Source of the DNA: an uncultured Clostridia bacterium
Lineage (GTDB): Bacteria; Bacillota; Clostridia; TANB77; CAG-508
DNA length: 45,672 nucleotides
Reading direction: 5' to 3'
Assembly (NCBI GenBank): GCA_944386325.1
Contig: CALXAP010000017.1
Span: 1-45,672, forward strand
Shown here: piece by piece, positions 1 through 45,672 of the stretch
Position numbering within the stretch: position 1 is the first letter of the stretch
Layout: the number at the start of each line of letters is the position of its first letter
Position numbers and translations under genes: made by a program
Notes under the pieces: model-generated
What the model was told of the DNA's origin: nothing
The model's input: the letters and a program-made list of their open reading frames with translations, nothing else
The model's database searches: none

Positions 1-179
1 TTGAAAATTATTTACTTCATATAAGAAATAGAATTGACATTGAAAATAATATACAATATCATCAAGATTTAAGTGTACTGTTTAAAATGATGAATCACAA
101 AAAACATCTAAGCAAATTTTCAGAATATTTATTACATAATTCAGATTCTAGTAATAAATTAAACTATGAAGAAATCTAG
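1..179 (+). CDS. C-terminal end of an unidentified protein (partial)
   Basis: An open frame enters from the left edge (codons start at base 3) and stops at TAG 177-179. The 58 visible residues (ENYLLHIRNRID... to ...NKLNYEEI) are polar and probably helical. I do not recognise them. The stop lies 10 bases before the next start and overlaps that gene's AGGAGG site, so the gene is probably the upstream member of the same operon. Nothing can be said about function. Confidence 0.6.
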   Translation, partial: ENYLLHIRNRIDIENNIQYHQDLSVLFKMMNHKKHLSKFSEYLLHNSDSSNKLNYEEI

Positions 180-189
180 GAGGTTCAAT

Positions 190-363
190 ATGGAAAAGAA
201 ATTTTTTGTTGAAACAGAACAATTTAATACAAATGTTGTTAATAATTTTAATACAACAAATCCATTACAAATAACAAATGATACATTAGTAAACGACTTT
301 CTAAATAAAACAGTTTCTTTGGAATCTTTAATTGAAAAAGAAATATATAATACCAAATTATAA
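190..363 (+). CDS. Small hypothetical protein (57 aa)
   Basis: A 57-residue protein starting MEKKFFVETEQ and ending IYNTKL. I chose ATG 190 rather than the in-frame ATG 166 because a perfect AGGAGG lies just before 190 and because 166 falls inside the preceding coding end. It is rich in Asn and Thr with no obvious membrane segment or motif. It sits between the upstream partial gene and the coiled-coil gene at 379 with short gaps, so it is probably co-transcribed with them. Function unknown. Confidence 0.6.
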   Translation: MEKKFFVETEQFNTNVVNNFNTTNPLQITNDTLVNDFLNKTVSLESLIEKEIYNTKL

Positions 364-378
364 TATTGGAGAGAGCAA

Positions 379-975
379 ATGAGAAAAATTGAATTTAATG
401 AATTAAAGTTAAAAAATATAAATGATGAGGAAACTTTTTATCAAGCATATTTAAAAAAATTACAAAAAAATATTAATACTGACAATAACCTTCATGTTCC
501 CATTAAACAATATGAAATATTTTTTCTAAATATTTTAGGTGGAAAGCTAATTTTATTAAATAAAGATTATATAAATAATAATGATATGACTAATTCAGAA
601 TTATTCTTTGATTATTCAATAGCTTTAAAAGTATATAATTTAATGTTAGATATAATAGATGGTATAGAAGCTGAAGGAAATGAATTCAATGAATTATATA
701 AAAACGAAAGATTACAAAAAGATAAAGAAATAGAACAATTAAAAAAACAAGATAATATGCTTTTTCAAAACAAACAAGATGAATGTAATGATGTAATGAA
801 TACGGATATATACAACAATTATTTAAAATTAAAGGAAGAAAATAAGCAATTAAAAATTGAAAACGAAAAATTAAAAGAAGAAATAAAAAAACTATCAGTA
901 GAACAATATGACAACATTGGTTTCTTCCAAAGATTAATAAATAGATTTAAAAATAAGAGATTGCCAAAAAATTAG
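379..975 (+). CDS. Coiled-coil protein, paralogue of the protein at 4606
   Basis: A 198-residue soluble protein of unknown function. Residues about 45-100 contain a globular segment with the signature YEIFFLNILGGK. Residues about 110-175 are a long Glu/Lys/Leu-rich coiled coil, and the tail (GFFQRLINRFKNK) looks like a short amphipathic basic helix. The protein at 4606-5418 has the same order: FEIFTLDTLGGK, then a coiled coil, then TFFEKLKDLFKNDKK. The two are therefore paralogues, although I recognise no named family. The tail could contact a membrane or nucleic acid, which is inference. It sits 9 bases before the DHH phosphoesterase gene and is likely in the same operon. Confidence 0.7.
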   Translation: MRKIEFNELKLKNINDEETFYQAYLKKLQKNINTDNNLHVPIKQYEIFFLNILGGKLILLNKDYINNNDMTNSELFFDYSIALKVYNLMLDIIDGIEAEGNEFNELYKNERLQKDKEIEQLKKQDNMLFQNKQDECNDVMNTDIYNNYLKLKEENKQLKIENEKLKEEIKKLSVEQYDNIGFFQRLINRFKNKRLPKN

Positions 976-984
976 GAGAAAGAT

Positions 985-2457
985 ATGATAGAAGGAATAA
1001 TAGAAAAAGCAAAAAAAGAAAATAAAAAAGTATATGTCTATGCTCATAAATTTCCAGATGGAGATGCAATTAGTTCTTCAAGAGCTGTTGTAGAATATTT
1101 AAAAAGTCAAGGAATAGATGCACAATATGTTGTAACAAATGAAGTACGAGCTTTTAATCAAATTGTAGGGAATATTCCAATTACTACTTCTGTAGAAAAA
1201 GATGGGATTTCTATCATTTTAGATACAAGTACAGTTAGTTATGCAGAAAACACACTATTTAAGAATTCATCTCCAGAAAATACTTATGTTATAGATCATC
1301 ACGGAAAAGTTGATGGTGCTGTTTGCATTGAAGATGAATTAGAACTTTCTAGTGAAAATGTGCTTCGTGATTCAAATGCTAGTTCAGTTTGTGAAATATT
1401 AGTAAATGAATTGGAGCAAGAAAAAATTAATCCACAAATAGCAAATATGTTAACATTAGGTTTATTAACAGATACTGCTAAATTGAAGTTTTTAAAATCT
1501 GATACACTACAAAACTTATCTAAACTAATGGAATTAGGTGCAGATTATGAACAAGTATTAGGATTTTGTACTAGAAAGAGTAATTTAAGAGAAGAAGTTG
1601 GAATTGCACAGACATTATTAAAAACCAAAACATTTCCTATAGGTGATACTTTTGGAATGATTTTATCAATGGACAATTCAGAAGTAGATGAATTAAGTAG
1701 AACATTTGGTGTGCGTAGCCCTCAAAAGAAAATTTTTAAAATGGGCGATATTGAAAATTGTAGTTTTATGTGTATGTTAGCTGAAAATACACCTGGAGAG
1801 TATAACATTGAATTTAGAAGTACACCAATTTATGGTAATTTTAATGTTTTACAATTAGCCACATTACATAGAGGTGGAGGACATTATAATGCTTCTGGAT
1901 GTGCAATAAAAGTCAAAGATGCAAATTCTAAAGCAAGATTGGAAGAATCATTACAACAAGAATCATCTGAACTATATTCTAGTCAAGCAACAGATTTACC
2001 ACAAATAACTTTAAGTGAACAAGATAAAGAATTATCTCAAATTTTAGATAGTACAAAAAGATTAACAGAAGGAGTAAATCCTGAGATATTAGCAAGAGTT
2101 GATAGCTTAATAAAAGCTGGTGCAAATTATGATTATACTTTTAAAACATTTAAAAGTTTTGAAAGATTTATGTTGCAAAACGAAATATTAAGTAGAATTC
2201 CATCTAGCATGTATAGTCAAAGACAACCAAATGTTGATATATTATTATCGCAAGAAGATATTGATGCTTTAACTAAAAAATATAATATTAATGAAGATGA
2301 AATCCTTTCTACTATAGATAGTTTTTCAAATATAAATATAAGTTCTGCATCAATTACATTACCAAACGGAAGAAAATCAACTATTGATCGTAATGGAATT
2401 ATTACTGCAGATATTATTCAAACTAGAAGAGATAATACAAGAGAAATATCAAAGTAA
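985..2457 (+). CDS. DHH/DHHA1 phosphoesterase with helical C-terminal extension
   Basis: A 490-residue protein of the DHH superfamily (NrnA-like oligoribonucleases, pAp phosphatases, RecJ relatives), which are Mn-dependent phosphodiesterases. Visible motifs: HKFPDGDA (H21, D25, D27), D80 in IILDTS, IDHHG (D104, H105, H106), D163 in LTDT, and the DHHA1 substrate loop HRGGGHYNASG near residue 300. The metal-binding set looks complete, so it is probably active. Residues about 320-490 are an extra, mostly helical region not found in NrnA (about 310-340 aa) that I cannot assign. A Rho-independent terminator follows at once. The substrate may be a short oligonucleotide or a cyclic-dinucleotide product; this is inference from the family. 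Confidence 0.85.
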   Translation: MIEGIIEKAKKENKKVYVYAHKFPDGDAISSSRAVVEYLKSQGIDAQYVVTNEVRAFNQIVGNIPITTSVEKDGISIILDTSTVSYAENTLFKNSSPENTYVIDHHGKVDGAVCIEDELELSSENVLRDSNASSVCEILVNELEQEKINPQIANMLTLGLLTDTAKLKFLKSDTLQNLSKLMELGADYEQVLGFCTRKSNLREEVGIAQTLLKTKTFPIGDTFGMILSMDNSEVDELSRTFGVRSPQKKIFKMGDIENCSFMCMLAENTPGEYNIEFRSTPIYGNFNVLQLATLHRGGGHYNASGCAIKVKDANSKARLEESLQQESSELYSSQATDLPQITLSEQDKELSQILDSTKRLTEGVNPEILARVDSLIKAGANYDYTFKTFKSFERFMLQNEILSRIPSSMYSQRQPNVDILLSQEDIDALTKKYNINEDEILSTIDSFSNINISSASITLPNGRKSTIDRNGIITADIIQTRRDNTREISK

Positions 2458-2480
2458 AAGACCTTCATGGTCTTTTTTTA
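2455..2480 (+). terminator. Rho-independent terminator after the DHH gene
   Basis: A stem AAGACC/GGTCTT with a 5-base loop is followed by a T run. It starts at the stop codon of the DHH phosphoesterase gene and closes the first operon. Confidence 0.8.
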
Positions 2481-2558
2481 TCAAAAAAGCAAATAGTGGA
2501 AAATAAAGCATTATATCATATTTGAATAACAAAAATCAATAGGAAAAAGCAAAAAAAG

Positions 2559-2587
2559 TTGACTTTTTATGTAAAATGTGGTATAAT
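2559..2587 (+). promoter_or_regulatory. Sigma-A-type promoter of the GC-rich cassette gene
   Basis: TTGACT (2559-2564), a 17-base spacer and TATAAT (2582-2587). This is close to the vegetative consensus. It is followed by a leader of about 75 bases that becomes GC-richer near 2606 and an AGGAGG site before the gene at 2671. Confidence 0.8.
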
Positions 2588-2670
2588 AATTATAGTTTCA
2601 AAGTAAACTTCCTCGCTTTTACAGCAGGATTCAACCATCAATAGTTAAAAATTTTTAGGAGGAAAAAACA

Positions 2671-3033
2671 ATGACAAAGATTTTATGGCTCAGCAGACAC
2701 ACCATGACCGAGGCACAGATTGCCGACTTGAACCGGATCTACGGCGAAATCGAGGTGAAAACCTTTGATCAGTCCGTAAATGGCTGGAAGGATGTCGTTG
2801 AAGCAGGCGCTGACTGCGACGTTCTGGCTGTGGTTCTTCCGCCCGCAATTCTGGCAGACCTCACCAACCCGCGCAACAACACCAAGCCTGTCATCAGGGC
2901 AAAGGCGAACAGGGTTCCCACTGGGAATACCATCGTTAACCCCGCAACAGGTAAGGAAGAAACGGAATATCGTTTCGAGCATGCCGGCTGGGAAAAGGTC
3001 GTCAAGATCGAGGTCGTAGTGGAAGCTCTGTAA
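2671..3033 (+). CDS. Hypothetical protein in a GC-rich cassette (120 aa)
   Basis: A 120-residue protein with a start (MTKILWLSRHTMTEAQ) and alternating strands and helices that suggest a small alpha/beta fold. I recognise no family. It has its own strong promoter, a leader, a good AGGAGG site and a strong terminator, so it is a self-contained unit. It is striking because about half of its bases are G or C and it uses codons such as GCC, CGG and ACC, while every neighbour is extremely AT-rich. That indicates recent transfer from a higher-GC Bacillota donor. It separates the two halves of the surrounding cluster. Confidence 0.8.
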   Translation: MTKILWLSRHTMTEAQIADLNRIYGEIEVKTFDQSVNGWKDVVEAGADCDVLAVVLPPAILADLTNPRNNTKPVIRAKANRVPTGNTIVNPATGKEETEYRFEHAGWEKVVKIEVVVEAL

Positions 3034-3054
3034 ACAAGCCACACACCTTTGGTC

Positions 3055-3090
3055 GGACAGGATTCTACGATGTAGGTCCTGTCTTTTTTT
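3055..3090 (+). terminator. Strong Rho-independent terminator of the GC-rich cassette
   Basis: GACAGGA (3056-3062) pairs with TCCTGTC (3077-3083) and is followed by seven Ts. It closes the GC-rich insert. Confidence 0.88.
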
Positions 3091-3109
3091 ACATTTTTTT
3101 GTAAATATG

Positions 3110-3138
3110 TTGAAAAAAATTTATTAAATGTATATAAT
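3110..3138 (+). promoter_or_regulatory. Sigma-A-type promoter of the 3197-7739 operon
   Basis: TTGAAA (3110-3115), a 17-base spacer and TATAAT (3133-3138), about 60 bases before the start of the 2H-DHH fusion gene. Confidence 0.75.
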
Positions 3139-3196
3139 ATAGTCGAATAATTATATATTATTGAAACAAAAGATGTTTCAAAGAAATGAGGAGAAA

Positions 3197-4582
3197 ATGG
3201 GAAAAAGTAAACAGTTAAAAGGATTTCAAGGAATCTTTTTGGAGGATGAAATTGAACAACAATTAATCGCTTTACAAAAAAAAGGATTAGATAGCAATAT
3301 AGAAAATATGCACATAACTTTCAAATTTGGAGATACTGAAAAATATCCAGAAGAATTAATGGGGAAAGAATTTAAAATCAGAATTACCGGCTATGCATCC
3401 GATGGAAAAAATAGTGGTTTTTCTGTAGAACTTCCAGAAGAATTGAAACCATATTATAAAAGTAGCAGTATTCCACATATTACTGTTTCTATTGGAGAAG
3501 TAGATGGTGTAAAGGGAAAACCTGTAGATACTGCAAAACTTGACTTTAAACCACTAAAAGAACCTGTTGAAATTCAAGGAAAATTAGGATATTTTATCTT
3601 TGGAAAAGGAATGAGTATGGATAATTCTATTATAAATGAACATCAATTAAGTAACATACCTCAAAATGTAAGGGTTTTACTTGTTCCTAAATATATGGAA
3701 CAAGAAGAATTATCTGCTGCTAATATTAATCCTGATGCTACTGTCGAAGCAGAATATGGAGAAAAAGTAATTAAAGGTGAACAAGTTACATTAGCACATC
3801 ATACGAAAGAATATGAAAATAATCCTGCACCTTGTAATACTCCTGATGTTCCAGTATTAGCAGATGACAGTACAATAGTAGTTAGCCATTTAGATTTAGA
3901 CACATTAGGTGGAATTGCTGCTTTAATGGGAAGAAAAAAAGAAGATCCTGAATTTTGGAGAGCAGCAGAGTTTATAGATTTGAACGGACCTCATAACTTA
4001 TTTCAAGTTGGAGAAGAAGCTAGAAAAAAATATATTGCATACCAAGCATATCAAGCAAATCATAGAAATCCAAGATTTACAGAAGTTACTGATGTTACAG
4101 ATATTGTATTAGAACATTTAGGTATTATAGATAGAGTAATAGATGGAGATAAAGCACTAATTCAAGAAGGAATAGAATGGGATGAAGAAACTAAAAAGAA
4201 AATTGAAGAATGTTTAGTTTTTGAAAATGATAATGTTAGAGTTTTCAACTCACCTAACGGAGTATTTTGCTCAGCTGCATATTATTCAGAAAAGCAGGGT
4301 AAGGTTATACCAAGTACAGTAACAAGAAATGGAAAATTCAAATCTGTAACAGTTGCAATGGCTGATGGAGGAAAAAAGGTTTCTGCAAAAGAATTGGTCC
4401 AAGAACTATGGGGAAATGAAGCTGGAGGACATCCAGGAATAGCTGGTAGCCCTAGAGGACAAGAAATGACTGAAAAAGATATGCAACAATTAGCTAAGGT
4501 CGTTAATGAAAGATATAATAAAATTAATGAAATTGATGAACCTATATATTTCGAACCTGATGAAATTTCATTAGATGATTAA
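3197..4582 (+). CDS. Putative 2H phosphoesterase / DHH-like phosphoesterase fusion
   Basis: A 461-residue protein. ATG 3197 is preferred over ATG 3161 because GAGGAG lies six bases before it. The N-terminal domain has two H-x-T motifs, HITF (H39, T41) and HITV (H94, T96), the hallmark of 2H (LigT-like) phosphoesterases that open or cut 2',3'-cyclic phosphates and related bonds. The C-terminal domain resembles the DHH fold: SHLDLDTLGG (H231, D233, D235), FIDLNGPHN near 260, and a DHHA1-like loop EAGGHPGIAG near 415. The canonical DHH triplet itself is not obvious. If both assignments hold, one protein carries two different phosphodiester-cleaving domains. It is first in an operon with the genes at 4606 and 5424. 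Fold assignments are motif-based and tentative. Confidence 0.65.
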   Translation: MGKSKQLKGFQGIFLEDEIEQQLIALQKKGLDSNIENMHITFKFGDTEKYPEELMGKEFKIRITGYASDGKNSGFSVELPEELKPYYKSSSIPHITVSIGEVDGVKGKPVDTAKLDFKPLKEPVEIQGKLGYFIFGKGMSMDNSIINEHQLSNIPQNVRVLLVPKYMEQEELSAANINPDATVEAEYGEKVIKGEQVTLAHHTKEYENNPAPCNTPDVPVLADDSTIVVSHLDLDTLGGIAALMGRKKEDPEFWRAAEFIDLNGPHNLFQVGEEARKKYIAYQAYQANHRNPRFTEVTDVTDIVLEHLGIIDRVIDGDKALIQEGIEWDEETKKKIEECLVFENDNVRVFNSPNGVFCSAAYYSEKQGKVIPSTVTRNGKFKSVTVAMADGGKKVSAKELVQELWGNEAGGHPGIAGSPRGQEMTEKDMQQLAKVVNERYNKINEIDEPIYFEPDEISLDD

Positions 4583-4605
4583 AATACAAAGGAGATTGAA
4601 TTGGT

Positions 4606-5418
4606 ATGAGAATTTTAAAAGCTAAAGATATTTTTCCAAAAACATATTCTATAGTTAATGGAGAAATAGTAAAAAATGGTAATGGAGAATATTACAATAA
4701 ACAAGTTGCAGAACATATTTTAAAAAGCCAAACATCTATGAATGATGGAGAAATAAAAAAATTAAAAAAATTTGATGAAGAACAATTAGATAATAATGCA
4801 ATAAAGTATTTTAGAAATAAATATTCTATGCTTTTGTCATCTGAAAGCGATAATATAAATCTTTTATTCCAACCTAATAAAAGATTTGAAATATTTACAT
4901 TAGATACATTAGGAGGAAAATCATTTTTAGTTGAAGCATCTAGCTTACCAGATGGAGAAGGAAGAGATTTATATTATAGTTTTGAAATTGCTAATCAAAT
5001 ATATCAAAGAATAATAGATATTCAAGATAGCACATTTAACGATTATGAAGAAGTAAAATATATATATGAAAGGGATATTTTACAAACTGAAAGCGAAATT
5101 TCAGATTTAAAAATAAGGGATAATGAAACATTTGAAAAAGATATTAATGCATATAATTTAATAAGTCAAACACCTTTGTATGAAAATTATCAATTATTAA
5201 ATAAAGATAAGGAACATCTAGTAGCAGAAAATGAAAACTTAAATAAAACAATTTCAGATTATAATGAAAAAATAAGAGATTTAAGTCAAAAGTTAAAAGT
5301 TTCATTAGAAAGAGTTGAGTTTTTACAAAGACCAAAAACTTTCTTTGAAAAATTAAAAGATTTATTTAAAAATGATAAAAAGCAACTTTTAATTGCTGAT
5401 GGGAAAGGAGAGGAATAA
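4606..5418 (+). CDS. Coiled-coil protein, paralogue of the protein at 379
   Basis: A 270-residue protein. It has an N-terminal region of about 85 residues that the 198-aa paralogue lacks. The shared core follows, FEIFTLDTLGGK near residue 92, then SFEIANQIYQRIIDI, then a coiled coil over about residues 150-240, and the basic amphipathic tail TFFEKLKDLFKNDKK. An AAGGAG site precedes ATG 4606. The gene ends six bases before the 771-aa gene, so the three genes are one transcription unit. Duplication of this protein on either side of a phosphoesterase pair suggests each copy partners one enzyme. That is inference; no function is known. Confidence 0.7.
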   Translation: MRILKAKDIFPKTYSIVNGEIVKNGNGEYYNKQVAEHILKSQTSMNDGEIKKLKKFDEEQLDNNAIKYFRNKYSMLLSSESDNINLLFQPNKRFEIFTLDTLGGKSFLVEASSLPDGEGRDLYYSFEIANQIYQRIIDIQDSTFNDYEEVKYIYERDILQTESEISDLKIRDNETFEKDINAYNLISQTPLYENYQLLNKDKEHLVAENENLNKTISDYNEKIRDLSQKLKVSLERVEFLQRPKTFFEKLKDLFKNDKKQLLIADGKGEE

Positions 5419-5423
5419 TATAA

Positions 5424-7739
5424 ATGAAAATTACAACTTCTAGAAAATTAGATCCTTCCCTTTTAGGAGAAAGAGTAATAAGAGAATATTCTTATACCGA
5501 TTCTACAGGCGAAAGCAATGATGGAATGAGAAGAGGGTATAGCTATACAGTTCGTTGTAAAGTATTTGGAACAATAGAAAATGAAACTAAAAATGAAGCT
5601 GGTACTTACACTTATGATTATTCATCAAGAGTTATGAAAGACCATGATCAATATGGTGATGGATATAAAAAACCAAGTGAATCAAAATATGATTTAAAAG
5701 AGATGGTTCAAGAATTGTTATTTACTTATAATATACACGAATTTTCAACAGATTTACAAGAGGAACCTAATAACATAAAAGATTATTATGCTGAGATTGA
5801 TGCAAGTGCTTCATATCAAAAAGAAAAAGAACCATATTTTTCATATAGATGGTCAGAACATAGTAAAGACAGTAAAGGATATACAGAACCTGATAATACA
5901 CTTTGGTCATCTTATGCAAGAATAAGGTCAGAATCATTAGATGATATAAATGAACAATTAAATGGTGCTTTTTCTAAAGATGATTATATATTGTATTTAA
6001 TGGGAGAAAAGGTTGAAAAAACATATAAGATGAAGTTTGGATTGGATGAAATAGGAGAAGATGAAACTGTTAGAGATTTTTTAGGCAGAATGAAATTGGA
6101 ATCTCCAAAGTTTCCAACTTTTGAAAGTGCATTAAAAGAAAATATTATATCTATGGAAGATATTAAAAACTTAATTTTAAAATATAAAAATTTAAGTGCA
6201 AAAGAAATTCCTGTTGATATATTAGAACAATTATTTAGCGAAGATCAAGAATTAATTTCTCGTTTTCATGAAAGAGAAATGCCAATAGATGTTTTAAGAA
6301 AATATAGTCCTAATTTTGATATTACGAAAGTTAGTCCAAGTGATTTAATACCAAGTGATTTAGATAATGTTCTACAGAATGTAATTCAAAGTCATTGTAT
6401 TTTAGGAATATATAATGGTCCTTCTGAAAAAGAATTAAAACAAGGATATTGGGAATATTTACAAAGTTTTTATGATAATCCTGATGCACTAAGAAAAATT
6501 ATACCAGTTATAAATACTTCAAGAGAATACTTTTTTACAAGTCAAGCACAAGATTTTATTAGCCAAATTCCTCTAGAAATTATGGATGCTACTGAAATAA
6601 GAGATACATTGTTAGATACAGAAGATATAACTTTGAGTCAATTATTAAAATATGAATTAGCCTATGATACAGATTCTGCAAAAAAATTAATGGGAATTTT
6701 AAGTAATACAACATCAAGAACATCATTGAAAGATGTAAATTCTGTTTTAAATATATTAAAAGAAAATGGAATAAATAGTGATGAAATGCTACAAGCATTA
6801 AGAGAAAATGGATTCAACATATATATAAGTGATTGGAAAGAAGATCAAGAACAAATACCAACATTTAAAAGTTTTGGTATAGATGGAATTACTTTAGATG
6901 ATTTAAGAGATAGTATTTTGAAAAATAAAAACTTTAATTTTCTAAAATTGACGGATGATATTAGTCCAGAGGATATAACTAGAGAATATAATAGCCTGTT
7001 AAATGAATTAGCGAATAAAAAAGGTAAAAGAGATGATAAGGATGCTAAAAGGTATGAAGAAATATTTGAATTAATGAGTGATTATTCAAATTCTACAGAA
7101 TTATTCTCACGATTAACTCCAGAGGTAAAGGAATTAACTAAAAAACTAATGATAGATAATTTAGATATAATTGAAGCATTACAGAAAAATCCGATAGGAT
7201 ATTCTAGTGAATTTTCAAAAATCATGGGAGTTATGAGTAAATCATTTGAATTATCAGAAGAAGATATGACAAATATTTATATGAAATGTTTAAACAATGG
7301 TGCATCAAGAGAGGGAACTTTAAGTGCATTACAGCAGTATTTACCAGAAGAAGAAAGAAAAGGATTTGAAGAAAGAATTAATAGTGCTAATATATATCCT
7401 AACCCTAAATATTTTTGGTTAACAGATAAAAATTTAAGAAGAATTAGAGTAAATAGAGGAGAAAATAGAGGTACAATAAAAAGTAAAATACAAGCTGATG
7501 GTAGATGTTTCTCAACCAGACTAAAAACAGATATGGTTGGAGAAAGTAAAGAAGGAAAGAAAATTGTGGTAAATAATTTATCTAAATGGTTATTTGGTGT
7601 TCCAGGTGCAAGAGGAAATTTAACAATTACAAGAGCAGGTGATTATATTCAATTACCTGGTAATACACCAGATGAAGCTGTCGAATTAATAGAAACAATT
7701 TTGATGGAAAGAGCAAAGGAAGGTCCTTCAAAAGATTAA
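5424..7739 (+). CDS. Large hypothetical protein (771 aa)
   Basis: A 771-residue soluble protein with no signal peptide or membrane segment. Residues 1-165 are Tyr-rich and beta-like (SYTDSTGESNDG, YSYTVRCKVFG). Residues about 200-640 are helical, with repeated short acidic helices (for example LSAKEIPVDILEQLFS and SPSDLIPSDLDNVLQN) that resemble a helical-repeat scaffold. The last 110 residues are basic and strand-rich (RRIRVNRGENRGTIKSK, LFGVPGARGNLTITRAG) and could bind nucleic acid. I recognise no family. It is last in the operon started by the 2H-DHH fusion and is followed by a terminator. The function is unknown; a large scaffold or sensor subunit working with the phosphoesterases is one speculation. 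Confidence 0.65.
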   Translation: MKITTSRKLDPSLLGERVIREYSYTDSTGESNDGMRRGYSYTVRCKVFGTIENETKNEAGTYTYDYSSRVMKDHDQYGDGYKKPSESKYDLKEMVQELLFTYNIHEFSTDLQEEPNNIKDYYAEIDASASYQKEKEPYFSYRWSEHSKDSKGYTEPDNTLWSSYARIRSESLDDINEQLNGAFSKDDYILYLMGEKVEKTYKMKFGLDEIGEDETVRDFLGRMKLESPKFPTFESALKENIISMEDIKNLILKYKNLSAKEIPVDILEQLFSEDQELISRFHEREMPIDVLRKYSPNFDITKVSPSDLIPSDLDNVLQNVIQSHCILGIYNGPSEKELKQGYWEYLQSFYDNPDALRKIIPVINTSREYFFTSQAQDFISQIPLEIMDATEIRDTLLDTEDITLSQLLKYELAYDTDSAKKLMGILSNTTSRTSLKDVNSVLNILKENGINSDEMLQALRENGFNIYISDWKEDQEQIPTFKSFGIDGITLDDLRDSILKNKNFNFLKLTDDISPEDITREYNSLLNELANKKGKRDDKDAKRYEEIFELMSDYSNSTELFSRLTPEVKELTKKLMIDNLDIIEALQKNPIGYSSEFSKIMGVMSKSFELSEEDMTNIYMKCLNNGASREGTLSALQQYLPEEERKGFEERINSANIYPNPKYFWLTDKNLRRIRVNRGENRGTIKSKIQADGRCFSTRLKTDMVGESKEGKKIVVNNLSKWLFGVPGARGNLTITRAGDYIQLPGNTPDEAVELIETILMERAKEGPSKD

Positions 7740-7778
7740 AAAACTATCATGTTTAATTTAATAAATCTAAACTATTTG

Positions 7779-7814
7779 GGAATATAATTAATTTTAAATT
7801 ATATTCCTTTTTTA
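7779..7814 (+). terminator. Terminator of the 3197-7739 operon
   Basis: An 11-bp perfect stem GGAATATAATT/AATTATATTCC (7779-7789 with 7797-7807) is followed by a T run. Confidence 0.85.
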
Positions 7815-8089
7815 TACTATTTTATTCAATTATAATCATTTTTTCTCATAAATTCTCATAAAATTCTATCATAAAATACCATCAAATTTATTCCTATTTG
7901 TTCCAAAATATTATACGAAAGGGGAATTTTGTTATATAAAGATGAAAAACACCATTTATCTATATTATTTTTGCCTTTTCGCATAATTCGACAGATTTTG
8001 CAAAAAAAATATGATAAGATGTCGCTGGTAAAGCAAAAGATAAATCCATCAATAGACAAAAGAGATTTTGAAAGATTGGGAGGGATAAG

Positions 8090-8155
8090 ATGGATTTTTT
8101 TATTGCATATAAGAGTATAATTACAAATGCACACAATAACTTTGTTATGGGTTAA
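8090..8155 (+). CDS. Possible 21-aa leader peptide
   Basis: ATG 8090 follows a strong GGGAGG site (8078-8083) and encodes MDFFIAYKSIITNAHNNFVMG. The last codons overlap the 5' arm and loop of the hairpin at 8125-8170. A short translated ORF running into a terminator-like hairpin is the arrangement expected of an attenuation leader. An alternative longer ORF (TTG 7929 to 8120, 63 aa) overlaps it in another frame and is less convincing. Confidence 0.35.
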   Translation: MDFFIAYKSIITNAHNNFVMG

Positions 8156-8170
8156 TTGGGTGCATTTTTC
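8125..8170 (+). terminator. Attenuator-like hairpin in the leader
   Basis: AAATGCAC (8125-8132) pairs with GTGCATTT (8160-8167), with extra pairing of CAAT with ATTG inside, followed by a T run. It overlaps the end of the 21-aa ORF and precedes the Orf7-like gene by about 300 bases. Confidence 0.6.
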
Positions 8171-8471
8171 TTATATACAACAATTCCATTTATATACATG
8201 GGGGCATAAACAGACCAAAGGATAAATTTTTTTGAAAAGGAAAATTTAGCGTAGATTTAGGTAGGTTTATGCTGATTTTACATCTACGCAATAGGAAGTG
8301 TGGATGTGAGAATTGTTGTTATTTATGTGCAAAAAATAACTAAATATGTAGATGAGGACAAGCTTATTTTAATGGGTAAGTTTGTCCTTGTTTGCATTTT
8401 AACACAAAGATGTAGAGGACCTCCTCGTACTTAAAAATTCGCAAATTTTGAGTATGTAGGAGGTTTTTATT
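8171..8471 (+). promoter_or_regulatory. Hairpin-rich untranslated leader of the Orf7-like gene
   Basis: No gene fits this stretch, but it is full of inverted repeats. ACAACAATTC (8177-8186) matches GAATTGTTGT about 125 bases later. GCGTAGAT and ATCTACGC form a pair near 8249-8289. AGGACAAGCTTA pairs with TAAGTTTGTCCT (8355-8388). ACCTCCT (8419-8425) pairs with AGGAGGT (8458-8464). The last hairpin buries the AGGAGG ribosome-binding site of the gene at 8472 and is followed by a T-rich tract. Translational or transcriptional control of the regulators is the likely purpose. This is comparable in spirit, not in sequence, to the tet(M) leader of Tn916. Confidence 0.55.
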
Positions 8472-8876
8472 TTGGATAATAATCAAGATGATATAAGGAA
8501 TTTTGTAAATAGATTTAAGAAATACATTAAATTTATAATTATTAATTCGTCAATAAACTATTCTAAAAAAATAAAATTGAGGAGAAAAAGAGAAGTAGAG
8601 CTAGATGATATTGATAATCTAGTTGGAATGGAGGATGTAGATGATAAAGCAGATAGCAAAGATTTTAGACTTGAACTTATTAGCGATAAATACATAAAAG
8701 AAATTACAAATGCTTTAACAATAAGAGAAAAAATTATTATTGAGGATTTTGTAAATGATATTCCTAGTAAGGAAACTGCAATAAAATTATCTACTTCAGT
8801 AAATTCAATTGATGTTATGCGAAATAGAGCTAAAAACAAAATTAAGAGAAAGTTGAGAGAAAAAGATGAGAAATAA
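8472..8876 (+). CDS. Sigma-70-like regulator, Tn916 Orf7 type
   Basis: A 134-residue protein starting at TTG 8472, nine bases after AGGAGG. The C-terminal 50 residues match sigma region 4 (LTIREKIIIEDFVNDIPSKE, then TAIKLSTSVNSIDVMRNRAK), a helix-turn-helix used to contact the -35 element. The N-terminal part is charged and short, without a full region 2, as in the small sigma-like Orf7 proteins of Tn916-family elements that activate transfer and excision genes. Its start overlaps an RNA hairpin, so expression is probably conditional. The following gene overlaps its end by 11 bases. Confidence 0.7.
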   Translation: MDNNQDDIRNFVNRFKKYIKFIIINSSINYSKKIKLRRKREVELDDIDNLVGMEDVDDKADSKDFRLELISDKYIKEITNALTIREKIIIEDFVNDIPSKETAIKLSTSVNSIDVMRNRAKNKIKRKLREKDEK

Positions 8877-9063
8877 TAAGGAAATTTATAATCTAATTAA
8901 TTCTGCATTAGATGGCAATACTGCTGCAACTTTTAATTTAATTTTACAATTTGAACCTATGATTAATAAATATTCTAGGATAAATGGAGAATTTGACCAA
9001 GAATGCAAGGATTATATTATTGATAATTTATTAAAACAAATAAAAAAATTCAAAAAAAATTAA
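8866..9063 (+). CDS. Small helix-turn-helix protein, Tn916 Orf8 type
   Basis: A 65-residue protein (MRNNKEIYNLINSALDGNTA...). The pattern of a short helix, 'LDGNTAATFNLILQFEPMINKYSR', then 'DYIIDNLLKQIKKF' fits the HTH_16 family that accompanies the Orf7-like sigma factor in Tn916-type elements. The ATG overlaps the previous gene, so the two are translationally coupled. It probably acts with Orf7 to control element genes. The assignment rests on pattern and position. Confidence 0.65.
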   Translation: MRNNKEIYNLINSALDGNTAATFNLILQFEPMINKYSRINGEFDQECKDYIIDNLLKQIKKFKKN

Positions 9064-9109
9064 AAAATTTTTAAAATTTGTTAAGATTTTTGATTTTCAT
9101 TTTGCCTTT

Positions 9110-9440
9110 ATAAGTAGAAGGATAAAAACCTTCTACTTATGGAAGGCACATTGAAAATTGAATATATTTTGTTAGATCATACAAGAACTGAGTTCTAGGT
9201 GGGTTGACAACTATTTAGATTAACAATAAGAATGATATCTTATTGCGAATTCAGTTTAGGATACTTTTGTATAGTCATAGAACGAGCGTAAAGTTATATA
9301 GGTAGTCCATAATGCCTTTATAATGATGCGTCCCAAGCAATGAGTACAAGCCAGAGTTCTGGTTGGTGAAATTCCAATGTTGCTAGAAACAATAGCAGTC
9401 TGACAAAGAGAAGAAAACGAATAAAAACAATTTTATGGAG
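9110..9440 (+). ncRNA. Candidate structured RNA or long leader (unassigned)
   Basis: This 330-base gene-free stretch starts with a perfect 12-bp hairpin (ATAAGTAGAAGG 9110-9121 with CCTTCTACTTAT 9129-9140, 7-base loop, no T run). Further candidate helices: AACTGA with TCAGTT about 65 bases later, AATAAG/CTTATT, GATAC/GTAT, GCCAGA/TCTGGT and TGCTA/TAGCA. The last 100 bases (from TGATGCGTCCCAAGCAATG to AGCAGTCTGAC) are GC-richer than the surroundings. It lies between the Orf8-like gene and a small membrane protein gene whose GGAGG site follows directly. It could be a cis-regulatory leader or a stand-alone RNA. I could not match it to a known family. Confidence 0.4.
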
Positions 9441-9448
9441 GCAATAAA

Positions 9449-9646
9449 ATGTTAGATATTATTTCAATGATTACATTAATAATAGTATTTAGTTCATTTG
9501 CTACCTTTATGATGTTAATTATAATTGGTGGGAATATGGATAAAAGTAAAGAAGAACAAAGATTAGAAGATGAAGAACAAATGGAATATTTAAGACAATA
9601 TAGAGAAAAGAAATTAAATAAAAAAAGAAAATTTGGAGGTAAATGA
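9449..9646 (+). CDS. Small membrane protein of the integrative module
   Basis: A 65-residue protein. Residues about 3-28 (IISMITLIIVFSSFATFMML) form one transmembrane helix, and the rest is a highly charged cytoplasmic tail ending KKRKFGGK. GGAGG precedes ATG 9449. Its stop is one base from the start of the next gene. It is probably an accessory protein of the module; no function is known. Confidence 0.6.
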   Translation: MLDIISMITLIIVFSSFATFMMLIIIGGNMDKSKEEQRLEDEEQMEYLRQYREKKLNKKRKFGGK

Positions 9647-9647
9647 T

Positions 9648-9839
9648 ATGGAAGAAGAATTATATACATGGGAACAAGTTAGAGCATATAGTGTAATTGC
9701 ATTACATAATTTATTGAATTCAGCAAATGATGTGAGTTTAAAGAATATTAAAATGTTTATAGATCCATTACAAACTTTATATGGTAAGGACGGAGTAGTA
9801 GGATTTTCTGAAAGATTATTAGAGAAAGAAAACAAATAA
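9648..9839 (+). CDS. Small hypothetical protein (63 aa)
   Basis: A 63-residue protein (MEEELYTWEQVRAYSVIALH...). ATG 9648 is chosen over the in-frame ATG 9633 because GGAGG lies at 9635-9639. It is helical and acidic with no membrane segment. It follows the small membrane protein by one base and is followed by a hairpin terminator. Not recognised. Confidence 0.6.
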   Translation: MEEELYTWEQVRAYSVIALHNLLNSANDVSLKNIKMFIDPLQTLYGKDGVVGFSERLLEKENK

Positions 9840-9848
9840 ATTTATAAA

Positions 9849-9880
9849 GATGTCAGTAATTTAGATTACTGGCATTTTTA
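9849..9880 (+). terminator. Hairpin terminator between small module genes
   Basis: ATGTCAGTAAT (9850-9860) pairs with ATTACTGGCAT (9865-9875), with one G-T wobble, followed by a short T run. The RBS of the next gene follows directly. Confidence 0.65.
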
Positions 9881-9895
9881 GTGAAAGGAAAAGAT

Positions 9896-10189
9896 ATGGA
9901 TGATATAGAAGAATTAGAAAACAAACTAAAGACAAGTAAAGATAATATACATCTATATAATAAGAAAAATAAACCTGATAAAATCGAAAATGTTTCAATA
10001 GATACAAATTTACCATTAGCAGAAAGAATTTATGATTTTTTTAAGAAAGTAAATAATCCTTACATACTAAAAGTAGGAAATATAATTGTAGAAATGGAAT
10101 TTTCTGATAATTCAAATATAAGTCCAATGGAATGTATAGATAATGCCTTAATCAATGATTATAAAAGTAAAAAATTATCTAGGGTATAA
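9896..10189 (+). CDS. Small conserved-element protein upstream of the recombinase
   Basis: A 97-residue protein. ATG 9896 has AAAGGA in front, whereas GTG 9881 would include that site. The first 35 residues are charged. The rest (LPLAERIYDFFKKVNNPYIL, then KVGNIIVEMEFSDNS) follows the 'ERI-DF---NPY---G--VV-V-F' pattern of small proteins common in Clostridia integrative elements (I recall DUF6870, not verified). A hairpin with T run ends the gene, and the recombinase starts about 70 bases later. Role unknown. Confidence 0.5.
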   Translation: MDDIEELENKLKTSKDNIHLYNKKNKPDKIENVSIDTNLPLAERIYDFFKKVNNPYILKVGNIIVEMEFSDNSNISPMECIDNALINDYKSKKLSRV

Positions 10190-10211
10190 AATAAAAATTT
10201 ATACCTTTTTC
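10183..10211 (+). terminator. Terminator before the recombinase gene
   Basis: GGTATAAA (10183-10190) pairs with TTTATACC (10198-10205) and is followed by Ts. Confidence 0.7.
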
Positions 10212-10261
10212 TTTTTTTAAAATATGCAATAAGATGTCCGTATAAAAAGGAGGTCATTAAA

Positions 10262-11941
10262 TTGAAAAGAGGTAGAAAGAGCAAATTTTGTGATAATGAT
10301 ACATTGCAAAACAAATGGAATGTTGCATTATATATTAGATTATCAGTTCAAGATGGAGATAAAGCAGAAAGTAATAGTGTAGCAAATCAAAGAGAATTAT
10401 TAGATATGTTCATCAAAAAAGATAAAGAATTGAATTTTTACAACTACTATATAGATGATGGATTTTCAGGAACTAACTTTGAAAGACCTAGTTTCAAGAA
10501 AATGATAAAAGATATAGATGCAGATTTAGTAAATGCTGTAGTTGTTAAAGATTTATCAAGATTAGGAAGAAATTATATTGAAGTTGGAAATTATATAGAA
10601 AAAGTCTTTCCTCTTTTTAGCATTAGATTTATAGCAATAAACGACCAAATAGATAGTATTAAAAATCCTGAATCAGTAAATAGTGTTATAGTACCTTTCA
10701 AGAATTTAATAAATGATGAATATTGTAGAGATATTTCAAACAAGATAAAGGCAGTTCTTAATGTTAAGATGAAAAAAGGGGAATATGTTGGAGCTTATGC
10801 ACCTTATGGATATATTAAAGATCCTGAAGATATACATCATCTTATAATTGATGAAGATGCTGCAAAAGTTGTTAAAATGATTTTTGAAATGACTTTAAAT
10901 GGATATGGTAGAACTGCAATAGCAAAGAAATTAAATGAACTTGGTATATTAAATCCAACAGGACATAGAGCTGAAGAATTAAAAATGAGAATACCTGTTG
11001 CAGAAGAAAAAAAGAATATAAAATATTCATGGTGTTCAACAACAGTTAGACAGATATTAAAAAATGAGATGTATTGTGGAGATACTATACAACATAAAGG
11101 AAAACTAATAAGTTACAAAATTCATAAGAGAGTATTATTACCTGAAGAAGAATGGGTTGTTGTTAAAGATACACATGAGGCAATTATTGATAGAGAATTA
11201 TTTGATAAAGTACAAAAGGCAATTTTATCAAGAGATACAAAAATGAATCGTGATGGAAAAATATCAATATTTGCAGGACATATTAAATGTGGAGATTGTG
11301 AAAGAGCAATGAGCAAAAAAATATCAGGCAGTTATAACGGAAAGAAAAGAGAAAAATATCATTATATGTGTTCTGCATATATGAGGTCAGGTGGTACAAG
11401 ATGTTCAAAACATAGTATTAGAAATGACGAATTAGAAAATGCAGTATTAGAAACAATTAAAATTCAAATAGGATTAATTTCTGATATAGATAGAATAAAA
11501 AAGGAAATTGATGATGGTGGATTTTTAGAAAAGAGAAAGCATTTTTTAGAAGAAAATATAAACAAATGTGAAGAATTTGCGAATATTAGAAGAAAGTTAA
11601 GAAAAGAGGCTTACGAGGATTGGAAATTAGGCAATATTACAGAAAAGGAATATAATGACTACACCAAAGAATATGGAGAGCAAATAAGGCAATCTGAGGA
11701 CACGATTGATAAATACTACGAAGAATTAAAGGAATTTGACCAAGCAAGTAGAGAAAGCAATTGGATTGAATATTTTACAAAATATAAAAATGTAAATAGT
11801 TTATCAAGAGAACTAATTGATAGTTTAGTAGATAATATTTATATATATGAAGATAAAAAAATCAAAATAAAGTTTAAGTATGAAGATGAATACAACTATT
11901 TAATGGATTTTATAAAAAGAAGAAAAAATTTCTTGTCATGA
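10262..11941 (+). CDS. Large serine recombinase (TnpX/TndX type)
   Basis: A 559-residue site-specific recombinase starting at TTG 10262 behind AAGGAGGT. The N-terminal resolvase domain has the catalytic serine in YIRLSVQDG (S28), with DDGFSGTNFERP and KDLSRLGRNY (catalytic Arg region) downstream. The middle recombinase domain is followed by a zinc ribbon (CGDCERAMSKK and, 35 residues on, C-x-A...RCSKH). The C-terminal third is coiled coil. The length fits TnpX-like enzymes that excise and integrate elements at GA dinucleotides. It is the likely integrase of the surrounding module. A terminator follows at once. Confidence 0.92.
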   Translation: MKRGRKSKFCDNDTLQNKWNVALYIRLSVQDGDKAESNSVANQRELLDMFIKKDKELNFYNYYIDDGFSGTNFERPSFKKMIKDIDADLVNAVVVKDLSRLGRNYIEVGNYIEKVFPLFSIRFIAINDQIDSIKNPESVNSVIVPFKNLINDEYCRDISNKIKAVLNVKMKKGEYVGAYAPYGYIKDPEDIHHLIIDEDAAKVVKMIFEMTLNGYGRTAIAKKLNELGILNPTGHRAEELKMRIPVAEEKKNIKYSWCSTTVRQILKNEMYCGDTIQHKGKLISYKIHKRVLLPEEEWVVVKDTHEAIIDRELFDKVQKAILSRDTKMNRDGKISIFAGHIKCGDCERAMSKKISGSYNGKKREKYHYMCSAYMRSGGTRCSKHSIRNDELENAVLETIKIQIGLISDIDRIKKEIDDGGFLEKRKHFLEENINKCEEFANIRRKLRKEAYEDWKLGNITEKEYNDYTKEYGEQIRQSEDTIDKYYEELKEFDQASRESNWIEYFTKYKNVNSLSRELIDSLVDNIYIYEDKKIKIKFKYEDEYNYLMDFIKRRKNFLS

Positions 11942-11965
11942 GGGAGTAAGAACTCTCTCTTTTTT
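11940..11965 (+). terminator. Terminator of the module recombinase
   Basis: GAGGGAGT pairs with ACTCTCTC around a 4-base loop and is followed by six Ts. It overlaps the stop codon. Confidence 0.85.
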
Positions 11966-11976
11966 GGGCAAATCGG

Positions 11977-12005
11977 TGGAAAAAAAATCTTTTATATGAT
12001 ATAAT
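11977..12005 (+). promoter_or_regulatory. Putative sigma-A promoter
   Basis: TGGAAA (11977-11982), a 17-base spacer and TATAAT (12000-12005). It would drive the degenerate short ORF at 12032 and possibly the ABC exporter genes. No other gene lies between 11942 and 12295. Confidence 0.5.
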
Positions 12006-12031
12006 GCTGATTAGTTTTAAGGAGGGTATAT

Positions 12032-12163
12032 ATTTTAACCCCAAAAACGGACAAACCTTTATATGAAAAGGAAAACAGATACTTTGAAGAAAGGCTAAAA
12101 ACTCAACTTTGGCGAATTGAAATAGACTTTTTCATCAGTTATTCCAATACTTTTAAGGAGTAA
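12032..12163 (+). pseudogene. Short reading frame lacking a normal start codon
   Basis: A strong AAGGAGGG (12019-12026) is followed five bases later by an open frame beginning ATT and reading LTPKTDKPLYEKENRYFEER, continuing to WRIEIDFFISYSNTFKE and a stop at 12163. The residue composition looks like a real small protein. No ATG, GTG or TTG is available at the right distance. It is either translated from ATT or is a gene whose start codon has decayed. The rest of the interval to 12295 holds nothing else I can name, apart from CAACTTTT/GAGTTG repeats near 12175-12207 that might belong to the module's right end. Confidence 0.35.
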
Positions 12164-12295
12164 TGACAGGGTACACAACTTTTAGCAGTTAAATAGGAAG
12201 AGTTGAGAGGAGGATAGATATAGGAAAAAAATTGAGAAGGATAAAAATAGTTTATAAAATATAATTATTTTGAAAAATTTTAAGGGAGGTTAAAA

Positions 12296-13021
12296 ATGAT
12301 TGAAATAAAAAATGTCTCAAAATCATATGTAAAAGGGAAAAAATCAGTAGACAATCTAGATTTGCAAATAAAAAATGGTGAAATTTTTGGATTTTTAGGA
12401 CCAAATGGAGCAGGAAAAACAACAACAATAAAAATGATAACAGGAATTCTAAATCCAGATGAGGGAGAAATTTTATTAGATGGAAAAAGTATTACAAAAT
12501 CACCAATGGAGGCAAAAAAACAATTTGGTTATGTTCCAGATAATCCAGATATGTTTGTTAGATTAAAGGGAATAGAGTATTTGAATTTTATTGCAGATAT
12601 ATATAAAGTACCACAAGATATTAGAAAGGATAGAATTGAACAATTAGCAAAAAAGTTTGAAATTTATGATGATTTGGGAAGTACAATTCAAAGCTATTCA
12701 CATGGAATGAGACAAAAATTAATAGTTATTAGTGTTTTACTACATAATCCAAAAAATTGGATACTAGATGAACCAATGACAGGATTAGATCCAAAGGCAT
12801 CATTCCAGTTAAAAGAATTAATGAGAGAACATACTAAAAATGGAAATACAGTATTTTTCTCAACACATGTATTAGAAGTTGCAGAAAAATTATGTGATAG
12901 GGTTGGAATTATAAATAGAGGAAAACTTATTTTTGTTGGAACATATGAAAAACTAAAAGAACAATTTTCAGAAGATGGAAGTTTAGAAGAATTATTTTTG
13001 GAGATTACAGAAAATGAATAA
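12296..13021 (+). CDS. ABC transporter ATP-binding protein
   Basis: A 241-residue ATPase of the ABC-2 exporter type. Walker A GPNGAGKTT (about residues 35-43), a Q-loop, signature YSHGMRQK (in place of LSGGQ), Walker B ILDEPMTGLDP, and the switch His in FSTHVLEVAE are all visible. GGGAGG precedes the ATG. The last eight bases overlap the start of the permease gene, so the two form one transporter operon. Its substrate is unknown; the family includes drug, lipid and peptide exporters. Confidence 0.92.
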   Translation: MIEIKNVSKSYVKGKKSVDNLDLQIKNGEIFGFLGPNGAGKTTTIKMITGILNPDEGEILLDGKSITKSPMEAKKQFGYVPDNPDMFVRLKGIEYLNFIADIYKVPQDIRKDRIEQLAKKFEIYDDLGSTIQSYSHGMRQKLIVISVLLHNPKNWILDEPMTGLDPKASFQLKELMREHTKNGNTVFFSTHVLEVAEKLCDRVGIINRGKLIFVGTYEKLKEQFSEDGSLEELFLEITENE

Positions 13022-14654
13022 TATATTATTATTAACAAAAATATTTCTAAAAACCTCTATACTTAGAAATATCAGTAGTTCTAACCAACAAAATAAAAAA
13101 AATATGTTCAAAGCACTTGGAATTATATTAATAGTTATATATGTTGCTGCAATATTTGGATTTTTAAGTTATCAAATGATAGAAATGCTAAATGAAGTGA
13201 ATCAGGCTTCTTTGTTTTTAGGTTTATGGTTATTATCAACAGCAGTATTAATATTAATACAAGCCATAGCATCTAGTATGAATTTATTTTACTTTTCAAA
13301 AGATATAGAAAATATACTTCCACTGCCGATAAAACCATATCAAATATTGGTAGCAAAATTTAATGTTTTATTGCTAACAGAATACTTTACAGTTTTTATG
13401 TTTACATTAATACCTTTTATAATTTATGGAATTGTAACAGGAGCTGGGTTATTATTTTATTTATATAGTGTATTAATATTGTTAGTATTTCCAATCATTC
13501 CTGCACTAATATCATGCTTATTAGTTATGATTTTAATGAGTTTTTCAAAATTTACAAAAAATAAAGATATGTTTCAAATAATAAGTATGTTTTTAATAAT
13601 TGCTTTTGTAATAATTGTTCAGATATTCACACAAAATAATACAGAAACATCTCAAGAAGAGATGATACAAATGTTAACACAAGCAAATGGATTAGTAGAA
13701 ATGATAGAAAAGTACTTTATCACATTAAAACCGGCAGTAGATACTTTGATAAATTATAATAGTATTTCAGGGATTGTATCATTTGCAGAATTATTATTAA
13801 TATCTATAGTAATATATATACTATTTATTATACTATCACAAAAACTATATTTAAAGGGAGCAGTAGGAGCATCTATTAGTGGTAAAAAAAGTAAGAGTAT
13901 AAAAAATGAAAAGGGAATATATACAGATAAAAAAGTTTGGAGCAGTTATTTGAAAAAAGAAATGATTATGCTATTTAAAAACCCTATATATTTTATGCAA
14001 TGTGTTCTTCCAGCGTTTTTATTACCAATTATATTTGCTATTGTATTTTTTGCTGGTTCAAACAGCGGATTAGAAGAGTTAACAAAAATGGCTATAAATC
14101 CAACAATTGTATTTTGTGTTGCAATAGGTATAAATACTTTTTTAATTTCTATGATATTCATATCAGTTACAGCTATATCAAGAGATGGGGAAAATGCATC
14201 GTTTATGAAATATATACCAGTTCCAATATATAAGCAGATTATATATAAATGTTTACCGTCAATTATTATAAGTATTGTACCAATAATATTTGTAATTGGT
14301 ATTATGTGTTATTTATTAAATTATTATAATATTTTATTTATTATATATAGTTTTGTAATATCACTTTTAATAAGTATACTATATTCATATATAACAATAA
14401 TTGTAGATTTAAAAAGACCAAAGTTAAATTGGGATACTGAATATGCTGTTGTTAAACAAAATTTTAATATGATATTTTGCTTTGCTTTTTCAATTGCAAT
14501 GATTATAATTATATGTTTAATCGGAGGAGTATTGGGAAACATGGATTTAAATATTGTTGCAATAATTAGTGCAGTTGTTTTAACATTTTTAATATATTTA
14601 GTATATAGATATTTTAAAATAAAAGATTCTAAATTATTAGATAAAATAATGTAA
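13014..14654 (+). CDS. ABC-2 type exporter permease (546 aa)
   Basis: A 546-residue polytopic membrane protein with about 12 hydrophobic segments in two halves. A charged cytoplasmic stretch near residues 285-310 (SGKKSKSIKNEKGIYTDKK) separates them. Its start overlaps the ATPase gene by eight bases, which indicates translational coupling. The size and two-half layout fit the large single-chain permeases of ABC-2 exporters. The substrate cannot be predicted. A bidirectional terminator separates it from spoVT. Confidence 0.85.
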   Translation: MNNILLLTKIFLKTSILRNISSSNQQNKKNMFKALGIILIVIYVAAIFGFLSYQMIEMLNEVNQASLFLGLWLLSTAVLILIQAIASSMNLFYFSKDIENILPLPIKPYQILVAKFNVLLLTEYFTVFMFTLIPFIIYGIVTGAGLLFYLYSVLILLVFPIIPALISCLLVMILMSFSKFTKNKDMFQIISMFLIIAFVIIVQIFTQNNTETSQEEMIQMLTQANGLVEMIEKYFITLKPAVDTLINYNSISGIVSFAELLLISIVIYILFIILSQKLYLKGAVGASISGKKSKSIKNEKGIYTDKKVWSSYLKKEMIMLFKNPIYFMQCVLPAFLLPIIFAIVFFAGSNSGLEELTKMAINPTIVFCVAIGINTFLISMIFISVTAISRDGENASFMKYIPVPIYKQIIYKCLPSIIISIVPIIFVIGIMCYLLNYYNILFIIYSFVISLLISILYSYITIIVDLKRPKLNWDTEYAVVKQNFNMIFCFAFSIAMIIIICLIGGVLGNMDLNIVAIISAVVLTFLIYLVYRYFKIKDSKLLDKIM

Positions 14655-14688
14655 AAAAGTACGGGATAATCTTCTCCTGTACTTTTTT
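14653..14688. terminator. Bidirectional terminator between the ABC permease and spoVT
   Basis: AAAAAAGTACGGGA pairs with TCCTGTACTTTTTT. Both arms end in A/T runs, so it serves the convergent genes on both strands. Confidence 0.88.
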
Positions 14689-14693
14689 AGTAA

Positions 14694-15248
14694 CTATAAT
14701 TCCATTTGGCTTCCAAGAAATCCTGCAGCAGATTGCACAACTTTTAATTCTACATCACCCATTTTAGTATTTTTATCTTTAGAAATTAATATGATACTTC
14801 CAATACTGTCTCCTTGTGAAACAATTGGATAGACTACTTGAGAGTTATATTTTCTTTCTTTATTATCATTTTGAGTTATAGGTAGAGCAATTTCATTATT
14901 TTCTTTACTTGTATAAATTTCTTTGTTATCCATAACATCCTCAATTTCAGGGCTTAAATTCTGTTGTAAAAATTCTTTTTTTGGAGCACCAGAAACTGCA
15001 ATAACCGTGTCTTTATCTGTTATACAAGCTATATGACCAGTTGTTTTAGCTAAAGTTTCAGCATAATTTATTGCAAATTCTGATAATTCTCCAATTGGAG
15101 AATATTTTTTTAATATTATTTCTCCATCTTTATCTGTAAAAATTTCTAATGGGTCGCCTTCTTTTATTCTTAAAGTTTTTCTAATTTCTTTTGGAATAAC
15201 AATTCTACCTAAATCATCAATTCTTCTTACTACTCCTGTTGCTTTCAA
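14694..15248 (-). CDS. spoVT: Stage V sporulation protein T, AbrB-type regulator
   Basis: A 184-residue DNA-binding regulator. Residues 1-50 are an AbrB swapped-hairpin domain (MKATGVVRRIDDLGRIVIPK, then EIRKTLRIKEGDPLEIF). Residues about 55-184 form a GAF-like domain, the layout specific to SpoVT. In Bacillus and Clostridia it acts late in sporulation in the forespore, under sigma-G, tuning forespore genes. An AGGAGG site lies before the start on the minus strand. The gene is divergent from cotJA, and a 177-base AT-rich intergenic region separates them. A TGCATA followed 17-18 bases later by an ATAATA-rich tract upstream could be a sigma-G promoter, but this is weak. Confidence 0.95.
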   Translation of the reverse strand: MKATGVVRRIDDLGRIVIPKEIRKTLRIKEGDPLEIFTDKDGEIILKKYSPIGELSEFAINYAETLAKTTGHIACITDKDTVIAVSGAPKKEFLQQNLSPEIEDVMDNKEIYTSKENNEIALPITQNDNKERKYNSQVVYPIVSQGDSIGSIILISKDKNTKMGDVELKVVQSAAGFLGSQMEL

Positions 15249-15425
15249 AATTTTACCTCCTTTTTCAATATTTATTATTATTATTAATTTTTATGAAAAA
15301 AATATGCATTATTTATTAAAAAAAGATAAAAAATGACAAATTGTAAAGTTTCATGATAATTTATCACAAAACAATATAATTTACATAAAATATACTATAA
15401 ATAAAATAAAGGAGGAAATACAAAT

Positions 15426-15776
15426 ATGTATAGAAATTACAGATGTAAATGTTGTATGAATAATAACAATTGTGAAGATAATATTTTTGAAAATATGTGT
15501 GAAAATGTTCCAAATACAACATGCCCAGATGATTATGATGCATGCGATTGTGGATTTGATGAAGAAGATAAATTATTCCCAAGTAATCCAATGTTTGGTC
15601 AAAGTTATGTGCCATGGCATACAATGAATAAAACATTCACACCAGAAGTTGGTTTAAAAATGGGAACAATTTTTCCAGAATTAGTATCACCATATGAACC
15701 ATGTCAATCTATGGAAGAAATAGCATATATTAGAGCAACAAATAAAATTGGAAGGGGATGTAATGATGGAAAATAA
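15426..15776 (+). CDS. cotJA: Spore coat protein CotJA
   Basis: A 116-residue protein. Its C-terminal 60 residues carry the CotJA pattern (GQSYVPWHTMNKTFTPEVGL, then GTIFPELVSPYEP). The N-terminal 45 residues are Cys- and Asn-rich (CKCCMNNNNCEDN), longer than in B. subtilis CotJA (82 aa). CotJA, CotJB and CotJC are made in the mother cell and assembled into the inner coat. AAGGAGG precedes ATG 15426. The end overlaps cotJB. A mother-cell sigma-E promoter is expected; CATAAAAT upstream (near 15384) is a possible -10, but I could not find a convincing -35. Confidence 0.9.
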   Translation: MYRNYRCKCCMNNNNCEDNIFENMCENVPNTTCPDDYDACDCGFDEEDKLFPSNPMFGQSYVPWHTMNKTFTPEVGLKMGTIFPELVSPYEPCQSMEEIAYIRATNKIGRGCNDGK

Positions 15777-16077
15777 TATGAATGAGTGTATGGAGAGTTC
15801 TCAAAGAGATAATTGTACATGTAATAATGACAATATGAGAGAACAAATGTTAATGAAAATAAAAGAATTAGATTTTGCCATAATAGAATTAGGATTATAT
15901 TTAGATACACATCCAGATGATCAAAGAGCATTGTGTATGCATAGAGAATATTGTAAAAAAGTTAAAGAATTAAAAGACAAATATCAAAAAATTTATGGAC
16001 CACTAACTATATTTTTCCCATGTAATAAGTGGAGATGGTTAGAGGAACCATGGCCATGGGAAGGAGGATGTTATTAA
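15763..16077 (+). CDS. cotJB: Spore coat protein CotJB
   Basis: A 104-residue protein. The core MLMKIKELDFAIIELGLYLD, followed by THPDDQRAL and the C-terminal PWPWEGGCY, is typical of CotJB. The start is set at ATG 15763 (15766 also possible) because AAGGGG lies at 15752-15757; the in-frame TTG at 15748 would include that site. It overlaps cotJA by 14 bases and its TAA overlaps the ATG of cotJC, the usual translationally coupled cotJ arrangement. It acts with CotJA and CotJC in the spore coat. Confidence 0.92.
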   Translation: MMENNMNECMESSQRDNCTCNNDNMREQMLMKIKELDFAIIELGLYLDTHPDDQRALCMHREYCKKVKELKDKYQKIYGPLTIFFPCNKWRWLEEPWPWEGGCY

Positions 16078-16274
16078 TGTGGGTTTATAAAAAAATGTTA
16101 GAATATCCTATAAAAATAAGACAAACAAATCCAAAATTAGCAAAATTTATAATATCTCAATATGGAGGACCAGATGGAGAGCTTGCAGCATCACTTAGAT
16201 ATTTATCACAAAGATTTGGAATGCCAGATGAAAAAGCAAAAGCTATATTAAACGATATAGGTACAGAAGAATAG
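16077..16274 (+). pseudogene. cotJC: cotJC segment 1: N-terminal 65 codons of coat Mn-catalase, interrupted by element 1
   Basis: Starts at ATG 16077 in TAATG overlap with cotJB behind GGAGG. It encodes residues 1-65 of CotJC, a Mn-catalase homologue of the spore coat (MWVYKKMLEYPIKIR, ISQYGGPDGELAASL), including Mn ligand E35. It runs to GTEE (E65) and then hits TAG at 16272-16274. Intact CotJC continues LAHLE; that continuation is at 22611. The GA of the last GAA codon (16269-16270) is the crossover dinucleotide. Excision of element 1 would replace the stop with TTA GCA CAT. In this configuration it encodes only a 65-aa fragment. I label it a pseudogene for want of a category; it is better described as the first segment of a gene assembled by recombination. 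Confidence 0.95.
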
Positions 16275-16296
16275 GATACATAGGTAATCGTTTAAA
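16269..16296 (+). other. attL of element 1
   Basis: The cotJC side reads ...ACAGAA, then the GA crossover at 16269-16270, then the element side. Thirteen bases after GA is GTAATCGTTTAAA, whose near-complement sits 14 bases from GA at the other end. Confidence 0.75.
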
Positions 16297-16339
16297 TTAA
16301 ATTTTTAAGTAATGAAATGCCAAAAATGTGCATATTTTA

Positions 16340-16368
16340 TTGATTTTAATATATAATGATAGTATAAT
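16340..16368 (+). promoter_or_regulatory. Sigma-A promoter of the defence pair
   Basis: TTGATT (16340-16345), a 17-base spacer and TATAAT (16363-16368). Just downstream, TTGCAATaaaATTGCAA (16380-16396) is a 7-bp perfect palindrome between promoter and RBS. It could be an operator or a small hairpin. Confidence 0.65.
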
Positions 16369-16413
16369 ATTTAAAAAACTTGCAATAAAATTGCAAATTG
16401 AAAGGAGATTATT

Positions 16414-17718
16414 ATGCTATTAGAATTTAAAATGAAAAATTTTAAATCTTTTAAAGAAGAAATGGATTTTAAAATGACTCCAACTCGAATAAAAGATTTG
16501 GAATATAGTCTAATAACAAGAAATATAAAAGGAGACGAAATAAAAGCTTTATCTTCTGCAGCTATATATGGACCTAATTCAGCTGGAAAAACTAATGTCA
16601 TTGGAGGAATGGATGTTTTTCGTTCTATAATATTAAATGGAAATATAAGAAATAAAGAAAATATAACAACTCCTAATACAGCAGTAGATAGATTAGAACT
16701 TATTCCCAATATTGAAAGCGAAGAAAATGAGCCAGTAAGTTTTTATATTAAATTTTTTACTGATAATATGATAGTTGAGTTAAGATTATCTATGTTAATA
16801 GGCGGATTTCTCGATGTTGAATATGATAGAAAAATAATAAATGAAGAGTTGTATATAAATAATAATTTGTTATATAAAAGAGATAAAGAATTAATTATAG
16901 GAAGAGTTGAAAACATTAGTGAATATTTAATAGAAAACTTTTCAAAGGATACAGCAGAGAAAATTGCAACAACAAATTTAGATAATAAAGAGTTATTTTT
17001 AAATGGTATGTTTAAATCTCTATATAGTAAAAAGATATTTGATATTATTTATAGATGGTTTAAAAAAGATTTTAAAATATTATATCATGCAGATATGATA
17101 CATTTTTCTCCTGTTATATCTTCAGACAAGAAAGATACAAAGTATTATATTGACAAGTCTTTAAATAAGGCAGTGAAAGATTTTGGATTAACATCAAAAC
17201 AAATTTTATACCCAATAAATAGTGAAAAGGAAAGAATAGAACCATTGTCAATGATTGAGTTTAAAGGAGGAAAAGTAATATTACCAGCTGACTTTTTTGA
17301 GTCATTTGGAACTATTAGATTTTTAAATATTTTTCCAATAATATTAATGACGATTCGAGATGGCTCAACTTTAGTAGTTGATGAACTGGATGCTTCTATA
17401 CATCCAATGGCAATTATGAATATTATCAACATATTTCACAATGATGAAATAAATACTAAAGGGGCACAATTAATTTTTAATACACATAATCCGATATTTT
17501 TAAATAATGCTTTATTAAGAAGAGATGAAATAAAATTTGTAGAAAAAGAAGATAAAGGAAGTATACATTATTCTTTATCAGATTTTGGAACAAATGGTAG
17601 TAATGGTGTTAGAAATACGGAAGATTACATGAAAAATTATTTTGTTAATAAATATGGAGCAATTAAAGATATAGATTTTTCAGGTGTTTTTATAAACGAA
17701 AATAGAAAGGAAAATTAA
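16414..17718 (+). CDS. AAA ATPase, RloA/AbiLi-like (phage defence)
   Basis: A 434-residue ATPase of the AAA_21/OLD-like ABC group. The N-terminus LLEFKMKNFKSFKEE is the classic start of such proteins. Walker A is GPNSAGKT (G53 to T60). A Walker B region TLVVDELDASIHP follows near residue 320, then NTHNPIFLN with the switch His. An AAAGGAG site precedes the ATG. It is followed after three bases by an RloB-like gene; this pair matches AbiLi/AbiLii and RloA/RloB, proposed ATPase sensor plus Toprim nuclease defence systems. Neither a restriction-modification gene nor anticodon-nuclease homologue is nearby. The function is inferred from family and pairing. Confidence 0.8.
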   Translation: MLLEFKMKNFKSFKEEMDFKMTPTRIKDLEYSLITRNIKGDEIKALSSAAIYGPNSAGKTNVIGGMDVFRSIILNGNIRNKENITTPNTAVDRLELIPNIESEENEPVSFYIKFFTDNMIVELRLSMLIGGFLDVEYDRKIINEELYINNNLLYKRDKELIIGRVENISEYLIENFSKDTAEKIATTNLDNKELFLNGMFKSLYSKKIFDIIYRWFKKDFKILYHADMIHFSPVISSDKKDTKYYIDKSLNKAVKDFGLTSKQILYPINSEKERIEPLSMIEFKGGKVILPADFFESFGTIRFLNIFPIILMTIRDGSTLVVDELDASIHPMAIMNIINIFHNDEINTKGAQLIFNTHNPIFLNNALLRRDEIKFVEKEDKGSIHYSLSDFGTNGSNGVRNTEDYMKNYFVNKYGAIKDIDFSGVFINENRKEN

Positions 17719-17721
17719 AAA

Positions 17722-18384
17722 TTGAAAAAAGTATGTAACAAATATTATCTATCAGTTGAAGGAGAAACAGAAAAGTGGTATTTTGAGCACTTACAAATGT
17801 TAATAAATAATAAGGAAGAATTATCATATACAGTTAAATTTGACATAAAAATTAACAAATCTATTATAAGTAGAGCAAAATCAATATCTGCACCATATAA
17901 AGTAAAAGTTTTTCATATATGTGATTATGAAAGTAATGAAGAAGTGCATACAGAGCAGTTTAATAAAATATTAAAAGAATTAAAAGATGTAAAGAAGATA
18001 AATAAAAATCTTGTTTACAAACTTGGATATAGTAATTTTTCATTTGAGTTATGGATAATTTTACACAAAATTAAACAAATAGGAGCGGTATCACATAGAA
18101 AACAATATGTAAAAGGAATTAATAAAGCTTTTGATGAAAAATTTCAATTTATCGATGATTATAAAGAAGAAAAGAATTTTAAAAGAATATTAAAGAAAAT
18201 AACTTTAGAAGATGTTATTTCAGCAGTTAATAATGCGAATGAAATTAGAAAAATGAATGAAGAAAATTTTAAATGTAACTATAGAAAATATGGACAATTT
18301 GAATATTATACTGAGAATCCTGATATGACAATTAATAAATGTGTTGAACAAATATTAAAAGAATGTGGAGCAATAAAAAAGTAA
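17722..18384 (+). CDS. RloB/AbiLii-like Toprim protein (phage defence)
   Basis: A 220-residue protein starting at TTG 17722. Toprim-like residues are visible: the Glu-rich first motif LSVEGETEKWYFEHL (E13-E17), VFHICDYES (acidic pair), and NFSFELWIILHKI, the 'N-FE-W-LLH' block typical of RloB. RloB-like proteins are thought to be the nuclease effector activated by the partner ATPase in the gene three bases upstream. The frame after its stop stays open for another 26 codons (DVHKFTEIQRDIHL... to KKSKN, stop near 18463), so a nonsense change cannot be excluded; normal-looking length argues against it. Confidence 0.75.
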   Translation: MKKVCNKYYLSVEGETEKWYFEHLQMLINNKEELSYTVKFDIKINKSIISRAKSISAPYKVKVFHICDYESNEEVHTEQFNKILKELKDVKKINKNLVYKLGYSNFSFELWIILHKIKQIGAVSHRKQYVKGINKAFDEKFQFIDDYKEEKNFKRILKKITLEDVISAVNNANEIRKMNEENFKCNYRKYGQFEYYTENPDMTINKCVEQILKECGAIKK

Positions 18385-18537
18385 GATGTACACAAATTTA
18401 CGGAAATTCAAAGAGATATTCATCTAACAATTCTAGAAAAAGCTAAGAAAAAATCAAAAAATTAGAAAATATTTACATTGAAAAATATAAATAATAAAGA
18501 TAAAAAAGGATAGAATAAATTTTGATGGAGGTATAAA

Positions 18538-19674
18538 ATGAAAAGATTAACAAAATTTATTCTATTTTTTATAAGTGTTGCTTTATTTATATTAGTAACA
18601 CCAAATTTAAGTAATGCACAAAGAGTTGCAAATAATGAAGAAACATTAAATAGTGAGATATCAGCTGCAGATCCAGGAGAAACAATTACTATCCAAAATG
18701 ATATAACAGTTACAAAACCAATAGTTATAGCAAAAGAATTAATAATTGATGGTAATGGTCATAATATTGTGGGATCAAATGATTGGACATCAACTTCTGG
18801 AAATCAAACTATGTTTACAGCACAATTATCTGATGCTAAACTTACACTTAAAAATATCAATTTAAAAAATGGACCTAAATATGGAGTACAGTCTTATGAT
18901 GGAGCAACAGTAATTTTAGATAATGTATCAATATCAGGTTTTAAATATGGTGGTGTACTTGCAAATGGTGGTAAAGTAGAAGTTAGAAACTTACATTTAG
19001 GATTAAATGGAGCAAATGAAAATAACGGTATTGAAATTGATAAGGGAGCTTCTGCTACAAATAATCCAACACTAGTAATGAATGGTGTATTAACTTCAGA
19101 ATCTAATGAAAATGTAATAAGACCTGCTGAAAATGGACATCTTACTGATTTTACTATAACAAATGAAGCAAATACAACAAATAAAGTAGTAGTATCTGGT
19201 AATAATGTTGTATTAACAGATTCAGCTGATAATGTTATTTCACAAACTAAAATACCAGACAAAGCAACTGCAAGTGGAGATATTCAAAAGCTTATTGTAA
19301 CAATAATTGCAAACGATAAAACAAATAAAATAACAGTAGATACAGGTAAAACAATAACAGCTGATTTATTAAAATCTCATATTCAATTAGAAGAAAATTA
19401 TACAATAGATGGATTTTATAGAGATTCAAATTATAGTGTAGAATTTAATTTTAATGATCCAATAAATACAGATACAACAATATATGCGAAAATTTCTCAA
19501 GTTGAAGTAACTGTTCCAGAAGAAGAACCAGAGACTGCACCAGAAACTGAAAAACCAATAAAAGATGAGACACCAAAAACAGGTATAGAAAATAATTTAT
19601 CAATTGCAATATTAACAATATTATTAGCAATAACAACAATTATAGCTATAAGAAAGAAAAATATAGAGGGATAG
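18538..19674 (+). CDS. Secreted, sortase-anchored beta-helix surface protein
   Basis: A 378-residue protein with a signal peptide (KRLTKFILFFISVALFILV, cleavage near SNAQ). Residues about 30-250 form repeated short strands (NDITVTKPIVIAKELIIDG, AKLTLKNINLKNG, ATVILDNVSISG) like pectate-lyase or right-handed beta-helix surface proteins. Residues about 255-325 resemble a Listeria-Bacteroides (Flg_new) repeat (YTIDGFYRDSNYSVEFNF). A Glu/Pro-rich wall spacer leads to the sorting signal TPKTG, a hydrophobic helix and RKKN. The class B-type sortase gene downstream is the obvious partner. GGAGG precedes the ATG. It is a cargo gene of element 1, and adhesion or glycan contact is possible. Confidence 0.85.
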   Translation: MKRLTKFILFFISVALFILVTPNLSNAQRVANNEETLNSEISAADPGETITIQNDITVTKPIVIAKELIIDGNGHNIVGSNDWTSTSGNQTMFTAQLSDAKLTLKNINLKNGPKYGVQSYDGATVILDNVSISGFKYGGVLANGGKVEVRNLHLGLNGANENNGIEIDKGASATNNPTLVMNGVLTSESNENVIRPAENGHLTDFTITNEANTTNKVVVSGNNVVLTDSADNVISQTKIPDKATASGDIQKLIVTIIANDKTNKITVDTGKTITADLLKSHIQLEENYTIDGFYRDSNYSVEFNFNDPINTDTTIYAKISQVEVTVPEEEPETAPETEKPIKDETPKTGIENNLSIAILTILLAITTIIAIRKKNIEG

Positions 19675-19693
19675 TTTAAAAGCTATCCTTTTA
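19668..19693 (+). terminator. Terminator after the surface protein gene
   Basis: GGATAG (19669-19674, overlapping the stop) pairs with CTATCC (19683-19688) and is followed by Ts. Confidence 0.65.
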
Positions 19694-19771
19694 TTATTAA
19701 TAGTAAAAGGCTCGAAAATAATTTAATCTTTTTCAACCAGTTGATGCCTTGGGAGAGGAATAATAATATAT

Positions 19772-20608
19772 ATGAAAAAAAATATAATGATAAAGATTAT
19801 ATATTTAAGTTTAATTTTGATAATAATATTATGTATAATATATATTTTTGAATATTTATTGATAAAAAAGGAAGCTTTAGAGGAAAGTAGATTGTTAAAT
19901 AATTCTGATAAAGCAAAATATATAGCAAATGATTTTATGAAGGAAACAATTAATTCAAATAATATATTACAAAAAATAGGTATTGCACACGGGGAATACA
20001 AACAAGATGTAATAGACGAAAATAAAAGAATGAGTAAATTAGATGAACTAAGAAAACAAAATTCAGATATCATTGGATGGCTTGAAATAGAGGGAACAAG
20101 TATTAATTATCCAGTATTACAAGGAGATAATGATACTTATTATATGAATCACAATTATAAAAAGCAAAAATCTAAAAATGGTTCAATTTTTCTGACTAGT
20201 GAATATGATTGGAATATTCCAAGTTCAAATTTGTTGATATTTGGGCACAATATGAATAATGGTACAATGTTTCAAGAGTTATTAAAATATGAAAATGAAT
20301 CATTTTATAAAAAACATCCAAAAATTAGATTTACTACGATAAATGGAGATTCTGAGTATGAAATTATTTCTGCATTTAAATCTAGAGTTTATTATAAATC
20401 TGAAAAAGATGTTTTCAGATATTATTATTTTGTAAATGCAAATAATGAACAAGAATATAATGATTTTGTAAAAAATGCAAAAAAAGCTTCATTATATAAT
20501 ATTGATGCAACAGCTAAGTATGGAGAACAATTAATTACATTATCTACATGTTCATATCATGTAAAAGATGGTAGATTTGCTGTTATAGCTAGAAAAATTG
20601 AAAAATAA
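19772..20608 (+). CDS. Class B-type sortase
   Basis: A 278-residue membrane-anchored transpeptidase. Residues about 6-30 are an N-terminal membrane helix. The catalytic domain follows: NSDIIGWLEIEGTSINYPVL, SNLLIFGHNMNNGTMF (catalytic His), LITLSTCSYH (catalytic Cys) and GRFAVIARK (catalytic Arg). The layout fits class B sortases. It would attach the TPKTG protein encoded just upstream to the cell wall, so the two genes form a cargo pair of element 1. The RBS (GAGAGG) is about a dozen bases from the ATG, slightly far. A possible sigma-E-like promoter lies just after its stop. Confidence 0.9.
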   Translation: MKKNIMIKIIYLSLILIIILCIIYIFEYLLIKKEALEESRLLNNSDKAKYIANDFMKETINSNNILQKIGIAHGEYKQDVIDENKRMSKLDELRKQNSDIIGWLEIEGTSINYPVLQGDNDTYYMNHNYKKQKSKNGSIFLTSEYDWNIPSSNLLIFGHNMNNGTMFQELLKYENESFYKKHPKIRFTTINGDSEYEIISAFKSRVYYKSEKDVFRYYYFVNANNEQEYNDFVKNAKKASLYNIDATAKYGEQLITLSTCSYHVKDGRFAVIARKIEK

Positions 20609-20618
20609 TATTTCGAAT

Positions 20619-20646
20619 TACTATTTTAATATTTTTTGCATACATA
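20619..20646 (+). promoter_or_regulatory. Possible sigma-E (mother-cell) promoter before the element 1 recombinase unit
   Basis: TACTATT (20619-20625; six of seven against KMATATT), a 13-base spacer and CATACATA (20639-20646; seven of eight against CATACAHT). The spacer is one base shorter than usual, and the implied leader before ATG 20664 is very short, though ample for the recombinase at 20875. If real, it would make recombinase expression mother-cell specific. Confidence 0.35.
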
Positions 20647-20663
20647 TAAAAAGAGGTGTATGT

Positions 20664-20813
20664 ATGATAGTTGATGAATATAAAAGCGATTCTACTATAA
20701 TTAGAATTGATGATAGAGATATAGTCAATGAGGAGGAAAATAAGAAAATATTAGATATATTATTAAGTTTAAATATTAAAAAAATTTCAAAATACTTTGA
20801 AAATAATTTGTGA
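20664..20813 (+). CDS. 49-aa protein upstream of the recombinase (candidate accessory or directionality factor)
   Basis: ATG 20664 follows AGAGGTG and encodes MIVDEYKSDSTIIRIDDRDI, then a charged helix ending FENNL. Very small proteins with a 'ST-IRI-D' start sit directly upstream of large serine recombinases in many Clostridia elements, as I remember it. It is 61 bases upstream of the recombinase and probably co-transcribed. A role in controlling excision versus integration is an inference from position only. An in-frame longer reading from 20598 would overlap the sortase end and lacks an RBS. Confidence 0.55.
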   Translation: MIVDEYKSDSTIIRIDDRDIVNEEENKKILDILLSLNIKKISKYFENNL

Positions 20814-20874
20814 TTTTATCTACTCCTATCTAAATTCACAGTAGTCTATAAAATTTTCAAGAAAAGGAGGAATT

Positions 20875-22428
20875 TTGGAAGATATATATGGTGGATACTC
20901 TAATGAAAAAGTATTAGATATATCAGGAGAATATGCTATTTATTTAAGAAAATCAAGAGCAGATATGGAAGCAGAGGCAAAAGGAGAAGGTGAAACTCTT
21001 GCTAGACATGAACATATATTGTTAGAACTTGCAAATAAAAAAGGCTTGAGAATAGGTAAAGTATATAGAGAAATAGTAAGTGGAGAAACAATTGAGTCAA
21101 GACCAGAAATGCAAAAATTATTATCAGATGTAAAGCTAGGTAAGTGGAAAGGTGTACTTGTTGTTGAAGTAGAAAGGCTAGCTCGTGGAGAAACAATAGA
21201 TCAAGGAGTTGTTGCAAAAGCATTTAGAATTTCTAATACAAAAATAGTAACACCTATGAAAACTTATGATCCAAATGATGAATTTGATGAGGAATATTTT
21301 GAATTTGGATTGTTTATGTCAAGAAGAGAGTATAAAGTAATAAATAGAAGATTACAAAGAGGAAGAATATTGTCAGTAAAAGAAGGAAAATATGTTGGAA
21401 GTGTAGCACCTTTTGGATATGATAGATTAAAAATTAAAGGTGATAAAGGATATACATTAAGGAAAAATGCAGAGGCAAATACAGTTAAAATAATGTATGA
21501 TTTATATGTTTATGATGATTTATCACTATATGAAGTAACCAGAAAATTAAATGAAATGGGACTAAAACCAAGAAAAAAGGATGAGTGGTCTGTGGCATCT
21601 GTTAAAGATATACTTGCAAATCCAGTATATGTAGGTAAAATAAAATGGAATTGGAGAAAAGTAGTAAAAGTATATAAACATGATAAACTAATATCTACAA
21701 GACCAAGAAATGATGATTATATATTAGTAGATGGATTACATAAACCAATTATAGATGAAAAAACATGGAAAATTGCATCAGCTAAAAGAAGTTTGAATTC
21801 TGCACCTGTGAAACACAATAATACAGTTCGAAATCCCTTATGTGGTTTAATTATATGTGCTAAATGTGGTAAAAAAATGAAAAGGAGGTCTTATTCAAAA
21901 TTTAGCAAAGAGCCAACTTTATATTGTGATAACCCTAAGTGTGATAATATAGGCTCGAAGTTTTGTTATATAGAAGAAAAAGTATTGGAAGGTTTGAGAA
22001 AGTGGTTAGAGGAATATAAATTCGACTATCAACAACATTTAGAAAAGATAAACCATAATAAAATGGATTCAATAAAAGAAACAATTGCATCATTAGAGCA
22101 AGAGGCTAAAAAGGAAAATGATAAATTACTTAGTATATTTAATTTTTTAGAAGATGGTACATATACAAAAGAAATGTTTAATGCAAGAAGTGAGGCAGTA
22201 TCCAAAAATGTAGAAAGAATTAATAATTCAATTGAAAACTATAAAACAAAATTAGCACAGGAAAAAATAATGGATAAAGAAAAAGATGTATTAGTACCTA
22301 AAATTGAAAATGTATTAGATGTATATAATTTATTACAAACTGCAGAAGAAAAAAATGAATTACTAAAAACAGTAATAACTCGGGGTTACATATCTAAAAA
22401 CAGAAAAGGCAATACGAAAAGATTCTGA
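20875..22428 (+). CDS. Large serine recombinase of element 1, C-terminus frameshifted
   Basis: A 517-residue reading from TTG 20875 behind AAGGAGG. Resolvase domain: catalytic serine in YLRKSRADM (S27), VEVERLARGETID (Arg region). Recombinase domain to about residue 300, zinc ribbon CAKCGKKMKRRS with CDNPKCDN, then coiled coil. The frame ends TRGYISKNRKGNTKRF. One base forward, the other frame continues with a convincing ending (VTYLKTEKAIRKDSDPTNF, then INIYPKINKVM, stop 22480). Dropping one G from the GGGG run at 22382-22385 restores a protein of about 534 residues. It is the presumed excisionase of element 1; loss of the last helix or strand might or might not disable it. Confidence 0.88.
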   Translation: MEDIYGGYSNEKVLDISGEYAIYLRKSRADMEAEAKGEGETLARHEHILLELANKKGLRIGKVYREIVSGETIESRPEMQKLLSDVKLGKWKGVLVVEVERLARGETIDQGVVAKAFRISNTKIVTPMKTYDPNDEFDEEYFEFGLFMSRREYKVINRRLQRGRILSVKEGKYVGSVAPFGYDRLKIKGDKGYTLRKNAEANTVKIMYDLYVYDDLSLYEVTRKLNEMGLKPRKKDEWSVASVKDILANPVYVGKIKWNWRKVVKVYKHDKLISTRPRNDDYILVDGLHKPIIDEKTWKIASAKRSLNSAPVKHNNTVRNPLCGLIICAKCGKKMKRRSYSKFSKEPTLYCDNPKCDNIGSKFCYIEEKVLEGLRKWLEEYKFDYQQHLEKINHNKMDSIKETIASLEQEAKKENDKLLSIFNFLEDGTYTKEMFNARSEAVSKNVERINNSIENYKTKLAQEKIMDKEKDVLVPKIENVLDVYNLLQTAEEKNELLKTVITRGYISKNRKGNTKRF

Positions 22429-22580
22429 TCCAACAAATTTTATAATAAATATATATCCAAAAATTAATAAGGTAATGTAAAAAAGTTTTTGGAATTATAA
22501 TTTAAAAACTGGAATAGGAAGTAATTTAATGCTTAAAAATTTCAGTCATATAATTAAATAAGAAAAATTTTTTTTTAGGC

Positions 22581-22611
22581 TTCAAACGACTACATTATAG
22601 TGCAAACGAAT
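22581..22611 (+). other. attR of element 1
   Basis: The element side carries TTCAAACGACTAC (22581-22593), then 14 bases, then the crossover GA (22608-22609) inside GAAT, then cotJC codon 66 onward (TTA GCA CAT). Confidence 0.75.
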
Positions 22612-22829
22612 TAGCACATTTAGAGATGGTTGGAACAATAGTTCATCAATTAACAAAAGGAGCAACAATTGAAGAAATAAAAGAAGCTGGTTTAGGTGCA
22701 TATTATACAGATCATGGGGTAGATGTTTATCCGCAAGCAGCATCAGGAATGCCTTTTAATGCAGCTGTATTAGCATGTAAAGGAGATCCAATTGCAAACT
22801 TACAAGAAGATTTAGCAGCAGATAAGTAA
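22608..22829 (+). pseudogene. cotJC: cotJC segment 2: codons 66-135, flanked by elements 1 and 2
   Basis: Encodes LAHLEMVGTIVHQLTKGATI through YYTDHGVDVYPQAASGMPFN to NLQEDLAA, the middle of CotJC, with Mn ligand H68. It has no RBS or start of its own at the right place; ATG 22626 inside it is an internal Met of CotJC. After LAA the frame reads D K and stops at 22829, whereas intact CotJC continues EQKARATYE, found at 27240. The crossover GA is 22821-22822. It is one 70-codon stretch stranded between two different mobile elements and is translated only if element 1 is removed. Confidence 0.95.
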
Positions 22830-22844
22830 GGTTTTAAGTGCAAC
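22821..22844 (+). other. attL of element 2
   Basis: Crossover GA at 22821-22822, then 14 bases of element DNA, then AGTGCAAC, the inverted arm motif also found at the other end of element 2. Confidence 0.75.
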
Positions 22845-22866
22845 TATAATAGGTAAAATTATAGAA

Positions 22867-22959
22867 TTGATAATTTATGCTATTTTGCTTATACTATTAA
22901 CAATAGGTGTGACAGTTTTAATAAATAGTCAGACTAAAGAAGTTTTAATAGAAATATAA
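22867..22959 (+). CDS. Possible 30-aa hydrophobic peptide
   Basis: A TTG-started frame MIIYAILLILLTIGVTVLIN, then SQTKEVLIEI and a stop. It is a single membrane helix. No clear RBS precedes it, and the frame is open upstream into the att region, so it may be the tail of a lost gene. Weak support. Confidence 0.2.
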   Translation: MIIYAILLILLTIGVTVLINSQTKEVLIEI

Positions 22960-23028
22960 AAAAATGAATTTTAAAATGGTAAGTTTTATGCTATAATATT
23001 TATAATATGGTAAAGAGAGGTGTTGAGT

Positions 23029-23265
23029 ATGCAAGCTATTAATATGCAAGAATTAGAAACTGCTATGAATAAATATGGAGATATTGTATTAACTAAAAAT
23101 GATAAGAATAATGTAATTGTTTTAAGTGTAGAACAATATAAAGAAAAATTACTAGATGAAAAAATAGAAAAGAAATTATTAAAAGCTGAAAAACAAATAA
23201 AAGAAGGCAAAACAGTCAAAGCAGCAGATGTATTTAAGGAGTTGGAAGAAAAATATGGATTCTAA
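23029..23265 (+). CDS. Phd/YefM-type antitoxin
   Basis: A 78-residue protein (MQAINMQELETAMNKYGDIV, then LTKNDKNNVIVLSVEQYKEK). The N-terminal half fits the Phd/YefM DNA-binding fold, and the charged C-terminal helix would neutralise a toxin. ATG 23029 is eight bases after GAGAGG. A TATAAT-like element lies just upstream (near 22992). The toxin gene starts inside its last codons (ATG 23255), the usual order for autoregulated toxin-antitoxin operons. Its toxin appears broken, so it may now be an orphan antitoxin, stabilising nothing or controlling other copies. Confidence 0.75.
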   Translation: MQAINMQELETAMNKYGDIVLTKNDKNNVIVLSVEQYKEKLLDEKIEKKLLKAEKQIKEGKTVKAADVFKELEEKYGF

Positions 23266-23479
23266 AAAAGAAATATATGAAATAGAATTTACTGAAGATG
23301 CAAGAGATGAAATTAGAGAAATTTATGAATATATTTCTAAGAATTTAGTAAATGAAGATGCTGCAAAAAGGCTGATGAGAAAAATGAGAAAAAATGTAAT
23401 GGATTTAGAAAAATCTTCTAAAATATATGCTTTATGTGTTAATCTATCAACATTGTTGCTGTTAATATTGAATCTTTAA
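23255..23479 (+). pseudogene. Truncated RelE/ParE-type toxin
   Basis: The start MDSKKEIYEIEFTEDARDEI, then REIYEYISKNLVNEDAAKRL is typical of ParE/RelE toxins. After about 55 residues (DLEKSSKIY) the sequence turns into LCVNLSTLLLLILNL and stops, with no match to the core C-terminal strands of the family that carry the active surface. Total length is 74 residues against the usual 90-105. The break falls where unrelated decayed coding sequence begins (about 23430), which suggests a deletion or insertion fused two gene remnants. Probably inactive. Confidence 0.65.
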
Positions 23480-23782
23480 ATATTTCATTCCATCTTTCAA
23501 ATGATAAACTTGTTGTTATTATTTACTTTTTCTTCCTGCTCTTAAAAATAAATTAGAAAAAAGTAATTCCGAGCCTTCTTCATCAAATGAAATATATCTG
23601 TATTTTTCAATTGAAATTCTCTTATTTTTTAAATCACTTTTAGTTTATCAAAAACATAATTTTATAAATTCGGGAAATATTAGTAATTTTGATATTTCTA
23701 CAATTGAAACTCATAATAAAAGTATGGTTGTAAATTTTTCAAATAACCTAAAAGAAAATCATAAAGAAAAAATAGATACATA
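23430..23782 (+). pseudogene. Decayed gene remnant in element 2
   Basis: No intact gene. One frame reads VNIESLNISFHLSNDKLVVI and, after a shift near 23525, another continues PALKNKLEKSNSEPSSSNEI, then QKHNFINSGNISNFDISTIE to KENHKEKIDT and a TAA at 23780-23782. The Asn/Ser-rich text looks like genuine protein that has suffered at least one frameshift. I do not recognise it. It begins where the truncated toxin loses its homology. Confidence 0.4.
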
Positions 23783-23847
23783 ACACTTTATATCTTTTGG
23801 TAATGAAAAACAATTTTAAATCATATTTTTTAATATGGAGGTATTGT

Positions 23848-24003
23848 ATGGAAAAAACAGTTTTAGAAGAAAAGCAAATTATCGAAGTGGATAATAAAAA
23901 ATATACAGTAATTTCAAGAAAGGCAAAAGAAGTATTTAGTAAAGAAAAATTAGTGAAATTAATTGCTAAATATGCTTTAGCAGAACTTCAAAAAGATTAT
24001 TAA
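23848..24003 (+). CDS. 51-aa protein upstream of the tandem recombinases
   Basis: ATG 23848 lies behind GGAGG (23836-23840) and encodes MEKTVLEEKQIIEVDNKKYT, then VISRKAKEVFSKEKLVKLIA to LQKDY. The in-frame upstream ATGs have no RBS. It is slightly similar in size, position and pattern (a 'YTV-S' strand followed by a Lys-rich helix) to TnpW-like small proteins of Tn4451-type elements, but I cannot confirm this. A strong hairpin separates it from the recombinases. Possible accessory or directionality factor of element 2. Confidence 0.5.
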   Translation: MEKTVLEEKQIIEVDNKKYTVISRKAKEVFSKEKLVKLIAKYALAELQKDY

Positions 24004-24016
24004 AAGAGCTAATGAA

Positions 24017-24055
24017 AACTACAATGATTCGTTATAATATCATTGTAGTTATTTC
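24017..24055 (+). terminator. 12-bp hairpin before the tandem recombinases
   Basis: AACTACAATGAT (24017-24028) pairs perfectly with ATCATTGTAGTT (24039-24050), followed by a weak T tract (ATTTCTT). It could terminate or attenuate transcription into the recombinase genes. Just downstream CTTAC/GTAAG flanks the AAGGGAG ribosome-binding site (about 24070-24087). Confidence 0.6.
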
Positions 24056-24090
24056 TTAAATTATACAACTTACGAAGGGAGCGTAAGAGT

Positions 24091-25653
24091 TTGAGAAATA
24101 ATAAATTTAGAGTAGGAGGATATTTAAGATTATCAAGAGAAGATGGAGATAAAGAGGAAAGTGATAGTATAGGTAGTCAAAGAAGTATTATAGAAGAAAA
24201 AATAAAACAACTTGGAAACGATTTTGAATTATATGACTTTTATATTGATGATGGATATACAGGACTAAATACAGATAGACCATCTTTTCAAAGACTATTG
24301 GAGGACATCGAAAGAAAAAAGATTAATTGCATTATTACAAAAGACTTATCGAGATTATCAAGAAATAATTTTGAGGCAAATTATTTATTAGAGATTTATT
24401 TTTTAGAGAAAAATATAAGATATATATCCATATTAGATAATGTTGATACTTATAAAAAGAGTTCTAATAATGATATTATCCAATTTAAAACACTTATTAA
24501 TGATTGGTATAGTAAAGATATATCAAGAAAAGTGAAAAGTGGTGTATGGGCAAGAAAAGAACAAGGATTGTTTGTTGGAGCAAAAGCACCTTATGGATAT
24601 GTGAAGGATGAAAATAATAGAAATAAATTACTAATAAATAAAGAAGAAGCGAGGATTGTAAAGAAAATTTTTCAAATGTACGATAATGGCTATACTATGG
24701 GAGAAATTGCTACAAAGCTATCAGCTGAAAAAGTATATTGCGCTAGTTATAACGGATTCGAAAAAAATAAAAATGGAATATATGGATGGAATTATTCAAC
24801 CATATCGAAAATTTTAAAAAATGAATTTTATTTAGGGCACACAGTTTATGGTAAAGTTATGAATTTAAGTTATAAATCAAAGAAAGTAAAATTTGTCCCT
24901 AGAGAAGAATGGAAAATTAGTTATAATACTCATAAAGCAATAATTTCAAGAGAACTTTTTGATAGTGTTCAAAATAAAATGAAATTGAATCAAAAAGCAA
25001 AAACACATAAACATACATGGGTTTTAAATGGTATTGTAAAATGTAAAGAATGTGGAGAAGCAATGCAATTAAAAGTTAAATATAGGAAAGATAAGAAAAC
25101 GATTAGTTTTATGCGATTATATTGTTCAAGTAGTTTACATAAAAAAGGATATTGTATAAGAAAGTACAGAGGAACAAATCTTCAATCAGTTACACAAATT
25201 GTGGTAAGTGAATTAAATAAAAAGGTTAAAAATATTGTTAATTGTGAAGATGTTATAGAACTACTAGAAAAATATTATAAAAATAAAGATAATACAGAAG
25301 AAGAAAAAGAACTAAAAGAAACAATAAAGCAATTAGAGAAAACAAATAAAATGATATCGTCTTTATATCTTGACTATAAAAATGGTGTTATCCAAGAGAT
25401 CGATTTCAGAACAATGTATAATCAAGAAATAGCAAAAAGAGATAACCTAAATGAAAAAATTGATAAGATTAACAATATAATTAATAACAATATGAAAATA
25501 TCAGATATTCAATTAAAAAAAGTTGTAAAAAAGGTATCAAATGTGAAAAATTGGTCTAAGGAACAATTAGCTGATGTTATTGAAAGTGTTGAAATAGACA
25601 ACGAAGATCATATTTATATAAATTACAAATATGATATAATGGTGATTGCTTAA
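24091..25653 (+). CDS. Large serine recombinase A of element 2
   Basis: A 520-residue enzyme starting at TTG 24091. Catalytic serine in YLRLSREDGDKEESDS (S15), DDGYTGLNTDRP, KDLSRLSRNN with the Arg, recombinase domain (GAKAPYGYVKDENNR, STISKILKNEFYLGH), zinc ribbon (CKECGEAMQLK ... YCSSS), then coiled coil and a C-terminal strand region. It is TndX/TnpX-like in length and motifs. The AAGGGAG site sits in a small hairpin loop. The partner gene follows after two bases, so the two proteins are made together. Confidence 0.92.
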   Translation: MRNNKFRVGGYLRLSREDGDKEESDSIGSQRSIIEEKIKQLGNDFELYDFYIDDGYTGLNTDRPSFQRLLEDIERKKINCIITKDLSRLSRNNFEANYLLEIYFLEKNIRYISILDNVDTYKKSSNNDIIQFKTLINDWYSKDISRKVKSGVWARKEQGLFVGAKAPYGYVKDENNRNKLLINKEEARIVKKIFQMYDNGYTMGEIATKLSAEKVYCASYNGFEKNKNGIYGWNYSTISKILKNEFYLGHTVYGKVMNLSYKSKKVKFVPREEWKISYNTHKAIISRELFDSVQNKMKLNQKAKTHKHTWVLNGIVKCKECGEAMQLKVKYRKDKKTISFMRLYCSSSLHKKGYCIRKYRGTNLQSVTQIVVSELNKKVKNIVNCEDVIELLEKYYKNKDNTEEEKELKETIKQLEKTNKMISSLYLDYKNGVIQEIDFRTMYNQEIAKRDNLNEKIDKINNIINNNMKISDIQLKKVVKKVSNVKNWSKEQLADVIESVEIDNEDHIYINYKYDIMVIA

Positions 25654-25655
25654 AA

Positions 25656-27185
25656 ATGAACAAAAATTACAAAGCTGGAGTATATTTGAGAATATCTAAA
25701 GAAGATAAAGAAGAACGAAACAGTATTTCGAGCCAAAAAGCAATAATAGAAAAATATGCTAAAGAACATAATTACAATATATTTGAAGAATATATAGATA
25801 ATGGATATTCAGGAATATTAAGTTCAAAGCCAGCATTAGATAGAATGATGTTAGACATTATAAGAAGAAAAATAAATATGGTTATAGTTAAAGATACAAG
25901 TAGATTGACTAGAGATAAGAATTTAACTTCATATTTTACAGACATATTTTTTCCTGAAAATGATATTCGTTTTATATCAGTTACTGAATATGTTGATACT
26001 GGAGAAAGATATGACATAGATGATATTGTTGCACTTAAAGGTATTATTAATCAAAGTTATTTAGAAGATATGTCAAAAAAAATAAAATTAGTAAAAAATG
26101 AATTTAAAAAGCAAGGAAAATTTATCGAAAACTCTGTTCCTTATGGTTATAAAAAAGATGAAAACAATAAATATCAATTAATAATAGATTCAGAAGTTGC
26201 AAATGTTATTAAAGAAATATTTGCATTATATTTAAAAGGAATCAAACCTTTTGATATAGCAAATGAACTTAATGACCGAAAAATAAAAACACCTTCGGCA
26301 TACCAGAATCTAAATAAACAAGCTAAATGTTGGACTAATAAGATTATTAATAGAATATTAGCAAATCCAGTTTATACTGGAAGATTACCTATTAATAAAT
26401 ATTGTAATGATTATAAAGCAAAGAGAACAAAAGTAACACCAAATGATAAGTTGAAATTTTGTGAAAATTCGCATAGGGCAATTATTTCAATAGAAGATTT
26501 TGAAAAAGTAAAACAAAAAAGGGCCAGTCGTGTGAAAAATGAAAGAACAGAATATATATACTTATTAAAAGATTTAGTCTATTGTAAAAATTGTGGTTGT
26601 AAATTAACATATAAAAATAATAGTCCGCTTAGACAAAACTCAAAAGGTGTTATATTAGGAAAGAAAAATGAAAGTGGTAGATTTGTATGCGAAGAACATA
26701 ATAGAAATAAGAAAATGTGTAAATATAGCGATATTAAAATAACTGAAAAAGAACTAAATGAAATTGTATTAAAACAAATATCTAAAAGATTCAAAGAAAT
26801 ACAAATTGAAAAATATGGAGAAAATATAGAAAACGAGATTTCAAAATCAATTCCTTTAAAAGATAATGAAAAGAAATTGAAAATGGAATTACAAAATCAA
26901 GAAAAATATTTTAAAACTTTATATACTAAAAAAGTGGAAGGAATTATAACAGAGGAAGAATTTTTAGAAAAATATAATGTCTATCAAAACAAAATAAATA
27001 ATTTAAAAGAAGAACTAAATAGGTTAGGGGAAAATAATAAAACCAAAAATTTCCCTGAAACAATAAATAAGCTAATTCAAGAGTTTTCGGATACCAAAAG
27101 ATTTGATAATGTAATGATAAAGAAATTAATTGAAAAAATTGAGGTTAATAGAAATAATGAAGTTTATATTTCTTTGAAGGTGTAA
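25656..27185 (+). CDS. Large serine recombinase B of element 2
   Basis: A 509-residue enzyme. Catalytic serine in YLRISKEDKEERNSIS (S14), DNGYSGILSSKP, KDTSRLTRDKNLTS, recombinase domain (NSVPYGYKKDENN, NKIINRILANPVYTG), zinc ribbon (CKNCGCKLTYKN ... CEEHN), coiled coil and a final strand (VEVNRNNEVYISLKV type). It is only distantly related to recombinase A. Two adjacent large serine recombinases occur in some elements where both are needed, as with CcrA/CcrB of SCCmec. Whether A and B act as partners here is unknown. The right end of element 2 lies about 50 bases downstream. Confidence 0.92.
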   Translation: MNKNYKAGVYLRISKEDKEERNSISSQKAIIEKYAKEHNYNIFEEYIDNGYSGILSSKPALDRMMLDIIRRKINMVIVKDTSRLTRDKNLTSYFTDIFFPENDIRFISVTEYVDTGERYDIDDIVALKGIINQSYLEDMSKKIKLVKNEFKKQGKFIENSVPYGYKKDENNKYQLIIDSEVANVIKEIFALYLKGIKPFDIANELNDRKIKTPSAYQNLNKQAKCWTNKIINRILANPVYTGRLPINKYCNDYKAKRTKVTPNDKLKFCENSHRAIISIEDFEKVKQKRASRVKNERTEYIYLLKDLVYCKNCGCKLTYKNNSPLRQNSKGVILGKKNESGRFVCEEHNRNKKMCKYSDIKITEKELNEIVLKQISKRFKEIQIEKYGENIENEISKSIPLKDNEKKLKMELQNQEKYFKTLYTKKVEGIITEEEFLEKYNVYQNKINNLKEELNRLGENNKTKNFPETINKLIQEFSDTKRFDNVMIKKLIEKIEVNRNNEVYISLKV

Positions 27186-27216
27186 ATATTACACCTAAAT
27201 TTTTAAAATAAAAAAG

Positions 27217-27241
27217 GTTGCACTATATTACCTTTTTGAGA
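27217..27241 (+). other. attR of element 2
   Basis: GTTGCACT (27217-27224), 15 bases, then the crossover GA (27240-27241), then cotJC codon 136 onward. Confidence 0.75.
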
Positions 27242-27440
27242 GCAAAAAGCAAGAGCAACTTATGAAAAATTAATAGATTTATGTCATGATGAACCAGATA
27301 TAATAGATCCATTAAAATTTTTAAGAGAAAGAGAAGTAGTTCATTTCCAAAGATTTGGAGAAGCATTAAGAGGAGTACAAGATAAATTAGCAGAAAAGAA
27401 ATTTTATATGAATAATTGTAATAATCCTTGCATGAAATAA
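27240..27440 (+). pseudogene. cotJC: cotJC segment 3: codons 136-201 and stop
   Basis: Reading from GAG 27240: EQKARATYEKLIDLCHDEPD, then PLKFLREREVVHFQRFGEAL, ending CNNPCMK and TAA 27438-27440. This is the C-terminal third of CotJC with Mn ligands E136 (first codon, at the crossover) and H170. The E136-H170 spacing of 34 is close to the 33 of Glu148-His181 in the Lactobacillus plantarum enzyme. There is no start or RBS here. The piece is in frame with segments 1 and 2 after removal of both elements (201 aa in total; B. subtilis CotJC is about 190). A terminator follows. Confidence 0.95.
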
Positions 27441-27451
27441 GAAGAATAAAA

Positions 27452-27489
27452 AAAATTCACTATGTATAATTTACATAGTGGATTTTTTG
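27452..27489 (+). terminator. cotJC: Terminator of the cotJ operon
   Basis: CACTATGTA (27458-27466) pairs with TACATAGTG (27472-27480), extended by A-T pairs, followed by a T run. It still closes the operon after the split. Confidence 0.85.
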
Positions 27490-27519
27490 CTAAATTATAA
27501 CAAAATTTTTGGTAAAATA

Positions 27520-27548
27520 TTGACCAAGAAAGAAGATAATAATATAAT
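27520..27548 (+). promoter_or_regulatory. Sigma-A promoter of the deoxysugar operon
   Basis: TTGACC (27520-27525), a 17-base spacer and TATAAT (27543-27548), about 45 bases before the rfbF start. Confidence 0.75.
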
Positions 27549-27600
27549 GCATACTAGATATTGTATAAATAGATATTATAAAATTTGGGAGAAGATAGAA

Positions 27601-28383
27601 ATGAAAGTAGTAATATTAGCAGGAGGTTTTGGAACAAGAATTTCGGAAGAATCACATTTAAAACCAAAGCCAATGATAGAAATAGGACAGCAACCAATAT
27701 TGTGGCATATAATGAAAGAGTATTCTTATTATGGTTTTAATGAATTTATAATTTGCTTAGGTTATAAGGGATATAAAATAAAAGAATATTTTGCAGATTA
27801 TTTTTTATATACATCAGATGTTACATTTGATTTATGTAAAAATGAAATGATAGTACATAATAATTGTTGTGAAAATTGGAAGGTAACACTTGTAAATACT
27901 GGTTTAAATACAATGACAGGTGGGAGAATTAAAAGAATTCAAGAATATATTGGAAATGAGACATTTATGGTAACATATGGAGATGGAGTTAGTGATATTA
28001 ATATAAAAAAATTACTAGAATTTCATAAGAAACATGGAAAAATTGGAACAATAACAGCCATAAATATTGGTCAAAGATTTGGAGTGTTAGTAACAGATGA
28101 AAATAATAATATAAAAAGTTTTAGAGAAAAAAATAATAACGATGGTGAAATAATAAATGGTGGATATATGGTATTTAATTCAGAAATATTTAACTATTTA
28201 ACAAACGGGGATGAAACAGTACTTGAGAAAGAGCCACTTGAAAATTTAGCAAAAGACAATCAATTAGTAGCATATAGACACAATGGTTTTTGGAAATGTA
28301 TGGATACACAAAGAGATAAAAAACAATTAGAAGAAATGTGGAATTCAGGAAATGCAAAATGGAAAGTATGGGGGAACAAATGA
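27601..28383 (+). CDS. rfbF: Glucose-1-phosphate cytidylyltransferase
   Basis: A 260-residue nucleotidyltransferase that makes CDP-glucose from CTP and glucose-1-phosphate. ATG 27601 follows GGGAG; a longer reading from 27478 has no RBS and contains the promoter. Visible: the LAGGFGTRISEESHLKPKPM nucleotide-binding loop, GQQPILWHIMK, VTYGDGVSD (metal and sugar-phosphate site) and GFWKCMDTQRDK near the end. The length fits RfbF (about 257 aa). It starts the CDP-sugar operon and overlaps the next gene by four bases. Confidence 0.95.
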   Translation: MKVVILAGGFGTRISEESHLKPKPMIEIGQQPILWHIMKEYSYYGFNEFIICLGYKGYKIKEYFADYFLYTSDVTFDLCKNEMIVHNNCCENWKVTLVNTGLNTMTGGRIKRIQEYIGNETFMVTYGDGVSDINIKKLLEFHKKHGKIGTITAINIGQRFGVLVTDENNNIKSFREKNNNDGEIINGGYMVFNSEIFNYLTNGDETVLEKEPLENLAKDNQLVAYRHNGFWKCMDTQRDKKQLEEMWNSGNAKWKVWGNK

Positions 28384-30008
28384 AAAGTTTAAAAGAAGAA
28401 ATTGAATTTTTTACAAAAAAAATAGAATATATAATTCCGTTAATAATAACGGCAATATTAAGTTTTGGATTTGTAATTACACATTATAGTGTGAATATTG
28501 ATACATTATCATCTGAAAGATACTTTAGAGAAGGAGAATTACTCACACAACATAGATTTGGTGGTGTTCTTTTAGATAAAATCTTTGGAGTTATGGAATA
28601 TAATCCATTTTTTGTAGATTGTCTAGCAGTGATTTTTCTTATAATGGCAAGTATTGCATTTTGTATTTTATTTAAAAAAATTAGTAATAATAAAGTAAAT
28701 ATAGTAGCATATACAATATTTTCATGTTTATTTGTATCATATCCACTTATAAACGAGATTTTTAGTTATACTCCAATGAGTTTTTTGATATGTTTTTCAT
28801 TTTTTATTACTGCTATTGTACTTAATTTATTGTATTCATATAGAAAAAATAATAAAATTCGAAATCTAGTTTATGCAGGATTATTAATGTGCTTAATTAT
28901 ATCAGCATATGAATCAAGTGCACCAGTATTATTATGTGGCTTTTTTATAATAGAAATATTAGATTGTATATATAATAATAGAAACAAAAAAATAAGAGAA
29001 GCTATAACTAATTTAGTTATAATGATTATACCATTTGTATCAGCATTAATTATATATTCTTTAGTATCTAATCTAATTTTGATGTTATGGAACATTATGC
29101 CAGGAGGGAGTTACCCTGCAAAAGAGATAATGTACAAGGAATTAGGTCTTATTGGAGGAATAAAAAATTTGATAGATACTATATTTTATAATTATATAGT
29201 AAATGCATTTTTATATTTACCAATAACTATAATGCTAATTTCATGTGTAATAATGTTTATATTAGGTATAGTATATGGAATTAAGCGAAAAAACGTAACA
29301 ATATTTTTACTTTTTTTAGGAAGTATAAGTACTTTATTTTTATTATCTATATTACAAGGAAGTTCTGCACTATATAGAACATGCCAAGTTTTTCAAATAT
29401 TTAGTGCGTTTGCATTTATGATATTAATTCAATCATTAATTAATTTGAATAAAGCAAAATTAATAAAAAACATATGTATTTGTCTAATGTTTTTAGTAAT
29501 TTTTTATCAAGCAAAAGATTTAAATAAATATTTTTATTTAAACTACACAAGGTATGAACAAGAAAAAATAGCTTTAACATCGATGGCAGAACAATTGAAA
29601 CTAAATTATGATATAAAAAATAAACCAGTTGTTTTTATAGCAAGGTATAGTTTATCTAATTATATAAAAGAAAGATGCTATATAAAAACAGATACACTGG
29701 GAGCAAGAATGGCAAATATACTAGTATCTGTATATGATCCTAATAATAAAACCTATTCAGAAGAAAATGAATATATATATAAACCAATAGATTCAAATAT
29801 AAATTCATATTTAAATTGGTCAGCAATAGCATTTTATGAGGTTAATACTGAAATGTTAAAATGGCTTGATATTCTGGGATATGATTATTTCAAACAAGGA
29901 ACAGAAGATATGCTAAAAGATGCTATTAAGAAAATTTTGTCTAAAGAAGTGACACTTGAAAGAAACAGCATATATGAATTTGATGATTATATACTTGCAA
30001 TAATATAG
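28380..30008 (+). CDS. Polytopic membrane protein, GtrII-like glucosyltransferase family
   Basis: A 542-residue protein with about 11-13 membrane helices. The start is ATG 28380 (ATGA overlap with rfbF, GGGGAA before it). The N-terminal loop after the first helix (IDTLSSERYFREGELLTQHR, then FGGVLLDKIFG) and the soluble C-terminal 150 residues fit the GtrII group of serotype-converting membrane glucosyltransferases. These move a sugar from undecaprenyl phosphate to a surface polymer outside the membrane. The GtrB-like enzyme at the end of the operon would charge that lipid. The family call is by pattern. Confidence 0.65.
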   Translation: MKSLKEEIEFFTKKIEYIIPLIITAILSFGFVITHYSVNIDTLSSERYFREGELLTQHRFGGVLLDKIFGVMEYNPFFVDCLAVIFLIMASIAFCILFKKISNNKVNIVAYTIFSCLFVSYPLINEIFSYTPMSFLICFSFFITAIVLNLLYSYRKNNKIRNLVYAGLLMCLIISAYESSAPVLLCGFFIIEILDCIYNNRNKKIREAITNLVIMIIPFVSALIIYSLVSNLILMLWNIMPGGSYPAKEIMYKELGLIGGIKNLIDTIFYNYIVNAFLYLPITIMLISCVIMFILGIVYGIKRKNVTIFLLFLGSISTLFLLSILQGSSALYRTCQVFQIFSAFAFMILIQSLINLNKAKLIKNICICLMFLVIFYQAKDLNKYFYLNYTRYEQEKIALTSMAEQLKLNYDIKNKPVVFIARYSLSNYIKERCYIKTDTLGARMANILVSVYDPNNKTYSEENEYIYKPIDSNINSYLNWSAIAFYEVNTEMLKWLDILGYDYFKQGTEDMLKDAIKKILSKEVTLERNSIYEFDDYILAII

Positions 30009-30019
30009 AGAGGTAGAAA

Positions 30020-31081
30020 ATGGTAGAATTAGATTTTTATAAAAATAAGAAAATTTTAATAACAGGTCATACTGGATTTAAGGGTAGTTGGCTTTGTAAG
30101 ATATTGCTAGAATCAGGTGCTGATGTTACGGGATATTCATTAGAAGTACCAGATTCAAGTTTATTTAATAAAATAAATTTAAATGCACAGATGAAATCAA
30201 TTATTGGAGATATAAGAGACTTTGAAAAACTAGAAAAAATTTTTAGACAAACAAATCCAGAAATAGTATTTCATTTAGCAGCACAGCCAATTGTGAGAGA
30301 ATCATATGAAAATCCTATGTATACATATGAAACAAATGTTATGGGTACAGTTAATATTCTAGAATGTGTGAGAAATCAATTAAGTGTAAAATCAGTATTA
30401 AATGTAACAACAGATAAGGTTTATAAAAATAATGAATGGGAATGGGGATATAGAGAAAATGAAGAATTAGATGGTTTTGATCCATATTCAAATAGTAAAT
30501 CTTGTTCAGAACTTATAACAAATACATATAAAAGAAGTTTTTTTGAAAATAGACAAATTGGAGTATCAACAGCAAGAGCAGGAAATGTTATTGGAGGAGG
30601 AGATTTTGCAAAAGATAGAATAATACCAGATTGTGTTAGAGCTGCAATAAATAAAAAAAACATAATTGTAAGAAATCCAAATTCAATAAGACCTTATCAA
30701 CATGTATTAGAACCATTATTTGCATATCTTTTAATTGCACAAAAACAATATGAAAATAAAAGGTATCAAGGTTCATATAATGTAGGACCTAATGAGGAAG
30801 ATTGCATTAAAACAGGAGAAGTTGTAGATTTATTTGTAAGTAAATGGGGAAATGGTCTTTCATGGGAATGTAAAGAGGTAAAAGGTCCGCATGAAGCAAA
30901 TTTTTTGAAACTAGATTGCTCAAAAATAAAAAAAATTATGCGCTGGAAACCAGTATGGAACATAGAAAAAGCAATAGGCAAAACAGTAGAATTTTGGAAA
31001 GAATATGTAAATGGTGATGACTTAGAAAAATGTATTGCAAATCAAATTAAAGAGTATATAAATGATGAAAAAGGGGAATAG
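30020..31081 (+). CDS. rfbG: CDP-glucose 4,6-dehydratase
   Basis: A 353-residue short-chain dehydrogenase that turns CDP-glucose into CDP-4-keto-6-deoxyglucose. Rossmann motif GHTGFKGSW near residue 15; HLAAQPIVRESYENP; catalytic TTDKVY and DPYSNSKSCSE (Tyr and Lys); RAGNVIGGGDFAKDR, the last two blocks characteristic of RfbG. AGAGG precedes the ATG. It follows the membrane transferase by 11 bases and is followed by rfbH after three bases, as in Yersinia and Salmonella dideoxysugar clusters. Confidence 0.95.
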   Translation: MVELDFYKNKKILITGHTGFKGSWLCKILLESGADVTGYSLEVPDSSLFNKINLNAQMKSIIGDIRDFEKLEKIFRQTNPEIVFHLAAQPIVRESYENPMYTYETNVMGTVNILECVRNQLSVKSVLNVTTDKVYKNNEWEWGYRENEELDGFDPYSNSKSCSELITNTYKRSFFENRQIGVSTARAGNVIGGGDFAKDRIIPDCVRAAINKKNIIVRNPNSIRPYQHVLEPLFAYLLIAQKQYENKRYQGSYNVGPNEEDCIKTGEVVDLFVSKWGNGLSWECKEVKGPHEANFLKLDCSKIKKIMRWKPVWNIEKAIGKTVEFWKEYVNGDDLEKCIANQIKEYINDEKGE

Positions 31082-31084
31082 TAA

Positions 31085-32428
31085 ATGTTTGAAGATAAAG
31101 ATGAATTAGAGGCAAGAAAAGAAATATTAAAAATAATAGAAGAATATTATAATAAATATCATAATACAAAAAGTAAATTTAAAGAAGGAGATAGGATAAC
31201 ATATGCATCTAGAGTATATGATAGTGAGGAAATGAAAAATTTAGTAGACAGTGCATTAGAATTCTGGTTAACATCAGGTAGATATACAAAGCAATTTGAA
31301 GAAGAATTTGCAAAATATTTAGGAGTAAAATATTGTAGTTTAGTAAATTCAGGTTCATCTGCTAATTTAATTGCATTTATGTCATTAACATCACCATTGC
31401 TTGGTGATAGAAGAATAAAAAGAGGTGATGAAATAATAACTGTAGCAGCAGGTTTTCCAACAACTGTATCTCCAATAATACAATATGGAGCAATACCTGT
31501 ATTTGTAGATGTTACGATACCACAATATAATATAGATGTAAATATGCTAGAAGAAGCACTATCAGAAAAAACAAAAGCAATTATGATAGCTCATACATTA
31601 GGAAATCCATTTGATTTAAAAACTGTAAAAGAATTTTGTGATAAGCATAACTTATGGTTAATTGAAGATAATTGTGATGCATTAGGTTCTACATATATAA
31701 TAAATGGTGAAGAAAAATTAACAGGAACAATAGGTGATATTGGTACATCAAGTTTCTACCCACCACACCATATGACAATGGGAGAAGGAGGAGCTGTTTA
31801 TACTAATAATAGTTTATTAAATAAAATAATAAGATCATTTAGAGATTGGGGTAGGGATTGTTCGTGTCCATCTGGCATAGATAATTTATGTGGTCATAGA
31901 TTTGATAAACAATATGGACAGTTACCGTTAGGTTATGATCATAAATATGTATATTCTCATTTTGGGTACAATCTAAAGGCAACAGATATGCAAGCTGCAA
32001 TAGGTGTAGCACAATTAAAAAAATTTCCATCATTTGTAGACAAGAGAAAGGAAAACTTTAGTAGATTAAAAGAAGGTTTAAAAGAGCTACAAAATAAAAT
32101 AATATTACCAGAAAAATGTGAAAATTCAGATCCAAGTTGGTTTGGCTTTGCAATAACATGTAAACCAGGAGTAAATAGAAATAAAGTTGTGAAATATATC
32201 GAAGAAAATAAAATACAAACAAGAAATTTATTTGCGGGAAATCTATTAAAACATCCATGCTTTGATGAAATGAGAAAAGAACAAAAAGGCTATAGAATAA
32301 TAGGTGAATTAATAAATACAGATATAATAATGAATAATACGTTTTGGGTAGGAGTATATCCAGGTATGACAGATGAAAAATTGAATTATATGATAAAAAT
32401 AATAAAACAAAGTTTAAATGAAATATAG
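31085..32428 (+). CDS. rfbH: CDP-6-deoxy-4-hexulose 3-dehydrase (E1)
   Basis: A 447-residue PMP-dependent iron-sulfur enzyme that removes the C3 hydroxyl of CDP-4-keto-6-deoxyglucose. The aminotransferase fold shows VNSGSSANLIAF, EDNCDALGS and SSFYPPHHMTMGEGGA, where His replaces the usual PLP lysine, the signature of RfbH/E1. Iron-sulfur cysteines appear as DCSCPSGIDNLC (C-x-C-x7-C) with the upstream Cys of EDNC. The reaction normally needs a reductase (E3, RfbI/AscD), which is not in this window. The operon is continuous with rfbG. Confidence 0.95.
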   Translation: MFEDKDELEARKEILKIIEEYYNKYHNTKSKFKEGDRITYASRVYDSEEMKNLVDSALEFWLTSGRYTKQFEEEFAKYLGVKYCSLVNSGSSANLIAFMSLTSPLLGDRRIKRGDEIITVAAGFPTTVSPIIQYGAIPVFVDVTIPQYNIDVNMLEEALSEKTKAIMIAHTLGNPFDLKTVKEFCDKHNLWLIEDNCDALGSTYIINGEEKLTGTIGDIGTSSFYPPHHMTMGEGGAVYTNNSLLNKIIRSFRDWGRDCSCPSGIDNLCGHRFDKQYGQLPLGYDHKYVYSHFGYNLKATDMQAAIGVAQLKKFPSFVDKRKENFSRLKEGLKELQNKIILPEKCENSDPSWFGFAITCKPGVNRNKVVKYIEENKIQTRNLFAGNLLKHPCFDEMRKEQKGYRIIGELINTDIIMNNTFWVGVYPGMTDEKLNYMIKIIKQSLNEI

Positions 32429-32441
32429 TTAAGGTGAAATT

Positions 32442-34163
32442 ATGAAAGTTTCAGATTATATTGTAGAATTTTTAATAGAAAAAGGTATTACAGATGTGTT
32501 TGGATATCCAGGAGGAATGGTAACACATCTAATGGATTCATTAAAAAAATATGATAATAAAATATCATCACATGTTAACTATCATGAGCAAGCATCAAGC
32601 TTTTGTGCTTGTGGATATGCACAAGTAAAAAATAAACCAGGAGTAGCTTTTGCAACAAGTGGACCAGGTGCAACAAATTTATTAACAGGAATTGCAAATG
32701 CATATTTTGATTCAATACCAACAATATTTTTAACAGGACAAGTTAATACATATGAATCAAAAGGAAAAATGAAAATGAGGCAAAAAGGATTTCAAGAAAC
32801 AGATATTATAAAAATTGCAAATCCTATTACAAAATATTCAAAGTATATAGATAAGCCAGAAGATATAAAATATGAACTTGAAAAAGCATATTATATTAGT
32901 ATGAGTGGGCGAAAAGGACCTGTTGTTTTAGATATTCCTATGAATATATTTAGAGCAGATGTTGATATAAATAATTTAAGAAAATACGAACAAGAAGAAT
33001 TAGATGAAAATTTAAAAAAAGAAGATATTAATTTAATTTTATCTGAACTTCTAAAAGCAAAAAAGCCATTAATAATAGCTGGAAATGGTATTAATTTAGC
33101 TTCTTTAAACAAAGAGTTTAAAGAAGCAATAAATAAACTTGGAATACCAGTAGTTACAAGTATGATTTCTATTGATTTGCAAAATTATAATTCAAAATAT
33201 AATTTTGGATTTATAGGTGCATATGGACATAGATATGCTAATTTTTTAATAGAAAAATGTGACTTACTTTTAACTATTGGTACAAGATTAGATTGTAGAC
33301 AAACAGGTGCAAATAAAGAATATTTTGCTAGAAATGCTAAAATCATAAGAATAGATATAGATAAAACAGAATTAGATAACAAGGTAAAAGAAGATGAAAT
33401 TCAGATTGTTGCAGACATTAGTGAAATTATAAAAGAAATTTTAACTGATGATAGATTTGAATTAAAAGGCAAATATGATGAATGGATAGAAAAATGTGAA
33501 GAAATAAAAAATCAATTATATAAAATAGATAATGAAGAAGGAAATAAAATAATAGATAAACTGAGTGATATAATTAATGAAGATTTAGTTATAACAACAG
33601 ATGTGGGGCAAAACCAAGTCTGGATTTCTCAATCATTTAAAGTAAAGGACAATCAAAGAATTTTATTTTCTGGAGGACATGGAAGCATGGGATATTCACT
33701 TCCATGTGCAATTGGAGCATATTATGCTAAAAAAAATAATATTATTTGCTTTTCGGGAGATGGCGGATTGCAAATGAATATTCAAGAATTGCAATTTATA
33801 AAAAGAGAAAAGTTACCAATAAAAATTATTGTATTAAATAATAAATCTTTAGGAATGATTAGACACTTCCAAGAAATGTATTTTGATTCATGCTATACAC
33901 AAACCATAGAGAAAATGGGATATGAAACACCAGATTTTTGTAAAATAGCACAAGCATATGGAATAAAAAGTTTAAATATAGATAATATTGATAAACAATT
34001 AGATATAGTAAAACAAGAACTTGAGAATAGTGAACCGATATTAATACAAATAAACATGAATACAAAAACATACATATATCCTAAATTAGCGGTAAATAAA
34101 CCAATATATGACCAAGAACCAAAATTAGATAGAGATTTAATAAATAAATTATTAAAGGAGTAA
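32442..34163 (+). CDS. ThDP-dependent enzyme, YerE-like (branched-sugar synthesis)
   Basis: A 573-residue member of the acetolactate synthase family. N-terminal Pyr domain with the catalytic Glu in YHEQASSF and FATSGPGATNLLTG; middle domain with IIAGNGINLA; C-terminal ThDP domain with FSGDGGLQMNIQELQ (G-D-G-x to N metal motif). In this setting, right after RfbF-G-H, it matches YerE, which adds a two-carbon acetyl unit from pyruvate to C4 of CDP-3,6-dideoxy-4-ketohexose in yersiniose synthesis. An ordinary acetolactate synthase is less likely because no regulatory subunit or ilv genes are adjacent. The assignment is contextual. Confidence 0.75.
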   Translation: MKVSDYIVEFLIEKGITDVFGYPGGMVTHLMDSLKKYDNKISSHVNYHEQASSFCACGYAQVKNKPGVAFATSGPGATNLLTGIANAYFDSIPTIFLTGQVNTYESKGKMKMRQKGFQETDIIKIANPITKYSKYIDKPEDIKYELEKAYYISMSGRKGPVVLDIPMNIFRADVDINNLRKYEQEELDENLKKEDINLILSELLKAKKPLIIAGNGINLASLNKEFKEAINKLGIPVVTSMISIDLQNYNSKYNFGFIGAYGHRYANFLIEKCDLLLTIGTRLDCRQTGANKEYFARNAKIIRIDIDKTELDNKVKEDEIQIVADISEIIKEILTDDRFELKGKYDEWIEKCEEIKNQLYKIDNEEGNKIIDKLSDIINEDLVITTDVGQNQVWISQSFKVKDNQRILFSGGHGSMGYSLPCAIGAYYAKKNNIICFSGDGGLQMNIQELQFIKREKLPIKIIVLNNKSLGMIRHFQEMYFDSCYTQTIEKMGYETPDFCKIAQAYGIKSLNIDNIDKQLDIVKQELENSEPILIQINMNTKTYIYPKLAVNKPIYDQEPKLDRDLINKLLKE

Positions 34164-34199
34164 AGATTAACTTAACAAAAAGATAAAATGGAGGTTATA

Positions 34200-35120
34200 A
34201 TGAATGCTATATTAACAGGAGCAACAGGGACAATAGGAATTGCATTAACTAGTTATTTGTTAAAAGAAAATAATAAAGTATTAGCAATTGTACGTGATAA
34301 AGCAAAATTAGATAAATTATTTAAAAATAATAAAAATTTAAATATAGTAGAATGTGATCTAGAAAATATAGAAAATATAAAAGTTGAAACTAAAAACTAT
34401 GATGTTTTCTATCATTTAGCATGGACAGGTACAAGAGGAGAACAAAGAGATGATTTGAAACTTCAAGATCAAAATGTAAATTATACATTAAAAGCTTTAT
34501 TAAAAGCAAAAGAATTTGGATGTGATAAGTTTATAGGCATAGGTTCTCAGGCAGAATATGGTAGAGTAAATGGAATAATTAAACCAAATACAAAAACAAA
34601 TCCAGAAACAGTTTATGGAATTGCAAAATTAAATGCAGGGAATATAACTAGGAATATTGCAAATAAAATAGAAATTAAGCATATTTGGGCAAGAATATTT
34701 AGTGTTTATGGATTATATGATAACAAAAATACAATGATAATGTCTAGTATAATAGAAATGATTGAAAATAATAAAGCTCCAAAGTATACAAAAGCTGAAC
34801 AATTATGGGATTATATATATACACAAGACGTTGCAAAAGCTTTGTATTTAATAGGTATAAATGGAAAAAACAATGAGATATATTGTATAGGAAGCGGGAA
34901 AGTAAAACCACTACATGAGTATATTAATATTATAAAAAATGAAATAAATCCTGAAATAACTATTAAATTTGGAGATATACCATATTCAAAAAAACAAGTA
35001 ATGTATTTATGTGCAGATATAACAAGTTTAACAAAAGATACAGGTTTTAAGCCAGAAATTTCATTTGAAGAAGGAATTAGAAGGACAATAAAATGGTATA
35101 AGGAGAATAGAATAAGATGA
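34200..35120 (+). CDS. NAD(P)-dependent sugar epimerase/reductase, YerF-like position
   Basis: A 306-residue short-chain dehydrogenase. ATG 34200 follows GGAGG; ATG 34188 would contain it. Rossmann motif LTGATGTIGIAL at the start; HLAWTGTRGEQRDD; active-site YGIAKLNAGNI (Tyr-x3-Lys); C-terminal sugar-binding part. The position after a YerE-like enzyme suggests it reduces the CDP-aceto-sugar to the finished branched dideoxyhexose, as YerF does, but 4-keto reduction or epimerisation is also possible. It overlaps the glycosyltransferase gene by four bases. Confidence 0.75.
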   Translation: MNAILTGATGTIGIALTSYLLKENNKVLAIVRDKAKLDKLFKNNKNLNIVECDLENIENIKVETKNYDVFYHLAWTGTRGEQRDDLKLQDQNVNYTLKALLKAKEFGCDKFIGIGSQAEYGRVNGIIKPNTKTNPETVYGIAKLNAGNITRNIANKIEIKHIWARIFSVYGLYDNKNTMIMSSIIEMIENNKAPKYTKAEQLWDYIYTQDVAKALYLIGINGKNNEIYCIGSGKVKPLHEYINIIKNEINPEITIKFGDIPYSKKQVMYLCADITSLTKDTGFKPEISFEEGIRRTIKWYKENRIR

Positions 35121-36064
35121 AGAAAATAAGTGTAGTAGTTCCATGTTATAATGAAGAGGAAAATATAGAAAATATATGTATGGCTATAACAAAAGAATTA
35201 GAAAAATTAAATAATTATGATTATGAAATGATTTTTATAGACAATGATTCAAAAGATAAAACAAAAGAATTAATAGAAAAACAATGTAATAAAAATAAAA
35301 AAATTAAAGCAATATTCAATGCAAGAAATTTTGGACAGTTTAATTCGCCATATTATGCAATGCTAAACTCAACAGGCGATTGTACAATTTTAATTTGTGC
35401 AGATTTTCAAGATCCTGTAGAAATGATACCACAATTTATTAAAGAATGGGAAAATGGATATAAAATTGTAATAGGAATAAAAAAAGATAGTCAAGAGAGT
35501 AAAATAATGTATTTTTTTCGTTCTTGTTATTATAAAATAATTAAAAAATTTTCCAATATAGAGCAAATAGAACATTTTACGGGATTTGGATTATATGATA
35601 AACAGTTTATAGATATTCTAAGAAATTTAGATGATTCAACTCCATATTTAAGAGGAATTGTTGCAGAATTAGGATTTAAAAGAAAAGAAATTCCATATAA
35701 ACAACCAAACAGAAAAGCAGGAAAAACACATAATAATTTTTATACATTATATGATGCTGCAATGCTTGGATTTACATCATATACAAAAATAGGATTACGT
35801 TTGGCAACATTTTTTGGAATGATTGTTGGAATACTGAGTTTTATAATTGGACTAGTATATTTAGTTTTAAAATTAATATATTGGGATAGATTTGTAGCAG
35901 GTATGGCTCCTATAATAATAGGTATATTTTTCCTAGGTGCACTTCAATTATTATTCATAGGATTTTTGGGTGAATATATATTATCAATAAATCAAAAAGT
36001 TATGAAAAGACCATTAGTAATAGAGGAAAAACGAATAAATTTTAAAGAAGATAAGTATAGTTAG
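35117..36064 (+). CDS. GtrB/DPM1-like polyprenyl-phosphate glycosyltransferase
   Basis: A 315-residue family 2 glycosyltransferase. GT-A domain: SVVVPCYNEEENIENIC, IDNDSKDKT, ARNFGQFNSPYYAML, ICADFQDPVEMIP (D-x-D-like metal site) and KQPNRKAGKTHNNFYTLYD. Two C-terminal membrane helices (about residues 230-255 and 265-295) are as in GtrB. It would move a sugar onto undecaprenyl phosphate on the cytoplasmic face for use by the GtrII-like protein at 28380. Last gene of the operon; no clear terminator follows except the palindromic repeat at 36131. Confidence 0.88.
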   Translation: MKKISVVVPCYNEEENIENICMAITKELEKLNNYDYEMIFIDNDSKDKTKELIEKQCNKNKKIKAIFNARNFGQFNSPYYAMLNSTGDCTILICADFQDPVEMIPQFIKEWENGYKIVIGIKKDSQESKIMYFFRSCYYKIIKKFSNIEQIEHFTGFGLYDKQFIDILRNLDDSTPYLRGIVAELGFKRKEIPYKQPNRKAGKTHNNFYTLYDAAMLGFTSYTKIGLRLATFFGMIVGILSFIIGLVYLVLKLIYWDRFVAGMAPIIIGIFFLGALQLLFIGFLGEYILSINQKVMKRPLVIEEKRINFKEDKYS

Positions 36065-36130
36065 TAATGTTTAAAAAATAACGCATTTATAAATTCTAGA
36101 AAAAACTTGGGAAATTCCCTATTTAGTGGA

Positions 36131-36216
36131 GTTGTAGGGGGCGAACAGTGTTCGCCCGCTCTACAAAGCTATTTTTCAAAAAATTGAACATATTAATTCT
36201 ATTTCTAAATAGTAAC
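36131..36216 (+). repeat. Dispersed palindromic repeat, copy 1
   Basis: Begins GTTGTAGGGG, contains GGGCGAAC-agt-GTTCGCCC (an 8-bp hairpin, GC-rich against the background), then CGCTCTACAAA and CAAAAAATTGAACATA. It is about 80% like the copy at 45465-45548. A short REP/MITE-like element between the glycan operon and tRNA-Thr. Confidence 0.75.
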
Positions 36217-36245
36217 ACAAAGATTTTTTTAAACAAATATGTATA

Positions 36246-36274
36246 TTGCTTATGAGTCGTTAATATGGTATAAT
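36246..36274 (+). promoter_or_regulatory. Promoter of tRNA-Thr and ftsY
   Basis: TTGCTT (36246-36251), a 17-base spacer and TATAAT (36269-36274), 32 bases before the tRNA. Confidence 0.65.
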
Positions 36275-36306
36275 TTTTGAAGTATTTTTATTTATGATAT
36301 ATATGT

Positions 36307-36382
36307 GCTCTTATAGCTCAGGTGGTAGAGCAACTGATTCGTAACCAGTAGGTCGGCGGTTCAAATCCGCCTAAGAGCTCCA
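36307..36382 (+). tRNA. tRNA-Thr (anticodon CGT), CCA encoded
   Basis: A 76-base cloverleaf: acceptor GCTCTTA/TAAGAGC, D-arm GCTC/GAGC, anticodon stem ACTGA/CCAGT (last pair A-C mismatched) with loop TTCGTAA giving anticodon CGT (reads ACG), T-arm GGCGG/CCGCC with TTCAAAT loop, discriminator T and encoded CCA. The tRNA ends 20 bases before ftsY. Confidence 0.95.
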
Positions 36383-36401
36383 TATAAAGAAGGGAGTTAT
36401 A

Positions 36402-37307
36402 ATGGGATTTTTTGATAAACTAAAACAAGGTTTAAATAAGACAAAAAATTCATTTAATGAGAAAATAAATAATGTTTTTAGCAATTTTAGAAAAGTAGAT
36501 GAGGAATTATTAGAGGAATTAGAAGAAGTATTAATAATGTCAGATATAGGTGTAGATGCATCAGTAGAAATAATATCTAATTTGAGAAATAGAATAAAAA
36601 AAGATAAAATAGAAAATGAAGAAGATGTAAAAGATGTTTTGAGAGAAGAAATGGAAAAAATATTAAATTTAGAAGATAACGATTTAAAGCTAGATACAAC
36701 ACCATCTGTTATATTAATTGTTGGGGTAAATGGTGTAGGAAAGACTACTTCAATTGGAAAAATAGCTAATAAATTAAGAAAAGAAGGAAAAAAAGTATTA
36801 GTAGTAGCTGCAGATACATTCAGAGCAGCGGCTGTTGAACAGTTAGAAATATGGACAAATAGGGCAAATGTAGATATTGTAAAAAAAGATGAAGGAGCTG
36901 ATCCTGCATCAGTTGTATTTGATGCAGTAAAAAAAGCAAAACAAGAATTTTATGATGTTGTAATATGTGATACAGCAGGAAGGCTACATAATAAAAAGTA
37001 TTTGATGGATGAATTAGCTAAAATAAATAGAGTTATCGATAAAGAATTACCAGATGCAAGTAAGGAAACTTTATTAGTTTTAGATGCAACAACAGGACAA
37101 AATGCTATAAGCCAAGTAAAAGTATTTAAGGAAACTGTTGGATTAACAGGTTTAATATTAACAAAATTAGATGGTTCTGCAAAAGGTGGAGTTGTTTTAG
37201 GTATTGTTAAAGAAAATAAAATTCCAATAAAATTTATTGGAGTTGGAGAACAAATAGATGATATGGAAAAATTTAATCCAAAGGAATTTGTAAGTGCAAT
37301 TATTTAA
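36402..37307 (+). CDS. ftsY: Signal recognition particle receptor FtsY
   Basis: A 301-residue SRP GTPase that docks ribosome-SRP complexes at the membrane. The short N domain begins GFFDKLKQGLNKTKNSFNEK, a basic membrane-binding helix. G-domain motifs: GVNGVGKTT (P-loop), ADTFRAAAVEQLE, CDTAGRLHNK, TKLDGSAKGG and GVGEQIDDM. It lacks the long acidic A domain of E. coli FtsY, as usual in Bacillota. AAGGGAG precedes the ATG. It follows tRNA-Thr closely and is probably co-transcribed with it. Confidence 0.97.
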   Translation: MGFFDKLKQGLNKTKNSFNEKINNVFSNFRKVDEELLEELEEVLIMSDIGVDASVEIISNLRNRIKKDKIENEEDVKDVLREEMEKILNLEDNDLKLDTTPSVILIVGVNGVGKTTSIGKIANKLRKEGKKVLVVAADTFRAAAVEQLEIWTNRANVDIVKKDEGADPASVVFDAVKKAKQEFYDVVICDTAGRLHNKKYLMDELAKINRVIDKELPDASKETLLVLDATTGQNAISQVKVFKETVGLTGLILTKLDGSAKGGVVLGIVKENKIPIKFIGVGEQIDDMEKFNPKEFVSAII

Positions 37308-37336
37308 ACATAATTTGCAAATGGAGGTTTTTATAA

Positions 37337-40168
37337 ATGGAACAGCAAAATAATAAAGAAAATACAACAGAAAAAAAACAAAAAAAAAGTAAGAAAAGAA
37401 TGCTATTAGTTGTAGCTTTTATTATTTTAGTTATTATTTTTATGTTTATAAAATTAAGAGGGGATTATTTAAATATATTAGAAATTGGAGAGAATTATAT
37501 AGATATATTCAATAAAAATTTGCAATATACTTATGGTGTCATGTTAGTAAATTTTATTATTGTTTTTTTATCTTTATATATAACAACAGTATTTATAAAA
37601 AAAGGCTTAAAAGTATTTTTTAAAGAAGACAACAAAGAAATGCCTAAATTACCTAATAAATCAATTTCTTTAGTATTGGCTACAGTAATATCAATATTAA
37701 CTTCATCTACGATAACAGAAAAAGTGGTACTTTCATTAAATGGTACTTTATTTGGGATAAACGATCCTATTTTTAATATGGATGTAGGATATTATATATT
37801 TCAAAAACCATTTATTGAATTAGCAATATATTATTTTATGATATTATTTGTAATATTAGCAATATATACTGCAATATATTATATAGCTGTATTTAATATA
37901 TACTTTGATGGTATTAATTCAGAAACTTTAAAAAAGAGTATGTTTATAAAACAAATAAGTGTATTTGCAATAATTATAGCAATAACAATTGCAGGAATAA
38001 CATTTGTAAAAACACAAGATATACTATTTGAAAAATTTTTAGGTTCAGCATTAGATTCAGAAACAGTTATTTATGGTGCAGGTTTAACAGATGTAACTAT
38101 AAAACTTTGGGGATATAGAATACTTGCTATAATTATACCAATTGCTGTTATTTTTGCTGTAATTAATTTTAGAAAATTAAATAATAAAAAAGCAGTTATA
38201 TCACTATGTACAATACCAGCATATTTAATAGTATTATTTATTGTTATGACAGGTTTTCAATTTATATTTGTAAAACCAAATGAATTAGACAAAGAAAGAG
38301 CATATATAGAAGAAAATATAAAAAGTACAAAAAAAGCATATAATATAGAAATAAATGAAAATTTAATAGAAAATTATGACACTATTACAAAAGAGCAGGT
38401 AGATAGTAATATAGATTTAATAAATAATATTTCTGTAGTAAATAAAGATATAACATTAAAAACATTAAGAGAATATCAAACAAATACAGGATATTATACA
38501 TATAGAGATACAAATTTGGCAAAATATAATATTAATGGTAAAGATAAAATATTATATTTAACTCCAAGAGAAGTAAATGCAGAAGAAGGAAGAACATATA
38601 ATAGTAAAACATATCAATATACTCATGGATATGGAGCTATTTTATCATCTGCCACTACAACAAATGCAAATGGTAACATCGAATACATTCAAAAAGAAGT
38701 AGATCAAAAAGATGAAGTTGTAGATATAAATCAACCACGAATTTATTTTGGCCTAGATACTAATAATACAATAATGACAAATTTAAAAAATAAAAAAGAA
38801 TTTGATTATCCAATAAATAGTACAACTAATCAAGAAAATGTATATGATGGAAATGCTGGATTAAAATTGAATTTTATAGATAGATTAGTTTTAGGAATAA
38901 GAAATGGTGATTTAAAATTAGCATTTAACACAGAAATGACAGATGAAACTAAAATAATAACAAACAGAAATATTATTCAAAGAGCAAAAGTGTTAATGCC
39001 ATATTTAAAATATGATGAGAATCCATACATGGTAATAACAGATGATGGAAGATTAGTTTGGATATTAGATGCATATACAATAACAAATAACTATCCATAT
39101 TCTCAAGAAACATTAATAGAAATTGATGGTGTAAAAACAAGAATAAATTATATAAGAAATTCTGTAAAAGTTTTAATAGATGCATATGATGGAACAATGA
39201 AATTTTATATAACAGATACAACAGACCCAATAGCATTAGCATATCAAAAAATATATCCAACATTATTTGTATCAAACGAAGAAGAAATACCAGATGATAT
39301 AAAAGAACATATAGTTTATCCAAAATTTTTATATGATATACAAGCAGAAATGCTAACTAGATATCATAATGTACAAACAGAGGTATTATATAGAAATGAT
39401 GATGTTTGGGATATAGCAAGAACAAATACATCATCTACATTAAAAAATGTAGGAACTCAAATGGATTCATATTATACTATAGTTAAAACAATAGATTCAC
39501 TTGAAAACCAATTAGGATTAGTTATACCATATACTCCAGATGAAAAACAAAATATAATATCTTATTTAGTAGGAACATATGATGGGAATAATAAATTATC
39601 TTTATATAAATTTAAATCAGATAGTAATGTTCTTGGAATAATGCAATTAGATAACCAAATTGAAGTAGATGATACTATATCAAAAGAATTAGATACTATT
39701 AATACTACAGGAAGTAAAATAGTAAAAGAAATGTATATTGTACCATTTAATAATACAATACTTTATGTAGAGCCAATATATCAATTAGTATTAAATAACG
39801 AAACACAAATACCAGTATTGAAAAAAGTTATAGTAGCTTCTGGAAATAGAGTCGCAATAGGAGATGATTTAAATAAAGCTATAAGTAATTTATTATCTCA
39901 GGAATCTTTAGAAATAGATGTACAAAATACAGATACGCAAGATGGATTAATAAATGAGATTATAAAAGCAAATAATAATTTGCAAGAATCTAGTAATAAT
40001 AATGACTGGGAACTAATAGGTAGAGATTTAGCAAGATTACAGGAATTAATAGAAAAACTTGAAAAGCTAAAAGAAGATGAAGCAAAAGACGAAGAAAAAA
40101 TAGGTACAGATATAGAAAATGTAATAGAAACTAATACTATAAATGATAATATTATAGTAGAGGAATAA
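37337..40168 (+). CDS. UPF0182 family membrane protein (943 aa)
   Basis: A 943-residue protein of the UPF0182 family. Seven or so membrane helices fill residues about 20-310. A large extracellular region follows, with the family blocks NIDLINNISVVNKDITLKTL, VNAEEGRTYNSKTYQYTHGYG, PYMVITDDGRLVWILDAYT and VYPKFLYDIQAEMLTRYHNV. The C-terminal 120 residues are helical with a Glu/Lys-rich tail. Function unknown in any organism as far as I know. GGAGG precedes the ATG, 29 bases after ftsY. A terminator follows. Confidence 0.92.
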   Translation: MEQQNNKENTTEKKQKKSKKRMLLVVAFIILVIIFMFIKLRGDYLNILEIGENYIDIFNKNLQYTYGVMLVNFIIVFLSLYITTVFIKKGLKVFFKEDNKEMPKLPNKSISLVLATVISILTSSTITEKVVLSLNGTLFGINDPIFNMDVGYYIFQKPFIELAIYYFMILFVILAIYTAIYYIAVFNIYFDGINSETLKKSMFIKQISVFAIIIAITIAGITFVKTQDILFEKFLGSALDSETVIYGAGLTDVTIKLWGYRILAIIIPIAVIFAVINFRKLNNKKAVISLCTIPAYLIVLFIVMTGFQFIFVKPNELDKERAYIEENIKSTKKAYNIEINENLIENYDTITKEQVDSNIDLINNISVVNKDITLKTLREYQTNTGYYTYRDTNLAKYNINGKDKILYLTPREVNAEEGRTYNSKTYQYTHGYGAILSSATTTNANGNIEYIQKEVDQKDEVVDINQPRIYFGLDTNNTIMTNLKNKKEFDYPINSTTNQENVYDGNAGLKLNFIDRLVLGIRNGDLKLAFNTEMTDETKIITNRNIIQRAKVLMPYLKYDENPYMVITDDGRLVWILDAYTITNNYPYSQETLIEIDGVKTRINYIRNSVKVLIDAYDGTMKFYITDTTDPIALAYQKIYPTLFVSNEEEIPDDIKEHIVYPKFLYDIQAEMLTRYHNVQTEVLYRNDDVWDIARTNTSSTLKNVGTQMDSYYTIVKTIDSLENQLGLVIPYTPDEKQNIISYLVGTYDGNNKLSLYKFKSDSNVLGIMQLDNQIEVDDTISKELDTINTTGSKIVKEMYIVPFNNTILYVEPIYQLVLNNETQIPVLKKVIVASGNRVAIGDDLNKAISNLLSQESLEIDVQNTDTQDGLINEIIKANNNLQESSNNNDWELIGRDLARLQELIEKLEKLKEDEAKDEEKIGTDIENVIETNTINDNIIVEE

Positions 40169-40175
40169 AATTTAT

Positions 40176-40210
40176 AAAAAAACCAACTATATAAATAGGT
40201 GGTTTTTTTA
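40176..40210 (+). terminator. Terminator after the UPF0182 gene
   Basis: AAAAAACCA and CTAT pair with ATAG and TGGTTTTTT around a short loop, ending in a T run. The next ATG follows directly. Confidence 0.75.
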
Positions 40211-40494
40211 TGTTGAAGAAAAAATTATATAAAAAAGTGGATGAATTAAATGAAATTCTTGCAAAATCAAATATTAGTGAGATAGCATATATATTGGGAA
40301 GTAGAAAAGAAATTTTTTTTAGAAATGTATTTGCAGGGATAGCAAGAGGAATTGGAATTGGAATTGGATTTACAATTATAACTGCAATAATAATATATTT
40401 TTTACAAAAGTTAGTAAAATTAAATATACCAATAATAGGAGAATATGTAGCAGATATTGTTGAAATAGTTCAGCAGAATAAAAAAATATATTAG
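40210..40494 (+). CDS. DUF5665-type small membrane protein
   Basis: A 94-residue protein. Residues 1-45 are a soluble helical part (KVDELNEILAKSNISEIAYI, then RKEIFFRNVFAG). Residues about 46-68 are a Gly/Ile-rich membrane helix (GIGIGIGFTIITAIIIYFLQ) and the rest is amphipathic. This layout fits the DUF5665 family of Bacillota. The start is uncertain because the terminator hairpin sits immediately before ATG 40210 and its GGTGG arm is the only RBS candidate. It may be made by readthrough from the UPF0182 gene. Function unknown. Confidence 0.7.
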   Translation: MLKKKLYKKVDELNEILAKSNISEIAYILGSRKEIFFRNVFAGIARGIGIGIGFTIITAIIIYFLQKLVKLNIPIIGEYVADIVEIVQQNKKIY

Positions 40495-40528
40495 AAGTTG
40501 ATATAGAAAAATTTAATGTTTATATATA

Positions 40529-40567
40529 AAAAAGAATAAATAATATTTAAAATTATTTATTCTTTTT
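40529..40567. terminator. Bidirectional terminator
   Basis: A 16-bp perfect inverted repeat (40529-40544 with 40552-40567, AAAAAGAATAAATAAT and its complement). It serves the DUF5665 gene on the plus strand and overlaps the end of the small minus-strand gene. Confidence 0.85.
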
Positions 40568-40697
40568 CGTCTTCATTAATATCTTTTTTTAAAAAATCTT
40601 CTAAATCTTCACAGTCACCATCTAAATCTATTTCAATATCATTTAAATTTCCAGATAAGTTTAAATCTTTGTAAAAATCGTCTTTTTTTGTAAGCAT
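40557..40697 (-). CDS. Small acidic protein (46 aa)
   Basis: On the minus strand, AAGGAAGG precedes ATG at 40697. It encodes MLTKKDDFYKDLNLSGNLND, then IEIDLDGDCEDLEDFLKKDI and NEDEKE. It is very acidic with no membrane segment. The good RBS and the terminator that overlaps its stop support it as a real gene. Not recognised. Confidence 0.6.
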   Translation of the reverse strand: MLTKKDDFYKDLNLSGNLNDIEIDLDGDCEDLEDFLKKDINEDEKE

Positions 40698-40765
40698 AAA
40701 TACACCTTCCTTTCATTAATATAAATATAACATAAATTAATAAAAAATACAATTGGTAAAAACTG

Positions 40766-40798
40766 AGAAAAAAACAGACTACTAAAAATAGTAGTCTG
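40766..40798 (-). terminator. Terminator of the 102-aa minus-strand gene
   Basis: CAGACTACT/AGTAGTCTG, 9-bp stem, 6-base loop, with a T run on the minus strand. Confidence 0.75.
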
Positions 40799-40808
40799 CA
40801 TAAGAGTG

Positions 40809-41117
40809 TCAGCGTACAATGTCATACGTATGCTGACGCAGGAAACAATATTTTATATTCAATTTTTTGTATATTAACAACAGTGATTGTGTTTTTCTTA
40901 GTTTCGACTCCAAAATTGAATCTGTTTCTTGAAACTTTTTACTAGATAAAAGATTCAATTTCTCGCTAATGAATAGGATGGCATTTTCAACTACCCAACA
41001 ATTAGCCTTCTGGTAACTAAACTGATCCGACCGTATTTCCAATGTGAACGGATTGTCAATCGAACCTTTGGAAATAGAAAAACCCTTAGGAATCTTAATA
41101 TTGTTTTCTTGTGTCAT
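40809..41117 (-). CDS. Hypothetical protein (102 aa)
   Basis: On the minus strand, ATG 41117 follows AAAGGAG; a longer reading from 41189 has no RBS. The protein begins MTQENNIKIPKGFSISKGSI and ends LRQHTYDIVR. It is basic and mixed alpha/beta, with no membrane helix. Codon use is less AT-rich than its neighbours (CCGACC, GCGTCAGC), which hints at transfer. The last codons contain an inverted repeat GTCAGCGTAC/GTATGCTGAC (9 of 10). It has its own terminator. Not recognised. Confidence 0.65.
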   Translation of the reverse strand: MTQENNIKIPKGFSISKGSIDNPFTLEIRSDQFSYQKANCWVVENAILFISEKLNLLSSKKFQETDSILESKLRKTQSLLLIYKKLNIKYCFLRQHTYDIVR

Positions 41118-41290
41118 ATTAATAACACTCCTTTGTAAAAAAATTTTATGAACAATAATAATTATACTACGAATAATATAAAAATACAATATAGATTAAC
41201 ATAAAAAATTAAGATAATATAAAGAATTATAATATTTAAAAATATATTAAATTATGTTAAAATATTATCCGAAAAAAAGAGGTGATATTT

Positions 41291-42337
41291 TTGGACCTTG
41301 ATACAATGACTAATGTTATTTTAAATAATCAGTATGATTTGAATGAAGGTAAAAATAATAATTATAATAATAAAAATAAAAAAATAAAAAAAAAGAAGAG
41401 TAAATTAAAAAAAATATTAAAAGTATTTTTAATGCTAATACTACTATTTATAATTTTTATCATATTATTTTTTAAAACATCTTTATTTCAGAAATATAAA
41501 GAATTATGGGTACAAACAGCTATGAGTACTATGAATCATCAATATTTAGCAACATGGTTTTTATCAGATGAAGAAATAGAAGAGATAATGCAGAAATTAG
41601 CAGTACATAATGATGAAAATTCTGATCCATCAAAAATAAAAATAACAAATAAAAGTAATGAAATAAAAATAGAACAAATAAAAGGAAGTGGATATGTAGG
41701 TCATGTTATGATTATTGGAAATCCAAGCAGAGTAAAATTAGTAGATGCAAGAAAAACAAATACAGGAACTAAATTAAGTGAAATTGTAAAAGAAAGAAAT
41801 GCTATAGCAGGTATTAATGCTGGTGGATTTGCAGATGATGGTGGACATGGAAAAGGAAATAAACTTGTAGATGCAGTTATAATAGATAAAAAATTATTAA
41901 ACGGTAATAAAACAGATACATATAGTTTAATAGGCTTAACAAAAAGTGGCAAATTAATGCTTGGAAAATATACATATGATGAAGCAATAAAAGCTGGTAT
42001 AAATTCTGCAGTTGAATTTGGACCATTTTTAATAGTCAATGGAAAAAATCAAATTACAAATGAAAATTCTGGTGGAATTCAGCCAAGAATGGCTATTGGT
42101 CAAAAACAAGATGGAACACTTATATTTGTTTCAATAGATGGAAGAAAACCAGGTTATAGTTTAGGAACAACATTACTGGAATTACAAAAAATATTTGAAA
42201 AATATGGAGCATATAATGCAGCAAATTTAGATGGTGGATCTTCAGCAACAATGGTTTATAATAATGAAGTTATAAATAGACCTTCTACACCAATTGGTGA
42301 AAGATATTTGCCAAATGCTTTTATAGTGGAAAATTAA
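41291..42337 (+). CDS. Phosphodiester glycosidase (NAGPA/DUF2233) family protein
   Basis: A 348-residue protein. TTG 41291 is preferred because AGAGGTGAT lies five bases before it; GTG 41282 would be inside that site. A very basic stretch (residues about 20-40) precedes one membrane helix (VFLMLILLFIIFIILFF), so the enzyme faces outward. The catalytic domain shows the family blocks AIAGINAGGFADDGGHGKG, FGPFLIVNGK, GGIQPRMAIGQ, ISIDGRKPGYSLGTT-like and AANLDGGSSATM. Family members uncover sugar phosphodiesters or act in exopolysaccharide and wall-glycan processing. Substrate unknown. Confidence 0.88.
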   Translation: MDLDTMTNVILNNQYDLNEGKNNNYNNKNKKIKKKKSKLKKILKVFLMLILLFIIFIILFFKTSLFQKYKELWVQTAMSTMNHQYLATWFLSDEEIEEIMQKLAVHNDENSDPSKIKITNKSNEIKIEQIKGSGYVGHVMIIGNPSRVKLVDARKTNTGTKLSEIVKERNAIAGINAGGFADDGGHGKGNKLVDAVIIDKKLLNGNKTDTYSLIGLTKSGKLMLGKYTYDEAIKAGINSAVEFGPFLIVNGKNQITNENSGGIQPRMAIGQKQDGTLIFVSIDGRKPGYSLGTTLLELQKIFEKYGAYNAANLDGGSSATMVYNNEVINRPSTPIGERYLPNAFIVEN

Positions 42338-42399
42338 GAAATTATTAATTTTATTAATGAAAAATCAGTGCTACAATATATTGTAAAGAGGTAAGAAAA

Positions 42400-43113
42400 A
42401 TGAAAAATAAAAAGAAATTAATTTTTAATATAATTTTAGCAATATTAGTTGTGTGTTTGTTAGGATATATAGTGTGGAAATTATTCCCGATTATTATTGG
42501 TCTTGCAACACCAGAGGGAAGAGAAAACTTTAGAAGTGAAATGAATGAATTAGGTGCTAGTAGTTTCTTTGTTTTATTAGGTTTACAGGTAGCACAAATT
42601 TTATTAATAGTTTTACCTGCAGAGCCTTTAGAAATATTATCAGGTATGTGTTATGGTACATTGGGAGGAGCTATATTTATTACTTTTTCTACTTTTTTAA
42701 GTACAGTTATAATTTATTTCCTTGTAAATAAATTAGGAAAGAAATTTTTATATCAATTTTTTTCAAAAGAAAAAATAGATAAAATAGAAAATAGTAAATT
42801 ATTAAAAGATACAAAGAAGATAGAATTTATAATATTTTTATTATTCTTTATACCTGTAACACCAAAAGATTTATTAGTATATATTGGAGCATTATTGCCG
42901 ATAAAGCCTATAAGATTCATGGTAATTTCAACCTTTTCAAGACTTCCATCTATAATATCTGCAACAATGGTAGGAAATAGTATAACTGTTGGAAATTGGG
43001 TTGTACCAGTTGTTGTGTATTCAATAACAGCTATTATTGCAATACTTGCTTTATATATATCAAAAAAGAAAGCTGGTAAAGATACAGATGAATTAATGAA
43101 TATATTAAAATAG
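42400..43113 (+). CDS. TVP38/TMEM64 (VTT domain) membrane protein
   Basis: A 237-residue protein with five or six membrane helices. The VTT domain blocks are visible: LPAEPLEILSGMCYGTLGGA (E-x-x-x-G), FVPVTPKDLLVYIGALLPI-like F-x-P-x-x-P/K region (FFIPVTPKDLLVYIGALLPI) and FSRLPSIISATMVGNSI. These proteins are DedA/TMEM41-like and are linked to lipid scrambling or transport. AGAGG precedes the ATG. Confidence 0.9.
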   Translation: MKNKKKLIFNIILAILVVCLLGYIVWKLFPIIIGLATPEGRENFRSEMNELGASSFFVLLGLQVAQILLIVLPAEPLEILSGMCYGTLGGAIFITFSTFLSTVIIYFLVNKLGKKFLYQFFSKEKIDKIENSKLLKDTKKIEFIIFLLFFIPVTPKDLLVYIGALLPIKPIRFMVISTFSRLPSIISATMVGNSITVGNWVVPVVVYSITAIIAILALYISKKKAGKDTDELMNILK

Positions 43114-43115
43114 TA

Positions 43116-43144
43116 TTGACATAAACGAACATATGTTTTAAAAT
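43116..43144 (+). promoter_or_regulatory. dinB: Promoter of dinB
   Basis: TTGACA (43116-43121), a 17-base spacer and TAAAAT (43139-43144). The LexA box lies inside the spacer. Confidence 0.7.
43126..43139 (+). promoter_or_regulatory. dinB: LexA (SOS) box
   Basis: CGAACATATGTTTT matches the Gram-positive LexA consensus CGAACNNNNGTTYG at all but the last base. It lies between -35 and -10, ideal for repression of dinB until DNA damage. Confidence 0.85.
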
Positions 43145-43227
43145 ATAATTGTGGTTATGTTATAAAAGAAGTAGAGATTAACAAGTTGCTTTTTCTAGAC
43201 ATAAATTAGCTTTAAATGGAGGTTAAT

Positions 43228-44436
43228 ATGGAAAGAAAAATTTTACATATAGATGTGAACAATGCTTTTTTATCATGGACTGCAATTAATATGTTGAATA
43301 ATGGTGAAGAAATAGATATTAGAAATATTCCTTCGATAATAGGAGGAGATGAAAGTAAAAGAAGAGGTATTGTACTTGCAAAAAGTCCACCTGCCAAAAA
43401 ATTTGGAATAGTTACTGGTGAACCAATATATATGGCAAGAAAAAAATGCCCAGAAATAAAAATATATCCATCAAATTATAAATTATATAAATATTATTCA
43501 AATAAATTATATGAATTATTTTTAGAATATACAGAATATGTAGAAAGATTTTCAGTTGATGAATGCTTCTTAGATATGACAGAATTTTTAATGGGTAGAG
43601 ATATATTTGATATTGCCAAAGAAATTAGTAGTAGAATAAAAGAAGAATTAGGCTTTACTGTAAATGTAGGAATATCAAGTAATAAATTATTAGCTAAAAT
43701 GGCATCAGATTTTGAAAAACCAGATAAAATACATACATTATATAAAAATGAAATAGAACAAAAAATGTGGAATTTACCAGCTTCAGAATTATTTATGCTA
43801 GGTAGAAAAACAATTCCAAAAATAAATAAACTAGGAATGAAAACAATAGGGGATATTGCCAAAGCTGATAAAAATGTATTAATAAAGGTATTTGGTAAAC
43901 ATGGAAAACAAATGTGGGAATATGCAAATGGAATTGATAATTCAAAAGTTATATATGAATATCAACAACCAAAATGTATAGGAAATTCAGTAACATTGCC
44001 ATTTGATATAGTAAATATAGAAAAATTAAATGAGATACTATTATTATTATCTGAAAAGGTTAGTTTTAGACTTAGAAAGCATAATCTTATAGGAAATAGT
44101 ATAAGTGTTCAAATTAAAACAAAAGATTTTGAAGTGTTTTCGCATCAAAAAAAGATAGATATATCTACAGATCAAACAAAGACTATATATGAGGTATCAA
44201 GAAGTTTATTAGAAAAAATACATAATGGTCAGAAAATAAGATTAATAGGAGTAAGAGTATCTAATTTATCAAATAAAGATGAATGCCAAATGTCTATTTT
44301 TGATGTTGCTGAAAATAAAAAACAGAAAAAATTAGATGATGTTATGGATAAAATAAAAGATAAATATGGTTATAATTCAATAACAAGAGCTGGAGAAATA
44401 AATGTAAGAGATATAATCAATATAAGAGAAGATTAG
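43228..44436 (+). CDS. dinB: DNA polymerase IV (Y family)
   Basis: A 402-residue translesion polymerase. ATG 43228 follows GGAGG; ATG 43216 would contain it. Motifs: ILHIDVNNAFLSW (first catalytic Asp; Val-Asn instead of Met-Asp), RGIVLAKSPPAKKFGI, RFSVDECFLDMTE (catalytic D-E pair), VGISSNKLLAKMASDFEKPD, helix-hairpin-helix KLGMKTIGDIAKAD, and the little-finger domain near NSVTLP. The C-terminus carries QMSIFD, a beta-clamp-binding peptide. The LexA box upstream indicates SOS induction. Confidence 0.95.
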   Translation: MERKILHIDVNNAFLSWTAINMLNNGEEIDIRNIPSIIGGDESKRRGIVLAKSPPAKKFGIVTGEPIYMARKKCPEIKIYPSNYKLYKYYSNKLYELFLEYTEYVERFSVDECFLDMTEFLMGRDIFDIAKEISSRIKEELGFTVNVGISSNKLLAKMASDFEKPDKIHTLYKNEIEQKMWNLPASELFMLGRKTIPKINKLGMKTIGDIAKADKNVLIKVFGKHGKQMWEYANGIDNSKVIYEYQQPKCIGNSVTLPFDIVNIEKLNEILLLLSEKVSFRLRKHNLIGNSISVQIKTKDFEVFSHQKKIDISTDQTKTIYEVSRSLLEKIHNGQKIRLIGVRVSNLSNKDECQMSIFDVAENKKQKKLDDVMDKIKDKYGYNSITRAGEINVRDIINIRED

Positions 44437-44457
44437 TATTAAAATTAAAAAATAAGA

Positions 44458-44512
44458 AATACTAGTAATATCAATATAAGTGGGAGTAATTTGTTTTGAT
44501 ATTACTAGTATT
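44458..44512 (+). promoter_or_regulatory. Perfect 17-bp inverted repeat enclosing the RBS of the exchanger gene
   Basis: AATACTAGTAATATCAA (44458-44474) and its exact complement (44496-44512) enclose a 21-base loop holding GGGAG. The 3' arm begins at the TTG start codon. Folded RNA would hide the start codon while exposing the RBS in the loop. Confidence 0.75.
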
Positions 44513-45338
44513 AAAATTATTTATATATACTTTTTTAATTGTTGTAATATGTAAATATGTATTAGTTAAATATATAAGAAAATTAGCAGAAGTACTTAAT
44601 TTAAGTTCTAAAACAATTGGAAATATATCTGGATTTGCTACATCTATACCAGAGTTATTAACTGTTTCTTTTTCTGCATTTACAGGTTTTATAAATACAG
44701 GTTTATATAATATATTAAGTTCAAATATAATTAATTTAGGATTATATTCTACTTCTATTATTGCAAATAAAAATATAAAAATTATATTAAAAAATATGGG
44801 ATTAAAAATAGAAATATTATTATCTATAATAACAATTATAATTCCAATTGTACTTATGCTATTAAAAATAAATATAGAAATCCAATTAGTTCCGATATTA
44901 ATATTATTATTTATATTATTTTACTATATAGATATAAATGTACACAAATTGTATTTAAAAAAAGAAGATAATATTGTATATGATGAAATAGAAAAAGAGA
45001 AAAAATATATAAAAGGAAAAAATACAAAGGGAACAGTTTATTTATTAATAATTATTGCTATAATGATTATTTTATTTTTTATAGGTAACAAATTAAGTTA
45101 TGTTATAGAAGAGTTATGTATAAAGTTTAATTTGCCAGAAATTTTGTTAGGGATAATACTTGGTTTTTCTACAAGTATACCAGAATTAATAACTTTTTTT
45201 GAGGCACAAAAATTTCATGGAGAAAATGATAGAAAATTAGGTGTGATAGAAGCAACAAATAATTTATTATCATCAAATTTATTGTGTTTGTTTATAATTC
45301 AAAGTATAGGTATTTTAATTTATTATGCTTTCAATTAG
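44496..45338 (+). CDS. Sodium/calcium exchanger-like (CaCA superfamily) membrane protein
   Basis: A 280-residue protein with about nine membrane helices. Two internal repeats carry the CaCA alpha motifs: GFATSIPELLTVSFSAFTGF with NILSSNIINLGL, and GFSTSIPELITFFEAQKFHG with EATNNLLSSNLLCL. In the family, the Glu of 'SIPE' binds the cation. A charged cytoplasmic loop (about residues 150-178) separates the halves. The usual length is 310-350, so it is a compact member; cation and direction are unknown. The TTG start lies at the foot of a strong hairpin. Weak alternative starts exist downstream. Confidence 0.75.
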   Translation: MILLVLKLFIYTFLIVVICKYVLVKYIRKLAEVLNLSSKTIGNISGFATSIPELLTVSFSAFTGFINTGLYNILSSNIINLGLYSTSIIANKNIKIILKNMGLKIEILLSIITIIIPIVLMLLKINIEIQLVPILILLFILFYYIDINVHKLYLKKEDNIVYDEIEKEKKYIKGKNTKGTVYLLIIIAIMIILFFIGNKLSYVIEELCIKFNLPEILLGIILGFSTSIPELITFFEAQKFHGENDRKLGVIEATNNLLSSNLLCLFIIQSIGILIYYAFN

Positions 45339-45464
45339 AAATATATTTATTGATGTATATATAATGTTACTAAAATGTAAAACTGTATACGAATTTGATA
45401 TAATAATCTTTCATAAATTTTTCGGCTCAATACGATATTTAAGAATTTGTAAAATAATTTAATC

Positions 45465-45548
45465 GTTGTAGGGGCAAACATTGTTCGCCCGCTCTGCAAA
45501 TACATTTCTCAAAAAATTAAACATATAAATTTAGATATGAATAGTTAC
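45465..45548 (+). repeat. Dispersed palindromic repeat, copy 2
   Basis: GTTGTAGGGG, GGGCAAAC-att-GTTCGCCC (one mispair), CGCTCTGCAAA, CAAAAAATTAAACATA and ATAGTTAC line up in order with the copy at 36131-36216. The stretch from 45339 to 45464 holds nothing I can name. Confidence 0.75.
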
Positions 45549-45559
45549 CATAAAACAGC

Positions 45560-45672
45560 TTAATTTAGCAAATTCATTGAAAAATTATGTAAAACATTGT
45601 ATACTTTCCACTGTTCTTTAGAAAGTTTATGTTTTTTTATGTATGTTGGACCATATTTTCTAAATATATCTT
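45560..45672 (-). pseudogene. N-terminal fragment resembling an IS91-type transposase
   Basis: The minus strand enters from the right edge reading DIFRKYGPTYIKKHKLSKEQ, then WKVYNVLHNFSMNLLN and a stop at 45560. The 'DIFR-YG--Y---HKLS--Q-K' pattern is the start of IS91-like zinc-binding transposases. In those, the sequence continues into a Cys-rich region; here it stops early, so the gene is probably truncated. The dispersed repeat copy 2 begins right after the stop. Partial in this window. Confidence 0.45.

Follow-up and report, generated by a model that had tools for sequence, protein, structure and literature searches.

As far as the accessible portions of the cited papers go, developmental rearrangement has been recorded in a small number of spore-former genes, each of which usually holds a single element. 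The skin element of B. subtilis and C. difficile is a recombinase-bearing element in the mother-cell gene sigK, which is restored by rejoining; in C. difficile its directionality factor, CD1234, is under the control of σE and SpoIIID and limits excision to the mother cell (PMC5025042, accessible part). Excision of SPβ from spsM in B. subtilis reconstitutes a spore-envelope gene (PMC4191935, likewise). The gin element in gerE of B. cereus ATCC10987 has several serine recombinases, a small factor, GirX, and, in the available text of its description, no phage genes (PMC5595907). Further elements lie in other sporulation genes: vfbin in spoVFB, vrin in spoVR, phi3T in kamA and yin in yabG (PMC4191935, PMC6957869, PMC10747680, in excerpt). 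Heterocyst interruption elements (in nifD, hupL and others) are also excised in a terminal cell, and the accessible part of PMC4874684 gives several elements for 10 of 87 genes, with four in nifD of Rivularia.

The window, the whole stretch of 45,672 nucleotides analysed here, comes from an uncultured Clostridia bacterium and holds a cotJC gene in three pieces separated by two elements. The favoured reading, to which a probability of about 0.7 is given, is that both elements excise precisely at a shared GA dinucleotide, likely in the mother cell, and rebuild a gene of 201 codons. By the features tested, the cotJC elements belong with the sporulation gene-intervening elements of the skin/SPβ/gin class, and they would work like them. 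Judged from the DNA, they lie inside a predicted mother-cell sporulation gene, carry serine recombinases of their own and possess a shared core at which excision would restore the frame. The mother-cell status of cotJC was taken from its C. difficile homologues (PMC3789822, accessible part). The σE-controlled factor of C. difficile skin was counted as a likeness, gin resembles the present elements in the three respects given above, and YokA of SPβ is related to LSR1, the recombinase of element 1.

The differences are equally distinct. Unlike in skin, the target is a coat catalase and not a sigma factor, and there are several sites and several elements per gene. Gin is one element of 28.6 kb, whereas here elements of 6.3 and 4.4 kb lie together in one gene, and SPβ is a full prophage with a single site. 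The elements vfbin, vrin, phi3T and yin occupy different genes, and the accessible parts of the papers on them describe no many-site target gene. The heterocyst elements are cyanobacterial, lie mostly in nitrogen fixation genes and have tyrosine-type recombinases in about half of the cases (PMC4874684, accessible part). No report of a split cotJC was recognised in the literature searched, most subscription papers lying outside its reach. Among sporulation gene-intervening elements, the present ones stand out by their stacking in one gene and by the tie between sites and recombinase clades.

The features of the locus are listed below by position in the window; RDF stands for recombination directionality factor and LSR for large serine recombinase.

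15426-15776, + strand: cotJA (PF11007, E 7.6e-11)
15748-16077, + strand: cotJB (PF12652, E 2.5e-28)
16077-16271, + strand: cotJC piece 1, codons 1-65, with the shared GA core at 16269-16270
16272-22610, no strand: element 1, 6,339 bp, at site B, within the Glu65 codon
16414-17718, + strand: AbiLi-like AAA ATPase of element 1 (PF13304; PADLOC AbiLi, E 8e-70)
17722-18384, + strand: RloB-like protein of element 1, partner of the AbiLi-like ATPase (PF13707)
18538-19674, + strand: predicted surface protein of element 1 (ORF; weak PF09479 match, below its cut-off)
19772-20608, + strand: sortase of element 1 (PF04203)
20639-20647, + strand: CATACATAT, a σE/σK-type -10-like box before the RDF candidate of element 1 (conserved block, background test)
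20664-20813, + strand: 49-aa ORF, candidate RDF 1, element 1 (matches in other loci)
20875-22428, + strand: LSR1 of element 1, site-B clade (PF00239, PF07508; tree)
22611-22820, + strand: cotJC piece 2, codons 66-135
22821-27239, no strand: element 2, 4,419 bp, at site E, within the Glu136 codon
23020-23265, + strand: Phd/YefM-like antitoxin of element 2, a weak match below cut-off (PF02604, E 0.00021)
23848-24003, + strand: 51-aa ORF, candidate RDF 2, element 2 (relative in G063)
24091-25653, + strand: LSR2a of element 2 (PF00239, PF07508; kin in G063)
25656-27185, + strand: LSR2b of element 2 (PF00239, PF07508; kin in G063)
27240-27440, + strand: cotJC piece 3, codons 136-201 and stop

Upstream of the split gene, cotJA and cotJB are intact. 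Joining 16077-16271, 22611-22820 and 27240-27440 produces a frame that opens with ATG and runs for 201 codons to its stop, uninterrupted by any other. A sequence-only reading of this DNA had claimed such a frame, and its segment coordinates, exact GA junctions and element lengths all proved correct to the base. The GA core is common to both ends of element 1 (16269-16270 and 22608-22609) and of element 2 (22821-22822 and 27240-27241). Each break point interrupts the codon of a glutamate predicted to be a Mn ligand, E65 for element 1 and E136 for element 2. Counted by hand, E35, E65, H68, E136 and H170 of CotJC align with E35, E66, H69, E148 and H181 of 1jku, positions (E66 and E148 among them) that we take to be Mn ligands; the ligands claimed for the joined frame do line up. 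On the PF05067 match and the 1jku alignment, the joined product would be a member of the Mn-catalase family with its predicted ligand residues.

A search with the PF05067 profile covered the whole genome, which is 99.4% complete and amounts to 1.687 Mb in 37 contigs. Three pieces were found, at 16077-16274, 22599-22832 and 27237-27386, covering profile positions 1-67, 63-153 and 149-197, and none of the 37 contigs held an intact cotJC elsewhere; a second intact copy had been named beforehand as a finding that would speak against excision. Intact genes, which it had also been proposed to seek in related genomes, are present there; joined CotJC is 79-87% identical to 30 intact family proteins, the alignment covering both junctions and having no internal gaps.

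Element 1 encodes one LSR and element 2 two in tandem, which bears out the prediction of large serine recombinases in each. The GC content is 0.249 in element 1 and 0.236 in element 2, with 0.255 and 0.253 in the flanks. The inferred circle junctions are weakly symmetric: their pairing counts were reached by 201 and 642 of 20,000 shuffles, and their longest symmetric runs by 410 and 70 of 20,000. No phage structural gene was present among the Pfam matches of the element ORFs in the window. Cargo was surveyed more widely by comparing 113 of 220 cargo ORFs, a set that includes four ORFs of the window, with the Pfam and PHROGs libraries. RhuM, AAA_21 and SHOCT were the commonest Pfam families, with four ORFs each, and neither capsid, portal, tail nor terminase appeared among the 25 most frequent Pfam or PHROGs families of these 113 ORFs. 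Nor was a structural PHROG matched by any of ten ORFs taken from two larger elements. By the measure of structural genes, the elements would not class as prophages.

Among 243 family genomes, the genome of the window included, 212 have a PF05067 match. The 127 with partial or multiple matches were searched with an alignment of family CotJC, and 125 matched; with the genome of the window and 99 intact genes taken from the PF05067 table, 210 genomes were classified. The gene is intact or nearly so in 102 (a loose rule admitted G097 and G229, where it lies at a contig edge, and G103, where it has internal stops), split by an element on one contig in at least 38, broken up over separate contigs, without an intact gene, in 31, represented by a single partial piece in 26, and affected only by contiguous frameshifts in 13. 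The figure of 38 is a lower bound because G113, which has a 5.8-kb split on one contig (L085), falls outside the gap rule and was counted as a single partial piece. The genomes with pieces on separate contigs and those with one partial piece may hold splits or assembly gaps. Fragmented assembly as the cause of the splits was examined with spoIVA, found in 113 of 117 genomes, as a control and set aside: only in G020, where an intact copy is present as well, do spoIVA pieces lie over 1.5 kb from each other on the same contig.

Two or more elements were found on single contigs in six genomes. In G058 they are spread over two gene copies; at least two lie in one cotJC on one contig in G000, G140, G151, G155 and G200, the genome of the window included. 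Four pieces on two contigs were present in each of G140 and G238. The sequence-only reading had held that two intervening elements in one gene would be unusual, which these five genomes contradict, as do heterocyst genes in the accessible part of PMC4874684. The intact cotJC and the 3' part in G021 differ by 3.2%, and are therefore different gene copies.

Five sites account for the 58 non-redundant junctions: five junctions belong to site A (near codon 33), 32 to site B (codon 65), ten to site C (codon 100), two to site D (near codon 117) and nine to site E (codon 136). GA is common to both arms in 29 of the 32 junctions at site B, in all nine at site E and in four of five at site A; gene nucleotides 299-300 are common to both arms in nine of ten at site C and one of two at site D. 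The three exceptions at site B are L088 and L089, with an extra C in the left-arm CGG, and L064, whose pairing is doubtful. Of the 58 junctions, 56 are stop-free over the stretch examined when the arms are joined at the fixed core, the exceptions being L064 and L088; the peptide then comes out shifted in L089 and altered in L134, which belongs to site A. The interval between pieces ranges from 2.8 to 17.9 kb with a median of 5.9 kb over 57 cases, a list that leaves out L064 and the intervals of 46 kb in G063 and 45 kb in [C.] asparagiforme. The duplicates L106, L110 and L117 (of L053, L034 and L036) were dropped from the tree, joined-gene and junction counts. The cotJC of A. chartisolvens is split near codon 53-58, a possible sixth site. 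L144, a relative of LSR1, was considered as the recombinase of this split; its contig differs in length from that of the split gene, so no link was made.

A tree was built from 50 LSRs with a minimum length of 450 aa, of which 49 belong to sites and one more comes from the window; it has some long branches, and false joins are possible. All rows were chosen for adjoining a split, and LSR1 served as the query that brought in many of the site-B rows, which favours clustering. Within this selection, the LSRs of site B (27 rows) form one clade (100/100), as do those of site C (8 rows) and of site A (3 rows). Those of site E need three changes, consisting of a group of six and the two tandem-pair members of the window and G063, LSR2a and LSR2b each pairing with its kin in G063. 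Across this tree of split-adjoining rows the site labels require four changes, the minimum possible, against a mean of 20.3 after shuffling. Relatives of LSR1 in named genomes were found at 55 loci, 27 with and 28 without a cotJC piece in the stretch fetched, some of the latter on short contigs; the wider recombinase family has other targets too. Among solved structures, SPβ YokA, presumably SprA, was the only relative of LSR1 found. Decay of the recombinases was raised as an objection and dismissed: nine of 11 examined loci with short or missing LSR ORFs show frame changes, 11 in total, and a CGG is present in the sequence around each change; the other two loci, L053 and L111, show no frame change.

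The 49-aa and 51-aa ORFs that precede the recombinases are candidate RDFs. Leaving aside the window and its copy L077, the 49-aa ORF is matched 21 times elsewhere with E-values up to 0.01, or 19 times once the duplicates L110 and L117 are removed. In the G063 element (L096), a relative with 64% identity to the 51-aa ORF occupies the corresponding place. The upstream regions of the 49-aa ORF (13 aligned, 11 distinct) are dissimilar except for a GCATACATAT block and the ribosome-binding site. Nineteen RDF candidates, 17 of the first kind and two of the second, were compared with 198 background genes. A CATACA-type box lies 16-36 nt before the start in 10 of 19 candidates and in none of the background genes, and CATA precedes the start in 17 of 19 and 17 of 198; the stricter CATANNNT is found in 3 of 19 and 10 of 198, none of these counts being independent, because the candidates are related. 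No conserved -35 element was seen by eye in the upstream alignment. In C. difficile, the σE and σK promoters have the -10 in common and differ in the -35, and cotCB and cotD are expressed less in a sigK mutant (PMC3789822, accessible part). The -10-like box before the RDF candidate suggests that excision may be under developmental control. A hairpin was considered as the meaning of the conserved block and rejected, as L037 and L109 have CATACATAT but, by eye, no 3' arm.

Joined and element-bearing forms were sought in the assemblies. In G148, contig C35 stops at codon 65, and its last 127 bp are common to C11, which continues into an intact cotJC, and to C58, which continues into an arm resembling other site-B elements; the two forms could be a strain mixture. 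In G150, one contig begins at the GA core and overlaps by 77 bp with an unbroken contig of codons 1-88, which suggests that both forms may be present as in G148. In G047, G132 and G154 contigs break off one or two bases beyond codon 65, and in G133 a contig opens at codon 136; ends of this sort are expected where reads continue in two directions. The 77-bp overlaps in G097 and G229, which end just before the site-A core (gene nucleotide 95), are not fully explained. For the species of the window, the best public protein was 90% identical to the joined query among the best 120 of 8,000 candidates scored, and the circle-junction strings of the two elements had no exact match in viral contigs. 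The two forms in the assembly of G148 and the apparent conservation of the joined genes lend indirect support to an excision that would rebuild cotJC.

Split genes also occur beyond the family. In [Clostridium] asparagiforme DSM 15981, whose chromosome is filed as a complete genome, cotJC codons 1-68 and 60-183 lie 45 kb apart with the break at site B, and L. celerecrescens 152B and L. amygdalina (Lacrimispora) have elements at sites A and B. An intact cotJC paralogue is also present in all three. Twelve phage-collection records match CotJC; the five that were fetched are filed as Bacteriophage sp. from human faeces, four having ranges that fit site B and one, MT835881, a range that fits site E. 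The C. difficile phage phi027 was considered as a further split case and rejected, its cotJC-like neighbour being a whole ORF downstream of attR in the accessible part of PMC11222575.

The odds for five explanations were set to sum to one. Apart from precise excision, most weight was given to the idea, itself unlikely, that cotJC is a dispensable safe harbour, switched off in carriers, from which excision is rare and unlinked to sporulation. Such a gene would accept extra inserts at no cost, could be lost altogether, as in the 31 of 243 family genomes without a PF05067 match, and might be covered by an intact paralogue beside the split gene, as in several cultured hosts. The median ω is also slightly higher between split genes (0.136; 316 of 378 pairs usable) than between intact ones (0.092; 300 of 435), with 0.116 for split-intact pairs (674 of 840). 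These values are far below 1, however, the window and the same-genus G037 differ by a dN of 0.034 and a dS of 0.479, and all 28 fully joined split genes are free of stops with join points set by best match, a choice by which the extra CGG base of L088 is skipped. The joined split genes look conserved, sigma-like boxes precede the RDF candidates, and the genome of the window has no intact copy, all of which argues against a gene that is off. Ordinary mobility, ranked next and likewise doubtful, would have the elements leave at low frequency in all growth conditions, CotJC being made only where they have left. It would accommodate the joined and integrated forms found together in a metagenome bin, and excised yin is present at all time points in C. 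botulinum (PMC10747680, accessible part), but the -10-like box that is conserved upstream of the RDF candidate points towards developmental control instead.

It is highly improbable that each piece is translated on its own and that the three products form a split protein. The good conservation of the pieces among relatives would agree with this, but pieces 2 and 3 directly abut element DNA with a first codon that is not a start, and both breaks lie inside predicted Mn-ligand codons. Least probable of all is an artefact of assembly or binning. The genome is a 37-contig draft, yet the same codons are broken in many assemblies and in the complete genome of [Clostridium] asparagiforme DSM 15981; the recurrence of identical breaks in so many genomes makes chance or mis-assembly implausible, and with it the boundary error that the sequence-only reading had named as its own possible undoing.

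Under precise excision, LSR1 with the 49-aa protein as directionality factor would remove element 1, and LSR2a, LSR2b or both would remove element 2, CotJC being produced only after the two excisions. By analogy with skin, SPβ and gin, these would likely take place in the mother cell during sporulation. The copy in the spore would keep its elements, because the rearrangement would be made only in the dying mother cell, and the elements would act like DNA-level introns in a gene used only in the terminal cell. With odds somewhat better than even, cotJC would moreover be a standing docking gene across a large Clostridia lineage: often in up to four pieces, with at least five codon-exact sites, a clade for each conserved stretch (some with metal-ligand codons), up to three independent excisions per mother cell, and elements that are DNA introns confined to the dying cell.

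One small coat gene is seen cut at no fewer than five fixed codons by several recombinase clades, family-wide and beyond. The cultured hosts Lacrimispora and [Clostridium] asparagiforme make the reading directly testable. If true, it would supply recombinases whose natural target sites are known, and natural replicates both for the coordination of several excisions and for how mobile elements turn harmless by living in a terminal cell.

Frame changes of +1 associated with a CGG were present in both the cotJC and the recombinase genes of relatives, in the following loci fetched from their genomes:

cotJC, spore-coat Mn-catalase gene: L039, L045, L072 (locus of the L062 genome), L065-L071, L088, L089
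large serine recombinase (LSR) genes: L036, L047, L048, L073, L081, L083, L088, L091, L118

At the frame changes, CGGN replaces a Gly codon of relatives, or an Ala codon at one position. A CGG occurs in the displayed stretch for all listed LSR frame changes (11/11). In the window, CGG is absent from the 7,469 codons of 19 genes. The CGG-associated changes resemble +1 frameshifting where CGG is an unassigned codon. Contiguous frame breaks were also found in spoIVA of relatives.

A second spoIVA copy on contig C40 of the relative G020 is apparently split by about 10.6 kb (66-123 / 120-160), and is accompanied by an intact spoIVA. The SigK matches of several relatives and of the own genome end at positions 197-213 of the 227-residue profile, the own-genome match spanning 9-206. 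These early ends may reflect either divergence or a C-terminal break.

The window encodes a fourth large serine recombinase, which is unlike those inside cotJC in the LSR tree:

10262-11941: large serine recombinase, downstream of a DUF6870 ORF

Surplus 3' parts of cotJC were observed in two relatives. The G116 locus (L041) carries 97-184 and 61-184 after a single 1-104, and that of G155 (L051) carries two 3' pieces spaced by 1.9 kb. These parts are possibly relics of repeated integration. Anaerobacterium chartisolvens (L177) has a cotJC broken near codon 53-58; the pieces lie about 12.8 kb apart, and no intact cotJC copy was found. This break is possibly a sixth site in cotJC, besides the five recurrent ones.

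Parts of cotJC also lie within all five of the following records:

MT838203, MT837874, MT839049, MT839280, MT835881 (L181-L185): filed as Bacteriophage sp., human faeces

Some filed phages may therefore represent host spore-gene fragments together with intervening elements.
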